Of a DNA stretch of 64,000 nucleotides, positions 1 through 64,000 are shown piece after piece. The stretch's first letter is position 1. Every line of letters begins with the position of its first letter. The notes under the pieces were generated by a model. It was given only the letters and a program-made list of their open reading frames with translations. It did not search any database and was not told the origin of the DNA. The position numbers were made by a program, and so were the translations under genes. This DNA is from Acanthamoeba castellanii str. Neff (lineage: Eukaryota > Discosea > Longamoebia > Acanthamoebidae), in assembly GCF_000313135.1 (NCBI RefSeq), contig NW_004457712.1, positions 752,790 through 816,789 on the forward strand. The letters run 5' to 3'.

Positions 1-150
1 GAAGATCTCCTCACCAGGGGCAGCCTGGGGACCGAGCTTGACCTCCTCCTCAACCTTCTTTTCAACCTTCTTCTTACCCTACGCACACGAACCAACGACA
101 TGGTAAGAGAGTGTCCCTCCATCTCCATTCAATTTGCTCAATCGTACCAT
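1..150 (-). CDS. RPS14: 40S ribosomal protein uS11 (RPS14), 5' end only
   Basis: Only the first 27 codons lie in the window; the gene continues off the left edge. The start codon stands alone as exon 1 (148-150) and is followed directly by a GTACGA donor. After a 69-base intron, exon 2 begins at 78 with a Lys/Glu-rich N-terminus followed by VKLGPQAAPGEEIF, which matches the uS11 N-terminus (LGPQ-x4-GE-x2-F). uS11 sits on the platform of the small ribosomal subunit. The splice after ATG is inferred from consensus sites and from the same arrangement in the neighbouring PSMB3 gene. The main doubt is how little protein is visible. Confidence 0.68.
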
Positions 151-493
151 GATTACGATGCGGTGCTGGCGGGGAGGATGGACGACAGCGATAGAGGAGA
201 GAGAAAAAGAAAGAAGTCGACAACGATCCCACTTCAAATCCGGCCACCACCGTCGGCACAAATTATTGCCATAACTGACATTCCAAAAGAAGATAAAGAA
301 TTTGGCTGGTTCTTGTTTTTCATCTTCTGTTGTTCGTGGGCAAAGAGCAAAACGTGGAGGTTGACGTTTGAAGGTTTATTGTTGGAGGTGATGTATCAAC
401 AGTTCTGACTCTTACAAAAAGAGAGGGAGAAGAAGGCCAGATTGTGAAGTGAGTTGGAGAGAGGAAAGGAGTGAGACGGCCCCACGGCGCGCT
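151..493. other. intergenic: uS11 upstream region and PSMB3 downstream region
   Basis: This 343-base stretch holds the 5' flank of uS11 and the 3' flank of PSMB3, both on the minus strand. It contains purine-rich and AT-rich patches but no reading frame I can support. Short frames on both strands show no family resemblance. Confidence 0.5.
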
Positions 494-1632
494 TTAGTCC
501 ATGCGGCACTTGATCTCTTTGGTGATCACCTCATCGGGCGTCCTGCGCAGCAAAACGCAAGCATGACCGGTGAGCACCAACACTGAGCGCGACAACAACG
601 ACGACGACAACAAGCTCGAGATCAAGAGGCGAAGTGAACATTGTGCGTACATAATGTAGACAACAGCACCCCAACCGCTGAACGCATCTCTGTTGACGGC
701 CGAAAGCAAAACCTGAGAGATGGTCTCGAACAGATCATCGGGTTCCTATCGAGGCGCGCGAAGCGGTGTGAGTGTTTGGTGTGCGTCATGCGCTCATCGG
801 GCCGATGGGAGGAGACAGGGGCGTACAAGGTCGGGCTTCCACAGAGACTCGGTCATGCCGTAGAGAGCCTCGGAGCACGTGCCGGCCACGACAGAGTCCT
901 TGGCCAAGAGGGGAGCGCCGATGAGATCCATGGCAGCGATGAAGGGCTTGTTGTCGGGACCCGAGAGGCCGCAGATCACAGGCTCCACGAAGTAGGGACC
1001 GAATCTTTCATGCCAAGGCCACGCGAGTGTCAGCAAGACAAGACAAAGAAGGGACGACGCCAGCAAAGAGCGAAGAAAGGAGGAGGAAGCAGATGGCGCT
1101 ACCGCTTCTCGTAGAGCATGGTCGAGACAAGGTTGGCGAAGGTCTCGGGATCCATCTCTCGGTTCTCGCGCAGCTTGTACAAGTTGTGGCGGAATTGGAA
1201 GCGATTGAACCTTCACAGTTGTGTGCAAAGGCGATGTGAGCCGTTGAAAGAGAAGAGAGTGGATGAAGATGGAGCGTACAGAGTCTGAGCATCCGACACC
1301 AGGCCAGAAAGGCCGACGAAGGTCTTTGAGTTGAGCTGCTTCACTTTGGGCATGTTGAAGGCCAGCGTCTGGTGCTGAATGCCAAACCGCTTATCGCTGC
1401 ACAATTGAAAAGCAAACAGATGATCTTAGCGCCTGGAGCGCAATTTGGGGGGGGGGGATGAGAAGGTACCAGGCGATGGCAACGCAGTTCTTGCCAGTCA
1501 TGGCGACGATGGCACCACCATTGTACGAGAGGATAGACTAAAAAGATGAAATAAATGATCAGAAAATTTGCGCTACATCATAGTGCGAGGCAGCACTGAT
1601 CCAGCGAGATGAAAGAACCCGCGCCTTACCAT
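494..1632 (-). CDS. PSMB3: 20S proteasome subunit beta type-3
   Basis: Seven coding exons splice to about 205 residues, the usual length. This is a non-catalytic beta subunit of the 20S core. Exon 1 is only the ATG (1630-1632), followed by GTAAGG; exon 2 continues SILSYNGG, the conserved beta-3 start. Further family blocks in order are KNCVAIACDKRFGIQ, FVGLSGLVSDAQTL, YEKRFGPYFVEPVICGL, KPFIAAMDLIGAP, VVAGTCSEALYGMTESLW and a C-terminal KCRMD, like the KARMD ending of animal beta-3. The donors after exon 1 read GTAAGG, GTACCT, GTACGC, GTAGCG, GTACGC and GTACGC. The N-terminus lacks the propeptide-Thr of active beta subunits, as expected. It lies head to head, 294 bases away, with the lid subunit Rpn7. 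Confidence 0.93.
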
Positions 1633-1926
1633 GTTTGAAGTTGTAGGGAAACGGCGATTCGATTCACTACACTACCAGTCGAGAATGCTGATTGATTGCC
1701 TTGGCAGCCGCCCACCACACCAAACCGTGTCTTTGCAGCCAGCCAAAGCAGACGTGTTGGAATGTCGACAGCGTCCACAAGGCTGTCGACAAACGCCCAG
1801 CGAAGAACGACTTGGCAAGTGCGGCGCAGAAACGAAGGCAAAACGAAGGGCCACAGATCTGCACAATCAACTTTCTGATCTGCAGCGACACCGCCACTAG
1901 ATTAGACTGAATTAAACAGATAGAAA
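1633..1926. promoter_or_regulatory. divergent intergenic region between two proteasome genes
   Basis: This 294-base region separates the start codons of PSMB3 (-) and Rpn7 (+), so both promoters must lie here or inside the genes. No clear TATA box is visible. Shared control of the two proteasome subunits is an inference from the arrangement. Confidence 0.5.
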
Positions 1927-3530
1927 ATGGCTACGCTCTCGATCACTGAGGAAGAGGCCTCGATGCCCAAGAACCCTGACCTCGAGCTGGCCCAAAAGAG
2001 ATTCCTTCTCACGCTCAACGATGAAATCGTGCCCCCCGAGGAGAAGCAGACCATCAAGGACGAGCTCTTTGAGGCTGTCAAGAAAGACAGTACGTGCTCC
2101 ATCTTGTTGTGCCCTCCTCCACGTGCAGCAGATCGTGCTAATTGTGTCCACACGACATTCTGCACTCGATCTATCGTCAATCAGACATGCTGCCATTCTA
2201 CCAAGCTCTGTGCGAACAGTTCAAATGGAAGGTCGACACCGCGCTGGTTGAGACCATGAAGGCCGAGATTGAGAAGAAGGTGAAGGAATTGAACGACACG
2301 ATCGCTGATGCCGAAGAGAATCTGGGCGAGAGCGAGGTGCGAGAGGGGTTCCTCGCGAGGGCCGACTTCTACTGCAGAATCGGCGACAAGGAGAAGGCCA
2401 TCCAGGCGTTCAGGGAGACCACAGAGAAGACCGTGGGTCTTGGCCAGAAGCTGGACATCCTCTTCACTCTCATCAGGATGGGCTTCTTCTGGAACGACAA
2501 CGATCTCGTCACCAGAAACATTGAGAAGGCCAAGAGGTACGCTGTTCCTCCTGCACACACCGCTCTCGCATCGCCAGCCACCTGCTACCCATGGCATCAC
2601 GCGTGTTGTTTCTTCTTGTGCCTCACCGCCATGTCGTGCCGCACACAGCATGATCGAGCAGGGTGGTGACTGGGACAGGAGGAACAGGCTCAAGGTCTAC
2701 GAGGCTCTCTACAACGCGTCCATCCGCAAATTCTCGGAGGCGGCCACCCTCTTCCTCGAGGGCCTCGCCACCTTCACTTCCTACGAACTCTGCACATACA
2801 ACCACTTCATCTTTTACGCCATCCTCATGTCCGCCGTGTCCATCGACCGCGTCAACCTCAAGAAGAAGGTCACCGACGCGCCCGAGGTGCTGGCCGTCAT
2901 CCGCGACCCCGAGCTCAGCAGGGTGGGCGACCTCATCAACTCCATCTACAACAGCGAGTACGCCACTTTCTTCCAGAGCTTGGGTACGCACGAGACTTCT
3001 CCACCACCTTCTGTTGAGCTGGTTGTGTGCTGATCGCACGCCTTTTCTTGCTTGGCCGCTGTGTGTCATCTCAGCTGAGGTCACCGACCGAGTCAAGCGG
3101 GATCGCTACCTGGCCGTCCACGTGCGATACTACTGCAGAGAGATGAGGATCAAGGCCTACGCCCAGTTGCTCGACTCCTACCGCAGCGTGCGCCTCGACT
3201 CCATGGCCAAGGCCTTTGGCGTCACTGAGGAGTTCCTCGACAGGTGCGACTATCTCGCCGCGCGTGTTGCGTGCGTGCGTGTGCGAGTCGCGCGCGTGTC
3301 TTGTCTGTACTAAGCGCCTTTTGCCCCCTCTATCGTGTTCGCGTTCTACTTGTAGGGAGCTGTCGCGGTTCATCACCACTGGCCGCCTGCACTGCAAGAT
3401 CGACAAGGTGGACGGCATCGTCGAGACCACGCGTCCCGACTCGAAGAACGCGCAGTACCAGGAGATGCTCAAGTGCGGCGACGCCCTTCTCAACCGCGTC
3501 TCCAAGCTCTCCAGGATCATCAACCTGTAA
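1927..3530 (+). CDS. PSMD6: 26S proteasome regulatory subunit Rpn7 (PSMD6)
   Basis: Five exons (1927-2089, 2185-2536, 2649-2983, 3075-3243, 3356-3530) give 397 residues, close to the family's usual 389. Rpn7 is a PCI-domain subunit of the proteasome lid. Diagnostic blocks are [18 protein letters not shown] near the start, [74 protein letters not shown] in the PCI region, and [20 protein letters not shown] near the end. The reading frame is kept across every junction. The first three donors are GTACGT or GTACGC and the last is GTGCGA. It is divergent from PSMB3 and convergent with the epimerase gene 184 bases downstream. Confidence 0.95.
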
Positions 3531-3713
3531 ACGTCTTCTTCGCGACCCCTCAATCAACCTCTCGATAAAGCTCCTTGCTCAACGCGCTCTCTCGCAACCC
3601 ATTACACACCGCACGCGTCTCTGCGCACGACACGACGCGACACACCGCACACACTGGCAGGACATGATTAGCTTTACTGTAGTGTCGCCCACGATGGTCG
3701 TCTCTCTTCTTCC

Positions 3714-4986
3714 TCAGTTGGTGAAGATGTGCTTGTTGACGGCCCGCCGCAGCACCTCGATCGCCTCCTTCTTGTCCTGCGCCTTGAACACGCCCGAACC
3801 AGAGACGATCACATTGGCACCCGCCTCCGCAGCGGTGTCGATCGTCTTCTCGTTGAGGCCGCCGTCGACTTCAATGTCGAGCGTCGGGTACTGCGCCCGG
3901 AGCTCGCGAACCTGCCACCGCCACACCACCGCCACTCGTTTACATGCGTGTCGTGTGCTGTCGTGTGCTGCGTGTGTCGTGTGTCGTGTGTCGTGTGTCG
4001 TGTGTCGTGGTGGGCACCTTGGACATCTGGTCGGCCATGAACTCCTGACCGCCGAAGCCGGGCTCCACGGTCATCACCAGCACCTGCCGGGCCACGTCGG
4101 TGATGATGATGGAGAAGAAGATGGTGACGATGAGTCATTGACGTGTCAACAAACAACAGGGAGGTCGAAAGAAAGAGAAAGAGAGAGAGAGAGAGAGAGG
4201 CCTCGAACCATGTCGACGTCCTTGACGTAGGGGAGGATGGTCTCGAGCTTGGTGCTGGGCTTGAGGGCGATGCCCACCCGCATGCCCGTCGACTTCACCT
4301 TCTTGATGAACTCGGCCGGGTCCTCTGCAACGACAATGTTACGTTACACGTTGGCGTTCGGCCAAGTGTGCAACCCGTGGTTACAGACAATGAAGACGAT
4401 GATGACGGTGATGAAGATGATGAAGAAGACGAGGGCAGAGCATGGGCGTACCGACGGTCTCGATGTGGAAGGTGATGGAGCTCGCACCGGCCTTGTGGAA
4501 GTCGTCCACCCACTTCTCGGGCTGGGACACCATCAAATGGCAGTCCATGAACCTGAACCGCACACGACACACGACACACGACACACGACACACGACACAC
4601 GACACACGACACGCTCAGCCTCTGTTTGCACTGTTCGGGGGGCAGTGGTGTGGCGTCGTACATGTCGGTGTGCTTGCGGAGGGACTGGATGACGGGCGGG
4701 CCGATGGTTAGGTTCGGCACAAAATGTCTGCACGACACACAAAGACATTGTTTTGTTTTGATTAAAAAAAGATTAATAATAATAATAATAAATCAATAAT
4801 CTGAATGGGAAAGACGCAGATCCAGGAGTTCGTGAATGATGGAAGGAGTGCGCACCCATCCATGACATCCATGTGGAGCCAGTCCGCACCGGCGTCCTTC
4901 ATGGCCTGGGCCTCCTCCGCGAGCCGAGCGAAATCACCCGAGAGGAGCGACGGAGCGATGAGGGCCTTCAACGACATCTTCTTCAT
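3714..4986 (-). CDS. RPE: ribulose-phosphate 3-epimerase
   Basis: Six exons (4986-4856, 4727-4662, 4552-4452, 4324-4209, 4083-4018, 3911-3714) splice to 225 residues, the normal size of this TIM-barrel enzyme. It interconverts ribulose 5-phosphate and xylulose 5-phosphate in the cytosolic pentose phosphate pathway. Visible are the substrate Ser in APSLLSGD, the metal and catalytic stretch [20 protein letters not shown] with the second metal His, the loop [12 protein letters not shown], catalytic IEVDGG and the phosphate site VSGSGVF. The start at 4986 (MKKMSLKA) could instead be the Met at 4977. Two introns are filled with CGTGT- or ACACG-type repeats and one holds a GA run. Confidence 0.95.
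3944..4010. repeat. GTGTC microsatellite in an RPE intron
   Basis: Imperfect tandem GTGTC and GTGCT units fill most of the last RPE intron. The same family of units recurs in introns across the window. Confidence 0.9.
4174..4199. repeat. GA dinucleotide run in an RPE intron
   Basis: A nearly pure GA run, seen directly next to the donor end of RPE intron 4. Confidence 0.9.
4561..4613. repeat. ACACGAC microsatellite in an RPE intron
   Basis: Seven-base units (ACACGAC) repeated about seven times inside RPE intron 2. Confidence 0.9.
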
Positions 4987-5281
4987 TTTGTCCTGACTTT
5001 GGCGTCGTGAGTTGTGCCGAGCAAGTGGCACTTGCAAGTGCCGGCTCTTCTCTCTTCATCACGACCCCATCTCCAAACGTGACGGAAGAATGGATGGACG
5101 TACCTCTGCTGGTGCTGATCAAAAAATAAAATAAAATAAAAGATTCTTAATAGTCGCTTTTCATTTGTCTGAGCAGAAGAAGAAGAAGGAGGCCAGAACA
5201 CTTTGTCCATAGAGAACAGCAAATGGTATCGTACACGAAGGAGGTGATGGTGGTGTGGTGTGACGGTGCTCCACACTACGA

Positions 5282-8097
5282 CTACGAGTACTGGTAGTCC
5301 TGTGCTGAGTAGAAGCTGGGCCGGACGGAGGTGACGGCCGCCTTGGGGTCGAAGAGGGTCTGGTAGGCCGAGCCCGGACAGGGTCGCTGCAGGTGGAGCT
5401 TCTTCTTGTGCGCCTTCAACACGTCTCGCAGCGATCCATACCTACACCCCACGCGTTCGTCAATCGCACGTACACGACGCACACGCACACGCACACGCAC
5501 ACACACGCACACACGCACACACACACACACACGCACACACGCACACACACACACATGACACACGACATACTCGTTGGCGCCGAGGCAGAAGGCGAGGCCG
5601 GCCTTGTGGGAGATGCGGAAGTGGGCGAGGGCGTCCTTCTTGTTCTTGCCGGTGATGGTGAAGGAGCCGGGCGTGGACGAGAAGCGGACCAGGTAGGTCC
5701 CGTGCTTGTGCTTGGCCAGCAGCAGCTCGGCCTCGGCCTCCGTCACGTCGCCGTGGAACCACTCCTCCCGCAGCGTGCCCTGCTCGTCGGCACGATCAAG
5801 TACCATCAGATTGCGATCACAGTGCACACGAAAAAACGAAGAACGAAAGAGAACGAAGATGATGAAGAAGAAAAAGACGAAGAGTAAACGCACTTCGATC
5901 TCGTCGAGGAACTGGGCGGGGGTTTCGAGAGGCCCGAAGCATTCGAGCGCGCGCGCGAATTGTTCGATGCCCACCATGTCCCGGTCCTTGGCCACCAGCA
6001 CCCGCACGAGCTCCAAACGATTGGCGTCCGCGCCCTGCCGATACCAAGCCACCAGGATACGATCAAAAAAGAGCGAAGAAGAACGAAGAACGAAAAAATG
6101 AGAGAGCGCACAAAAATGGAGTGAGTGAAGGACAGAAGAACGTTGCGTGCCTTAATGTTGAAGAAGTCTGTGAACGCCTGTTGGAATTCGTTCCATGTGA
6201 CGGTCTCCCGCGTGAGGAAGTACTGCGCCCACAGCGCGCAGGCCCGCTTGTCCCGCAGCGTCGCCTCGAGCGAGACCTTGTAGAACACGTTGGAGGAAAG
6301 CATGTCGACAAAGGCTGGCCGCTTGGAGGGCACCGTGTCCCAGCACGATCGGATCAACTTTGCCAATCGCACTGTGCTCGCGTGGACGATTGCATGTGTC
6401 GTGTGTTGTGTGTGTGTGTGTTGTGTGTTGTGTGTTGTGTGTTGTGTGTTTGTGCGTTAGGGACGTTCCTAGAGGGGAAGCCGGCGTTGCTGCGGGTGTA
6501 CCGGGACATGTGGCCGGGATCTTGGGGCGTTCGTTCTTCTTCACCACGGCGTCGATGAGCGACTGCAGGGACGAGAATTCGTTCTTGAACGGCTCTTCGC
6601 CCGTGGCCAACTCGTACAGCACCATGCCGAACGAGTAAATATCTGTCACAACCAAACGTTTGCATTCACGCCCATTCGTTAAGCAATCCAACCGGCTGTG
6701 TGTGTGTGTGTGTGTCATGCGCGAGTGTGTTACCTGTCTTTTCATCGTATTCGAGCCCGAGGAGCATTTCGGGGCTCATGTAGATGGGCGACCCGTGCAA
6801 GCCCCTGTGCGTGCCCGAGGCGTTGATCTTGGCCAGCCCAAAGTCGGCCACCTTCACCTCCCAGTCGTCGTTCACTGCAAGTGCAAGTGCAGTGCAAGCC
6901 CGGCGTCAGCACAGAGAACACAGCCCGGCAAGCCGGCTCTGATGGACCACCACTGGGCAATCGTCGTGGCAGTGCAAGTAGCGCGCGCGCGTACCGAGCA
7001 GGTTGGAGCACTTGAGGTCGAGGTGGAGAATGGGCGGCGAGGCGTTGTGGAGCCAGTTCATGCCCAGGGCGGCGTCTCGCGCAAACGACATTCGCTGCTT
7101 GAACGAGAGCTTCAGCGACTTGTCCCGCAGCAGGTCCGTCACAGAGCCCCTGCAGACACACACGCGAGCGGGTTAATGCCAACCATGGCACGCACACAGA
7201 GAAAGATGATGAAGAGGAAGGCGCGGTGCTCGTACTTGGACATGAGTTCGGTGATGATGGTGAGGTTGCCGGGTGTCGTGCATGCGCCCATGAACAGCAC
7301 CACATTCGGATGCCGCAAATTGCTGAACGGCACGCCGTTAGAGAGGGAATGCAATTGTAAGTGGTTATTTTATTTATTTACATAAAAATAAATATTATTT
7401 GTGAAAGTAAATAGTAAAACCAATTAATAACATTTTTAATAAGAATAAGAAAAAACGAGAAAGCGTACCACATGATGTCCACTTCGTGGCCAAAGGCGCG
7501 TAGGGCCTTCTCGTCGAGGAACTTGGTGGTGAGCTTCTTGACGGCCACGTCCTTGGCGTAGAGCTTGGCTTTGTACACCTTGCCGTACGACCCCGAGCCG
7601 AGCAGATCGCCCAGCTTGATGTCTTTGGGATCGATCTCGTAGTTGGTCACAAACACCGAGTAGTCGAGTGATTTCTTGGCCGCTGCATTCTTCTCCTCTT
7701 CCTTCTTCTTTGCTTCCTGGTCCTCCTGGTCCTTGTCGCCAGCCTTGCCCTTGCCCTTTGGATCGGCGGCTGCTGCTGCAGCAGCGCGATGGCCTCCAGC
7801 AGTCCGCTTGGTAGTAGTGGCATTTCCATTCTTGGAAGGCCGTGTTCGTGTTGTGGTCGCTGTGGTTGTGGGCTCATCAGAATCATCAGAGTCTGAATCA
7901 TCTGAATCGCTGGACAGATCGGTCGATACAGATGAAGAGAGGTCGGAAGAGGAGTCGAGCCCCTTTTTCTTCTGGCCAACGGAGGGCCGACGCGCGCCCT
8001 CGTTGGTGCCAAGGAAGGGGACGGCGTCATCCCCCGACGAGTCCAATGAATCATCGAGCTGCAGCTTGCTCAAGCCATCAGCAACGCGGCTAGCCAT
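5282..8097 (-). CDS. protein kinase with C-terminal SH2 domain (Shk-like)
   Basis: This multi-exon gene encodes a cytosolic signalling kinase. The first about 150 residues are Ser/Asp- and Lys/Glu-rich and probably disordered. The kinase domain follows: glycine loop GSGSYGKVYKAK, lysine VAVKKL, LRHPNVVLFMGAC as in TKL kinases, catalytic loop HLDLKCSNLL, ADFGLAK, activation-loop end GSPIYMSPEML, and DIYSFGMVLYEL. A helical linker (WAQYFLTRETVTWNEFQQAF) leads to an SH2 domain with WFHGDVTEAEAELLL, the phosphotyrosine Arg in GTYLVRFSS, and a tail ending SAQDYQYS. Kinase followed by SH2 is the order of the Dictyostelium Shk proteins, the reverse of Src. The start at 8097 has a good context (ATCATGG); the frame is open slightly further upstream but has no other ATG. 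Introns carry AC and GTGTT repeats. Confidence 0.88.
5471..5555. repeat. AC-rich microsatellite in the kinase-SH2 gene
   Basis: Mixed ACACGC and AC units occupy the intron just inside the SH2-coding part. Confidence 0.9.
6394..6452. repeat. GTGTT microsatellite in the kinase-SH2 gene
   Basis: Tandem GTGTT and GT units fill one intron within the kinase domain. Confidence 0.88.
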
Positions 8098-8469
8098 GAT
8101 TTCTTTCTTTTGCAAGCGATCAAAACGGAGAGTTCTAGTTTTGTTTTACATTTCTATTATATTTTTGTATTCCGTGAAAGTTAATGATTTTCGAAACACA
8201 TTTTGAATTGGTTTCCGAAATTGGAATGCAGCGAAACATGATCTTTTCGCTGTTCTTTTGTTTCCGTGCATCAAAAAGGACGAGGTTAGCTGAACGGTGA
8301 AGTGATCATCAAGAAGGCTTGCACCTCGATCACGCGCGAAGGAACGATAGAAGAAAGTGTAAGAAGCAAGAGAGACCAAATCACTGCGAGTGATCGATTA
8401 GTGGGAATCCAGTGGGCCATTCAATCGTGCGCTTAGGGTCACCGACATCGTTAAACCGAGCGAGTGAGC
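8098..8469. promoter_or_regulatory. divergent intergenic region, kinase-SH2 / USP
   Basis: This 372-base region lies between the two start codons. The kinase-proximal half is AT-richer than its surroundings. No reading frame or recognisable motif is supported. Confidence 0.5.
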
Positions 8470-13457
<4,988 letters not shown>

Positions 13458-14360
13458 GCGATCCCGCCGGGAGGATACCTTGCTGCCACCAAGCGCCACA
13501 ACAGCTGTTCTTGGCAAATTTGACCAGGTCTTGTTCAACCCTCTCCTCTCTCAACCGGCGCAGTGTCTTCTCCCTCGTCATCGCTCTTGGCCTCACGGGT
13601 TACCTGGGTCGCCGCTGTCTTTTTGTCGACGCAGCGTTACGCAAACCACCAGGTTCCAGATCTCCGGGTACCCGGGCAATTAACCACCAATCCGCTTTCT
13701 TACAAGGATTGGCCGGTACCCAATCACCAATCCCAAAGGACTATTTTTCTAAATTAGGGTTGGCTGTGCGGCATCGAAAATTCGCGTTGCTGTGGACTTG
13801 CGCCGGTGCCTGGCGTCGGTGACCCAGATGGCCGTTTGGACCGGTGAACGGTATCCCCAGGGATGATCGATATTGCATTGGGGCTCATCATCATGTCCAG
13901 ACACCGGTGCTCGGCCACGAGCAAAACTCAGCGAAAGCGGCACCTCTGCAGCTCGCCAGAATCTCGCTTGGCGTCTGGAACGCTTGTTCCTTGGCGTCTG
14001 GAACACTGAGCTCTGCCTTGCGTCGGTCTTCACCTCGCCCACCCGAACACCGACCTGGCCTCACTCCCGCTTCGTCTTGCTGGCTGCCGCTTGAGCTTTG
14101 GGTACCCTACTACCTACTCCTGCGGGCCTGCCGCTCTGGCCTGTGGTCTGTTTCCACGGCGCCCATGCAACCAACGCGTGTCGCGGGCGGTTGTATCGCC
14201 TTGTTTGGGCGCAGTATCGCGTGTGGCTAATTTGTTCGAGCATCGGTGGTCGAGCAGCATCCTGCTCTCTCTTCCTTCCGCACGCCTCGGCACCCGCGCA
14301 CCACCCAAAGGCTGACCTCTTGCTTCTCTCTCTCTCTCTGTTGCCGCTCTCGTCTGGGCA
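13458..14360. other. unresolved region downstream of USP
   Basis: About 900 bases between the USP stop and a possible exon at 14361. Open frames exist on both strands but none has a real ATG start with convincing composition. A short direct repeat (CTTGGCGTCTGGAAC) occurs near 13970 and again near 13992. I cannot name a gene here. Confidence 0.4.
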
Positions 14361-14507
14361 GAGAAGGTGGGCACAAGCTCGAGACCGAAAAAGCCAAAGA
14401 AGGTGAAGAACGAGGCCGAGTTACCTCTCCTCTGCGTGGTGCCGAAGGCCAAGACGACGACAACCAGGCCGCCGAGCAAGAAGACGAAGAAAGTCAGTCG
14501 ACTTTGA
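14361..14507 (+). CDS. possible orphan terminal exon, Lys-rich
   Basis: A long pyrimidine tract (about 14320-14355) ends in GGGCAG, an excellent acceptor. From there one frame runs to a stop near 14507, encoding a basic peptide with EKVGTSSRPKKPKKVKNEAE and ending KKTKKVSRL. It looks like the last exon of a small gene or of an extended transcript. The upstream exons were not found, so it may be non-coding. No function is proposed. Confidence 0.25.
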   Translation, partial: EKVGTSSRPKKPKKVKNEAELPLLCVVPKAKTTTTRPPSKKTKKVSRL

Positions 14508-14879
14508 TAAGCGTTGGCAAGTGCCCCAGCATAGGCAAAAGAGAGCTTGGCAGTTAGCTGGGCCAACCAACTACCGGCTCGCCATCATCCCCCGGCACCG
14601 CCGACGTGAGGTTGAAGAGCAACATCCCAGGTGGGGCGAGACGGTCTGCTACGCTACGCATCGCCTCCTCCCGCACAACCAACCGCTGCCCCTTCATCCG
14701 CAAGCGTAACCGCCCAGCATCGAAGCGAATCAAATTTCCACATCTTCATCTCTGCTGCCGCGCAATCGTTTTGTCCGAACCCATCTTCCATCATTCGGCA
14801 TAATCCCTCCTCCGCATCTACTTCCCTCGACTCGGCAGCGCTCGGGCTGCAGATTCCACACGCTACACTCGCCAAGCGA

Positions 14880-17800
14880 ATGCTCGAAGCAGAGAGCGAG
14901 ATCATGATGACGAGGAACCCCACACAGCAGGCACCCGGCATCAAGGACAAGGCGACCAATACGCCCGCCGTAATCGCTTGGTATGAGTGCAATCCCTCCC
15001 CTTTTTGATAACACCACCTGCGCCCCACCTCCGGCCGCCTCCTTCTCTCGGTTGGCAGCATCTCCCACGTGGCCCATCGTTTTTACGTTTTATTTTATTT
15101 TAATCTTGGGCTCCTCAATCCGTGGATGCATTGATTTGTTCTCTACGCGATGCAAATCAGCTCTTGCTTGCGCTATTTGTGTGCATTCACGGAGTGATAT
15201 GGTGGCTGAGGAAACTGGGGTCTTGCATGCAAACTCCTCGCTGCCGCGCTACACGATCGCGATTCTTGAGAACAGAAATTAACAGTTCATCTCTTCACAC
15301 GACAATATATCACCTCCAACAGGCTGCTCACAAACTACGCTCTGCGTGAAGGAGCTCCCTCGCTGCCCAAGGCCCAAGTCTACCAGGAGTATGTGGCCTA
15401 CTGCGGCGAAGCGGGCCTGGAGCCCACCACGCCGCCCGCCTTCGGCAAGATCCTCCGAGTAGCCTTCCCCAGCATCGAGTGCCGACGCAAGGGGCCGCGA
15501 GGCGAGGCCAAGCACCACTACAAGCACTTCTGCAAGAAGTCGGACCTCGCGCTACTCGTACTTCCCTCCTCCTCTACTTCATCTTCTGCCGCCTCCGTAA
15601 ACGGTCACATCTCGCCATCGCCCATCCCCACTTCCAAGTTCGACGTCTCCTCGGGCACCACACATCGACTCATCACACCAGCTTCTTCCTCGGCGAGCGT
15701 ACGTCTCCCGAGCCTCCGCACCACCTCGCCCTTCCAGCCGATCATGGACGACGTTTCGCATCAGCTCTACCCCCACCGCTACCACGGCGACTACCACGAC
15801 GGCGAGCTCGTCGATGGCGTGTCCTCGGGCGCCGCAGCAGCGAAGAAGCGGGCGCTCGACTCGCACGGCTCCGATCCGCACGCGGACCTGCGCGAGCTGC
15901 TCAAGAAGAAGATCAAGAGCGAGTCCCGCGGGGCCGACGCCGACCCGAGTGCACAGCGAATGCGCGGCGGCCACATGCAGCAGCACCATGGTGGCCCCGA
16001 CCAGGACAACGAAGCCGAGCTCGGCGGCAGCCAGGATCAACACCACAAGCGGCGACGTCTGTCGCAGGAGATCAGCAACAACAGCAACACCAACGGTGTC
16101 GAATACGAGAACAACAGCAACAGCAACGATGACGATGACGAGGAGGGCGCCGTGGCCGAGTACATTCGCCAGTTCAAGAGCAGCACGGAGAGCATCGACC
16201 GACGCAAGTCGCCGAGCCCTCCGCTGCCTCTCCAGCGACCATCATCCGCTCTCGGCGGCGAGACTGCGACGAGGCTCGACCCGTCGCCGCCGGCGCTCCC
16301 GTCGTTCAACTCGCTCGCGATCCCTCTACGGCTGCCACCGCTCCCGCAGCAGCCGCCCATGACCCACTCCATGCTCGCGCCGTCCTCAGGCGCGTCGGCC
16401 GTGCACAGCCGGCTGCCGTCGCCGCTCGACTTCTCGTCGCTGCGTTCGGCCTCGCCCTCGCCCGCGCCCTCGCCCTACGGCCACACGCGCTCACACACAG
16501 CCACCCCGCCGCCGGCCCAGTTCTTCGCGCCGCCCGCGCCCTCGTCGTCGTCGGTGTCCGCCGGCAACCCGCCGCCGGCGCCCTCGTCGTCCCAGACCGC
16601 GCTGCTCCTGTCGCACCTCCAGGAAAAGGAGCAGGAGGTGGAGAAGCTCACCAACGAGCTCAAGTTCCTCCACAGCCGCCTGGCTTCGACCACGCCCATC
16701 CCGCTGCCGTCTCCGTCGCCGTCGCCCTCGTCGTCGCTCTTTCCGTCGCCCCACTCCTACTCGCCGTCGCCCATGCACCACCCGCCCAGCCCGTTCGCGC
16801 CGCACGCGGCCTACATGCGATCGTCGCCGGCGCCCTACATGGCCGGCGGCCACTCGTCGTCACCGTCGCCCTCGCCCTCGCCTCTCCACCACCTCCACCA
16901 CAGCTTCACCCCGCTCTCGCCGCCGCCCGGCGCGTCGTCGTCGCACAGCGCATCGCCTCTGTCGCACCACCACCCGCACGCGCGCCAGTACTTTGCGCCC
17001 ATTCTCACGCTCGAGGAGCAACAACAGCAACAGCAGCAGCTTCACCACCAGCGGGACAGCACGCCGCCGATGCAGACGACGGTCACGGTCAAGCGGGAGC
17101 GATCGAGCAAGGGGCGGGAGAGCGCCACGCGCGACCTGATGGCCTCGCCGGGCCCCGGCGTCGAGCGGTCGTCCTCCACGTCGCCCACCCACCGCAACCG
17201 CTCGGCGTCTCCGCTCGACGCCGACGAGTTCTCCTCCACGTCGCCCTCCTCGCCCACCTTCTCCTCCAAGGTCATGAAGAAGGAGGCCATCCCCGTTGTC
17301 GTTCATTGGTACCACCTTCATCGTCGTTTTCGTTCTTCGTTTTCGTTCTTGTGTTGCTGACGTCATCGCTGTGTTGCTCGTCGTACGTACAGGATCAAGA
17401 AGAACTACGAGCTCAGCGCGGACTCGTCGTCGGACCTGCCCAAGGAGCAGGTCTATCGACACTACCGCGAGTTCTGCGAGGAGACCGGCGTGCAGCAGAC
17501 CAACTGCGCCACCTTTGGCAAGATCCTCCGCAGCGTGTTCCCCAACCTCAAGACCCGACGGCTCGGCTCGCGCGGCAACACCAAGCACCACTACCACGGC
17601 ATCCGCCGAAGGTACACACCTCGTGACACACACACACACACACACGACCGCACACGTGTTCTCAACACGGCACGCACGACACACGCAGGAAGTCGCCGCT
17701 GTCTACGGAGTCGGGCGCACAGGGCGGAACGACGTCGCCGCCGCCCAACCTGAACGCGCTGGCGGTGCTGGCGTCGATCTCAGTGACGGGCGGCGGGTCC

Positions 17801-18547
17801 CCGATGCCCTCCCCGCCGGGCATCCCTCCGTCCAGCTCCGGCTCGCCGCGACAACAGCCCCACGCCTACGAAGACGAAGTCGACGACGACGACGACGAAG
17901 ACAACGACAACGAAGACGACATGGACGAGGAAGACATCGAACACGAAGGCACCAACGGCAACGACAACCGCAACGACCAACCTCTCCTCCAGTCTCCAGT
18001 TCCCATACGACCGCACGCCAAGGGTACAGCTCCAACCACCTGCATACATTCTATGCATCCCCCATCTCTTTTTCACCTCCTTCGTTCTTTGTTCTTCGTT
18101 CTTTTTCATCTTCTTGTTCCACTTTGATCGATCAGCCCTGGCTAACGGCTCTTGATGATAATCGTGACAGTAGCGGGCGAGTCGGAGGAGATGATCAATG
18201 AAGATGAGGAGGAGCAGCAGCCGGTGGCGAGCTATGGGTGGATGGCGGGCGGCAGCGGAGGCGACTTCGCGCTCTCGTCGCGCCGGTGCACGGTCGAGGC
18301 CTGCGAGAACCGGGCGGCGGCCCAGCGCACCATCTGCGAGAAGCACAAGAAGCAGCAGCAGCGGGCGCGGCTCCGAAACAGCCTCGACGCCAAGATCAGC
18401 TCCACCGCCACCATCTTCAGCGCCGCTCCTTCCTCTTCCTCTTCGTCTTCCTCTTTGTCGTCTTCGCTCTCCTCGTCCTCCTCCATTCTACCACCGCTCT
18501 CCGCTCTCTCCCTTTCACCAGCAAGCGACGTTCCGCCTCCCCTCTGA
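14880..18547 (+). CDS. protein with two RFX DNA-binding domains
   Basis: Five exons (14880-14980, 15323-17308, 17393-17611, 17689-18023, 18171-18547) splice exactly to 1005 residues. RFX winged-helix domain 1 starts at about residue 34 (EGAPSLPKAQVYQEY, FGKILRVAFPSIECRRKGPRG, KHHYKHF). Domain 2 starts at about 696 (LPKEQVYRHYREFCEETGV, FGKILRSVFPNLKTRRLGSRG, KHHYHGI) and is closer to consensus. Between them lie about 600 residues of Ser/Pro/His-rich sequence with a short coiled segment (LQEKEQEVEKLTNELKFLHS). An acidic tract follows domain 2. A C-terminal knuckle, C-x4-C-x9-C-x2-H, could bind zinc. RFX proteins bind X-box DNA. The usual RFX dimerisation region is not obvious. The same W codon is split by an intron in both domains. 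Confidence 0.85.
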
Positions 18548-18902
18548 GCGGGCGCGTGCACGCCTCCTTCATCTTCTTCTTCATCATCATCTCCTTGTTG
18601 TTGTAGTGTACCGCCATAAATGCCACTGCATTCCTCGAATTTTCTCTCGAATATTTCTTTTTCCCGCCAAGCCAAGGCCACGTCAGCAGTGGCATACTCC
18701 GGTGAAGGAGCTCCAAACGGCGGAGGTCTGCAGTCCCGCTTCCACCTTTCACCCCCCCCCCCTTCGCCCCTCGGCCTGTTGTTGCTCTTCTTCTTCTCAC
18801 GCACCGCTGGAGGCACATAAGAACGCGTCAGCAGAACCACCGTCACTGCGCCCCAAAACAGAAAAGAAGTAGTCGTGGCAACGCGAACGAGGAGGCCGCC
18901 CA
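18548..18902. other. region after the RFX gene
   Basis: This 355-base stretch is pyrimidine-rich, with a C run near 18760. It probably contains the RFX 3' untranslated region. No gene is supported. Confidence 0.4.
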
Positions 18903-19306
18903 TGCAGGACCATCAGTCGGAGGCGCTACCCCGCACGAAGGAGGAGAAGAGGCTACAGCGCGAGCGGTTCACGCGGTTACTTCTGCAGTCGCCGCCGCCG
19001 GTCATCCTCTTCTTCTCCCGCGCCGACAGCTCCCCCGACGCTGCCGCGCTCACTTCCGCTTCTACTTCGCCCACAACCTCCGCAAGCGGCCCGCGCAAGC
19101 GGAAACGGCCAGCGGGCGCAGCTGCACGAGCCAAGCGGCCCGCGCACCGTCCGGCCGCTGCCAACCAACCGCGCGCCGACGAAGACGAGGAGGACCAGGC
19201 CATGGCTGCAGCCGCGGCGGCAGCGGAGGAGGAAGACGGCGAGGAGAGCGACGAGGCCCCGGTTCGCGAGCGCGCGGCCCTGTCCACCTGCCCCGTGCGA
19301 CAGTAG
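18903..19306 (+). CDS. hypothetical low-complexity protein
   Basis: An open frame from an ATG at 18903 encodes about 134 residues. It begins with a charged segment (TKEEKRLQRERFTRLLLQS), continues with Ser/Thr/Ala and Arg/Lys-rich stretches, then an acidic Ala run. No family is recognisable. It may be a small gene, a missed terminal exon of the RFX gene, or chance, since GC-rich DNA stays open by accident. The minus-strand frames over it are no better. Confidence 0.28.
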
Positions 19307-19524
19307 ACGACAAGCACCAGAAGAGAGCGCGTAACACAGGGATGACTGACCAACCAAGCCAAGCACACGGCTGTGGCTGACCGAACACACAGCGCGTGCC
19401 CAGCGTGTGTTGTCGTTGTACCACACCCGCATCAACAATGAAAGCATAACGTTGAACCGATGTTTCTTCTTCTTGTCCAAAACGTTCGTGTTCAACACAT
19501 GTAGACCGTCGTCATCACAACCGG

Positions 19525-22500
19525 CTAGCTCATGAGGACCTCGAAGCGGAGAAGGCGGGAGGTGACGTCGGACGGCAGTCGGTACTGGATGCGGCCGGTG
19601 AAGGCGGCCAGGGCGCGTGCGCGGCTCTTGATGGCCTCCATCTCGTGAAGCCGCGCCGGGTCGGACGGGAAGAGGAACGAGGCCGACTGGCTCCCGGTGC
19701 CGGGCGCGATGGCGCCGTAGAGCTTGTAGAGCACCGACATGGCGGCCAGGATGAGGTCGCCCACGCATCGCTTCACCGTCTCGTCGAGCTTCGCGAACAG
19801 CTCCACCTTCTCCGGCACCGTCGCCTGGTCGAACGGCAGAATGCCAATCACCTCCAACCGCTGCAGCGCTGTGTGCGGTGGTGTGTGTGTGTCGTGTGTC
19901 GTGTGTGTGTGTGAGAGAGAGTGAGTGAGTGTGAGCAGGAGACCAAGGCAAGAGACGAACGAGGGGAAGGGAGGGGAGAGTACCTTCGGGCAGTCGGTTG
20001 GCGTTGCTGAGGTCGAAGAAGTGGGCGGTCTGGATGAGGGTGCGCAGGGTCTCGAGCGACCTGGTGGGCGCCTCGCGGATGGTCGAATAGCGCGTGTTGA
20101 CGTCGAGCGCGAGCGCGATGAGGGCCTGCCTGTCCGGTCCGGCCGCCGATACCAGCGGACCCAGCGCGGCGTTGAGCAGCGACAGCACCTTCTCGTAGTC
20201 GCCCGCCTCGTGGTAGAGCTTGACGGCGGCCGGCAGCTCGGCGCGCTCCTCGCAGGCGGCGGCGACCACCTCGCGGAGCCTTCGCACGCGTGCGGCATCG
20301 CCCAACACGCGCAGCACCAGCCCCTCCCGGCCCTCGGTTCCGAGGAGGGCGTCCACCTCTCGCGTGTTGAGCACAAAGTCCTTCAGCATCAGGTCCTCCA
20401 GCGCCACGTCCCTGTTTGGCCATGACCACGCCACGCAGCGTGAGCAAACAGAGAGAAAGAGCGAAAGAGAGAACGAAGAGAAAAGAGAGAAAGCGACAGA
20501 GAAGAGCGAAAGCGAAAGGCAAAGAGCGAAGAGAACGCACCTCACGAGATGAATGTAGTTGAGCGCCAGCGCGAGATCTCGTCTCTGCTCGACGACTGCC
20601 AGGGCGTAGTGCCACAGCATGCGCGGAAGATCGACAGCAGATCTACCTGCTACACGGGGGGGGGGTCAGCCGAAAGGCCAAACGAGGACCGATGCGCGGG
20701 AGGGTTCGGTACCGGAGGTCTCACTGTAGATGGAGTTGGGCGAGCGAGGCGCGTCGGCGTCAGGCACGCGCAGCACGCCGTAGTAGTAGAGGCCCGTGGC
20801 AAAGTGCACCGCCTCCACGGCGTAGTCACCCTTGCCCCACAGGAACTCGATGGCCTTCTCGAACTGGAGCGTGATGAGCACCACCTGATCACCACCACCA
20901 CCAAGCCACGATCAACCACCTGGACGATGATAACCAAGGCCTTGCCATCATCCATTGATGTAGCGTGGTGGTGGTGGTGGTGGTGGGCGATGCATACCTG
21001 GAAGTAGAGGAGCGGGTGCTTCTTGGCGTTGAAGTGGTCCGGTCCGAACTTGCACACCTGCTGCTGCAGCCTGCGGAGGGACGCGGCGAACGCTTCGCCG
21101 TTCTCCTCCTGGACGATGAGCGAGAGGTGGAACCAAATCCAGTCCTGTCCACACGCGTCAAATTGTGAGCGAGCGTGTACGTGTCGTGTCGTTGGTCGTG
21201 TCGTTGGTCGTGTCGTGTCAACCTGTGTGGTGGAGATGGGAGCGGGCAGAGAGCTCGGCGTGTGGCGCGTGAGCAGCATGTAGATTATTTGCTTGAAGGG
21301 ATCGCGCGTGGCATTCAGCGTGCGCCTGCAATCGGCCTGTTGCAGCTCCGACAGGTGTCCCTGCAGTACGTGCGGCGCGGGCGCGGGCCGCGGCGTCAGA
21401 CGAGTGCACTAGTCTGCGGGACAAGCGCGGGGTGGCGTACGTTTTGTGAAAAGGCCTGGAGCAGGCCGGCGAATTCCTGAAGAGGCGGGTTGGCCGAGAG
21501 TGCGAGCTGGCAGGCAGAGCCGACGTCTCCGGCGCGGAGGGCGTAGTAGATCTCGGCCCACGCGCTGCCGGCCTCCTCGAGCTGGCTGTGTGCGCCGGGG
21601 CGGGAGAGGGCCACGGCCCGCGCGTAGGCCCGCGCGAGGCTGTGCATACCGGGCTCGCCGCCCAGCTCGGCCCGCTTGGCATTCCGATCTACCACCAGCT
21701 GCATCACTCGTTGGTACCTATAGTGGTCACAAAGGAATGGGGGGGAGAGAACGCGACGTGATGAGCAGTCGGGCGGCAAGAGAAGAAGAAGAACGAAATG
21801 CGAAGCGGGAGAAGGAGGAAGGCCCGAGACGCAACTGTTTCTCGAGGAACTGTTTGGCGCCGGAGAGAAACTTGCGCGAGAGGGCCTCGGGCGCCTCGCG
21901 GTAGGTCCGCTCGTAGACGGCCTCGGGTAGGGCCACGGCGGCGCTCGTGGCCTGCTCGGGCTCACCCACAATCCTGCTCAGCAGGTCCCAGCAGTCCGCC
22001 ACCTCCTTCCGCCGCTGTGCGAGAAGAAGAAGAAGGCGTGGCTTAGCCAAGGGTCGATCGAGAGCGAAAGAGCTTAGAAAGAAGGGAAGCGCTACCAGCT
22101 CGGTGTCATCGACGGTCCGGGCAGCCTGCTGGAAGGCCTGCATGGTGGAGAAGGAGCGCTTCTCTCGCCTCTGTTGGTTGAGCTCGTCCACGACCTTGCC
22201 ATAGGCGGTCATCTTGCCGACGGCCTCCTGTGCCGATCGCGCAGCGCCGGCCCGGCCGAGTGGAGTCGCGGGCGAGGCGAGAGCCGCGGCGGTGAAGTCC
22301 ATACCGGGCTTCATGGGCGTAGAGGGTGCAGAGGTCCCGCGTGGGAGCAGGGCCGAGGAGAAGCCCAGCGCCTCGAGTAGCTCCGACTTGGCTCCCTCCC
22401 AGTCGCTGTCCAGCTTCTTGGCTGAGTTCCTTTTGAAGTGATCAAGCGTCTGGAACAAGTAGAGACGAGCAACGATGAGCACCAACGTTACGGCATGAAA

Positions 22501-22973
22501 TGATGGAGATTTGTAAACAAACAAAACCATTGCGACCGCGATTTACCTCTTTCTTTGCGTCTTGGATGGCTGCCATGATGATTTGATCATGTGCGAAGCT
22601 GCAACGCGAACATTGGAGTGAGAAATGTCACCAGGGTCCAAAAGAGGGGAAGACGAGCATACTTGAGCGAGCCTTCGAGATCGGTATCGGCGAGCGCGAG
22701 CTCAAGGGGCTCGTAGGTTAATTTGAGATTGACAGCGTTCAGATTTCTGGATAGCTTGTCTGCATCGAAGCCCTTGGTCGCCAAGAGGTAGCGACCCTTG
22801 TTCTTGGCGACATCTTTCGTTGAATGGGACAGGGTCGTGTGCAGGGAGCGCGTTGTGTCGTCGATCTGATCTACATTCCTCTGAATGAGGTACTCGCCCG
22901 TCTGCCGCGCCAACTGGCGGGATTGCTCCAGCAGCGAGGAGAAGGAGCTGGCTCTTTTGCTAGGCCCGTCCAT
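19525..22973 (-). CDS. NUP93: nucleoporin Nup93 (Nic96 family)
   Basis: A multi-exon gene for the linker nucleoporin that joins the inner ring of the nuclear pore. The N-terminus (FSSLLEQSRQLARQTGEYL, then TYEPLELALADTDLEGSL) matches the Nup93 coiled-coil start. Middle helical blocks include SAWAEIYYALRAGDVGSAC and LQFEKAIEFLWGKGDYAVEAVHFA. The C-terminal half has VKLYHEAGDYEKVLSLLNAALGP, TLIQTAHFFDLSNANRLPEG and the ending LLRFEVLMS, which parallels the vertebrate ending VQMEVLMN. The Met at 22973 is preferred because the frame upstream has no ATG. It is divergent from the prohibitin gene, with 195 bases between starts. One intron near 19880-19925 is a GTGTC/GT repeat. Confidence 0.92.
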
Positions 22974-23168
22974 CTTCCTCTGCGCCAATTCCGATTCGAA
23001 TGCCCGCGAGCTGCCCAAAATTTTGGCGCGAAGGAATAGGCAAAGAGAAAAACCAGGGAATCAAAGAGAAACTGTAATCCGTCGACAACATTACTTGGAA
23101 AAACAGTGAAGTACACTCGCCGGCCCCGTTCATCCGCGCACAGACATCGACAGCGATTCAATTCGAAG

Positions 23169-24014
23169 ATGATGCAAAAGCTGCAAGCCCTGGGTCCCGC
23201 CCTGAACAAGGTGGCGATCGGCGCGGTGAGCGTTGGTGCGGTGGGTTATGCGTTGAACGAGTCCATGTACACGGTCGATGGCGGCGAGCGGGCCATCATC
23301 TTCGATAGATTGAGGAACGGTACTCGGGACTTCATCGTCAAGCCGGGCACTCACTTCCTCATCCCCTTCCTCCAATTCCCCATCATCTACGACACCCGCA
23401 CCACCCCCTTCAACATCAAGACCGAGACCGGCAGCAAGGATCTGCAGCGAGTGAACATCACGCTCAGGGTCCTCTACAGGCCGGACAAGAAGAAGCTGCC
23501 CTACATCTACCAGAGGCTCGGCGTCGACTACAGCGCCAACGTCTTCAACTCAGTCGGTAACGAAGTGCTCAAGGCCGTGGTGGCGCAGTACGATGCCACT
23601 GAGCTCATCTCGAGGAGAGAAACGATTTCGAACCAGATTCGGCAGAGGCTCGTCAAGCGTGCCGGCACCTTCGGCCTCAAGCTCGAGGACGTGTCGATCA
23701 CGCATCTCACCTTCTCCCCCGAGTACGTGCGCGCCATCGAGCACAAGCAGGTGGCCCAGCAGCTCGCCGAGCAGGCCAAGTTTGTCGTGGCCAAGAACGA
23801 GCAGGAGAAGCTCGCCAAGATTATCGTCGCCGAGGGCGAGGCTGAGGCTGCCGCCCTCATCTCCAAGGCCATGAGCGGTCCCGGCTACATCGCGCTCAGG
23901 CGCATCGAGGCCTCTCGCGACATCGCCGAGGAGCTCAGCCGTTCCAGGAACATTGTCTACCTCCCCTCTGGTACCAATGTGCTCATGAATCTGCCCCAGG
24001 TCGGTCAGCAGTAA
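23169..24014 (+). CDS. PHB1: prohibitin 1
   Basis: A single uninterrupted exon encodes 281 residues, near the usual 272. Prohibitins form ring complexes with PHB2 in the mitochondrial inner membrane and stabilise membrane proteins. Visible are an N-terminal hydrophobic anchor (VAIGAVSVGAVGYALNESMY), the SPFH/band-7 core (GGERAIIFDRLRNG, PGTHFLIPFLQFPIIYDTRT, LRVLYRPDKKKLPYIYQRLG), the DVSITHLTFSPEY block, and the coiled-coil with AEGEAEAAALISKA. Two Met codons stand in tandem at 23169 and the first is used here; the upstream frame opens only at a GTG. It is one of only two long intronless genes in the window, the other also being mitochondrial. Confidence 0.96.
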   Translation: MMQKLQALGPALNKVAIGAVSVGAVGYALNESMYTVDGGERAIIFDRLRNGTRDFIVKPGTHFLIPFLQFPIIYDTRTTPFNIKTETGSKDLQRVNITLRVLYRPDKKKLPYIYQRLGVDYSANVFNSVGNEVLKAVVAQYDATELISRRETISNQIRQRLVKRAGTFGLKLEDVSITHLTFSPEYVRAIEHKQVAQQLAEQAKFVVAKNEQEKLAKIIVAEGEAEAAALISKAMSGPGYIALRRIEASRDIAEELSRSRNIVYLPSGTNVLMNLPQVGQQ

Positions 24015-24447
24015 AAAAAAGGAAACGAAATCACTTCAAACACAGCCCTCCTCGAAAGATTTCATCTCGTCTCGCGATGTCGTTGCCCACGTTGGTGGTA
24101 CGTCTCCCGCGGACTTGGTATTTTGCGCAGCTTGGAATGTACGGCCCGTGCACGCGGAGCGGGGTCACCGCGCGGTTTGGGGCACAGCGCGGGCCAACAG
24201 GGAGGGACCTGGGCGTAACGTACACCCGGGAAGCCCGTTAGAGGGGTAGGTCGACCCTGCAGCGATTCCTTCAGTCCGTTCACTTCTCGCACAGCAGCCA
24301 CACCACAGGCTCACACCTCATCACAATCCTCACCAAGGCATCATCGTTGATACCTTGTTCTCTTGTTCGATATCGCTAGAGATTCGGGCAAATTTACCTC
24401 ATCTCGACCAACCACCTCAACAGTCCCTACCACTACACAGCATCACG
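24015..24447. other. intergenic between prohibitin and HMGB genes
   Basis: This 433-base region holds the prohibitin 3' end and the HMGB promoter and leader. I see no reading frame with family resemblance, no tRNA fold and no clear TATA box. Confidence 0.5.
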
Positions 24448-25248
24448 ATGCCCAGGAGGAAGAGGAAGGACCCCAACGCGCCCAAGCGCGCCATGACCGC
24501 CTACATGCTCTTCTCGCAGGAGAAACGAACGCAGATTAAGACCGACCATCCCACCGTCGGCTTCGGCCAAGTGGGCAAGCTGCTCGGAGAGGCCTGGGCG
24601 GCGCTGCCCGACGGAGATAAGAGGGTACGCTCAACTGGCATCTTCACAAGCCGTTGCTTCGCGTGCCAAATTTAGTCTATCCTTCGAATTTCAAATCGAA
24701 ATTGAATCGCTGACCTATACCCCTTGCGCTAGCGCAGAAGTACAACGAGCTTGCCGCCAAGGACAAGATCCGGTACCAGAAGGAGGCGGCTCAGTACAAG
24801 GAGGACCACCCCGAGAGCAGCGATGAGGAGGAGAGGCCGGCCAAGAAGAGGAAGAAGAAGGATCCCAATGCCCCCAAGAAGCCCTGCTCGGCCTTCTTCC
24901 ACTTCAGCAAGAAGATGAGGCCACGAATCAAGGACGAGAACCCAGACGCCTCCTTCGGCCAGCTCGGCAAGATCATTGGCGAACAGTGGTCGAAGCTCGG
25001 AGCCGATGAGCGAAAGGTAAACTCTACTCTCCCCATCAAATCCCTTGTCGCCCATTCCCAATCATTTATTTATTCATTCATTCCAGGAATTCGAGACCCT
25101 TGCCGCCGCAGACAAGGAGCGATACGCGAAGGAGATGAAGGACTATCAGGCCAAGAAGGACTCTAGCTCCGACTCTGATAGCTCTGACTCGTCCGACAGC
25201 GATTCCTCCTCTGGCTCGTCCGGCTCGTCTGATTCGGATTCTGACTAG
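24448..25248 (+). CDS. HMGB-type protein with two HMG boxes
   Basis: Three exons (24448-24624, 24738-25016, 25087-25248) encode 205 residues. Box 1 (DPNAPKRAMTAYMLFSQEKR, VGKLLGEAWAALPDGDKRKY) and box 2 (DPNAPKKPCSAFFHFSKKMR, LGKIIGEQWSKLGADERKEF) both have the Pro-Asn-Ala-Pro-Lys entry and the core Trp. A basic linker (ERPAKKRKKK) joins them. The tail is Ser/Asp-rich instead of the pure Asp/Glu tail of animal HMGB and may be a casein kinase 2 target. Such proteins bend DNA in chromatin without strong sequence preference. An AATAAA at 25454-25459 probably marks the transcript end, just before the next gene. Confidence 0.93.
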
Positions 25249-25453
25249 ATCGTTGCCGCTACCGCTTCCGCCACTCGACCACAACCGCCAACCTGCATAT
25301 CGACGAAATGCCCTCAACTCAATAACCCAGTGTTCAGTCAAACCTCCTGCATCAGCGCTGGCTCGACGACACACACGCGCGAGGCGTTGATACTCTTCTC
25401 CCTCGTTCGCGCGACCACGTCAACCTCTCCACCACGTCGCACCCTTTTGTCAC

Positions 25454-25459
25454 AATAAA
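25454..25459 (+). terminator. polyadenylation signal of the HMGB gene
   Basis: AATAAA lies about 200 bases after the HMGB stop and about 120 bases before the next start codon. Confidence 0.5.
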
Positions 25460-25575
25460 ACAAACAACTTCGCGCGACCTACTCTTGTTGTTGTACACCA
25501 CGCGCCGTTCGAACAAGGAACCAAAACGCCGAACAGGAGCGCAGACGAGGCCCAAGGAAGCTCTCCGGAAGAGGG

Positions 25576-27240
25576 ATGGAGGCGGTCTACTTCTCCGACG
25601 ACGTCCTCTTGCACGTCTTCGAGTACTGCCCACCACCTCAACGAAACGTGTTGGTATGGGGCTAGCTAAGAACCTAGAGCAGGTTTGTGGGGTGGCGGGA
25701 CGTGGTGGTGAGGGCGAGCGCGGTCTGTCAGCGCTGGCGAGCCGCAAGCCTGGACAGCGCCCTCTGGAGCACCTTCTTCCGCTCTCGCTGGGGTGCCTCT
25801 CCTGCCCCCCCGCCAAAGAACGAAAACTGAAGAGAGAAATGCGACCGTCCACTGGTCAAGGAGCTGAGGCGGTGGCGGGCAACCGAGGCGACGCCCGAAG
25901 CTGGCTCGAGCTGTTTCGGGTCCGATACGCCCAAGAGGCGGTGGGGCTCGAGTGGTGGCGCGAGTATGGAAAGACGGAGTGGACTATTCAGCTCCCCATC
26001 GTCGATGTGGCCCAGCTGGGCGAGCTGGACCTCGCACTGATCGAGCAGGACGACTGCCCTACCGTTCGAGTGGTACATCCGTCCGTATGCGTGGTGTGCG
26101 GTGTTGTTTGAAGTCGTACGTAGTTGATGAGCCGACCTTTTTAGGGTCTGTTTGGGTTGTCGGGTGTGGGGAAAACAGCGCTCGCCACTCGCCTCGTCAA
26201 GGTGGCGTTCCAACCAATTCACACCACCACCTCGTCGTCGTCTTCTTACTTTCTCACGCCACTTCTCTCCACTCCAATTTGTCTCATCACAGAAACATTT
26301 CGTGGAGGAACACGACCCTGACGATGGTATGCAGGGTGGTGAATGCTAAAAATTGGGTTAACCCCGAAACTCACTCACACCAGAGGAGACCCACATTTAC
26401 AACTTGATGGTCGGGTTTCGCTCCGCTGCCTTGCATATCATGGCCCCCCCTGATCGGGTTGAATTCAAGGTACATACACTTCTCATCTTTCAACGACGTC
26501 GCATTTGCTTCTATTCCCCCAACGACTCCCTTTGGCCCTCCCTCGCAGGACATGCGGAACGGGTTCGTGAGGTCGATCCAGCTGCCGCTGGTGGTCTACT
26601 CGGCAACTTCGATCGAATCCTTCGCGGCCTGCGGCGACTACATTGACCAGGTGTGCACGCCACCTCAGACACACCTTTTCTTTTGGTTGTTATGAGGAAT
26701 GCACGCGCCCCTCATCATCTTCCCGTCACGCAACGTTGATGTGTGTGTGTGTGTGTGTGTGGGGGAGGGAGCAGGTCTGCCGGGTGATGGACTCCAGCTG
26801 GTGGCCGATCATCATGGTCGAGACCAAGGTCGACCTGGTCCATGAGCGGCGGGTGCCTACCGCGATGGGTCCCAAGGCTGCGCGATCCAGGGGCTGCCTT
26901 TTCATCAGGTTGGGACACATGACACACGACTCACGACTCACGACACACGACACACGACTCACGACACACGACACACGACACACGACACACGGCACGCACG
27001 CGACACGGCACACACACCACACACGGCACGCACACGGCTCTGGCACATGTCGACATGTCGGGCGAGCGCAGGACCAGCGCCAAGACGGGGGAGGGCGTCG
27101 AGGAGGCATTCTCGGGCTGCGCTCACCTGTTTAGCGCAGCCCGAACGGGTGCGCTCGGGCCGACGGTCGATTCCTGGGTCAACTCTTTTGTGCGCCTTGA
27201 CGTGCGGCGCAAGAAGAATGCCAACTGCCTTCTTGCATGA
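25576..27240 (+). CDS. F-box domain fused to a Ras-like GTPase with CAAX end
   Basis: Nine exons (25576-25622, 25683-25792, 25861-26072, 26145-26201, 26293-26326, 26384-26469, 26549-26650, 26775-26908, 27072-27240) give exactly 316 residues. The N-terminus is an F-box: FSDDVLLHVFEFVGWRDVVV, then RASAVCQRWRAASLDSALW, followed by the SWLELFRVRYA segment common after F-boxes. From about residue 124 there is a Ras-type domain: P-loop GLSGVGKTAL, KHFVEEHDPDD at switch I, LVVYSATSIESF, TKVD at G4, RTSAKTGEGVEEAF at G5. The protein ends RRKKNANCLLA, a polybasic stretch plus CAAX box. The switch I Thr is Asp and the DxxG of G3 is absent (APPDRV). F-boxes bind Skp1 in SCF ubiquitin ligases. A membrane-anchored ligase adaptor is an inference. 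No Met lies at the P-loop strand, which argues for one polypeptide. Confidence 0.78.
26739..26760. repeat. GT dinucleotide run in the F-box-Ras gene
   Basis: An uninterrupted TG/GT run within the intron before exon 8. Confidence 0.9.
26918..27040. repeat. ACACGAC/ACTCACG microsatellite in the F-box-Ras gene
   Basis: Tandem ACACGAC and ACTCACG units fill the last intron of the gene. Confidence 0.9.
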
Positions 27241-27348
27241 CATGGTGACAATATCGACGTTGCAATGCAACGAAGAGCGTATAAAAACAGCAAATCACAT
27301 TGAACTCCTTAAAAAAACAAACTTGCGAACAGCACGAGCCAAGTAGTC

Positions 27349-28344
27349 CTAGTAGTCCTTGTCGTCGTCGTAGTGGTCGTCGTCGTGCTTCTTGCCGCCG
27401 TCGCACTCGCGCTTGCACTGGCGGTGACGCGGGCACTTCTCGCCGTACTCGCGGTACTTGCCGTGCTCGTCGGGGTAACAGCCCTGGCCGTCGGCGTAGA
27501 ACACGCCGCAGTCGCGCTCGACGGGGTAGCAGCCGTGGGCATCGCGGTAGTACCACTGGTGGCCGATCTTGCGCGGGCAGCACCCGTCGTCGTCGCTCCA
27601 CTGGCCGCCGTGGCACTGCTTCTTCTTGTTGTCGTAGTCCTTGTCGTGGTCGTCATCGCAGGGCTTCTCGCTGGTGGTGCGGTGGTGCTTCTTGGTCGAG
27701 GTGGTCTCCTTGGGGCACTCCTCCGTGGTCGACGTGGTGCGGTGGTGCCTCCTGGTCGACGTGGTCTCCCTCCTCGTGGTGGTGGTCTCCTTGGGCGTGG
27801 TGGTGGTCTCCTTCTTTGTGGTGGTCTGCCTCCTGGTCGAGGTGGTCTCGCGGGGGCACTCCTCGGTGGTCGACGTGGTGCGGTGGTGCTTCCTGGTCGT
27901 CGTACTCTCGTGGCACTCGTCATCATCATCATAGTGGTCGTCGTGATCGGGACGAATGCAGTACTGGTGGCACTTGCGCTCATCGTCGCAGTGCTCGCCG
28001 TCCTTAGCGTAGTTACCCTTCTCGTCCGGGTAGTACCTGTCATGAGCGCAACCATCGAGTCAGCTCATGTGGATGCATGCATGTGCGCGCGTGTGCGCGT
28101 ACCCGTTGCCATCAGCGTAGAAGACGCCGCAGTCGAGGTCCTTGGGGTAGCACTTGTTGGCATCGCGGTAGTAGGCCTTGCCCTTGATGATCTTCGGGCA
28201 GCAGCCCTTGCCGTCGGGCCAGTAGCCGCCCTTGCACGGACCCTTGTTGTCGTGCTTGTCGTCATAGTCGCCATCGGCCAGGGCGGCGACGGCGAAGAGG
28301 GCGAGGCCGAGGGCCGCGATGAAGAGCAGCTTGGTGGATGTCAT
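27349..28344 (-). CDS. secreted Cys-rich protein, two modules around a Thr-rich stalk
   Basis: Two exons (28344-28103, 28036-27349) encode 309 residues. A signal peptide (LLFIAALGLALFAVAALADG) indicates secretion. Two similar Cys-rich modules follow the pattern C-x-GG-x-W-x-D-x3-GCCP, YYRDA-x2-CYP, DCGVFYADG-x-G, YPDE-x-G-x-Y, one at each end. Between them lies a stalk of repeated ETTST/HHRTTSTTEEC units rich in Thr, Lys and Arg, probably O-glycosylated. Asp/His-rich runs occur at the N-terminus, before the stalk and at the C-terminus (HDDDHYDDDKDY). I do not recognise the family. A wall, matrix or metal-binding role would be a guess. Its upstream region shares a promoter word with the Kazal genes next door. 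Confidence 0.8.
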
Positions 28345-28400
28345 CCCAAGGCTGGTTGTAGGCTGGTTGGTTGAGATGAGTGATTGTTTGGCCTGGTCGG

Positions 28401-28410
28401 GCGCCTTTTT
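28401..28410 (-). promoter_or_regulatory. AAAAAGGCGC word upstream of the Cys-rich gene
   Basis: Read on the minus strand this is AAAAAGGCGCC, about 60 bases before the start codon, with a CCAAT/ATTGG sequence about 20 bases further upstream. The same word lies upstream of both Kazal genes. Confidence 0.5.
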
Positions 28411-28866
28411 GTGGTGCTCGCCGGCCAATCAGACTGCGCGAGCTTGAGCACCTCCTCGGCGGGCCCATCAAGTCGCCCAATCCCACGCTCGAATAGGACT
28501 TAAAGCTTGAAACTAAAGTAATTGGTTCCATCTACAGCCTGTGCGTATGCTCTTAAGGCGAGTGGGTGTCGAGTCACCCTGAAGCTCATGTACAACTTTG
28601 AGGCCATTGTGGAGTTGGAGGAGATAAAGAACGAAAGCGGAAAAAGAGAGAAGAGCAGTTTAGTGTGCCATCATGTGGTGTCTGCGTCGCATGGGAGATC
28701 GAGAGGCCACCAGGTTTCGTTCCTCAAACCTCCTTGGGCCATGTTGGCAGAGCCGGGTGGTGTTTCGGAGTTTCAGGCGAGCCGGGCGGTTGGAGCAGCC
28801 GAGCTTGTGTTGCATCACCCTGCCAAAGGCATATAATGCAAAGAAACTCATGGATTCGCTCAAGCT

Positions 28867-28883
28867 CTCTGTTTTATGGTTGG
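28867..28883 (+). promoter_or_regulatory. 17-base element shared by both Kazal promoters
   Basis: CTCTGTTTTATGGTTGG occurs here, 200 bases before the Kazal 1 start, and identically at 32111-32127 before Kazal 2. Confidence 0.6.
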
Positions 28884-28939
28884 CGCAGATAGAGCCTCCA
28901 ACAAACCGAGTTGAGCCAATCCCGGCCTCGTCCTGGCGG

Positions 28940-28949
28940 AAAAGGCGCC
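28940..28949 (+). promoter_or_regulatory. AAAAGGCGCC word upstream of Kazal gene 1
   Basis: AAAAGGCGCC followed by TGGAG, with CCAAT upstream and a TATA box 28 bases downstream. The identical 15 bases occur at 32180 before Kazal gene 2. Confidence 0.55.
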
Positions 28950-28976
28950 TGGAGCTTGAAGCCTTCGCCACCCCCA

Positions 28977-28983
28977 TATAAAA
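28977..28983 (+). promoter_or_regulatory. TATA box of Kazal gene 1
   Basis: TATAAAA, 90 bases before the start codon, in a GC-rich setting. Confidence 0.65.
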
Positions 28984-29066
28984 GGCCAGGCATTCTAATG
29001 CTCTCATTCACATCAAACACCACCTACAGCCCTACAAAACCACCTACAAACTCAACCTAGAGTACA

Positions 29067-30215
29067 ATGCTAAGCACCACCAACCGGCTGCTGTTCGTCT
29101 TGGGGGTGGCCCTGGTCCTGGTAGGCCTGGCCGCCTGTGACGACAATAGAGCCCCTCCCTTGCGCATCTGTCGCATCGCTGACCGCTCCTCGGCCTGCCT
29201 CCGAGGCGAGTTCTGCGCCCTGCCATTGGGCATGTGCGGCGAGGTACTCCCACCTTCGGCCGAAGAGCTCCTAACCAATACACGTGCTTTCTTTCACAAA
29301 CCTAACCGCTCCGTGCTTTGTGATTGGCTCGGGAAACATAAACAGGACAGGGGAACCTGCACAGCCATCCCTCAGCAGTGCATCGAAATTTTCGACCCCG
29401 TGTGCGGCTGCGATGGTCGCACGTACGGCAACGAGTGCGAGGCCCGGCGGAACTCCGTCTCGGTCCGCTCGAGGGGCGAGTGCCCCCGGACCCCGGACCC
29501 CTGGTACGCCACACAACCCCACGACACGACACACGACGACGCGATGCTCACTCTGAAGAACACGACGCAGTAACGAGTTGCGGGAGCTGTGCGCGCAGCT
29601 GATCGAGCGCATCGACCTCTTCTCCGAGCAGCTCTACGCGACCAATGGCTACGGCGCCCCCTTGGACTACAACCGGGTGAACTGGACCTTCGTGGAGCGC
29701 CTCATTGACACCAAGAACTTCCGCTGGGAGGACTACAGCCCCGTACCTCTCCAACCCCCCCCCCACATTTCCAAGTAGCACTCAAAATTATGAACATAAA
29801 TGCTTGTGTGGGGGGGGGCGTGTAGTTCTCGTCGGCGGGCATCTACACGAACATCAGGACCTACTGGAGGGCTCTGAACAGGGCCGACGACGAGTTCCCA
29901 CTCATCGGCAATGTCGAGGCGCAGTGGACCACATGCGACCCGTTCGCCCGGCGCGTGGTGTCCCAGTACCGTGAGGTCTATGGCCGCGCCCGCTACTTTG
30001 ACCAGTGGGGCCGCCCGACGGTGACGGAAACCAGCACCTCGATCTACGTCTCCGAGTTCGAGCCCAACGGGCTGCGCATCACCAAGCAGGCCTTCTGGAC
30101 ATCGGGCAACCTCATCGACCTCGTCCGCCCGCAGAGGGACAACGGCGGTGGCAACGGCGGTGGCAACGGCAACGGCAACGGCAACGGCGGTGGCAACGGC
30201 CATGGCCGCGACTAG
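29067..30215 (+). CDS. secreted Kazal-type inhibitor, paralogue 1
   Basis: Four exons. Exon 1 encodes a signal peptide ([19 protein letters not shown]) and a four-Cys segment with [13 protein letters not shown]. Exon 2 is a Kazal domain with the core [20 protein letters not shown] and GEC. Exons 3-4 encode an unrecognised region of about 150 residues: [18 protein letters not shown](Y)[38 protein letters not shown] and [10 protein letters not shown]. The protein ends in a Gly-Asn repeat (GGGN units) that paralogue 2 lacks. Kazal domains usually inhibit serine proteases outside the cell; the target is unknown. Codon-split junctions agree with those of the second copy. A TATA box lies 90 bases before the start. 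Confidence 0.85.
30150..30205 (+). repeat. GGCAACGGC coding repeat at the Kazal 1 end
   Basis: Tandem GGCAACGGCGGT units encode the Gly/Asn-rich C-terminal tail, absent from the paralogue. Confidence 0.85.
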
Positions 30216-30378
30216 ACTCGTGGCCACGTCTGGCGGCAATCGCGATGGGGGCGTTGTGCTGCGAAGAAGACATCACGATCACGAGCTGTGAACTGTGCAG
30301 ACTGGAGGGAGGTAAAGAGATGTGGGGTGCAGAAGGATTAAATATAGGATGTGAGGAATAGTCGCGTTTGGCCTTGCC

Positions 30379-31778
30379 TCACAGTTCGCTGTGCACGCGC
30401 GCAGCGGGGAACTTCTCGGTGAGCTTCCGCTTGAAGATGCCCACCGTCTCCGCATCAAAATTGGTCAACCTGTAAAGCACACGCACACGCACACACGCAC
30501 ACACGCACCGCACACGCACACAACAGGGCCAGCAAGAGAGAAGCGTAAGTTGGACTTCCGCCACCGAGAATGACTCCGACGCACACATGGGCGGAAGGGA
30601 CGGGGTGGTGTCATGACACTGACCTGACGTCCTTGAGGCGCGTGGGCTTTTGCTGGTGGTAGAAATCGGTCGTCGTCTGCACCATGATCTCGGCACAACG
30701 CTCCTTGGGGAACCCTGCCAGTGACAAGCGTGTGTCGTGTGTCGTGTCGTGCGCGGTCGTGTGCGCATCACAGATTGTGTCTCGGTGAGCTCTTGGGCGA
30801 GGCGACCAACGGGTAAAGAAAAAGTGTTGGGTGGCAGGTGCACCGAAGATGCCCGAGGAGATGGCCGGAAGAGCCACGCTCCGCGCTTGCAGCTCCTCGG
30901 CCTTCTTGAGGCTGTTGAGCACCGCCTTCTCGAGCTTGGTCTCCTCTTGGTCTCCGCCCCCGTGCCAGACAGGGCCCACCGCATGCACCACGTACCTGTG
31001 TGGTTGAAGGGTCCATTCAATACCAGCAATGCGTCGTGTCGTGTCGTGTGTGTCGTGTCTCGTATTGTGTCTCGTGTCGTGTGTGTTGTGTGTCTCGCGT
31101 GCACATGGTAGGTACCGGGCGGGCAGGTTCCCCGCGGAGGTGACTGCGACGTTACCGTCGTTGAGCGCCCCATGCCGTGCCACCCAATCTGTCGGCCATG
31201 CCACAATGTGTGCTGTGAGTGACGTGACTGCATCTCTCTTTGTGTGCGTGCGGCGTGCGACGGAGATGTGTGGTTGTGTGTGGTTGTGTGTGGTGAGGGG
31301 AGAGAGAGAGAGAGAGAGATCGGGTCAGGTGTCTGCACCATTGCTTTCGGCCTGGATCGCGGGTCCGCCCTTGCGCGATATGGCGCCAGCCACGCCGCCT
31401 GCAGTTCGTGCGTTAGTGCATCAGTGAGCGGACGTCAAGCCCAGCGAGTGGGCTGGTGAAGCTGGAGGCGTACCGCCGTGCCGGAGGTGACGATTGGCCG
31501 CGTTGACGATCACGTCCGAGTCTTCGCTGGTGATGTCCCCGTGCCTGGGCACCACGCACCCACAAGCACTTGTTAGAATTTCTATTTTTATAATTAATAT
31601 TTCTATTATTTTTGAGTTATTATTATTTATTATTCGTTTCTTCTTATTATGAACCAGCCTGCCTGGTGCGGGGTAGTCGGTACCGCACAGAAATGGTGTG
31701 ACCCGTGGGCAGGGTGGCCTGGGCGATGGTTGACACCGGCGAAGTAGCGAACGCGGCCACACCTGCCAGCAGCGTCAT
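30379..31778 (-). CDS. macrodomain protein (ADP-ribose binding or hydrolysing)
   Basis: About seven exons encode a stand-alone macrodomain of roughly 215 residues. Core motifs are in order: [20 protein letters not shown], the glycine loop [41 protein letters not shown] and the second loop [12 protein letters not shown]. The NAAN and GGGV loops are the parts that bind ADP-ribose in this fold, so de-ADP-ribosylation or ADP-ribose binding is expected. Exon 1 adds about 30 residues before the fold, mildly hydrophobic and possibly a targeting sequence. The start at 31778 is the first ATG of that exon. The gene lies on the opposite strand between the two Kazal paralogues. One intron is strongly AT-rich (31565-31655) and others hold GTGTC repeats. 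Confidence 0.86.
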
Positions 31779-32110
31779 CCTGAACCACACACGAATTAAT
31801 CAAAGGCTGCGCTGGGGCAAGATTGATCAATTCTTCATCCAAGGTGGAGACACACTGCACGAGGAGAAGCCCAACTGCCAACCTGACAGGATTGCTCACG
31901 AGGTGGGTCATTCTCGCACCGCCCCCAGCCGCTGCCGCCCTGTTGGACGCTCCCCAGGTTGCTCGCCTCATCTTTGTTTTTCTTTTCCTCTGATCAGAGT
32001 GGTTGCAGCTAAACTTGAACCAGACGCTTGCACGAATGTAGGACTCTTGTTGGGTGCTGCCCAAGCCTGCTGTAGTGCAGAGAAGCCAACACACGTGTTG
32101 CCCACTTGAG

Positions 32111-32127
32111 CTCTGTTTTATGGTTGG
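32111..32127 (+). promoter_or_regulatory. 17-base element shared by both Kazal promoters (copy 2)
   Basis: CTCTGTTTTATGGTTGG, identical to 28867-28883, lies 227 bases before the Kazal 2 start. Confidence 0.6.
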
Positions 32128-32179
32128 TGCTCTCCTCCAAGCTTTGTCAGCTGCCAATCTCGGCTTTGGCCACTCCGAC

Positions 32180-32189
32180 AAAAGGCGCC
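32180..32189 (+). promoter_or_regulatory. AAAAGGCGCC word upstream of Kazal gene 2
   Basis: AAAAGGCGCC followed by TGGAG, with a CCAAT sequence upstream and a TATA repeat 38 bases downstream, repeating the Kazal 1 order. Confidence 0.55.
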
Positions 32190-32226
32190 TGGAGTCGGAG
32201 CCGATGCTTAGAGTTCTGCTCTCCTT

Positions 32227-32235
32227 TATATATAT
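32227..32235 (+). promoter_or_regulatory. TATA box of Kazal gene 2
   Basis: TATATATAT, about 105 bases before the start codon. Confidence 0.6.
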
Positions 32236-32337
32236 ACATGCCCGCAGCCCCCGGCCTCTCCAACCATCACTACCACCAACAACCCATAAACACCCAACAC
32301 CCTCTGGCCATCCTACCCACAACAAACTCATCAGCTC

Positions 32338-33399
32338 ATGGCCAGGATTCCCTTGACTCTCGCTGTGTTGTGCGTCCTGGTGGCACTTGCTGCTGGTCAG
32401 TCCCATCGCCCATGCCAACTGCGCGACCCTTCGGCTTGTCCCCAAGGCGAGTACTGCGCCCTCGCGTTCGGCCAATGCGGCGACGTACCACATCACCCCC
32501 CCCCCTAATCACTTCATGAACCACTTCTTCCTTCCTCGTCAAAGAGTTCGTCAACAAGAGTTCATCAACTCTGTTCTGGGGCGGTGCAGTTGAGCGGAAC
32601 GTGCGAGGACGTGCCCACGCAGTGCGGAGAGATCTACGTGCCCGTGTGCGGCTGCGATGGCCGCAACTACGGCAACCACTGCAAGGCCAGGCAGCACGCC
32701 GTCTCAGTCCGCTCGCTGGGCGAGTGCCCCAGCGGCCCTCAGGAGCCCTGGTACCCTCTTCTGCGGATGCTTCTGCATCTTCAGCGTTTCTTTGTTACCA
32801 TCCTCACCAACGTTGCAGCCCTGAGCTGAGGGAGCTGTGCGCTCAGCTGGAGGAACGCGTCGACCTCTACGCCAGCGAGCTCTACGCGAACGACGGGCTG
32901 GGCGCCCCTCTGGACTACGCCCGGGTGAACTGGACCACTGTTGAGCAGTACATCGCCACCAACAACTTCCGCGTAGAGGACTACAGCCTCGTACCGTCCT
33001 CTTCTTCTTCATTTCCCTCTTCTTCGCCTTCACCGCCATACCACAGCCTGCTGACGATGATCGGCACTGATGAATGTTGTAATGATGCAGTTCTCGTCCG
33101 CTGGCGTCTACTCCAACATCAGGACCTACTGGCGCGCGCTCAACACGGCCAACAGCCTGTTCCCGCTGGTCGAGGCAAGTGTAGACTGGACGACGTGCGA
33201 CCCGTTCGCCCGGCGCGTGGTGTCGCAGCACCGCGAGGTCTACGGCCGCGCCCGCTGGGGCGGACCCATCGAGAAGGAGACCAGCACCTCGCTCTACGTG
33301 TTCGAGTTCGAGCCCAACGGGCTGCGGCTCACCAAGCACGCCTTCTGGACATCGGCCAACCTCGCAGACCTCGTCGGCGACGACAGGGCCCAACGCTAG
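32338..33399 (+). CDS. secreted Kazal-type inhibitor, paralogue 2
   Basis: Four exons with the same layout as the copy at 29067. The signal peptide is LTLAVLCVLVALAAGQS, followed by GEYCALAFGQCGD. The Kazal core is [19 protein letters not shown] with GEC. The unknown C-terminal region is conserved ([67 protein letters not shown]) but ends RAQR, without the Gly-Asn tail. The inhibitory loop residues around the second and third Kazal Cys differ between the copies ([11 protein letters not shown] versus VPTQCGEIYVP), so the targets may differ. The start at 32338 gives a complete signal peptide. The two genes are tandem duplicates separated by a macrodomain gene. Confidence 0.85.
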
Positions 33400-33531
33400 T
33401 CTCCCACAGAGCGCCACTTGGGCGATGTAATCGTCAGTTCTCCGTTAAAAGCTATGGCGGTGAGTCACGACAGAACGGGGCGGGAAGGTGTGGCTAGAGG
33501 GGATATGCTGAGGGGAAGGCGCAGCGGGGCT

Positions 33532-34155
33532 TCATTCGAATCGCCTGAAGGAGGCAAGGTCATTGAGCACGCTCTGGAGCTCCTCGTCGTCGAATCGCTT
33601 GGCCAGCGACGGGATGAGTGACTTGGCCTCCTCGGCAGTCTCCGGGCACAGGTTGCTGAGCGCGGCGATCTCGAACTCCTCCAGCTCCTTCTCCGTGAGC
33701 AGGCTGGTGGTGGAGACGAGTCAGACAACGGCACCGACCTACCACGCGCACAGGTGGGGAAGGGGCGGGCGGGTACCTGCGCACTTCCTTCACGGCAGCC
33801 TTGGTCTTGTAGCGGCTAAACCGCTGCACGTACGACAAGGTCTTGAGGAACACACTGCAGAAGGTGTGTGGTGTGAGCAGCCACACGGTGGCGGAAGGGA
33901 AAAAAGACAGCAGGCAGACGTACTTGGAGAGCTCGGCCTCTCCCTCCTCTTGCACTGCAGCCGTCTGCTGTCGATGCTCCAAAAGAATGGCGACCTCCGA
34001 GTTGAGCAAGCAGTTTGCATTTTGGAAATCTAGGAGGGGGGGAGCAAGCAATTTAGATCCTTGCCTCACGCGAAGAACATTCATAATTATTCTTGGTACG
34101 CACCAAGTCCCAGCCTCAAGAGCGACGCATCTTCTTCCTCCTGTTGTGCGGCCAT
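33532..34155 (-). CDS. POLR2D: RNA polymerase II subunit Rpb4
   Basis: Four exons (34155-34104, 34029-33924, 33854-33777, 33703-33532) splice to 135 residues, close to the 142 of the human protein. Rpb4 pairs with Rpb7 to form the stalk of RNA polymerase II. Matching blocks are EEEDASLLRLG, NCLLNSEVAILLEHR, FLKTLSYVQRFSRYK, LLTEKELEEFEIAALSNLCP, ETAEEAKSLIPSL and RFDDEELQSVLNDL. The frame is kept at each junction. The start codon is 168 bases from the start of the divergent Mdm31 gene. Confidence 0.93.
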
Positions 34156-34322
34156 TCTGCTCCTATCTTTGAACAAACGACAACGAAACGGCTCTCGCTA
34201 AATTTTTGAAACGCATTTCGGAAACGAGCTTGTTGAGGAATTCCAGGAACATCGAAGTATTGGGCTCTTGGGTTTTCGCACGTGCGGCCACACACAGCAT
34301 TCGAGATCACAAAGTGTCACCA

Positions 34323-37300
34323 ATGTGGAGGAGAGCACACAATGCGCCCTTGGCCCCGGGCCTGTGCGGCGCAAGGTCGGGCACCACGACATTCCCTTCT
34401 CTTCACACCTACAACCGGTTCCCGCTACGCGCACGACACTCGAGCCAATCGCTCAAGATTTCGCTCTCACCTGCAACCATCGAACCCATTTCCACACACC
34501 CACGGCACCACCTCTCCTCTTCCACACTCCATGTGCCCTCAATCACCTCCACATCGACAGCTGCAGCAAAATCACGTCTTCAATCGACCTCAATTCGGTC
34601 ATCGCTCAGCCCGCGCTGGCCAAGTGCGGCGAGGCTCGTGCCAACGCTACGTAGTGGCCCATCCCGTTTCTTGACTGCTTCGCAATTGAGTCGAGGTGGA
34701 TCGACTGGGTCATGCCGTCTCTACACCGAGCAACTTCAGAATCGAACCGAGAAGATTGAACGAATCGTGGGCGAGCAGCAACCCAAGCGCCGATTCAAAC
34801 TCACCACAGATCTCAAGTACGTTCTCAGCTTTTCATCTTCTATCGCTGCACTCCTGTCTGCTCAACTCGACGTTCATTTCGTGGTTGGCTGACCCTTTCT
34901 ACTTCTATGTGCTGCACGTGGTCTCTGTGCACCCTTGCAGGATTGCACTCTTCAGCTACTTCGTCATGGGAACGTATCCTTTTTGACCCCTGCTAGTAGT
35001 ACTGCCCCTTCGCAGCCGCACTTGCTCTCCTCCTTCTCTTTCGCTTTCTTCTTCTTCTTTTGCTGCTGCTTGCGCTGTGCATTGTTGTTGGTTGGTGGCG
35101 GTGATGGTGGTGATGGTGATGGTGGACACGTCCTTGACTCGATGCCCTACAAAAAGTACGACGTGGCTTCTTGTGGGAACCACCACGCTCGTCTCCGTCA
35201 TCCTGTGGGCCGCCAACACGCTTCAGTTCCAGGGTGCGCCTTGCTATCGCGCTCTTTGTCAATCGCGATGCCCACTAACAGTATCTGGCGTACTTCTTCT
35301 TCATTCTTCTTCTTTGTCGTTGGCTTGGTTGTGTTTGTACACCAGGCTACATTGCCAAGACCCTGTCCGACACACTGACACGCGAGACCGGCATCCAGAT
35401 CACGTTCGAGTCGGCCATCGTGCCTCGATGGAAGAACGGTACCGGCGCCTACGCCGTGAGCGCGTCGATTGTCCATGCGCCAAACAACTGCCACAAAACT
35501 GACCGCCAGGTATCCTCCGGCGTGCGCAGGTCACATTCGATTGAACAAGGTGCGCGTGGTGCGCGAAGAGGAGGAGGCGCTGCGGAAGAACTACGCTAGC
35601 ATGGACCTCACGATCCAGCAGATCGACGTCAAGCTTTCTTTGTGGTGGTGCGTGGTGCTTGATACGAGTCACGCATCGCTCGCGAAGCTGACTTGCCCGT
35701 TTTATTTTACATTTATTTTATTTTATTTTCCGTGTGCTCTCGGTCCGCAGGTTCTTGGAGGGCAACGGTCTGCTCAAGGAGATGATCCTCAAGGGGGTGC
35801 GAGGGCATGTCGACAGGTAACATATCGTTTCCGCCGAATTCTTTGTTCGGTGGAAGATCACTCCTGGCGAGCCACACCGCGCTCTTACACACGGACCAAT
35901 CTCCACCACCCCTTCGTGGGAGCCAGGCGACGACTTGTGTGGACGGTGGAGCCGGCGGGCGAGCAAGCAGCGGAGGCGAAGAAGAAGGAGGGTAGCGAGG
36001 ACGAGGACACGATGACCAACGAGACAGTGAAGCCTCACTCGCCCAACGAGGCGTTCGTGCCGCAGAGCGTCGGCGCTTTCTGCTTCTCCAAACTCACGAT
36101 CTCCGACTTGTACATCACGTACGCTCGCCCTTCGTGAATTCATTGACACGCGCACACGCGCGCCACACACACACGACAAACAGTGGAGTAGTTAGTATCA
36201 CACCCACCTCGCATCCACTAACACACTCCACTCTGGAACAGTCTCTACAATGCCAATCCCAAGCGACCTCTGCCCGTGTCCATCTATTCGTACAAGAGGT
36301 ACGGTCCCCGCTCCAAGGCTTTTTCTCGAGCCTTTCCGCCTGCACGCGGCCTGTCAACTCACCACCGCGTTCCCTCTTCCCCGCCCCAGTGCCCACCTTG
36401 TCCGAAGCACCTGGTACGTATTTTATTTATCGTTTGACTTTTATTTATCTTTACTTCTTTATTGTTATTTATTTGCTGTTATTTATGTGTGGGTTGTGGT
36501 TAATCGCAACGCGTTGGGTAGGCTGCTGCACGACCTGCTGTACGCTGAGTACGTGCATGGGAGCTTCGACGACTGTCTCTTCACGCTCAACAAGCCGCAC
36601 CTGCACAACCACCCGTATCGACGGCTGATGATCAATGAGGACATGGACGAAGACCGCGACGCCGATGAGAAGTGCGTGACAGATCATCTTCCTGTGTTCC
36701 GCAACAGTTCTTATACTTGTGGCCCGGTTTGTTTCCGTCGCTGACTGTTCTCCCCCTCGTCCTGTCGAACGGCATCAGGTGGAAGTTTGTGGAGTGCAAA
36801 CTGCAGGGCCTCAACATCGACCACCTGGCGGAAAACACGACGGGACCCCTCAACTGGATCACATCAGGTGCGTCACCAAACCAACTAGAAAGGTCTTACA
36901 TACGCTGACCCCAGTGCTGTGTGTCGTGTGTCGTGTCGTGTGTCGTGTGTGCTATGACACAGGATTCATCGATATCAATGTACACCTTTTGCTGCCGCCC
37001 TTCGCCAACACACTGCCGCCCGCGCCCAATCCAAGCAAGTACGTGCCGCTGCTCTGTCTCACCGGTCTAAACCTCATGAGCCGACGCTGACGTCGGCTCT
37101 TGTTTACCGGGAGCAGCCCCAACGCCAGGGCCGAGCCGCGATTGCTGAGCCAGCTGCCCGGCATCAACATGGACTTCAAGCTCGTCCTCACCAACCTCTC
37201 CGCCTCCGTGCCCCTGTCCACTCCTCACATGTCCTGTACGCCCTCCCCCTCTGCATACCGCCCCTCCGCGCCGAGCTCGGTTTTTTACCCGCGTGTGTGT

Positions 37301-37809
37301 GATTCTGCGCAGACGTCAACTCGGCGCTGATCCAGCCCATCGTGCTCTATCTCAACACCAACTACACCGAGCTTCCCCTCACCTTCCGAAGCGTCATCCC
37401 CCAGGTGCTGCTCCTTCTCCCATGCGCGCTATGGATCATCGCTGACGATTGCGTGTGACTCACAACCAATACACCGCGCGTGATTGTGTGCGACACGACA
37501 CGACACGTACAGGGCCGTTTCTGGAATGCGTGGTATCCGGGCGATTGCGGGTTCTGGGACGCGCTCTCGGAAGGTGCGGGCGCGGCCATCGAGAAGGCCG
37601 TCTCCGAACAGACGACCACCCCCAATATTTGGAAGCTCATCGGCCTCCTCAACGACGGCGTGCGCCGCGGCCTCCTCGTACGCTCCTCGCCCACTCCTCA
37701 TCTTCTTTTGTCATCATCTAACGAGCTCGTGATGGTGTGCGATGATGGTGTGGTGCAGTACTACTGGCGCTTCCACGTCCTTGTCTTCCTGGGCTTCAGC
37801 CCCGAATAA
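34323..37809 (+). CDS. Mdm31/Mdm32-type mitochondrial inner membrane protein
   Basis: About twelve exons. The N-terminus (MWRRAHNAPLAPGLCGARSG and more than 100 Arg/Ser-rich residues without acids) is a mitochondrial presequence. A membrane segment follows (LLVGTTTLVSVILWAANTLQ). Then come family blocks: GYIAKTLSDTLTRETGIQIT, FESAIVPRWKN, HIRLNKVRVVREEEE, FDDCLFTLNKPHLHNHP, WKFVECKLQGLNIDHL, GPLNWITSGFIDINVHLLLP (the conserved DW-x-T-x-G-x-ID type motif), MDFKLVLTNLSASVPL, QPIVLYLNTNYTELPL and a C-terminal membrane-like WRFHVLVFLGFSPE. In yeast these proteins affect mitochondrial shape, mtDNA stability and phospholipid homeostasis. An AATAAA overlaps the stop codon at 37804-37809. The initiating Met was chosen as the first ATG in the presequence frame. 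Confidence 0.82.
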
Positions 37810-38578
37810 AGAGGCAACACGCGCGGCAACACAATACCGCGCGTGCGGGCAACACACAGAGAACACACGGAGAGATTGCCTCTCTCGGGGGTATTGCGCA
37901 GTGGCTCCAATTTATTGCGTCATCGTTGGTTGGCGCCATTGCGGGTATCGACCGCCAATCACAGTTTTGTTGGTCAAATAACGAAACACGAAAACACGAT
38001 AAAATGTGTTATAATGTCGACAATTGTCAAAAGTGTGTCGACGCGTTCCCGACCACCAAACACGCACAGGCGTCTGATTGTCTGAACCTTCCACTGCTTG
38101 TGTTGCATCGACATAGATCTAGAGAGGGTGCGAGCGGCAGAGCGGGGCGAAGGCGGATCAATTTGGACACCAGGCCCACACATTGCAAGCACCCAGAAAG
38201 TTTAGATAAGGGAAACCATCTAATCTCGCGCGCATCACTCAGTATCTCCAAGGCAGAGGATAGGCCTTCGCCCAGACTCGCGTGGGCCTACCCCTCTCGC
38301 TACACATCAGCTTCGCCTCCTTCTCCACTCAATCTGCGCAATCATCAACCTCTCCTGGAAAAGCGCAAATTTGGTCAATCGATTGCATCCGCGCCCCTTG
38401 TGGATACCTGCTTGCCACTTCGGGTTTATTGGCTATAGAGGTACAATCACTCCCATTCCCTTCTCAATCCATGCATTGCCATCTCCAGCTTTTTCTGATT
38501 CAATTCCGATTAATGGAAATGGGCTTTCGGTCTTTTTTGGGGTGATGCCGTCACTCGCAGATTGCAAGTGGCAGCAGT
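37810..38578. other. intergenic upstream of the Mei2-like gene
   Basis: This 769-base region must hold the Mdm31 3' end and the Mei2-like promoter and leader. Frames are short and unconvincing on both strands. A TTTTATTTT-type element is not evident and nothing else is recognised. Confidence 0.5.
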
Positions 38579-41500
38579 ATGATGCGTGGCGCTACGTTTA
38601 GGCCATCGTCAGCTGAGGAAGCTCACATGTGGGCCACCTACAACGGCCGCTCCTACTCGCAGCAGGGGCGTGAATCCGAACAGACATCATCAAACGTTGG
38701 CATCGACGGCCTTGCTCCTCATGATGACGCCGTGTATAACAAGGTGCGTGCATCCTCCCGGGTCATCCCCCAATCTTCGTTTCTCACCCGTGCTCACCTC
38801 ATCCGTTCCCTTTCTAGCCAACACCAAAGATCCACTCCCCCATTGGCATCCCCGAGAGGGAAGATAAGGAGAGCCCACCGCCTCACATCGACACCCTCTT
38901 CCGGTACCCCCCAAATCTAATCTCAAAAGCAAGCCTGTTGCTCCCATTCATGAATGCCATTAATCTTGGGTGGCTCTCTCCCACCCACCACAGATCCTCG
39001 TTTCAATCGGATTTCAACTTGCTGGCGAGCCCCTTCAAGACTTCATCTCTGTTCAGCCAGTTCTCTTTCTCCTCCGACTCCTCCTCTGCCACCTCCTCTC
39101 TCTCGCCGCCCCTGCCCGGCTCGCCCCTCCAGCAGCAGCAGCAGAGCCAGCTCGCGAGGGAGGCCGAGGACGACGACGAAGAGATCGACATGTCCTCCAT
39201 GTCCGACCTCGGCCTCATCGACGAGTCGATGGCCATGCTCACCACCTCTTCCTCCTCCTCTGCCGCCGCCATCAACAACGGCGCCTCGTACGGCAGCGTC
39301 GCTGGCTCGAACCGGCACAACGGCCTGACCGGTGGCACGACGTCGCCCACCAACATGGCGCCATCGCCGACGTCGGCTGCGGCGTCGCAGGCCGGGGCTG
39401 GCCTCCAGAGCCCGCCGGCGCTGTCCACGCTCGGCGATCTGCGGGGCGGTGGCGAGCACCCCTACGGCGAGCACCCCTCGCGCACCCTCTTCGTCCGCAA
39501 CATTCACAGTTCGGTCGACGACGAGGAGCTTCGCACTCTGTTCTCTGTACGTTCTCGCCCGTTCACGCCACACAGTCGTCGTTGTCGTCTTCTTCTTCGT
39601 CTTCTTCTGACAGTGATGTGTGCGCACGCGTGCACGCACAGAACTGTGGCACGGACCTGAGCCTGCAGATCCGCAGCATGTACACGCAGTGCAAGCACCG
39701 GGGATTCGTGATGATCTCCTACTTCGACATCCGCGACGCCAAGACCGCCATGCAGAACCTCCAGAACAAGGTCGTGCGAGGCCGGAAGCTCGACATCCAC
39801 TACTCGATCCCCAAGGTCAGTACTCGCAACCACCACCGCCACCAAAATAGTAGAATTATGTGAATGTGGTTCATTTTTCGCTGACACGTGTGTTGTGTGT
39901 TGTACGTCATCGCGCCACCTGCAGGACAACCCGTCGGAGAAGGACCAGAACCAGGGCACGCTGGTGGTGTTCAATCTCGACCCGTCGACGACGGACGAGG
40001 AGCTGATGGAGATCTTTGGCCAGTACGGCGAGATCAAGGAGATCAGGGCCACGCCCAACAAGAAGCATCACAAGTTCATCGAGTTCTTTGACGTGAGGCA
40101 CGCCGAAAAGGCCATGAAGTGCCTCAACAAGACCGAGATCAAGGGCAAGAAGATCAAAATCGAGCCCTCCCGTCCCGGCGGTACTCAATTCCTTCCAACC
40201 GTCATCGTTCATGCCACCCACCACCCACCACCCACCACCCACCACCCACCACCCACCACCCCACCACCCTCACCATCCTCACCACCCTCACCACCCCTCA
40301 CCACCCNNNNNNNNNNNNNNNNNNNNNNNNNNNNNACCACCCACCACCCACCACCCACCACCCACCACCCACCACCCACCACCCACCACCCACCACCCAC
40401 CACCCACCACCCACCACCCACCACCCACCACACCGTCATCGCTCACTATGGTGATGGTGGTGGCAGGCGGGGTGAGGAAGAACGCGCAGTTCATGCACCA
40501 CGGCCACACGGGCGTGGGCAGTCCGGGTCTGGGCCTCGGCCCGCAGCAGTCGCAGCACCTGCTGGCCCTGCCCAGCGGGCGACCGGGCATGGAGGGTCTC
40601 GCGGAGGTGGGCGGCGTCGACGGACCCGACTCGTCGCAGCCGGCGCGCGGCCGGTCGACCTCCCTCCCGGCCTTCCCCGTGGCCGCCTCGACCACCACCG
40701 CGCCGGAGAACGCCGGCGAGGAAGCCTGGGTCTACCACTTCCCGCCCATCGGCTCGCTCCACTCCATGGGGCCGCTCCACCCTCCGCCCGGCATCTACGC
40801 CAAGCGCTCCTCACCGCCCATCCCGCTCGGAGGTAGGGACATTCACCGCACGACACACGCCTCGACACGACACAACACGACACACAGCACGCCGCTAACG
40901 TATTGACATGAATAACGACCAGGCGAGCCGATGTGGAATCCCAACAATGGGATGACGAATCCGGGGATGGCGGGTGGCCAGCTGCCCAACGGCGCGGACC
41001 CGGGTCCCTACCCGCCGAACGGGATGCCGCGATACTACGGCGCGCTGCCGCCCATGTACCAGCTCCAGCAGCGGTTCATTCCGGCGCCGGCGCCCGGTTC
41101 GTCGTGGCGTCCCAACACCGCCAACCCGGCCACCTCCCTCCCACCACAGCGCCAGCCTTCGGCCTACCTTGCCGAGAACCGCAGTACGTCGTCGCCCTGT
41201 GTGTCGTCGCCTGTGTGTTGGTCGTGTCGTGTCGTTCGTGATCTAATGCCTCGCTGTGATGCGTGTGTTGATCGTCGACGACGATGCAGTGCCGGCGATG
41301 GGTGGAATGGGGCCGGGCGCGATGAACGGCATGAACCCGATGGGCGCCCACGTCCCGATGAACGGCGCGCTGTTGCCCGGCATGCCGCAATCCGCCGGAC
41401 AGAACCCGCACGCGCACCAGCACCAGGTGCACCCTCACCCGCACCCGCACGTCCAGTCTGTCAGCCCCGTCACGCCCGGTAGGCCACCATACAATTAATT

Positions 41501-42848
41501 ATAATTAATGACTTTATCATTCATTTGCTGACCCATTTACTTTATTATTACTTTATTATTTCTGCTCGCAGGTGCGTCGTTGTCCGCTCAGCCGGCCGGG
41601 CCGCCCATCCTCTCGCCGCCCACACTGACGATCGCGACGGTGGCGAGCTCGGTGGCGCCGTCAGCAAGCGGCAGCCTCTCGTCGCCGCAGGCCCAGATGG
41701 CCGCTGCCCACCAGGGCCTGGCGCCGCCCAACAAGCAGCAGCCACAGCCGCCGCAGCAGTCGGGCATGCTGGTGCCGCGGGGTCCTCGCGAGCGGGGCAT
41801 CACGTACCCGCCCGTGGGCGTGAAGAAGGCCATGTCCCCAGCCGCCCTGCCCACGCCCCTCTCCTACCGCAACGCCGCCAGTCAGGCCTCGTCGGGCGTC
41901 GCCTCCGACTCCAATAATGGTGCCGGGCGCAAGGTCGGACGCGCTCGCTCCGACTCCATCGACGAGGTGCGCACCGCACACACGCATGACACACACAACG
42001 CACGCACACGGGGCCTCGCGTGCTTATATTATGCTGCGTGTTTGTGCGTCGTGAGCAGAAGGACGGTGATGCGTCGCAGTTCTCGCTGGACATTCAGAAG
42101 GTCAACGACGGGCGTGAGAGGCGGACCACGCTCATGATCAAGAACATCCCCAACAAGTACTCCCAGAAAATGCTCCTGGCCGCCGTCGACGAGCACCACC
42201 GGGGCAAATACGACTTCTTCTACCTCCCCATTGACTTCAAGGTAATCGTCACCCTCTCGTGCGCTTCACTCTCTCGGCGCTGACTCGCCTGGCTACCACA
42301 CGCACACACCGCACACGACACACGATAGAACAAATGCAACGTGGGGTATGCGTTCATCAACTTCATCGATTGCCTGTCGATCGTGCCCTTCTACGACGAG
42401 TTCCACGGCAAGAAATGGGAGAAGTTCAACAGCGAGAAGGTGTGCGCCATCACCTACGCACGCATTCAGGGAAAGGTACCGACCACGTCCATGGGACCTC
42501 AAACCGACCCACACCCACACACCACCCACACACCACCCACACCACCCACACACCACCCACACACCACCCACACACCACCCACACACCACCTCCTTCGTCG
42601 TCGTCTGACTTTGTACCAACGCACACAACCCAACACAAAACCATCAGAATTCCCTGATCGGGCACTTCCAGAACAGCAGTCTGATGTGCGAAGACCGCAA
42701 GTGCCGTCCCATCATTTTCCACAGCGAGGGACCGCACCAGGGCGAACAGGAACCGTTCCCCGTCGGCAACAACATTCGCATGCGACGCAAGGACAACGAG
42801 CGCGGCAAAGTGAACAAAGACAACGACCACAACAAGGTACCTTCCTGA
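38579..42848 (+). CDS. Mei2-like RNA-binding protein with three RRMs
   Basis: A multi-exon gene. After a Ser-rich N-terminus, RRM1 has [20 protein letters not shown] and [18 protein letters not shown]2 has [20 protein letters not shown] and [18 protein letters not shown] long Pro/Met/Gln/His-rich middle follows. The C-terminal Mei2-type RRM has [40 protein letters not shown] and INF, then [18 protein letters not shown]. This three-RRM plan is that of fission yeast Mei2 and plant AML proteins, which control meiosis-type RNA programmes. The stop may be at 42848 by reading past the last donor, or at 42972 after one more splice (AAG then AGC TGA); the difference is two residues. A 29-base run of N lies in an intron and does not touch coding sequence. 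Confidence 0.9.
40204..40436. repeat. CCACCCA microsatellite with assembly gap
   Basis: Tandem CCACCCA units flank a run of N at 40307-40335 inside a Mei2-like intron. The true length is unknown because assembly stopped here. Confidence 0.95.
42507..42590. repeat. ACACCACCC microsatellite in the Mei2-like gene
   Basis: Tandem ACACCACCC units in the intron after the C-terminal RRM exon, related to but distinct from the repeat at 40204. Confidence 0.9.
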
Positions 42849-44174
42849 CGCCTTACCACCCAAGCCCACAAAACACGCACACACGACACACACACGCACA
42901 CGCACACGGTCGAGAGCACGCTCGGGCCACTCACATTCGTGTATTGCTCGACTTCTCGCGTCACAGAGCTGAGCGGTGCATGCATGCTCATCACCGTGTC
43001 ATCAACGGCTATCTGCATAATCCGGTCAGCCATTTTGACTCCCTCTTCCTCTTCTACCACTACAACCACCACCACCACCATCCTCACCATCACCAGTACA
43101 TCGTCATCATCTTCCTCCTCCTCATCTTCAGCATTCTTCATCTACAATTCTCGATCTCGACTCCGATCCGACCTCCATCATCATCTTCCTCGATTTTGGC
43201 TTCTTGTAGAGTCGACGCTTTGGGACGCCCCACATCGTGCGGTGGAACACGGCGTCGCGACCTTCCGTAAAAATCACATCACCCGCTTTTCACGGAGGCG
43301 GATCTCGTCATCTTCATCTTCATCTCTTCTTCCTCTTCATCGTCATCATCTTCATCATCACCATCATCTTCCTCGCTATTCGCCCTCTCGGCACTCGACG
43401 TACCACCACCGAAGGACTGGGCCGAGGAGAGTCGAGAGAGGGGAGAGGAGCGCGAGGGGGGGCTGCCAATCGACGACACCCCGGGCCGCAACGTTTAGAA
43501 TATTTCTACCATCTGCCGCGCGCGTGGCATCGCCCGTGTGTCGTCTTCGTCATCATTCCACCACCATCAGCTGCCACTCAAACGACGCAGCTCTGGCGCG
43601 CTCCCATTTTGCCCGAACGGCCCCCATCGGCTTCTCCTCCTTCTCTCCTTCGACCATCCCCTCTTCCACTTCGACGGCCGTCAACTGCCTCTCGTGCTCG
43701 CATCGATCGAGAGCGACCACGACCAACGACCACGCTCACGTCAGTGGCGACGGCGACGACCTTCCATTCTTTATTTATTCATCACAGGATCACCATCACT
43801 GCATCGCTACACCCACAACCTTCTTCATCGGTCCTTGGCTGTGCGTCAGCACGCACGGCCTGGGCGTTTTTTTCTTCCTCCCTTTTTTGTTTGTGTAAAG
43901 AGAAGATCACCACCACCACACCCCTCACCTCTGACAATACAAATAAAGTTGACACATAAGAACATGGCCTGCTTCCCTTGTGGTGAATAGATAAATAAAC
44001 GAGAATTATGCGCTGGAATGAATGGAATTTCAGATAATAGGAGAATGCGAGGAATGTGCGGAAAGGGAAAAAGTGCGGAAGGCAATTCGAGAGCGGTCCT
44101 TTTCGCTTCGGCCTCTGGTGGTGTGAGATTCAAGAGGAGGACGGAAAGAGCATTAGAGAGCCGCACAGAGCAGC
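42849..44174. other. Mei2-like 3' region and Rlp24 upstream region
   Basis: About 1.3 kb without a supported gene. Two overlapping plus frames (42939-43898, 43237-43959) are Ser/Thr/His-rich and shaped by CATCATCTTC-like runs, so I do not call them. An AATAAA at 43942-43947 suggests a long Mei2-like 3' untranslated region ending near 43960, with the Rlp24 promoter after it. Confidence 0.45.
43942..43947 (+). terminator. possible polyadenylation signal of the Mei2-like gene
   Basis: AATAAA in an AT-rich patch about 1.1 kb after the Mei2-like stop and 230 bases before Rlp24. Confidence 0.4.
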
Positions 44175-44986
44175 ATGCGTATTGAGAAGTGCTGGTTTTG
44201 CGGTAGCCCCGTCTACCCCGGTCACGGTATCGCGTTCGTGCGAAATGATGCAAAGGTACCCCGCCCCATCATTCTACGGAGAATTTTCGTCGATTAATCA
44301 AAATCGATGACGATTGGAGTTTGATCGCCCTTGGGGCGCCTTGATTGCTCACCTCAATCTCTCTCCAGGTGTTCCGCTTTTGCCGATCTAAATGCCACAA
44401 GAACTTCAAGATGAAGCGCAACCCGCGAAAGCTCAGGTGGACGAAGGCCTTCAGGAGGGCTCACGGCAAGGAGATGGTGGTGGTGCGTACTTCTATCTTT
44501 CAAATCGGCCATCTTCACACATCATCCTCACCACCTTGGTTCGGTGGTGCGCACAGGATTCTACTCTCGAGTTCGAGAAGCGCCGCAACAGGCCCGTGAA
44601 GTACGATCGGGACCTCGTCAGACACACCCTGCAGGCCATGAAGCGGGTGGACGAGATCAAGGGCGCCAGAGAGAAGTCTTTCTACCGCCAGAGGTTCGTT
44701 CGAAGCTTCTTCCATTTCTTCTTCTCCTGCGCCCATTTCATCATTTGATTCCATTTCGATTTTCAATTCCGCCTGGCGCTACGTTTTCTGTATTATTTTA
44801 TTAATCTTTTTCTTTCTTTTTGTGCACAGGATGAAGGAGGCGAAGACACAGGAGGCCAAGGCCAACCTGCGCGACCTCCAGAAGTACAAGCAGAACGTCA
44901 TCAAGGTCCCCGCGTCGATCGTCAAGACGCCGACCAAGGTCAAGGTGCTCGCTGCTCCGGCCAAGATGGAAGTCACCGACAACTAG
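44175..44986 (+). CDS. RSL24D1: ribosome biogenesis protein Rlp24 (RSL24D1, L24e family)
   Basis: Four exons (44175-44255, 44369-44482, 44557-44693, 44830-44986) encode 162 residues, the family size. Rlp24 holds the place of eL24 in pre-60S particles and recruits the AAA-ATPase Drg1 in the cytoplasm. The N-terminal zinc ribbon is [20 protein letters not shown] with CRSKCHKNF as the second Cys pair; then [20 protein letters not shown] and [15 protein letters not shown], which distinguish Rlp24 from eL24 itself. The Lys-rich C-terminal extension is present ([13 protein letters not shown]). It is convergent with the ABCG gene. Confidence 0.95.
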
Positions 44987-45257
44987 GGACCGTGGTAGCC
45001 ACCAGAAAGCCCTTTCGATTGACTCTATCAGACGCGACCCCTCCGGATTCTCTTTGCTTGCTCGCTTCCTCTTCTTCTTCTCCTTCCCATTCTGTTCTAC
45101 TTCTCTTCTCCTCCCTTCCCTCAACACTCTTGCTCTTGCTCTTGTACCTAAAAGAAGACGCCTCCGATCACACACCACACCATACGTCGCCCACTTTTCT
45201 CTGATGTACATTGGCGAACCGCGGTTGTTCACACCTTTCTCCTTTCTTCTTCTGCTT

Positions 45258-45511
45258 CTACCTCTTCTCCTTGTCGAGGAACTGGAGCGCGAGGAAGGCC
45301 ACGACCAGGTAGAAGGCCGTCATGCCGCCGAGCACGCCCACGTCGAGCCACACGGAGAAGCCCTCCGTGGTCTGCGCGATGATCACCTCGCCGGGCACCC
45401 CGTTCACCACACGCCCGACAAACTCGTTGTACACCAGCGCCTCGAAGCCGTACTGTATGTAAACAAAGAAGAAAGAGTGAAGAAATGAGATGCGAACTGA
45501 CGCGTGTACAC

Positions 45512-45599
<88 letters not shown>

Positions 45600-45606
45600 C
45601 GTACAC

Positions 45607-45654
<48 letters not shown>

Positions 45655-48600
45655 CAGAAATATAAACAGCACTGATGGATACCTTGATGAACGAGGCGTA
45701 CTTGGCCGGCGCGTAGTAGGACGGGATGGAGTTGGTGTTGATGACGAACCCGGCGAAGATGAAGAACACGCCGAGGGTGAAGGCGAAGCCCACCTGGGCC
45801 ACTTGCACGGTCCGGGTGAGGCCCGAGATGGCGAAAATCAGGGCCTGCGCCGTGTCGCCCCGGGCTGATCAGCTAGGCTCTCTCTCAAGCTCATGGCCAC
45901 AGCAGCGTTCGCTCAAGGCATCACGTGCAACGCGTGTTGGCTACGTACCTCGGCACTCCAGGCGGCAAGTGTGATGACAAGAACGAAGAAGGCGAAGTAG
46001 TGCCACATGTCGCGCCGCAGGCCCACCATCCAATACACGATCGTACATTCTGTCCACCAGCCACCAGCCACCACCACGATTAGCATTTCCCCGTAGCTCT
46101 ATGCATGGTACCCAGCATCGACGACTGGTTGGCAAGAGGTCGAGTCGAGTACCGATAGCAACGAGTACGGCGATGAAGGAAAAGGCGACGATGACCTTCG
46201 AAACGAAGTAGGACAGTGCCACGTACATCCCCGACGCCCTCTCCCTGCATCCGTGGTGATTAGTTGGTTGTTGGTTGTTCGCTCTCTTTCGCCGAGTGAT
46301 GATCGTTGTGCTATGTCAAAGGTAAGAAGGTGGTCTACACGTACCGATGGAAGACGGCGTTCTGCTCCAGGTAGCTGGCCACGCTGCTGAACGAGGTGAA
46401 GGAGAGCATGGTGATGGTCATGTAGATCACCCCGAGACAATTCTGCACGTAGAGGTGGTCCTCCTCCAGCTGGAACCACAGAGACCCTACGAACACGTTT
46501 CATAATGGTTAACAATTATTATCCAAAATAAGAAAAATATAGTAATAAACAAAAATAGTAATAAATGTAAATAAATGAATAAGAATGGAACGAAGGGTAC
46601 CCATGACGAAGCCCATGGCCACCTGCACCAAGAGGCGCGAGTAGAACAGGTCCGGGTGGCGTCGCAGGTACAGAAGCTCCCTGCAATCCGCCCAACCGCC
46701 GGCCGTCAGTTTCTTTGTACACTTGAGAGTGGGCAAGCAGCGATTACCTCAAAATCAGAATCCACACCTGCGCGATGATCGAGACTCCAACGCTGTCTGG
46801 CTTGATCGCGTTTTCCTTCTTCTGCGCGGCGCCATAGATGGAGAGACGATGATGAGCGAGCGAGCGCGCGCGGTGAAGGAAAATGTGCGGGCAAGCAAGT
46901 AGGAGGTCGGTACGTAGTATTCTTGCGGCCGGCCGCGCGTTCGGCTCCGAGGTCCTTGGTCACGGCCTGGTACCAGGTCGACTGCTTGTACTGGAAGGCC
47001 AGCTCCGAGGTCGACGGAAACATCGCGTCAGCCTCGGTGCGCTCCTCCGACGACTGTTGCCCCCACCAACTCGGTTAACACGACACACACGACACACACG
47101 ACACACACGACACACACGACACACACGACACACACGACACACACGACACACACGACACACGACACACACACGGAAGAAGGAAGACGCACGACATCGTTGA
47201 TGCTTTCGCTTCCGATCATGGGTGATCGGGGAGTGACAATGGAGACCTCGGTGCTGGTGTGATCGCCCTGCTCGAGCGCCTCCTGACGCCGCGCGTGGAA
47301 GGCGATGTCGAGGATGAACTCGGCCGGGTTGGACATGGGCGGCGGCCGGATGCCCAGGCCGGAGAAGTAGTCCACCGCCTTGTCGGCCTTGCCAAAGTAG
47401 ATCACGCGGCCCTGACTCAGAAGCAGCAGCTTATCGAAGGCGTTGAACATGTGCGACGACGGCTGGTGGATCGTGCACAGCACCGTGCGCTGGCCCCGCG
47501 TGGCCAAGCTCTGCACAAACACATTTAAAGGTTATTTTTAATCTCTATCTCTGCGCTCTAAAGAAATAAAGCACACGTGAGGCGGGCGCGCACCTTGAGG
47601 AGCTGCACCAGGTCGGTGGCGCCGTTGCTGTCCAGGCCCGACGTGGGTTCGTCCTGTGTGACACATCGCACACGCACAACATCGTACACGCACGCAACAC
47701 CCAAGGCAAGGCGAACGTCAGGCGACCGACGAATGAGTCCAACTGCACGGCCAGGGAAGCGAAAATAGGGTGAAGTGCAGTGAGTACCAGGAAGAGCAGG
47801 GACGGCGAAGAAACGAGCTCGATGGCGATGGCCACGCGCTTGAGTTCGCCGCCGGAGATGCTGCGGCTCGATGACCCACCCACCCGCGAGTCGGCGATGT
47901 GCGTCAGCCGCAACTCGGCCATCACCTGCAGCAGCACTGGCGTCAGCTACTCGCCAGCACTACTGTGTCGTGTGTCGTGTGTCGTGTGTCACAGCGCTTC
48001 GCGTACCCGGTCCACGCGCTGCTCCTTCTCGGCCCGTGTCATTTTAGAGGGCAGCTTCAACCGCGCGGCGTAGGAGATGGTCTCCCTCACCTGCGTCGTG
48101 GTGGGCGTACGGGTGAGTTGTGCGGGGGGGGGAGGTTGACAGATCTTGCATGTAGAAGGATTGAAAATGTACGGTGAGGGTCTCGAGCATGATGTTGTCC
48201 TGCATGACGTAGCCCGACACGCGGCGGAAGAAGGCCTGCCGCTTGGCCACCGGCTCGCCATTCAGGTTCACCTCGCCGCTCAGGCGTCCTACACCAGCAA
48301 CCTCCTTCGTTAATCAACAGAAAAAGCAAAATAAAACAGGGAAAACAAACAAAAACTGCCAAACAAGTCGTCGTGGCTTGTTGCAACAAGGCGTACCCTT
48401 CATCCCGCGGCATGCCAGCACGTCGATGAGGGTAGTCTTGCCCGCACCTGCGATGGGCCGACAGTGAGCTCGGTCGGCCAAGTCAGGAAAGCTCCAAAAA
48501 TGGTGCAGTCATTTTTTTGTCGACTGAAGGCGGGAAGGGTACCTGAGGCACCCATGATGGCGCACAGCTCGCCGGGGTAGACGATGCCCTCCACCCCACG

Positions 48601-49020
48601 CAGCAGCTTCTTCATCCCATCTTCTTCCTCCTGCGCCGCCTCATCGTCGGCGATGAGCGTGTCTTGTTCGTCTGGCTCGCCGGTCAGTCCCTCCTCCGCG
48701 TCTCGCAGACCCAGCTCTTCGGCGTCGGCGTAGGTCGAGTTTCGTCGCTTCCGGCGTCGGCGCTGGTGGGCTGGTACACCACCCTGGCTTGCTGACGTGG
48801 CCGACGTCTTGAATGGGAGCCAGCTCTGCCACCCGCCTGCCGACGTCGAGGCAGGTTGTGGAATGGCGTAGTGAAGGTTCTCCCAGCTGAGGGTGACCCT
48901 GGGGAAGGGTCTGCTGTGGTCCGGCTCGGTGTTGTTGTTGGTGGTGGCTTGGACCGGGAGATGGAGGGTCGGCACGTGTAGTGCCCTCTGGCTCCACTCT
49001 TCGGCGCTCGCGGTTTGCAT
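45258..49020 (-). CDS. ABC transporter, G family half transporter
   Basis: A multi-exon ABCG protein: nucleotide-binding domain first, membrane domain second. Walker A is MGASGAGKTTLIDVLACRG, formed across a splice; the Q-loop lies in VMQDN; the signature is SISGGELKRVAIAIEL; Walker B and D-loop are LLFLDEPTSGLD; the H-loop is TIHQPS. ABCG-specific PPPMSNPAEFILDI follows. The membrane domain starts at RELLYLRRHPDLFYSRLLVQ and continues through TMLSFTSFSSVASYL, ERASGMYVALSYFVSKVI, a segment with VFFIFAGFVI, and a loop with YGFEALVYNEF. It ends LALQFLDKEKR. Half transporters dimerise and usually move lipids or hydrophobic compounds; the substrate cannot be told. The start at 49020 gives a sensible N-terminus; an in-frame ATG at 49305 would add 95 residues of doubtful sequence. 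Confidence 0.9.
45512..45656. repeat. GCAC tetranucleotide repeat in the ABCG gene
   Basis: About 35 CACG units, with one GTACACC interruption near 45600, fill an intron in the membrane-domain part. The repeat keeps all frames open, producing false His-Ala-Arg and Arg-Ala-Cys-Val frames. Confidence 0.95.
47078..47171. repeat. CACACACGA repeat in the ABCG gene
   Basis: Nine- to ten-base units (ACACACACG/ACGACACAC) repeated about ten times inside an intron. Confidence 0.92.
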
Positions 49021-49556
49021 CTCAACCTTCTTGTTCAAGGCAAACGTACGAGTGGTGGTGAGGAGTTGTGGTGTGTGTGTGGTCTGTCTGGTCCTTGTGT
49101 GTAGTGTGGTAGAGTCGGCCGGTATGTTCGTTCTGGTTGTGGGAGTGAGTTCGAGAGAAATGTTTCGCCAAAGAGCCGGTTGTACAGGTTCTGCACGCAA
49201 GTTTAGCTGAACGAGTGATTGGTGGATGCTGGAGGTGCATCGAGGCCGATCACAGGCCGCAAATAGAGTGACCGTTGGTTCGACGGTGAGCCTAGTGCAA
49301 GTCATTTCATCACTCCGAGTTTAGAAACAGGTACCTAAAGTCGGCAAGCCGTGAGACGGAGCTCGCGCGTATTCCGCTGATTGGTCCATTTAGCAGTGGC
49401 TCGGGTGAGCGTGGTCCTGATGGACTTTCCGCCAAAGATAGGGCAATGCTAAAGATAAAGATAGGGACTAGCACAATTGCGTACAACAAGGTAATTCTTG
49501 GAAGTGAACATCGATTTTAACCAGGTAATATTGTGAGAAATTACAAGGAAAGCTGG
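49021..49556. other. ABCG 5' region and BCS1-like 3' flank
   Basis: This 536-base stretch holds either an N-terminal extension of the ABCG protein (open to 49305) or its leader, then the promoter, then the downstream flank of the BCS1-like gene on the same strand. No separate gene is supported. Confidence 0.45.
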
Positions 49557-51146
49557 TCACGCTGCGCTGATGGCAGCTGTGGTAACGTAATCTTCACAGT
49601 TCTCCTTGGGTGGTGGTTCGACGCCTTTCTCCTTGTATGTGGCGCTGTCCTTGCTCTTGGTTTCCTCCTTCTTGGTGGTTTCTTCCTTGTTGGCTTGCAG
49701 GCCGTCGTTGCGGTCTGCAGCCTTCTTGTTCTTGTGTCGGGCGGCCTGCTTAGCGCGATCCAGCTCGGCCTCGACGAACCGCTCCACGTTGTCGATCGCT
49801 GCCTGCGGGTCGAGCTTGTGTCGCAGCAGGAAGCCCTGCAGGCTGGCCATCGACAGCCGCTCCTCGGGCACCAGCTTCGCGAACTGCCGCGCCAGCTGGT
49901 CCACCTCCGCCAGGCGCCGCTTGCCGTCGTCTTCGTTCTTCTTGTCGTCTTCGCTGTCGTCGTCGCGTTCGTTCTTCTGGGCCTCCCACGGGTGGTAAAA
50001 GTAGGCGAACAGGCGGCGCACTTGGTCCCGGCGGGCCAGTCCCACGTAGATCGCCATGTCCACGCGGCCCGGCCGGGTGAGCGCCGGGTCGAGCAGCTCG
50101 CGGTGGTTGGTGGTCATCAGCACCAGCGAGCCCTCGAACGCCACGGCACCGTCGAGCGCGTTGAGCAGGCCGCTGAAGGTGACCTTGTTCTTGCTGTGCG
50201 ACTGGTCGACGTTCTTCGTGCGCTGGATGAAGGCGGCGTCGATGTCCTCGAGCAGGAGGATGCTGCCCTTGGGCATCTTGCGCATGAACTCCTGGAGCGA
50301 GTCGTCGTCGAGGCTCGCGCTGGCCAGGCTGCACACGCACAGGTTGAGGCCCAGCTCGCCGGCCAGAGCCGTGGCGAAGCTGCTCTTGCCGCAGCCGGGC
50401 TCGCCGTAGAGCATGTAGCCGCGCCGGTGCGGAATGCCGCGCCGCTTGTACCACTCGCCCATGGCCAGGAACTCGCGCACGTCGGCCACCAGCTCCTCGA
50501 CCACGCCCTCGGGGAAGTGCACCGACGCGATGGCGCGTCGCTCGACAGCCATCAGCTTGCGCCAGCTGCCGACCGGGTAGCAGTTGAGCTGCGGCTGGAA
50601 GAGCACCACCTTGCCCATCTCATCGCCCAGCGCAAAGGCAATGGCGTCGGCAGCGAGGTCCTTGAGCACCTGCGGGTCGCGACCGAAGGTCTGCAGCTTG
50701 ATGGTCTCCTTCAGCTCGAGCCTGTTGTTCCCGCTGTTCTCCTTGACTACTCGCCGCACGGTGATCCACCGCTCGCGGTAGCGCAGGAAGTGCTGGCCAG
50801 GCGCAGGGCCGAAGTGGAGCTGGGGCTTGGTGGCAGCCTCGGCGCCGTTCCAGCGGTCTTGGCGGTTGTCGCGCGTGGTGAGCATGCTCAGGTCGCGTCC
50901 GTTGGCGCGCTCGGTCTGGTGAGCGAGCCACTTCATGATCCACGCGAAGGCCTCGTCCTCCTTGCGCACCTCGAGCGACACGACGAACTCGCGCCAGAAC
51001 CGGTCCCACAGCCACTGGGCAGCCCGGCTCACGTAGGCCGCGACCATTCCCACCAGGACGAGCATGAGACCGCCAGAGAAGGCGTCGTTATCCGCCAGCG
51101 CGCCGATCCGACCGCGGAGGTACGCGCCCGCCAGTTGTTCGGCCAT
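49557..51146 (-). CDS. BCS1-like AAA protein
   Basis: A single exon of 529 residues, longer than typical BCS1 (about 420-460). An N-terminal membrane segment (GLMLVLVGMVAAYVSRAAQW) precedes the BCS1-specific domain (FAWIMKWLAHQ, FGPAPGQHFLRYRERWITVRR, LLEDIDAAF later). The AAA domain has Walker A YGEPGCGKSSFATALAGEL, Walker B SILLLEDIDAAF, sensor 1 LVLMTTNHRELLDPAL and arginine finger RPGRVDMAIYVG. Mitochondrial BCS1 inserts the Rieske protein into complex III. The Lys/Glu-rich C-terminal tail, ending EDYVTTAAISAA, and an acidic insertion (NERDDDSEDDKKNEDD) are unusual, so it may be a divergent paralogue (as in plants) and not the Rieske chaperone. The gene has no introns. Confidence 0.85.
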   Translation of the reverse strand: MAEQLAGAYLRGRIGALADNDAFSGGLMLVLVGMVAAYVSRAAQWLWDRFWREFVVSLEVRKEDEAFAWIMKWLAHQTERANGRDLSMLTTRDNRQDRWNGAEAATKPQLHFGPAPGQHFLRYRERWITVRRVVKENSGNNRLELKETIKLQTFGRDPQVLKDLAADAIAFALGDEMGKVVLFQPQLNCYPVGSWRKLMAVERRAIASVHFPEGVVEELVADVREFLAMGEWYKRRGIPHRRGYMLYGEPGCGKSSFATALAGELGLNLCVCSLASASLDDDSLQEFMRKMPKGSILLLEDIDAAFIQRTKNVDQSHSKNKVTFSGLLNALDGAVAFEGSLVLMTTNHRELLDPALTRPGRVDMAIYVGLARRDQVRRLFAYFYHPWEAQKNERDDDSEDDKKNEDDGKRRLAEVDQLARQFAKLVPEERLSMASLQGFLLRHKLDPQAAIDNVERFVEAELDRAKQAARHKNKKAADRNDGLQANKEETTKKEETKSKDSATYKEKGVEPPPKENCEDYVTTAAISAA

Positions 51147-51560
51147 CGAGTGCAGTGGTTAGACTGTGTGTATACAGGTAAATGGTGGTTCGTTGACGGG
51201 GTGTGGTGACTTTAAAAAGGAACCTGGGCAAGAAAATACCTGGCCTTGTCGGGGCCAAGTGGGTGGTTCGGGGTTCGCTGAATTGGGACCTGCCCGCTGC
51301 CTGCTCCTTGGTATCGGGGAACTGGGAATTGATGCATCAACTTGCCATCAGTACTGTCCTTGAAGACTCATGTATCACTCGGCCGACTGTCCGGCATCAC
51401 CCTCCACCAAGGTCGCAATGCGCCGATTCGGATCCATTGTGTTAATACCCAAAAAAGGAAAGTGGCAACTTGACATGGTGGTGGTTCGAGTCCCGCTCTG
51501 TCCCGAAATGGAAACGAAATAAAGCCAATAATATTCTACACGCTCATCTAATCGGAACAG
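51147..51560. promoter_or_regulatory. divergent region between BCS1-like and coilin genes
   Basis: A 414-base region with both promoters. A GGTTCGAGTCC sequence at about 51485 resembles a tRNA B box, but no tRNA fold surrounds it. Nothing else is recognised. Confidence 0.5.
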
Positions 51561-53962
51561 ATGATGGAATCGGGAAGGAGCGCGGCAGGGACGCCTCTGC
51601 AGAGGGTGCGTCTCCAATTCCATACCCCGGACTTCGATCTGGGGCCGCTGCAGAGGACCTGGCTGTTGGTGCCGCCATCTGCCCGGGAGGTAAACGATCT
51701 CGCCTGGCTCATTTGCGATAAATTCAAACTCAAAAAGCAATGGCAAGAAGGTGCCGCCCCACTCTCCTATCTCTCCGTTTGCACAACCGCTATACTGACT
51801 GGTATTCAGGAATCCTGCTCGAGATGGAGAGATTTGCACTTCCGCTCACTGATCCAATCGAGATTTTGAGAGACAACGACACCATCACGTACATCTTTTT
51901 GCACAAGTGTTCCCTTCCCTAAAGCCTTCTGATCGCTGCTTGGTGTTTCTTATTCTTATCGCCGTAGGGTCCGTAAGAAGAAGGGAGCGACGCTCAAGCG
52001 TAGAAGGGACCACCAGCCCCTTCCCTTAGTACACGTACGTCGTTCAACGACATGTTCACAACCTTGCCAAGCTTTGTTGCACCGTTGCTTGCCTGATCTC
52101 ACACTCTGTCGCCGCACACGCACCACCGCACACGTTCGCACAGAACCTGGACGGTGAGGCGAATGGACACAGTAAGTCGCCGGAGAAGACGAAGCGGAGG
52201 AAGGACGGCACGGAGGTCGACGGAGCACAGCCGCCACGCAAGCATAAGACGGCCGAGAATAAGGAGAACGAGAGGGACCAAAAGGCGAAGGCGAAGGCGA
52301 AGGAGAACGAAACAGAGAAGAAAAAGAACAAAGAGAAGGAGAACGAAAAGAAAGCGGAGAAGGAGAAGGAGAAGGAGGAAGAGATAAAGAAAAAGACGGA
52401 AGAAAGAAAGAGGAGGAGGAGGAAGAAGAAAGCTCAAGCTCGGAGGACGAGAGCTCCAGTTCGGAGGACGAGTCGTCGTCATCCTCGTCGTCCAGCTCCT
52501 CCGACGAAGACTCGAGCTCCGACGAAGACCAGGCAAAGGCCAAGGAGCCCGAACAGCCGGCCAAGCCCCAGCAGCAGCAGCAGAATGCCGGCAGGCCGCA
52601 AGCGCAGCCGGGCACACCGGCGAAGGGCCACGTGCGCTTCGGCCCAGATGGTGGCGCCCAGCACGCAACCCCGCCACCGCCGGCACCGCACCAGCCACCA
52701 CACCAACCCTCGCCAGACCAGTTTCGATGGGTACGCACTCACGCTCGCCGCCGCACGCACCACCGCACACGCTCACGCTCCGCAAACAGAACCAGGGGCG
52801 CGGCCGAGGGAGAGGCGTACCATCACCAAGCGGTGGTCCGTTTCCACCTCCGTCGCATATGATGGGTCGCGGACGGGGCCGCGGCTTTGGCGGGTTCGAC
52901 CCGGCGGCCGGGCGAGGAGGCAGCGGGCGCGGGGCCTGGGGGCCGCCCAACAACGGCGGATACCTACCCCAGCCCCCGTACCCAACTCCGCCCTATGGTG
53001 CGCCGTACGACGCTCACCAAGCACCAGGTGCGTTTCTTGTGGGTCGTGCCATCGTGTTGTGTCGTTGGTCGTGCCGTGCGTGTCCTGCGGTTTGAGTCTG
53101 ACGCATACACACTGCGTAGGGCTGCTTCCATCTCCGGATCGGCCAGCTCCGCAGGCGTGGGGCAGCGACATTGCCTACGCCGCGGGCTTTGCGTCGCAGC
53201 CGTCCGGGGTCCAGTCACCCTTCACTCCAGCCACCGGCCACCAGCCCCAGCAGCACGGTGGTGGTCACAACGGAGACCTACGCTACGGCCAGCAGCAGCA
53301 GCAGCAGCAGCACGAGGCCACGCCGCCGCCGATCGTCACGTATTCGTCTTCGCTTGATTGGAAGAAGAACACCCACCCGTCGTACGCGCCACCGCCGCCG
53401 CTCGAGCCGCCCAAGGACTACTCCCGCTGCCCGCCCTTCCCAGCCTCCGACCGTAAGCCGCGAGTGCGTACCCCCGGCCTCTCTCTGTGCGCGTGTGGCG
53501 TGTGGCGTGTGCGGTCGTGCGTGTGTCGTATGCCGTGTCACTCCCCTCAGCTCTCCTTAGTTGGTCACCAAAGCTGATGTCTTGGGTGATGTCACCATTG
53601 TCGCAGCGCGGGGACGTTATCGCGTACCAGATATTGGAGATGAAGGACGGCGGGCCGTCCTACTCGGCACACAAGGTTCGTACACGTGTGGTGTCGTGTT
53701 GTGCTTTGTTTTATTGCCATCGGTGCGATTGGTTGGTTGCAATAGAGCTCATCAGCTGGTAAATATGGTGGTGTAGGAAGCGACGGTAGAGTTGTACGAC
53801 GCGGGGACGTCGATGGTGTGTGTGCGCGCCAAGAACCTCTCGTCGGTGCCGCTCGACGGATCCTACGTGGCTTCGGAGGAGGACCGTGCGGCCCTCTTCG
53901 AGAGCTCCGTCAACCTGGCCTGGGACCAGCTGGCCGACGTAAGGCTGTTGTCCTCTTCATGA
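51561..53962 (+). CDS. COIL: coilin, Cajal body scaffold protein
   Basis: A multi-exon gene with the coilin plan. The N-terminal ubiquitin-like self-association domain has RVRLQFHTPDFDLGPLQRTW, LLVPPSAREVNDLAWLI and LTDPIEILRDNDTITV, matching the coilin RLVRDND block. Basic and acidic-Ser tracts follow, then an RGG-type box (GRGRGRGFGGFDPAAGRGGS) and the C-terminal Tudor-like domain introduced by EPPKDYSRCPPF, with RGDVIAYQILEMKDG and ATVELYDAGTSM. Coilin organises Cajal bodies, where spliceosomal and nucleolar RNPs mature. The reading frame changes within the purine-rich stretch around 52170-52420, so splicing or an indel there is uncertain. Either Met of the tandem pair at 51561 could start. 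Confidence 0.8.
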
Positions 53963-54173
53963 TGACGTCGCCCGACGAGAAAGGAAAGAAATAAAAGAAA
54001 AAGAAAATGGGTGCCCAGCGCTGGTCGGCACAAAACAAAAAGATAAAAGAAAAAGCGCAGAACGACGGAAAATGCTGTTATTCGATTTTTTGGATTTATT
54101 TTTCGCAATCGCCGGCATTTCCGATTGTGGCCGGGCATCAAGAAGAGATCTAAGAGAGCAAGCCCGAACAAAG

Positions 54174-57100
54174 ATGGGAAAAGCAAAGGGAGGAAAGAAG
54201 CGCCCTCTGTCGAGCGCGCCCAAGAAGGCCGAGCCGAAGATCAATCCCTTCGAGCGGAAGATTGTGAGACCGAAATTCTCGGTGCTGGGCCGCAATCTCA
54301 AGGAGACCGAGAAGACGGCAGGCCAATCGCGTCAGGTGGCAACCGAATCGGTACGGTTGCGCCTCAAATCTCCTCAAATCGTCCAGACATCTCCATTCAA
54401 TTTCATCCGCAATTTTCTTCCATCTGCGATTAATGCTGTTTTTTTGTTCAATCATGTGCAGCGTAAGTCGACCCTGCTGAAGGAGTACGAGCAGCTGGGC
54501 AAGGCCAACAAGTTCGTGGATCAGCGTATCGGTGAGAAGGACAAGTCGCTCTCGCGCGAGGACAAGGCTCTCCAGCGTTTCCAGAAGGAGCGACAGGTGC
54601 GGCACTCCTCACCGCTACTCGCGTCATCTTCTTCTCCTTCGTTTCCTTTGTAGAGCCTCGTTTCCATTCCATGTGGCAGCTTCACCCACCTTCTTCTTCT
54701 TTTCTTCCTCTACTTGCTTCTTGCCTGCAGGCCCGCTTCAAGAAGAGCGATGTGTTCAACCTCGAGGAAGAGGAGCTTACGCACATGGGCACCTCGCTCT
54801 CCAAGATGGACGACTTTGGCGAAGACTTCAAGGACTCCTCCGACGACGAGGAGGGCGGTAACCACTTCTTCTTTCTTCTTCGTTCTTCATCTCTTCTACA
54901 CCACGTTCTTCTTCTTCTTCTTCATGTTCGTCTTCTACATCGACTCACCGAGTGGTGTGGTTGTGGTGACCTGGCAGGCCACCTGGACGCCGACACGGTC
55001 AACTCGCTGCACTTTGGCGGCTTCGAGTCGGACAAGCAGGACGAGGCCGACGGCAAGCGGAAGAGCAAGCGCGAGGTCATGTCGGAGCTGATCGCCAAGA
55101 GCAAGTTCTACAAGGCCGAGCGACAAAAGGAGAAGCTCGAGGTCGAGGAGCTCACGGACAAGCTCGACGACGCGTGGCGCGGGCTGCTCAAGCAGGGCGC
55201 CTTCGCGGGCATGGTGCGGAACAACCGGCGGGAGGACCCCGTCGACCTCCTCATGAAGAGCCTCGAGCGGGCCAAGAAGGGCGACAAGGGCCTCCAGGTC
55301 GCCACATCTGCCGCCGAAGCCTTCGACAGCATGCAGGACGATAACGAAAACAAGGTACCACTCACGACACGACACGACACGCGCCATCGCACACTCTGGC
55401 TTGAAGAAAAATGCTAACGTCGCGTTGTGGCACGCACAGGACGACTTCAACATGCTCTTCCGTGAGCTGGCGTTCGAGATGAAGGGCAAGGCCACGGACC
55501 GACTCAAGACGCCCGAGGAGATCGCCAAGGAGGAGAAGGAGCGGCTGGAGCAGCTCGAGGTACCTCTCGTCACCACCACCACCACCACCATCATCAGCCC
55601 CACCAGCATTACCATTTCCACCACGCGCGTCTTGTCGTGTCTTGGCCGTCAAGACGTGGTCGATGCCAGGCTCATCACTCACCTTTTACCGTTCTCGTGT
55701 GTAGCGTGAGCGACTGCGCCGCATGCAGGGCGACGTGAGCGAAGACGAGAGCGAGGATCAGGAGGAGGAAGGAGAAGAGGAGGACGAAGAGGGCGAAGAG
55801 GGAGAAGAGGGAGAGGAGGAGGTGGACGGCGAGGAGGAGGATGAAGATGACGATGAAGAAGACGAGGAGGCAGAGAACGCCAAGGAAGCGGAAGCTGAAG
55901 ACGACGATGAGGACGAGGACGGCGAAGCGGAGGAAGACGCGGCGAGCACGGGCAAGAAGCGCAAGCACGCGATCGATGACGAGGAGGACTACTTCCTCGA
56001 GCCCCAGCTAGACGACGACCTCGGCGGCGGCGGCAGCGACGACGAGGACGACGATGAAGATGACGGCGAGGGCGATGACGGCAAGAGGAAAAAGAAGAGC
56101 AAGAAGGCGGCCCTGCCCGTGTTCGGGCAGAACATCGAGGATCTGCCCTTCACCTTCGAAATGCCCGAGAACCACAAGGTACCCATTCCCCTCTTTTTCC
56201 CTATCCGTGTCGTGTGCGTGTCGTGCGTGTCGTGTCGTGTCGTGTCTGGGCGCGTGCTTATGGACGGCGATTGCGTGCGTTGCAGGCGTTTTTGCACATC
56301 GTCAAAGACAGGGACAGCACCCAGCTCGACGTGGTGGTGCACCGTATGCGCGTGTGCCACGACCTCGCCCTCTCGGCCGACAACAGGGCCAAGATCGAGG
56401 TACTTTATTACGTTATTTGAAACGCACACGCGTGATCACAGCTGCGCATAGCTTACATTCCATTGGTTGCCACCGACCGCAGCGTCTCGTGGGGATTCTC
56501 TACGATCACTTTGCGCACGTGGGCAAGGCCGACAAGGTCGACATGCCGGCGCTGGACGTGCTCACCAAGCACCTGTTCCAGCTCGCGCAGACCATGCCCG
56601 ACCCCTCGGCCCGCGCCGCCCGTGAGCGTCTCACCGCCATGCAGCAGGCCCTCTACACGCGCCTCACCACCGTTCAGCGTACGCTCCCATCTCCCTGTGT
56701 GCGTGTGCGGTGGCGTGTGCGGTACGTGCTGATGAGGTGTTGGTTCGTCATGACGGCAGTGAGTGGTCGCAAGGGAACGTGGCCGTGGCCCGGCGTGGAG
56801 GAGCTGCTCTTCCTCAAGCTGGTCTCCGTCATCTTCCCCACCACCGGTGCGTCTCTTCAAATGCAAATAATAAAAATAATAATAATAATAACTGTTGGCT
56901 CACGATCCGGCTTTGCCCTCCGACGACAGATTTCCAGCACACGGTGACGACGCCCGCGGTCCTGTTCATCGGCCAGGTGCTGTCCCAGTGCCCGCTGACC
57001 AACCCGCTCCACGCCGTGGTCGGCCTGTTCCTGGCCAACCTCGCCTTCCACGTACCACTACCACTCTTCTCACCCATCGCGCGCAGAGCCCGACTAATAT

Positions 57101-58223
57101 GTGATGGCGGCGGTGGTGCAGTACTTGCAAGGCACGGGCCGGTTCATGCCGGAGGTGCTGTTCTTCATCAACGATCTGCTGTCGGTCGCGCTGCTCTCCA
57201 ACATGCCCTCGGTGTCGGCCCTCGCCGAGACCGTGTCGTCGTTGGTGCGGGAGACCTCGACGGAGCCCTTCCTCCGTCTGGGCTCCTCCGGCGCGGCCAA
57301 GCGGCCCAACAAGAAGGCCAGGAAGTCCGTCGACAAAAACGAGGCCGCCGCTGCCGCCATTCCGCCCTTCAACTTTGTCGACATCTTCAGCAAGCTGCCC
57401 ACCGACACCTACTTCAGCGAGGACACCTTCAAGTACGTGTACCATCTCTTTCGCTTTCTCTTTCTCTTTCGTTTTCGCTTTCGCTTTCGTTTTGTTGACC
57501 TTGTGTGGAATGAATGGCACATGCTTGTTATTGCGCAGGTTGCAAGTGCTGCAGACGAGCGCGCGGCTGGTGTCGCAGTTCTCGACGCACTACTTCCAGA
57601 ACGCCGAGCTGCAGTCGTACCCGGAGATCATCTTCACGCCCTACGCCATCGTCGCCAAGCTGCTCCGCGCGGTGGCCGGGCGTCGCGTGCTGCCGGCGCA
57701 GCTCGAGGCCCAGCTGCAGGAGGTCAAGACCAAGCTGGGCACCGGCATCCAGCGCAAGGTCGACCAGCGGCTGCCCCTCAGGCAGAGGCGGAAGCCCGTA
57801 CCCATCCGCATGCTCAACCCTCGCTTCAAGGACAAGTACGTCGTCGTGCTGTGTGTCGTGTGTGTCGTGTGTCGTGCTGTGCCGTGTGCGCGTGTCGTGT
57901 CGTGTCATGTGCGGTTGCTGACGTGTTGGGGGGGGGAGTGCAGCTTCAAGGTGGGGAGGGACAACGATCCGGACCGCGAGAGGGCCGAGAAGAAGAAGTT
58001 CGAGCGCATGTACAAGAAGGAGCTCAAGGGCGCCATGCGAGAGCTGCGCAAGGACACGGCCTTCCTGCAGACCGAGCGGGAGAAGAAGAAGAGGCTAGAC
58101 ACCCTCGAGCGACAGGAGAAGACCAAGCGCGTCATGAACATCCTCTCGACCCAGGAGGGCGACGTCAAGAAGATGGAGCGGATGAAGAACGCCAGCGTCC
58201 GCCACTCCAGCTCCGTCCTCTAA
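54174..58223 (+). CDS. NOP14: nucleolar protein Nop14
   Basis: A multi-exon gene for a small-subunit processome factor needed for 18S rRNA processing. The N-terminus (KINPFERKIVRPKFSVLGRN, STLLKEYEQLGKANKFVDQR) matches NOP14 exactly in order. Next are FNLEEEELTHMGTSLSKMDD, LHFGGFESDK, KREVMSELIAKSKFYKAERQ, FNMLFRELAFEMKGKATDRL and ERLRRMQGD. A long Glu/Asp tract is encoded at about 55740-56090. The C-terminal half carries LPFTFEMPENHKAFLHIV, GRFMPEVLFFINDLL, RQRRKPVPIRMLNPRFKD, KKELKGAMRELRKDTAFLQ and STQEGDVKKMERMKN. The length fits the family (about 850-900 residues). Confidence 0.93.
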
Positions 58224-58543
58224 TTCTCCTCCTTTTTACCATTTTTCTTTTTAAAACAATAAAAATAAGAAAGAAGACAACACCACAACAATGCTGGTTG
58301 ACCTGACCTTTACATGTTGATAAGTTATGTGTATATGTGCATGTATGTGAAAATGTTGCAACAGAACGGACCAATGGGCACGCAGTGAGAAGGTCGGCCG
58401 CTTTTTCGGCACCGAAACGCCGCAGAGCCCAAGTGTGGAGATTAATCTCGTGGTTCTCGCGCAGCATACGACTGATCGGTCCATCGCCAACGACATCATC
58501 GCGGGAGTAGGCGAGACGAGCACGCCGCGGGCGTAGTGCGAGG
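58224..58543. other. intergenic between NOP14 and the GPCR gene
   Basis: An AATAAA at about 58256 just after the NOP14 stop probably ends that transcript. The remaining bases hold the receptor promoter. No gene is supported. Confidence 0.5.
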
Positions 58544-60517
58544 ATGGGATTCGAATTCTGTGAGGCCCATTTCTCGAAGGAGGAGACGAATCTCATCTCG
58601 CTCCTGGCCCTCATCTCGTCGACCATCTCCATGTTCGGCTCCTCGTACATGCTCCTCTCCTACTTCCTCTTCAGCACGAGGAAGAATCCGCTCTCCAAGC
58701 TTGTGGCGTGGCTGGCCTTTGCCGATTACCTCGTCTCCCTCAACAACATCATCAAGACCTCCATCATCTACGCCGATCCCGACTGGTACGTGTGGCCTCT
58801 GTGCGTCTCCATGCGCGTCTACTTCCAGCTCACTGCCGGTACCTCCCCTCTGTTTATTCTATTATTTAGGTGCAATAAAAAAATTATCTATAAACGATTA
58901 AATCAAATATCGACACTATTTATTTCTCTAAATGGGAATTAATTCCAGGTGCTACTTGTGGGTACACGACCTGCATTGCCTTCTTCCTCTGGCGTTCGCT
59001 CTGGTTTCACAAGACTCGTACGTTACAGCCCGCACACGCACATCGCACACATTGCACGCACAACACGACACACAACCGCACGCGCAGCACCGCACACAAC
59101 GCGCGCACACACGGCAGCTGATGGTAGCGGTGACTGGGGGGGTTGCAGGGGTGCGACGATGGGAGTGGGCGCTGTTCCACGGCCTGAGCTGGGGCATCCC
59201 GCTCGTGTGCGTGGTGGGCCTGGTCTCGGGCGACCTCCTCACCCAATCGCCCAACCTCTACCTCTGCTTCCCCAAGAAGCCCTGGCACATCATCCTCTGG
59301 TACGACACACGACGCACGACACGACACGACACGACACACTCACATCGGTTGTGCGTGTCGTGTCACTTGTTTGCGTGTGCGTGTGCGGCGCAGGTTTGCA
59401 CCAGTCCTGGCGTCCTTCGGTCTGAACCTGCTGTTCTACCTGGTAACTAACTTTTATTTTAGCTCTCTGATTTTAGCTATGCATTATTTATTTTTAAACA
59501 ATATGATTATAGCTATATTAAGAAGAATATGTTATGTAAATGTGAATATGTTATGTAAAAATGCAGTTAATCATCTACCGCATACGGAAGATCAAGCGGG
59601 AGCAGAAGGCCTACCTGCACGCCACGCAGTACCACGAGGTGTCGACCAAGCTCTCCAAAGTGATCCTCCGCTTCTCCTTCTACCTGCTGGTCTTCTTCGT
59701 GTGCTGGGTGTTCGACGTCCTCACCTACGTCGTCGGCACCATCGACCCCTCGTGCGGCGCCATCATCTTCACCATCCTCTACTCCATCCTCCTCAACCTC
59801 CAGGTTCGTGTTGCGTGTGCGTGTTGCGTGTGCGTGTGCTGTGTGTGCGGTCGGTGTGTGTGTGTGTTGTTTTTTTTTTTTTTTTTTTGCTTACGGTGTG
59901 TGCGGTGGTGTGTGCGCACACGCGGGTAGGGCGGGCTGGACTTTTTGGTGTACGGGGTGACGAACGACAACATCTACAAGCGGTTCACGAGCCGGTCCAC
60001 GGTGGTCCACTCCCTGTTCGAGTTCTGCCTGTCGCCGCTCCTCGTCTTCCCGGCCTTCCTGATCTACCTCCGCAAGGTGCTGCGCGCCCGCCGCTCCAAG
60101 GCCGCGCGGCAGCACCTCCAGCACATGCGCGACCCCAAACTCCACCACGGCTCCTTCCGTACGTGTCGCGTGTCGTGTCGTGCGTGCGGTGGTGTGTGTC
60201 GTGTCGTGTTGTGTTGTGTGTCTCATCGCACACGCACACACGTAGGGAGCGGCCGGTTGAGCAGCGTCGAGCTGGACAGCGCGCGGGAGAGCGGGGAGGA
60301 CGAGGCGGGCCTGGAGGAGGACGACTTCGAGGAGGGCCACCGGGGCGTCCTCGCCGCCTTTGTGCGGGGCGGCGGCGGCGCCACGCCCGTCGCGCCCAGC
60401 CCGGCGGCGGCGGCAGCGGCAGCCGAGCAGACATCGCTCCTCCGCAGCCGACGAAAAGGCGAAGAAGGCGACGACGATCACATCAACATCAACATCAACC
60501 GAGAAAGTGGTCCATGA
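58544..60517 (+). CDS. class E (cAMP receptor-like) G protein-coupled receptor
   Basis: A multi-exon gene for a plasma-membrane receptor of the Dictyostelium Car/Crl type. Membrane segments in order: LLALISSTISMFGSSYMLLS, LVAWLAFADYLVSLNNII, a third ending GYTTCIAFFLWRSLWFHKT, WGIPLVCVVGLVSGDLL, FAPVLASFGLNLLFYLV, LRFSFYLLVFFVCWVFDVL and IIFTILYSILLNLQGGLDFL followed by VYGVTN. An eighth hydrophobic stretch (VHSLFEFCLSPLLVFPAFLI) follows in the same exon. The second cytoplasmic region is basic (IYRIRKIKREQKAYL). The acidic, Ser/Gly/Ala-rich C-terminal tail could be phosphorylated. The ligand is unknown. Two introns are AT-rich and others carry GTGTC-type repeats or a T run. Confidence 0.85.
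59866..59887. repeat. poly-T run in a GPCR intron
   Basis: An uninterrupted run of about 21 T after GTGTGC-type repeats, before the acceptor of the exon at about 59930. Confidence 0.85.
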
Positions 60518-60575
60518 ATGTTTTATCTGTACATCATAAATATCATCACCATCGACATCATTCCTTCATTCTCAT

Positions 60576-62842
60576 TCACCTCTCCTTCTTGTTTTCTTCT
60601 TGGCCTTCTTGTCGAACCGTGGTTGAAGAAGAAGAAGATGAAGATGGTGATGATGAAGGTGGTGGTGGCTGTTGCTGGAGCTTGAGGTGCTGGATGTGGG
60701 CGAGGCGTTCGGCGAGGGACGGGTGGGAGTAGTGGTAGTGGGCGTACCACGGGTCCGGCATGAGGTTGGTGAGGTTGTTGGCGTGGATCTTGATCAGCGC
60801 GCTCTCCAGCTTCCGCATCCCGTTCGCCACCGCGTACTCGTCCGCCGCATACTCCATACTGTGCAACGACACACCACGATATATCAGCAACGCACGACAC
60901 ACGCGCACGACGCACGCACGACACGAACACGAACCTTCGGTTGACGTAGTTGGTGAGCCAGTGGCCGAGGTTGGCAAAGGCGGAGTAGATGTACGAGAAC
61001 AGGACCAGCCCGATGCTCGCCTTTTGGAGTTCAACAAAGCGAATGCTGACGTCAGCAACTTTAGTGGAGTTTAAGGTGGCGGGTGACGCACGTCGACGGA
61101 GAGGAAGCCGAATGAGCGGTAGAATTGGGGCATCTTGACGATGTGCGCGAACAAGAAGATGAAGCAGCCCATACTGAACAGCTGCATAAACAGCATCTTG
61201 TACGTGTCTGCAAGACGCACAAACATCTCATTAAGCGGGTGTGTGCGGTGTGTGCGGTGTGTGCGATGTGTGGCGTGTGGTGCTGTGCGTACGGTAAAAT
61301 TTGTGGTGTCCGATCTCGTGGGCGATGATGGCGCAGATCTCGGGCTCCTTGAGCTGCTTGATCAGCGAGTCGTACAGCACGATGCTCTTCGAGAACCTGA
61401 ACCCGACCAGGAATCTGCGTGCCCCACCCGACATAGAGCATTAAGGAATGCACACATTTGTGGAATGCATTCCTCACCACATTCCACACACATTCCACAC
61501 CACCATGGTGGGGCTGGAGGGTGCGTACGCGTTGGAGTGGACGGTGGAGCGGTACTCCTGCTTGTACTTCTCGACGACGAGAATGTTGGCGAGCGGGAAG
61601 TTGAGCTTCCGGGTGAGCTTCTCGATCTCGGTCTTGAGCGGACCCTCGGGCAGCGGCTTGTAGCTACAAGGAGTGTGTCGCAGAGCTCAAAGTCAGCGTG
61701 CGTGCGTGCGTGCGGGTGTGCTTGTGTGTGTGTGTGCTTGTGTGTGTGTGTGGTGTGGTGCGTGTCGCACGCACTTGTCAAAGGCCGGAGCGATGAGATG
61801 GTAGATGTCGGTAAAGAAGATAGCCAGGATTGCCACGTAGACGCAGCTGTCTGTGACCATGACACGCGATGCGTGAGTGTGCGGTATCACGCGTGGCGTG
61901 TGCGCCGTGTGTCGTGTGTGCGTGTGCGGTTAACATGTGTAAGGGGGATCGTACAGAGCCAGTAGTAGGGCAGGTCCCAGCTGAGGAGCACGAGATAGGC
62001 CGAGAGGAGCGGAATACCAAAGAGAAGCGACAGCACAAACATCTTCATCTGCTCCCAGAACCACAGGTCCAGGATCGAGGCGGCGCTCCTGCAGGAGAGG
62101 CCATTGAGCAATCCTGCGTGCGATCTGCCACCCACACACGCACACGCACACGACGCTGCTACGGACCTCATCTCAAAGTGGGTGTCGACGCAGAGGATGC
62201 GGAAGAGGTGGAACGGGACACGCACGAGCGAGCTCGCCAGCGAGACCAGGATGATGAACACCATGCCGCGCGTTACCTGCACGCACGAGGCCCTGCGTGA
62301 GTGTTGTGTGTCGTGCTACGTGTTACGTGTCGTGTTGTGTGGTCGTGTGCGGTACCCGGTACTCGATACCGAAGCCCAGCCCGTCGAGCAGGTCCCGCGA
62401 GAGCGTCCAGAACCCGACGAGCAGATGGGATGACAGTACCAGGCACTCGGCGATGAACTCCATCGTCGCCTCCATCCGGTTGTAGATGTGCCGCATGATG
62501 CCCTGCGCGTAGCGGACCAAGAATCGAAACAATTTAAACTTATGCATGATCGGATTTGTGTAGTATCAAGAGGACATGCATCGGATGGAGGTGGCATACC
62601 CAGGCGTTGCGTTTCTTCATGCGGGGCTGATCGATCACCACCCATTCGCGTAGCACGGGCGGCATGCGGCGTTCTGCGCTGAGCAGGTGCCGAATTTGGC
62701 GCAGATCGAGGTAGCTCTCCCAAAAGAAGAAGAAGGCGCTGCTGCCCAACGCCATGTAGTACCAGGGCACCGCACGCAGGATCGCAGCGAGCCACCAGAA
62801 CCCCTCGCCCTCGTCCACCCCCAACGCCGCCGAGGCGTTCAT
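60576..62842 (-). CDS. ZMPSTE24: CAAX prenyl protease Ste24 (ZMPSTE24)
   Basis: A multi-exon gene for the endoplasmic reticulum zinc protease that trims prenylated CAAX proteins. Several membrane segments are visible (WWLAAILRAVPWYYMALGSS, GMVFIILVSLASSLVRVPFH, FVLSLLFGIPLLSAYLVLL, CVYVAILAIFFTDIYHLIAP). Family motifs are FEMRSAASILDLWFWEQMK, KPLPEGPLKTEIEKL, FPLANILVVE, NAR-FLVGFRFSKSIVLYDSL, catalytic EICAIIAHEIGHHKFY (HExxH), and the third zinc ligand in SMEYAADEYAVANG. The HPSLAERLAHI block is present. The tail is Gln/Pro/Ser-rich and dispensable-looking. The start at 62842 is the Met of MNASAALG. All three zinc ligands are present. Confidence 0.92.
61698..61754. repeat. GTGC/GT microsatellite in the Ste24 gene
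   Basis: GTGC then GT units fill an intron in the middle of the gene. Confidence 0.85.
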
Positions 62843-62998
62843 CTTTTTTTTTAAAAAAATGCAATAACATAACAGAAAACGTTTTATTGTGTTCATTTGA
62901 GTTCTTTGCATTCTTTACCGTTGGTGTTTTGGCGCGAAAAGTGAAACAGGGCAGTTGGAGTTGAAGATGAAGGTGCAAGAGCGATCGACGGCAGCAAG
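62843..62998. promoter_or_regulatory. compact divergent promoter, Ste24 / ESCO-type gene
   Basis: Only 156 bases separate the two start codons. The Ste24 side is AT-rich. Confidence 0.5.
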
Positions 62999-63688
62999 AT
63001 GTCGAAAGAGGAAGTGATAGTGATGGAGAAGAAGGTGGAGCAGAAGAAAAAGTTGCCTCTAGCACCGTTGATCAGCTCATCTCCAACGGCCCTGAGATCG
63101 CCGGTTGGGGTGAAGACCTACTCGAGAAAGAGGAAGGTGGGCGGGTCGAGCTGTCTCTCATCAGATTCTACAACAACTTCTCCGTCGGCCTCACCCTTGC
63201 CCGAAGGGAGGAGCGGACGGTCGAAGTGGCTGGACATTCTCGAATCGCTGGCTAGCGAGGAGGATAGCGCGAAACCGAAGCAGGATGAAGAGCAGACGAA
63301 ACAAGAGCCCTGCACCACCAGCGATTCTCCCTCATCCACAAACAAGAAGCGAAAGGCGGTCCAGATGCAGCTCCAGTTCTGTTCCTCATCGTCATCTCCT
63401 CTACGGTCTCCATCGAAAATGCGAGGCCCACGACTCGCTGCCGACTCGAGTCCAGGAGGAGCCAAATCGAGGAAGAGGAACAGGAAGGAGACGGCGAGCA
63501 GCGGGGCGAGGCAGATGTATCTCGATCTCGGCCAAGAGCGGTTCGATTGGGTGACTTGTGGCGTGTGCGAGATGACCTACGCGCCGGGCGTGCCCACCGA
63601 CGAGAAGACGCACAACACCTTCCACCAGCGATTCCTCAAGATGCAATCCTCTGCCGCCTCTTTGGGAAGCATTCCATCAGCCATCTAG
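62999..63688 (+). CDS. ESCO/Eco1-type zinc-finger protein without acetyltransferase
   Basis: A single exon of 229 residues. The N-terminal 150 residues are Ser/Lys-rich, with SSPTALRSPVGVKTYSRKRK and a possible PCNA-binding motif (AVQMQLQF). The C-terminal part is the zinc finger of cohesin acetyltransferases: ARQMYLDLGQERFDWVTCGV, CEMTYAPGVPTDEKTHNTFH and QRFLK. This matches the ESCO block (DAGQK-x-F, CGMIY, EDE-x2-H, HH-x-FL). In Eco1/ESCO the acetyltransferase follows directly; here a short Ser-rich end and a stop follow. Either this lineage split the protein, the gene is truncated, or an unrecognised splice leads outside the window. Confidence 0.72.
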   Translation: MSKEEVIVMEKKVEQKKKLPLAPLISSSPTALRSPVGVKTYSRKRKVGGSSCLSSDSTTTSPSASPLPEGRSGRSKWLDILESLASEEDSAKPKQDEEQTKQEPCTTSDSPSSTNKKRKAVQMQLQFCSSSSSPLRSPSKMRGPRLAADSSPGGAKSRKRNRKETASSGARQMYLDLGQERFDWVTCGVCEMTYAPGVPTDEKTHNTFHQRFLKMQSSAASLGSIPSAI

Positions 63689-64000
63689 GCACGTTCTTGT
63701 ACAAACACACATGCCTCTCAATCAATCAATTATTTCCTATTTTTAATCAATTAATCTTATTTTGATATCTTCTGCGGAACGGCGGAACTGGGACTTTTCG
63801 GCGAGGGCGAGGGGAAGGTGGCGGGCGAGATGGCCGGCAGCCGGCGGCAGGGCTGCCGTTATGAGGGTTGAGATGATGACGATGCTCGCCTTTGCCAGCC
63901 TGAATAGAATAGTGAATAGCAGACCAGAGAGAACATAAACGCGAACAACACAACACCAACAGAAGACAGGAGACATGGGAGCAGAGATGACCAAGTGGCT
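63689..64000 (-). CDS. possible 3' exon of a gene beyond the right edge
   Basis: On the minus strand a TTATTCAG-type acceptor at about 63899 is followed by a frame to a stop at about 63743-63747, encoding either a hydrophobic or an Arg/Pro-rich tail depending on phase. A donor-like GGTCATC sits near the edge. The right-hand bases are too few to identify a protein. Confidence 0.2.

What the first reader, a model, noticed from the sequence alone, without database searches (positions are those of the whole stretch)
25576..27240. F-box domain fused to a Ras-like GTPase with a CAAX tail
Nine exons with matching phases join an F-box plus its usual trailing SWLELFRVRYA segment to a Ras-fold domain and a C-terminal CLLA box preceded by RRKK. 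No Met precedes the P-loop strand, and the total is exactly 317 codons. I know of no described family with this order. It would make a prenylated, membrane-anchored SCF adaptor with a nucleotide-binding domain, possibly recruiting substrates at membranes.
Basis: partly seen in the sequence, partly recalled or inferred. Interest (0 to 1): 0.87.

Follow-up and report, generated by a model that had tools for sequence, protein, structure and literature searches.

The report
Amoeba F-box–Ras fusion gene family
An Acanthamoeba gene joins an F-box (the part that plugs into a protein-destroying complex) to a worn Ras-type switch with a membrane-anchor tail, and it is one of at least a dozen such genes in the same genome, which suggests that the amoeba repeatedly built membrane-bound ubiquitin-ligase receptors out of small GTPases.

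Summary
A paralog (L015, 114/298 identical) has the same architecture, the same CLLA end and its 7 introns at matching columns and phases. Transcript-like database proteins show exons 3–6 and 7–9 spliced, but do not cover exons 1–2. Two splice choices change: intron 1 is better as 25623–25682, and intron 2 should end by 25872. The genome, close to Acanthamoeba castellanii Neff, holds at least 12 F-box–GTPase fusions, 11 of 12 ending in a CAAX box. Their G domains are Ras-, Rho- and Rab-type, and one clade is rejected. The window's own G domain lost DTAGQ and Thr35 but keeps P-loop, TKVD and SAK: a likely pseudo-GTPase. Against it: the transcript-like ORF ends exactly at a C7 run (26444–26450) where one more C would truncate the protein. 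The F-box–GTPase order is already described (TbFRP), and one sibling is deposited as "Ras subfamily protein". Verdict: real; new variant of a known kind (an SCF counterpart of RhoBTB); mechanism inferred.

The parts
25576..27240 (+). whole gene, ATG to stop, nine exons
25683..25792 (+). exon 2 (rest of the F-box); not covered by a transcript-like protein
25861..26072 (+). exon 3: SWLELFRVRYA segment and linker to the first G-domain strand; start uncertain (25819, 25837, 25861 or 25864), not 25888 if P0041 is spliced there
26145..26201 (+). exon 4: P-loop GLSGVGKT (26154-26177)
26293..26326 (+). exon 5: KHFVEEHDPDD, switch I with Asp at the Thr35 position
26384..26469 (+). exon 6: switch II region; APPDR (26443-26457) in place of DTAGQ
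26444..26450 (+). C7 run; with eight C the frame would stop after MAPP (176 aa), where P0041 ends
26549..26650 (+). exon 7
26775..26908 (+). exon 8: G4 motif TKVD
27072..27240 (+). exon 9: G5 motif SAK, RRKK (27205-27216), CLLA (27226-27237), TGA

Best explanation
The locus is one nine-exon gene for a 316-residue protein: F-box, a connector with conserved aromatic residues, a divergent Ras-type G domain, and a basic CAAX tail. Most likely it is a membrane-anchored SCF substrate receptor: the F-box binds Skp1-Cul1, the prenylated tail holds the ligase on a membrane, and the G domain is the recognition module, binding regulators or effectors of Ras-like proteins so that these are ubiquitinated there. 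In this member the G domain has lost the switch chemistry and probably works as a fixed binding surface; siblings with intact G boxes could be switched by GTP. Shown: gene structure (exons 1-2 by homology only), domain identity, CAAX ending, family membership, mixed G-domain types. Inferred: Skp1 binding, prenylation, substrate recognition, membrane site.
For: Pfam Ras 92.3 bits and F-box-like 30.6 to 36.0 bits depending on intron 1. Paralog L015: 114/298 identical, its 7 introns all at the same alignment column and phase, same CLLA end (introns 1 and 2 of both models were chosen by hand with each other in view). Exons 3-6 and 7-9 joined in P0041 and P0040, 119 of 120 and 133 of 133 residues exact. 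At least 12 fusion loci; 11 of 12 end in C-x-x-Q or C-x-x-A plus stop, none found for L011 (models). Sibling P0017 is contiguous ANK-F-box-G domain-CVLQ. The G domain is closest to NRas/KRas/HRas among solved structures (1e-24). Working analogue: RhoBTB, a GTPase fused to a cullin-3 adaptor, RhoBTB3 with CAAX (PMC4931677, passages).
Against: No database protein returned covers exons 1-2 of this gene. P0041 ends exactly at MAPP, as a C8 run would make it, and P0040 starts at the next Met, so in the sequenced RNA the frame may be broken in the middle of the G domain. Intron 1 is unsettled and the F-box score depends on it. The structure job on the sibling gave mean pLDDT 37.4 and says nothing. 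No direct evidence for Skp1 binding or prenylation.
Confidence: 0.58

Rival explanations
1. The gene is a decaying or truncated member: the real run is C8, translation stops at MAPP, and the product is an F-box plus half a G domain; the downstream exons are relics.
For: P0041 (source tag lgn, 3 members, 7 contigs) ends at MAPP exactly as C8 predicts, and P0040 starts at the next Met. Switch II is already lost. No protein with both halves was returned by searches that admitted about 193-612 aa and 109-348 aa.
Against: P0042, which looks like unspliced DNA of another strain, reads MAPPDRIEFK in frame, and its exon 7 residues equal the window's. L015 keeps the whole G domain and the same CLLA tail. 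The window and fetched loci hold 63 C/G runs of 8 to 12, so the assembly does not trim such runs in general. A contig break at the run would also explain P0041.
Confidence: 0.22
2. The F-box mainly destroys its own G domain: a short-lived GTPase, as suggested for TbFRP, and not a receptor for other proteins.
For: The TbFRP authors proposed that the F-box may be coupled to the protein's rapid proteolysis (PMC3593210, passages).
Against: Several siblings have damaged G boxes (L012, L017, L018), odd cargo for regulated self-destruction. Untested.
Confidence: 0.2
3. Two neighbouring genes, an F-box protein and a Ras protein, joined only in the model.
For: Exons 1 and 2 rest on homology; introns 1 and 2 are ambiguous.
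Against: Conserved order, introns and tail in L015; orientation bias, 8 upstream against 0 downstream on the same strand; contiguous sibling proteins P0017 and P0018; no Met between residue 1 and the P-loop in the spliced model.
Confidence: 0.05

Closest known systems
TbFRP (FYVE-F-box-Ras-like GTPase, Euglenozoa; PMC3593210, passages seen)
   Same: F-box placed before a Ras-superfamily GTPase in one protein; link of ubiquitin machinery, membrane and small GTPase proposed.
   Different: Has an N-terminal FYVE domain, ends VLLD without CAAX, G domain thought by its authors to derive from Rab18/Ypt6. Here: CAAX, no FYVE, Ras, Rho and Rab types, at least 12 genes.
RhoBTB1-3 (PMC4931677, passages seen)
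   Same: Atypical small GTPase fused to a cullin adaptor; RhoBTB3 has a CAAX motif; receptor for a ubiquitin ligase.
   Different: BTB domains and cullin 3, GTPase before the adaptor; here an F-box (cullin 1 expected) before the GTPase.
A. castellanii Neff 'Ras subfamily protein' (P0018, gene L012) and P0017 (gene L017)
   Same: Sibling genes: F-box, G domain, C-x-x-X end.
   Different: Ankyrin repeats and Rab-type G domain; Pfam lists no ankyrin repeat in the window protein.
ARF-family proteins with an F-box or BTB domain (PMC8358228, one passage seen)
   Same: Small GTPase and ubiquitin-adaptor domain in one protein.
   Different: ARF family; no details of order or taxon seen.
Legionella AnkB (named from passages of PMC7830128; no sequence fetched)
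   Same: F-box, ankyrin repeats and a farnesylated CaaX tail, binding host Skp1.
   Different: Bacterial effector; no G domain named in the passages; resemblance of parts to P0017/P0018 only, homology not tested.

Membership tests
Ras family GTPases | Pfam Ras domain over cut-off | tested here: met
   92.3 bits, cut-off 21.6; best solved relatives NRas/KRas/HRas
Ras family GTPases | G1, G4 and G5 nucleotide-binding motifs | tested here: met
   GLSGVGKT, TKVD (Rho-like form of NKxD) and SAK in the alignment; motif roles recalled
Ras family GTPases | G2 Thr35 and G3 DxxGQ (switches) | tested here: not met
   Asp at 35, APPDR for DTAGQ; at most a pseudo-GTPase
F-box proteins | F-box domain over Pfam cut-off | tested here: met
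   F-box-like 30.6, 33.4 or 36.0 bits by intron-1 choice, cut-off 24.3; PF00646 over its cut-off of 20.5 for two of the three choices
F-box proteins | binds Skp1 in an SCF complex | not testable with these tools
   needs a pull-down
Prenylated CAAX proteins | C-a-a-X at the very end of the frame | tested here: met
   CLLA then TGA; prenylation itself not testable
TbFRP | N-terminal FYVE domain | tested here: not met
   Pfam lists no FYVE in the 316-aa model at E <= 0.001
RhoBTB | BTB domains after the GTPase | tested here: not met
   Pfam lists no BTB at E <= 0.001
Acanthamoeba F-box-GTPase-CAAX family (this report) | F-box, G domain and CAAX in one gene, introns shared with a sibling | tested here: met
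   L015, 7 of its 7 introns shared

The most novel reading that the evidence does not exclude
Acanthamoeba has repeatedly turned small GTPases (Ras, Rho and Rab types) into prenylated SCF receptors, a cullin-1 counterpart of RhoBTB in which the G domain chooses the target and the lipid chooses the membrane; the window gene is a switch-less member. The ankyrin-bearing members carry the same three parts (ankyrin, F-box, CAAX) as the bacterial effector AnkB and may be the kind of host protein that it imitates.
Probability: 0.3. Interest if true: 0.85.

Novelty: new variant of a known kind. Interest (0 to 1): 0.62.

Why it matters
If true, a free-living amoeba has a multi-gene class of membrane-bound ubiquitin-ligase receptors whose recognition part is a small GTPase, built more than once. 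That gives a natural test of how a G domain becomes a degradation receptor. It also puts ankyrin, F-box and CAAX together in proteins of an amoeba that hosts intracellular bacteria, a combination described for a bacterial effector.

Tried and rejected
A codon-usage gene finder written here gave wrong models and was dropped. C172 (F-box at 56325, GTPase at 53345) was rejected as a fusion: two genes about 2.5 kb apart. The second GTPase gene in L018 ends RRCCT and has only a chance-level F-box match. Trimming of C/G runs as a general fault of the assembly was tested and not seen. Ten literature searches listed no paper on this fusion in Acanthamoeba; the library is open-access only, and I opened passages of seven papers, none as a whole: PMC8296547, PMC3593210, PMC8358228, PMC10913462, PMC4053784, PMC4931677, PMC7830128. 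The Acanthamoeba genome paper PMC4053784 has no 'F-box' in its held text, and the Acanthamoeba Rab paper PMC10913462 has no 'ankyrin' or 'CAAX'. The Naegleria fowleri paper PMC8296547 cites F-box and BTB reviews within its small-GTPase references, but its supplement was not readable here, so a Naegleria precedent is possible.

Full report
What is there. The window is part of a 38.4 Mb, 250-contig genome. It is Acanthamoeba castellanii Neff or close to it: residues 53-434 of a protein deposited for A. castellanii str. Neff (P0018) match locus L012 exactly; residues 1-52 were not matched in the fetched stretch. Pfam finds a Ras domain (92.3 bits) and an F-box (F-box-like 33.4 bits) in that model, both above curated cut-offs.

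Gene structure, corrected. The best check is a paralog, L015 (contig C15, 1087000-1089600), found by searching the genome with the window protein. Its spliced protein is 114/298 identical, starts MEA, has the F-box, the connector, the Ras domain and ends CLLA. All 7 of its introns sit at the same alignment column and phase as introns 1-7 of the window gene; the window's intron 8 has no counterpart. Introns 1 and 2 of both genes were chosen by hand with the comparison in view, so the independent support is for introns 3-7. All pass the F-box-like cut-off of 24.3.

Transcript-like evidence. The third protein search gave two proteins of source tag lgn that are contiguous across introns of the window: P0041 (exons 3-6; 119 of 120 residues exact) and P0040 (exons 7-9; 133 of 133 exact). 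Only spliced RNA, or a spliced copy, gives this; a short pattern of exon 6 occurs once in the genome. That lgn means assembled sequencing runs with transcripts is my inference. Neither protein covers exons 1-2.

The frame question. P0041 ends ...HIMAPP. In the window the run there is seven C and the frame goes on; with eight C the frame stops after exactly that residue, at 176 aa. P0040 begins at the next Met. So the sequenced RNA may carry one more C, which would truncate the protein. P0042, which looks like unspliced DNA of another strain, reads on in frame, MAPPDRIEFK. The window and loci hold 63 C/G runs of 8-12 in 342,579 bases, so such runs are not trimmed in general. This is unresolved and is the strongest point against a full-length product.

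The G domain. It aligns without gaps through the switch regions to NRas. P-loop GLSGVGKT, TKVD and SAK are kept; Thr35 is Asp, and DTAGQ is APPDR. L015 keeps DTAG, followed by Asn. The window member is therefore a derived, probably switch-less relative; the roles of the motifs are general knowledge.

A family. Intersecting hits and scanning fetched loci with profiles built here gives 12 fusion loci including the window: L009, L010, L011, L012, L013, L015, L016, L017, L018, L031, L069. Among 44 regions not chosen for an F-box (L001-L008, L019-L034, L065-L084), 2 had one upstream of the GTPase above chance level (L031, L069). Sixty further regions could not be fetched. Eleven of 12 end in C-x-x-Q or C-x-x-A at the stop codon (last exons picked by hand); for L011 I found none. 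L009 has the G boxes of a Rho protein and a lysine-rich CSMQ tail. P0017, which equals L017, is one 464-aa protein with ankyrin repeats, F-box, G domain and CVLQ. F-boxes lie upstream on the same strand of GTPase loci 8 times within 1.5 kb against 0 downstream, 0.46 expected.

In the databases. Of 23 proteins returned for the family alignment, 2 (P0017, P0018) carry both F-box and Ras by the precomputed domains, 2 (P0028, P0037) an F-box without Ras, and 19 a GTPase domain only; just the 7995 candidates sharing most words were scored. The two searches with the window protein returned no other fusion (16 proteins, 13). So a spread beyond Acanthamoeba is neither shown nor excluded.

More than one join. 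A quick tree of 12 fused and 31 other G domains of the genome puts the window, L015 and L011 with Ras proteins, L009 and L010 with Rho, and seven with Rab-like proteins (SH-aLRT 97, 99 and 91, no bootstrap). Holding all 12 together is rejected (p-AU 5.4e-51); holding the three Ras-type ones together is not (0.544). The F-box label needs 7 changes on the tree, at least 3 forced by supported branches. I read this as separate joins or swaps of the G domain, since an F-box on the ancestor of Ras, Rho and Rab, lost everywhere else, is implausible. Damaged domains make long branches, so finer placement is weak.

How it would work. The simplest reading is a membrane-anchored SCF receptor in which the G domain recognises partners. 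The precedent in kind is RhoBTB, a GTPase fused to a cullin-3 adaptor, RhoBTB3 even with CAAX. The precedent in order is TbFRP, FYVE-F-box-GTPase, without CAAX and with a suggested role of the F-box in turnover. ARF-family proteins with F-box or BTB domains are mentioned in a survey. None of these steps is shown here for the Acanthamoeba proteins.

Parallel. A review describes the Legionella effector AnkB as F-box, ankyrin repeats and a farnesylated CaaX tail that binds host Skp1, and notes ankyrin repeats in Acanthamoeba F-box proteins (passages). Two Acanthamoeba proteins here (P0017, P0018) carry ankyrin, F-box and a CAAX ending. Whether this is imitation or coincidence was not tested.

Verdict. 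Real gene and real family; new variant of a known kind; the window member itself may be a degenerate or, in some material, truncated copy.

Noticed in passing
window 24714-25248: End of the upstream + strand gene: HMG-box-like segment followed by a Ser/Asp-rich tail, resembling SSRP1/FACT (by eye, name recalled, not searched).
   Followed up: no
window 27349-28428 (- strand): Downstream gene on the other strand: Cys-rich protein with a signal-like start and Thr/His/Asp-rich repeats (TTSTRRHHRTTSTTEEC), by eye.
   Followed up: no
L009 (C124:1645700-1647600): F-box fused to a Rho-type GTPase with intact G boxes and a lysine-rich CSMQ tail: the best family member for biochemistry.
   Followed up: partly
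L012, L013, L016, L017, L018, L069: Subfamily with an intron after the F-box AQxC segment and a W-x-x-x-Y-x-x-W connector; Rab-type domains that end in CAAX instead of the usual Rab CC end. Ankyrin repeats shown by Pfam for two (P0018 = L012, P0017 = L017), by eye in others.
   Followed up: partly
L081 (C79:100200-103900): Ras-like domain without an F-box whose P-loop and DTAG are damaged: another possible pseudo-Ras in this genome.
   Followed up: no
C93:584815- and C93:585341+, 586242+: F-box hit on the opposite strand next to two Rho-type loci; not a fusion in the scan.
   Followed up: no
window 26909-27071: Intron 8 is filled with ACACGACTC-like repeats (by eye).
   Followed up: no
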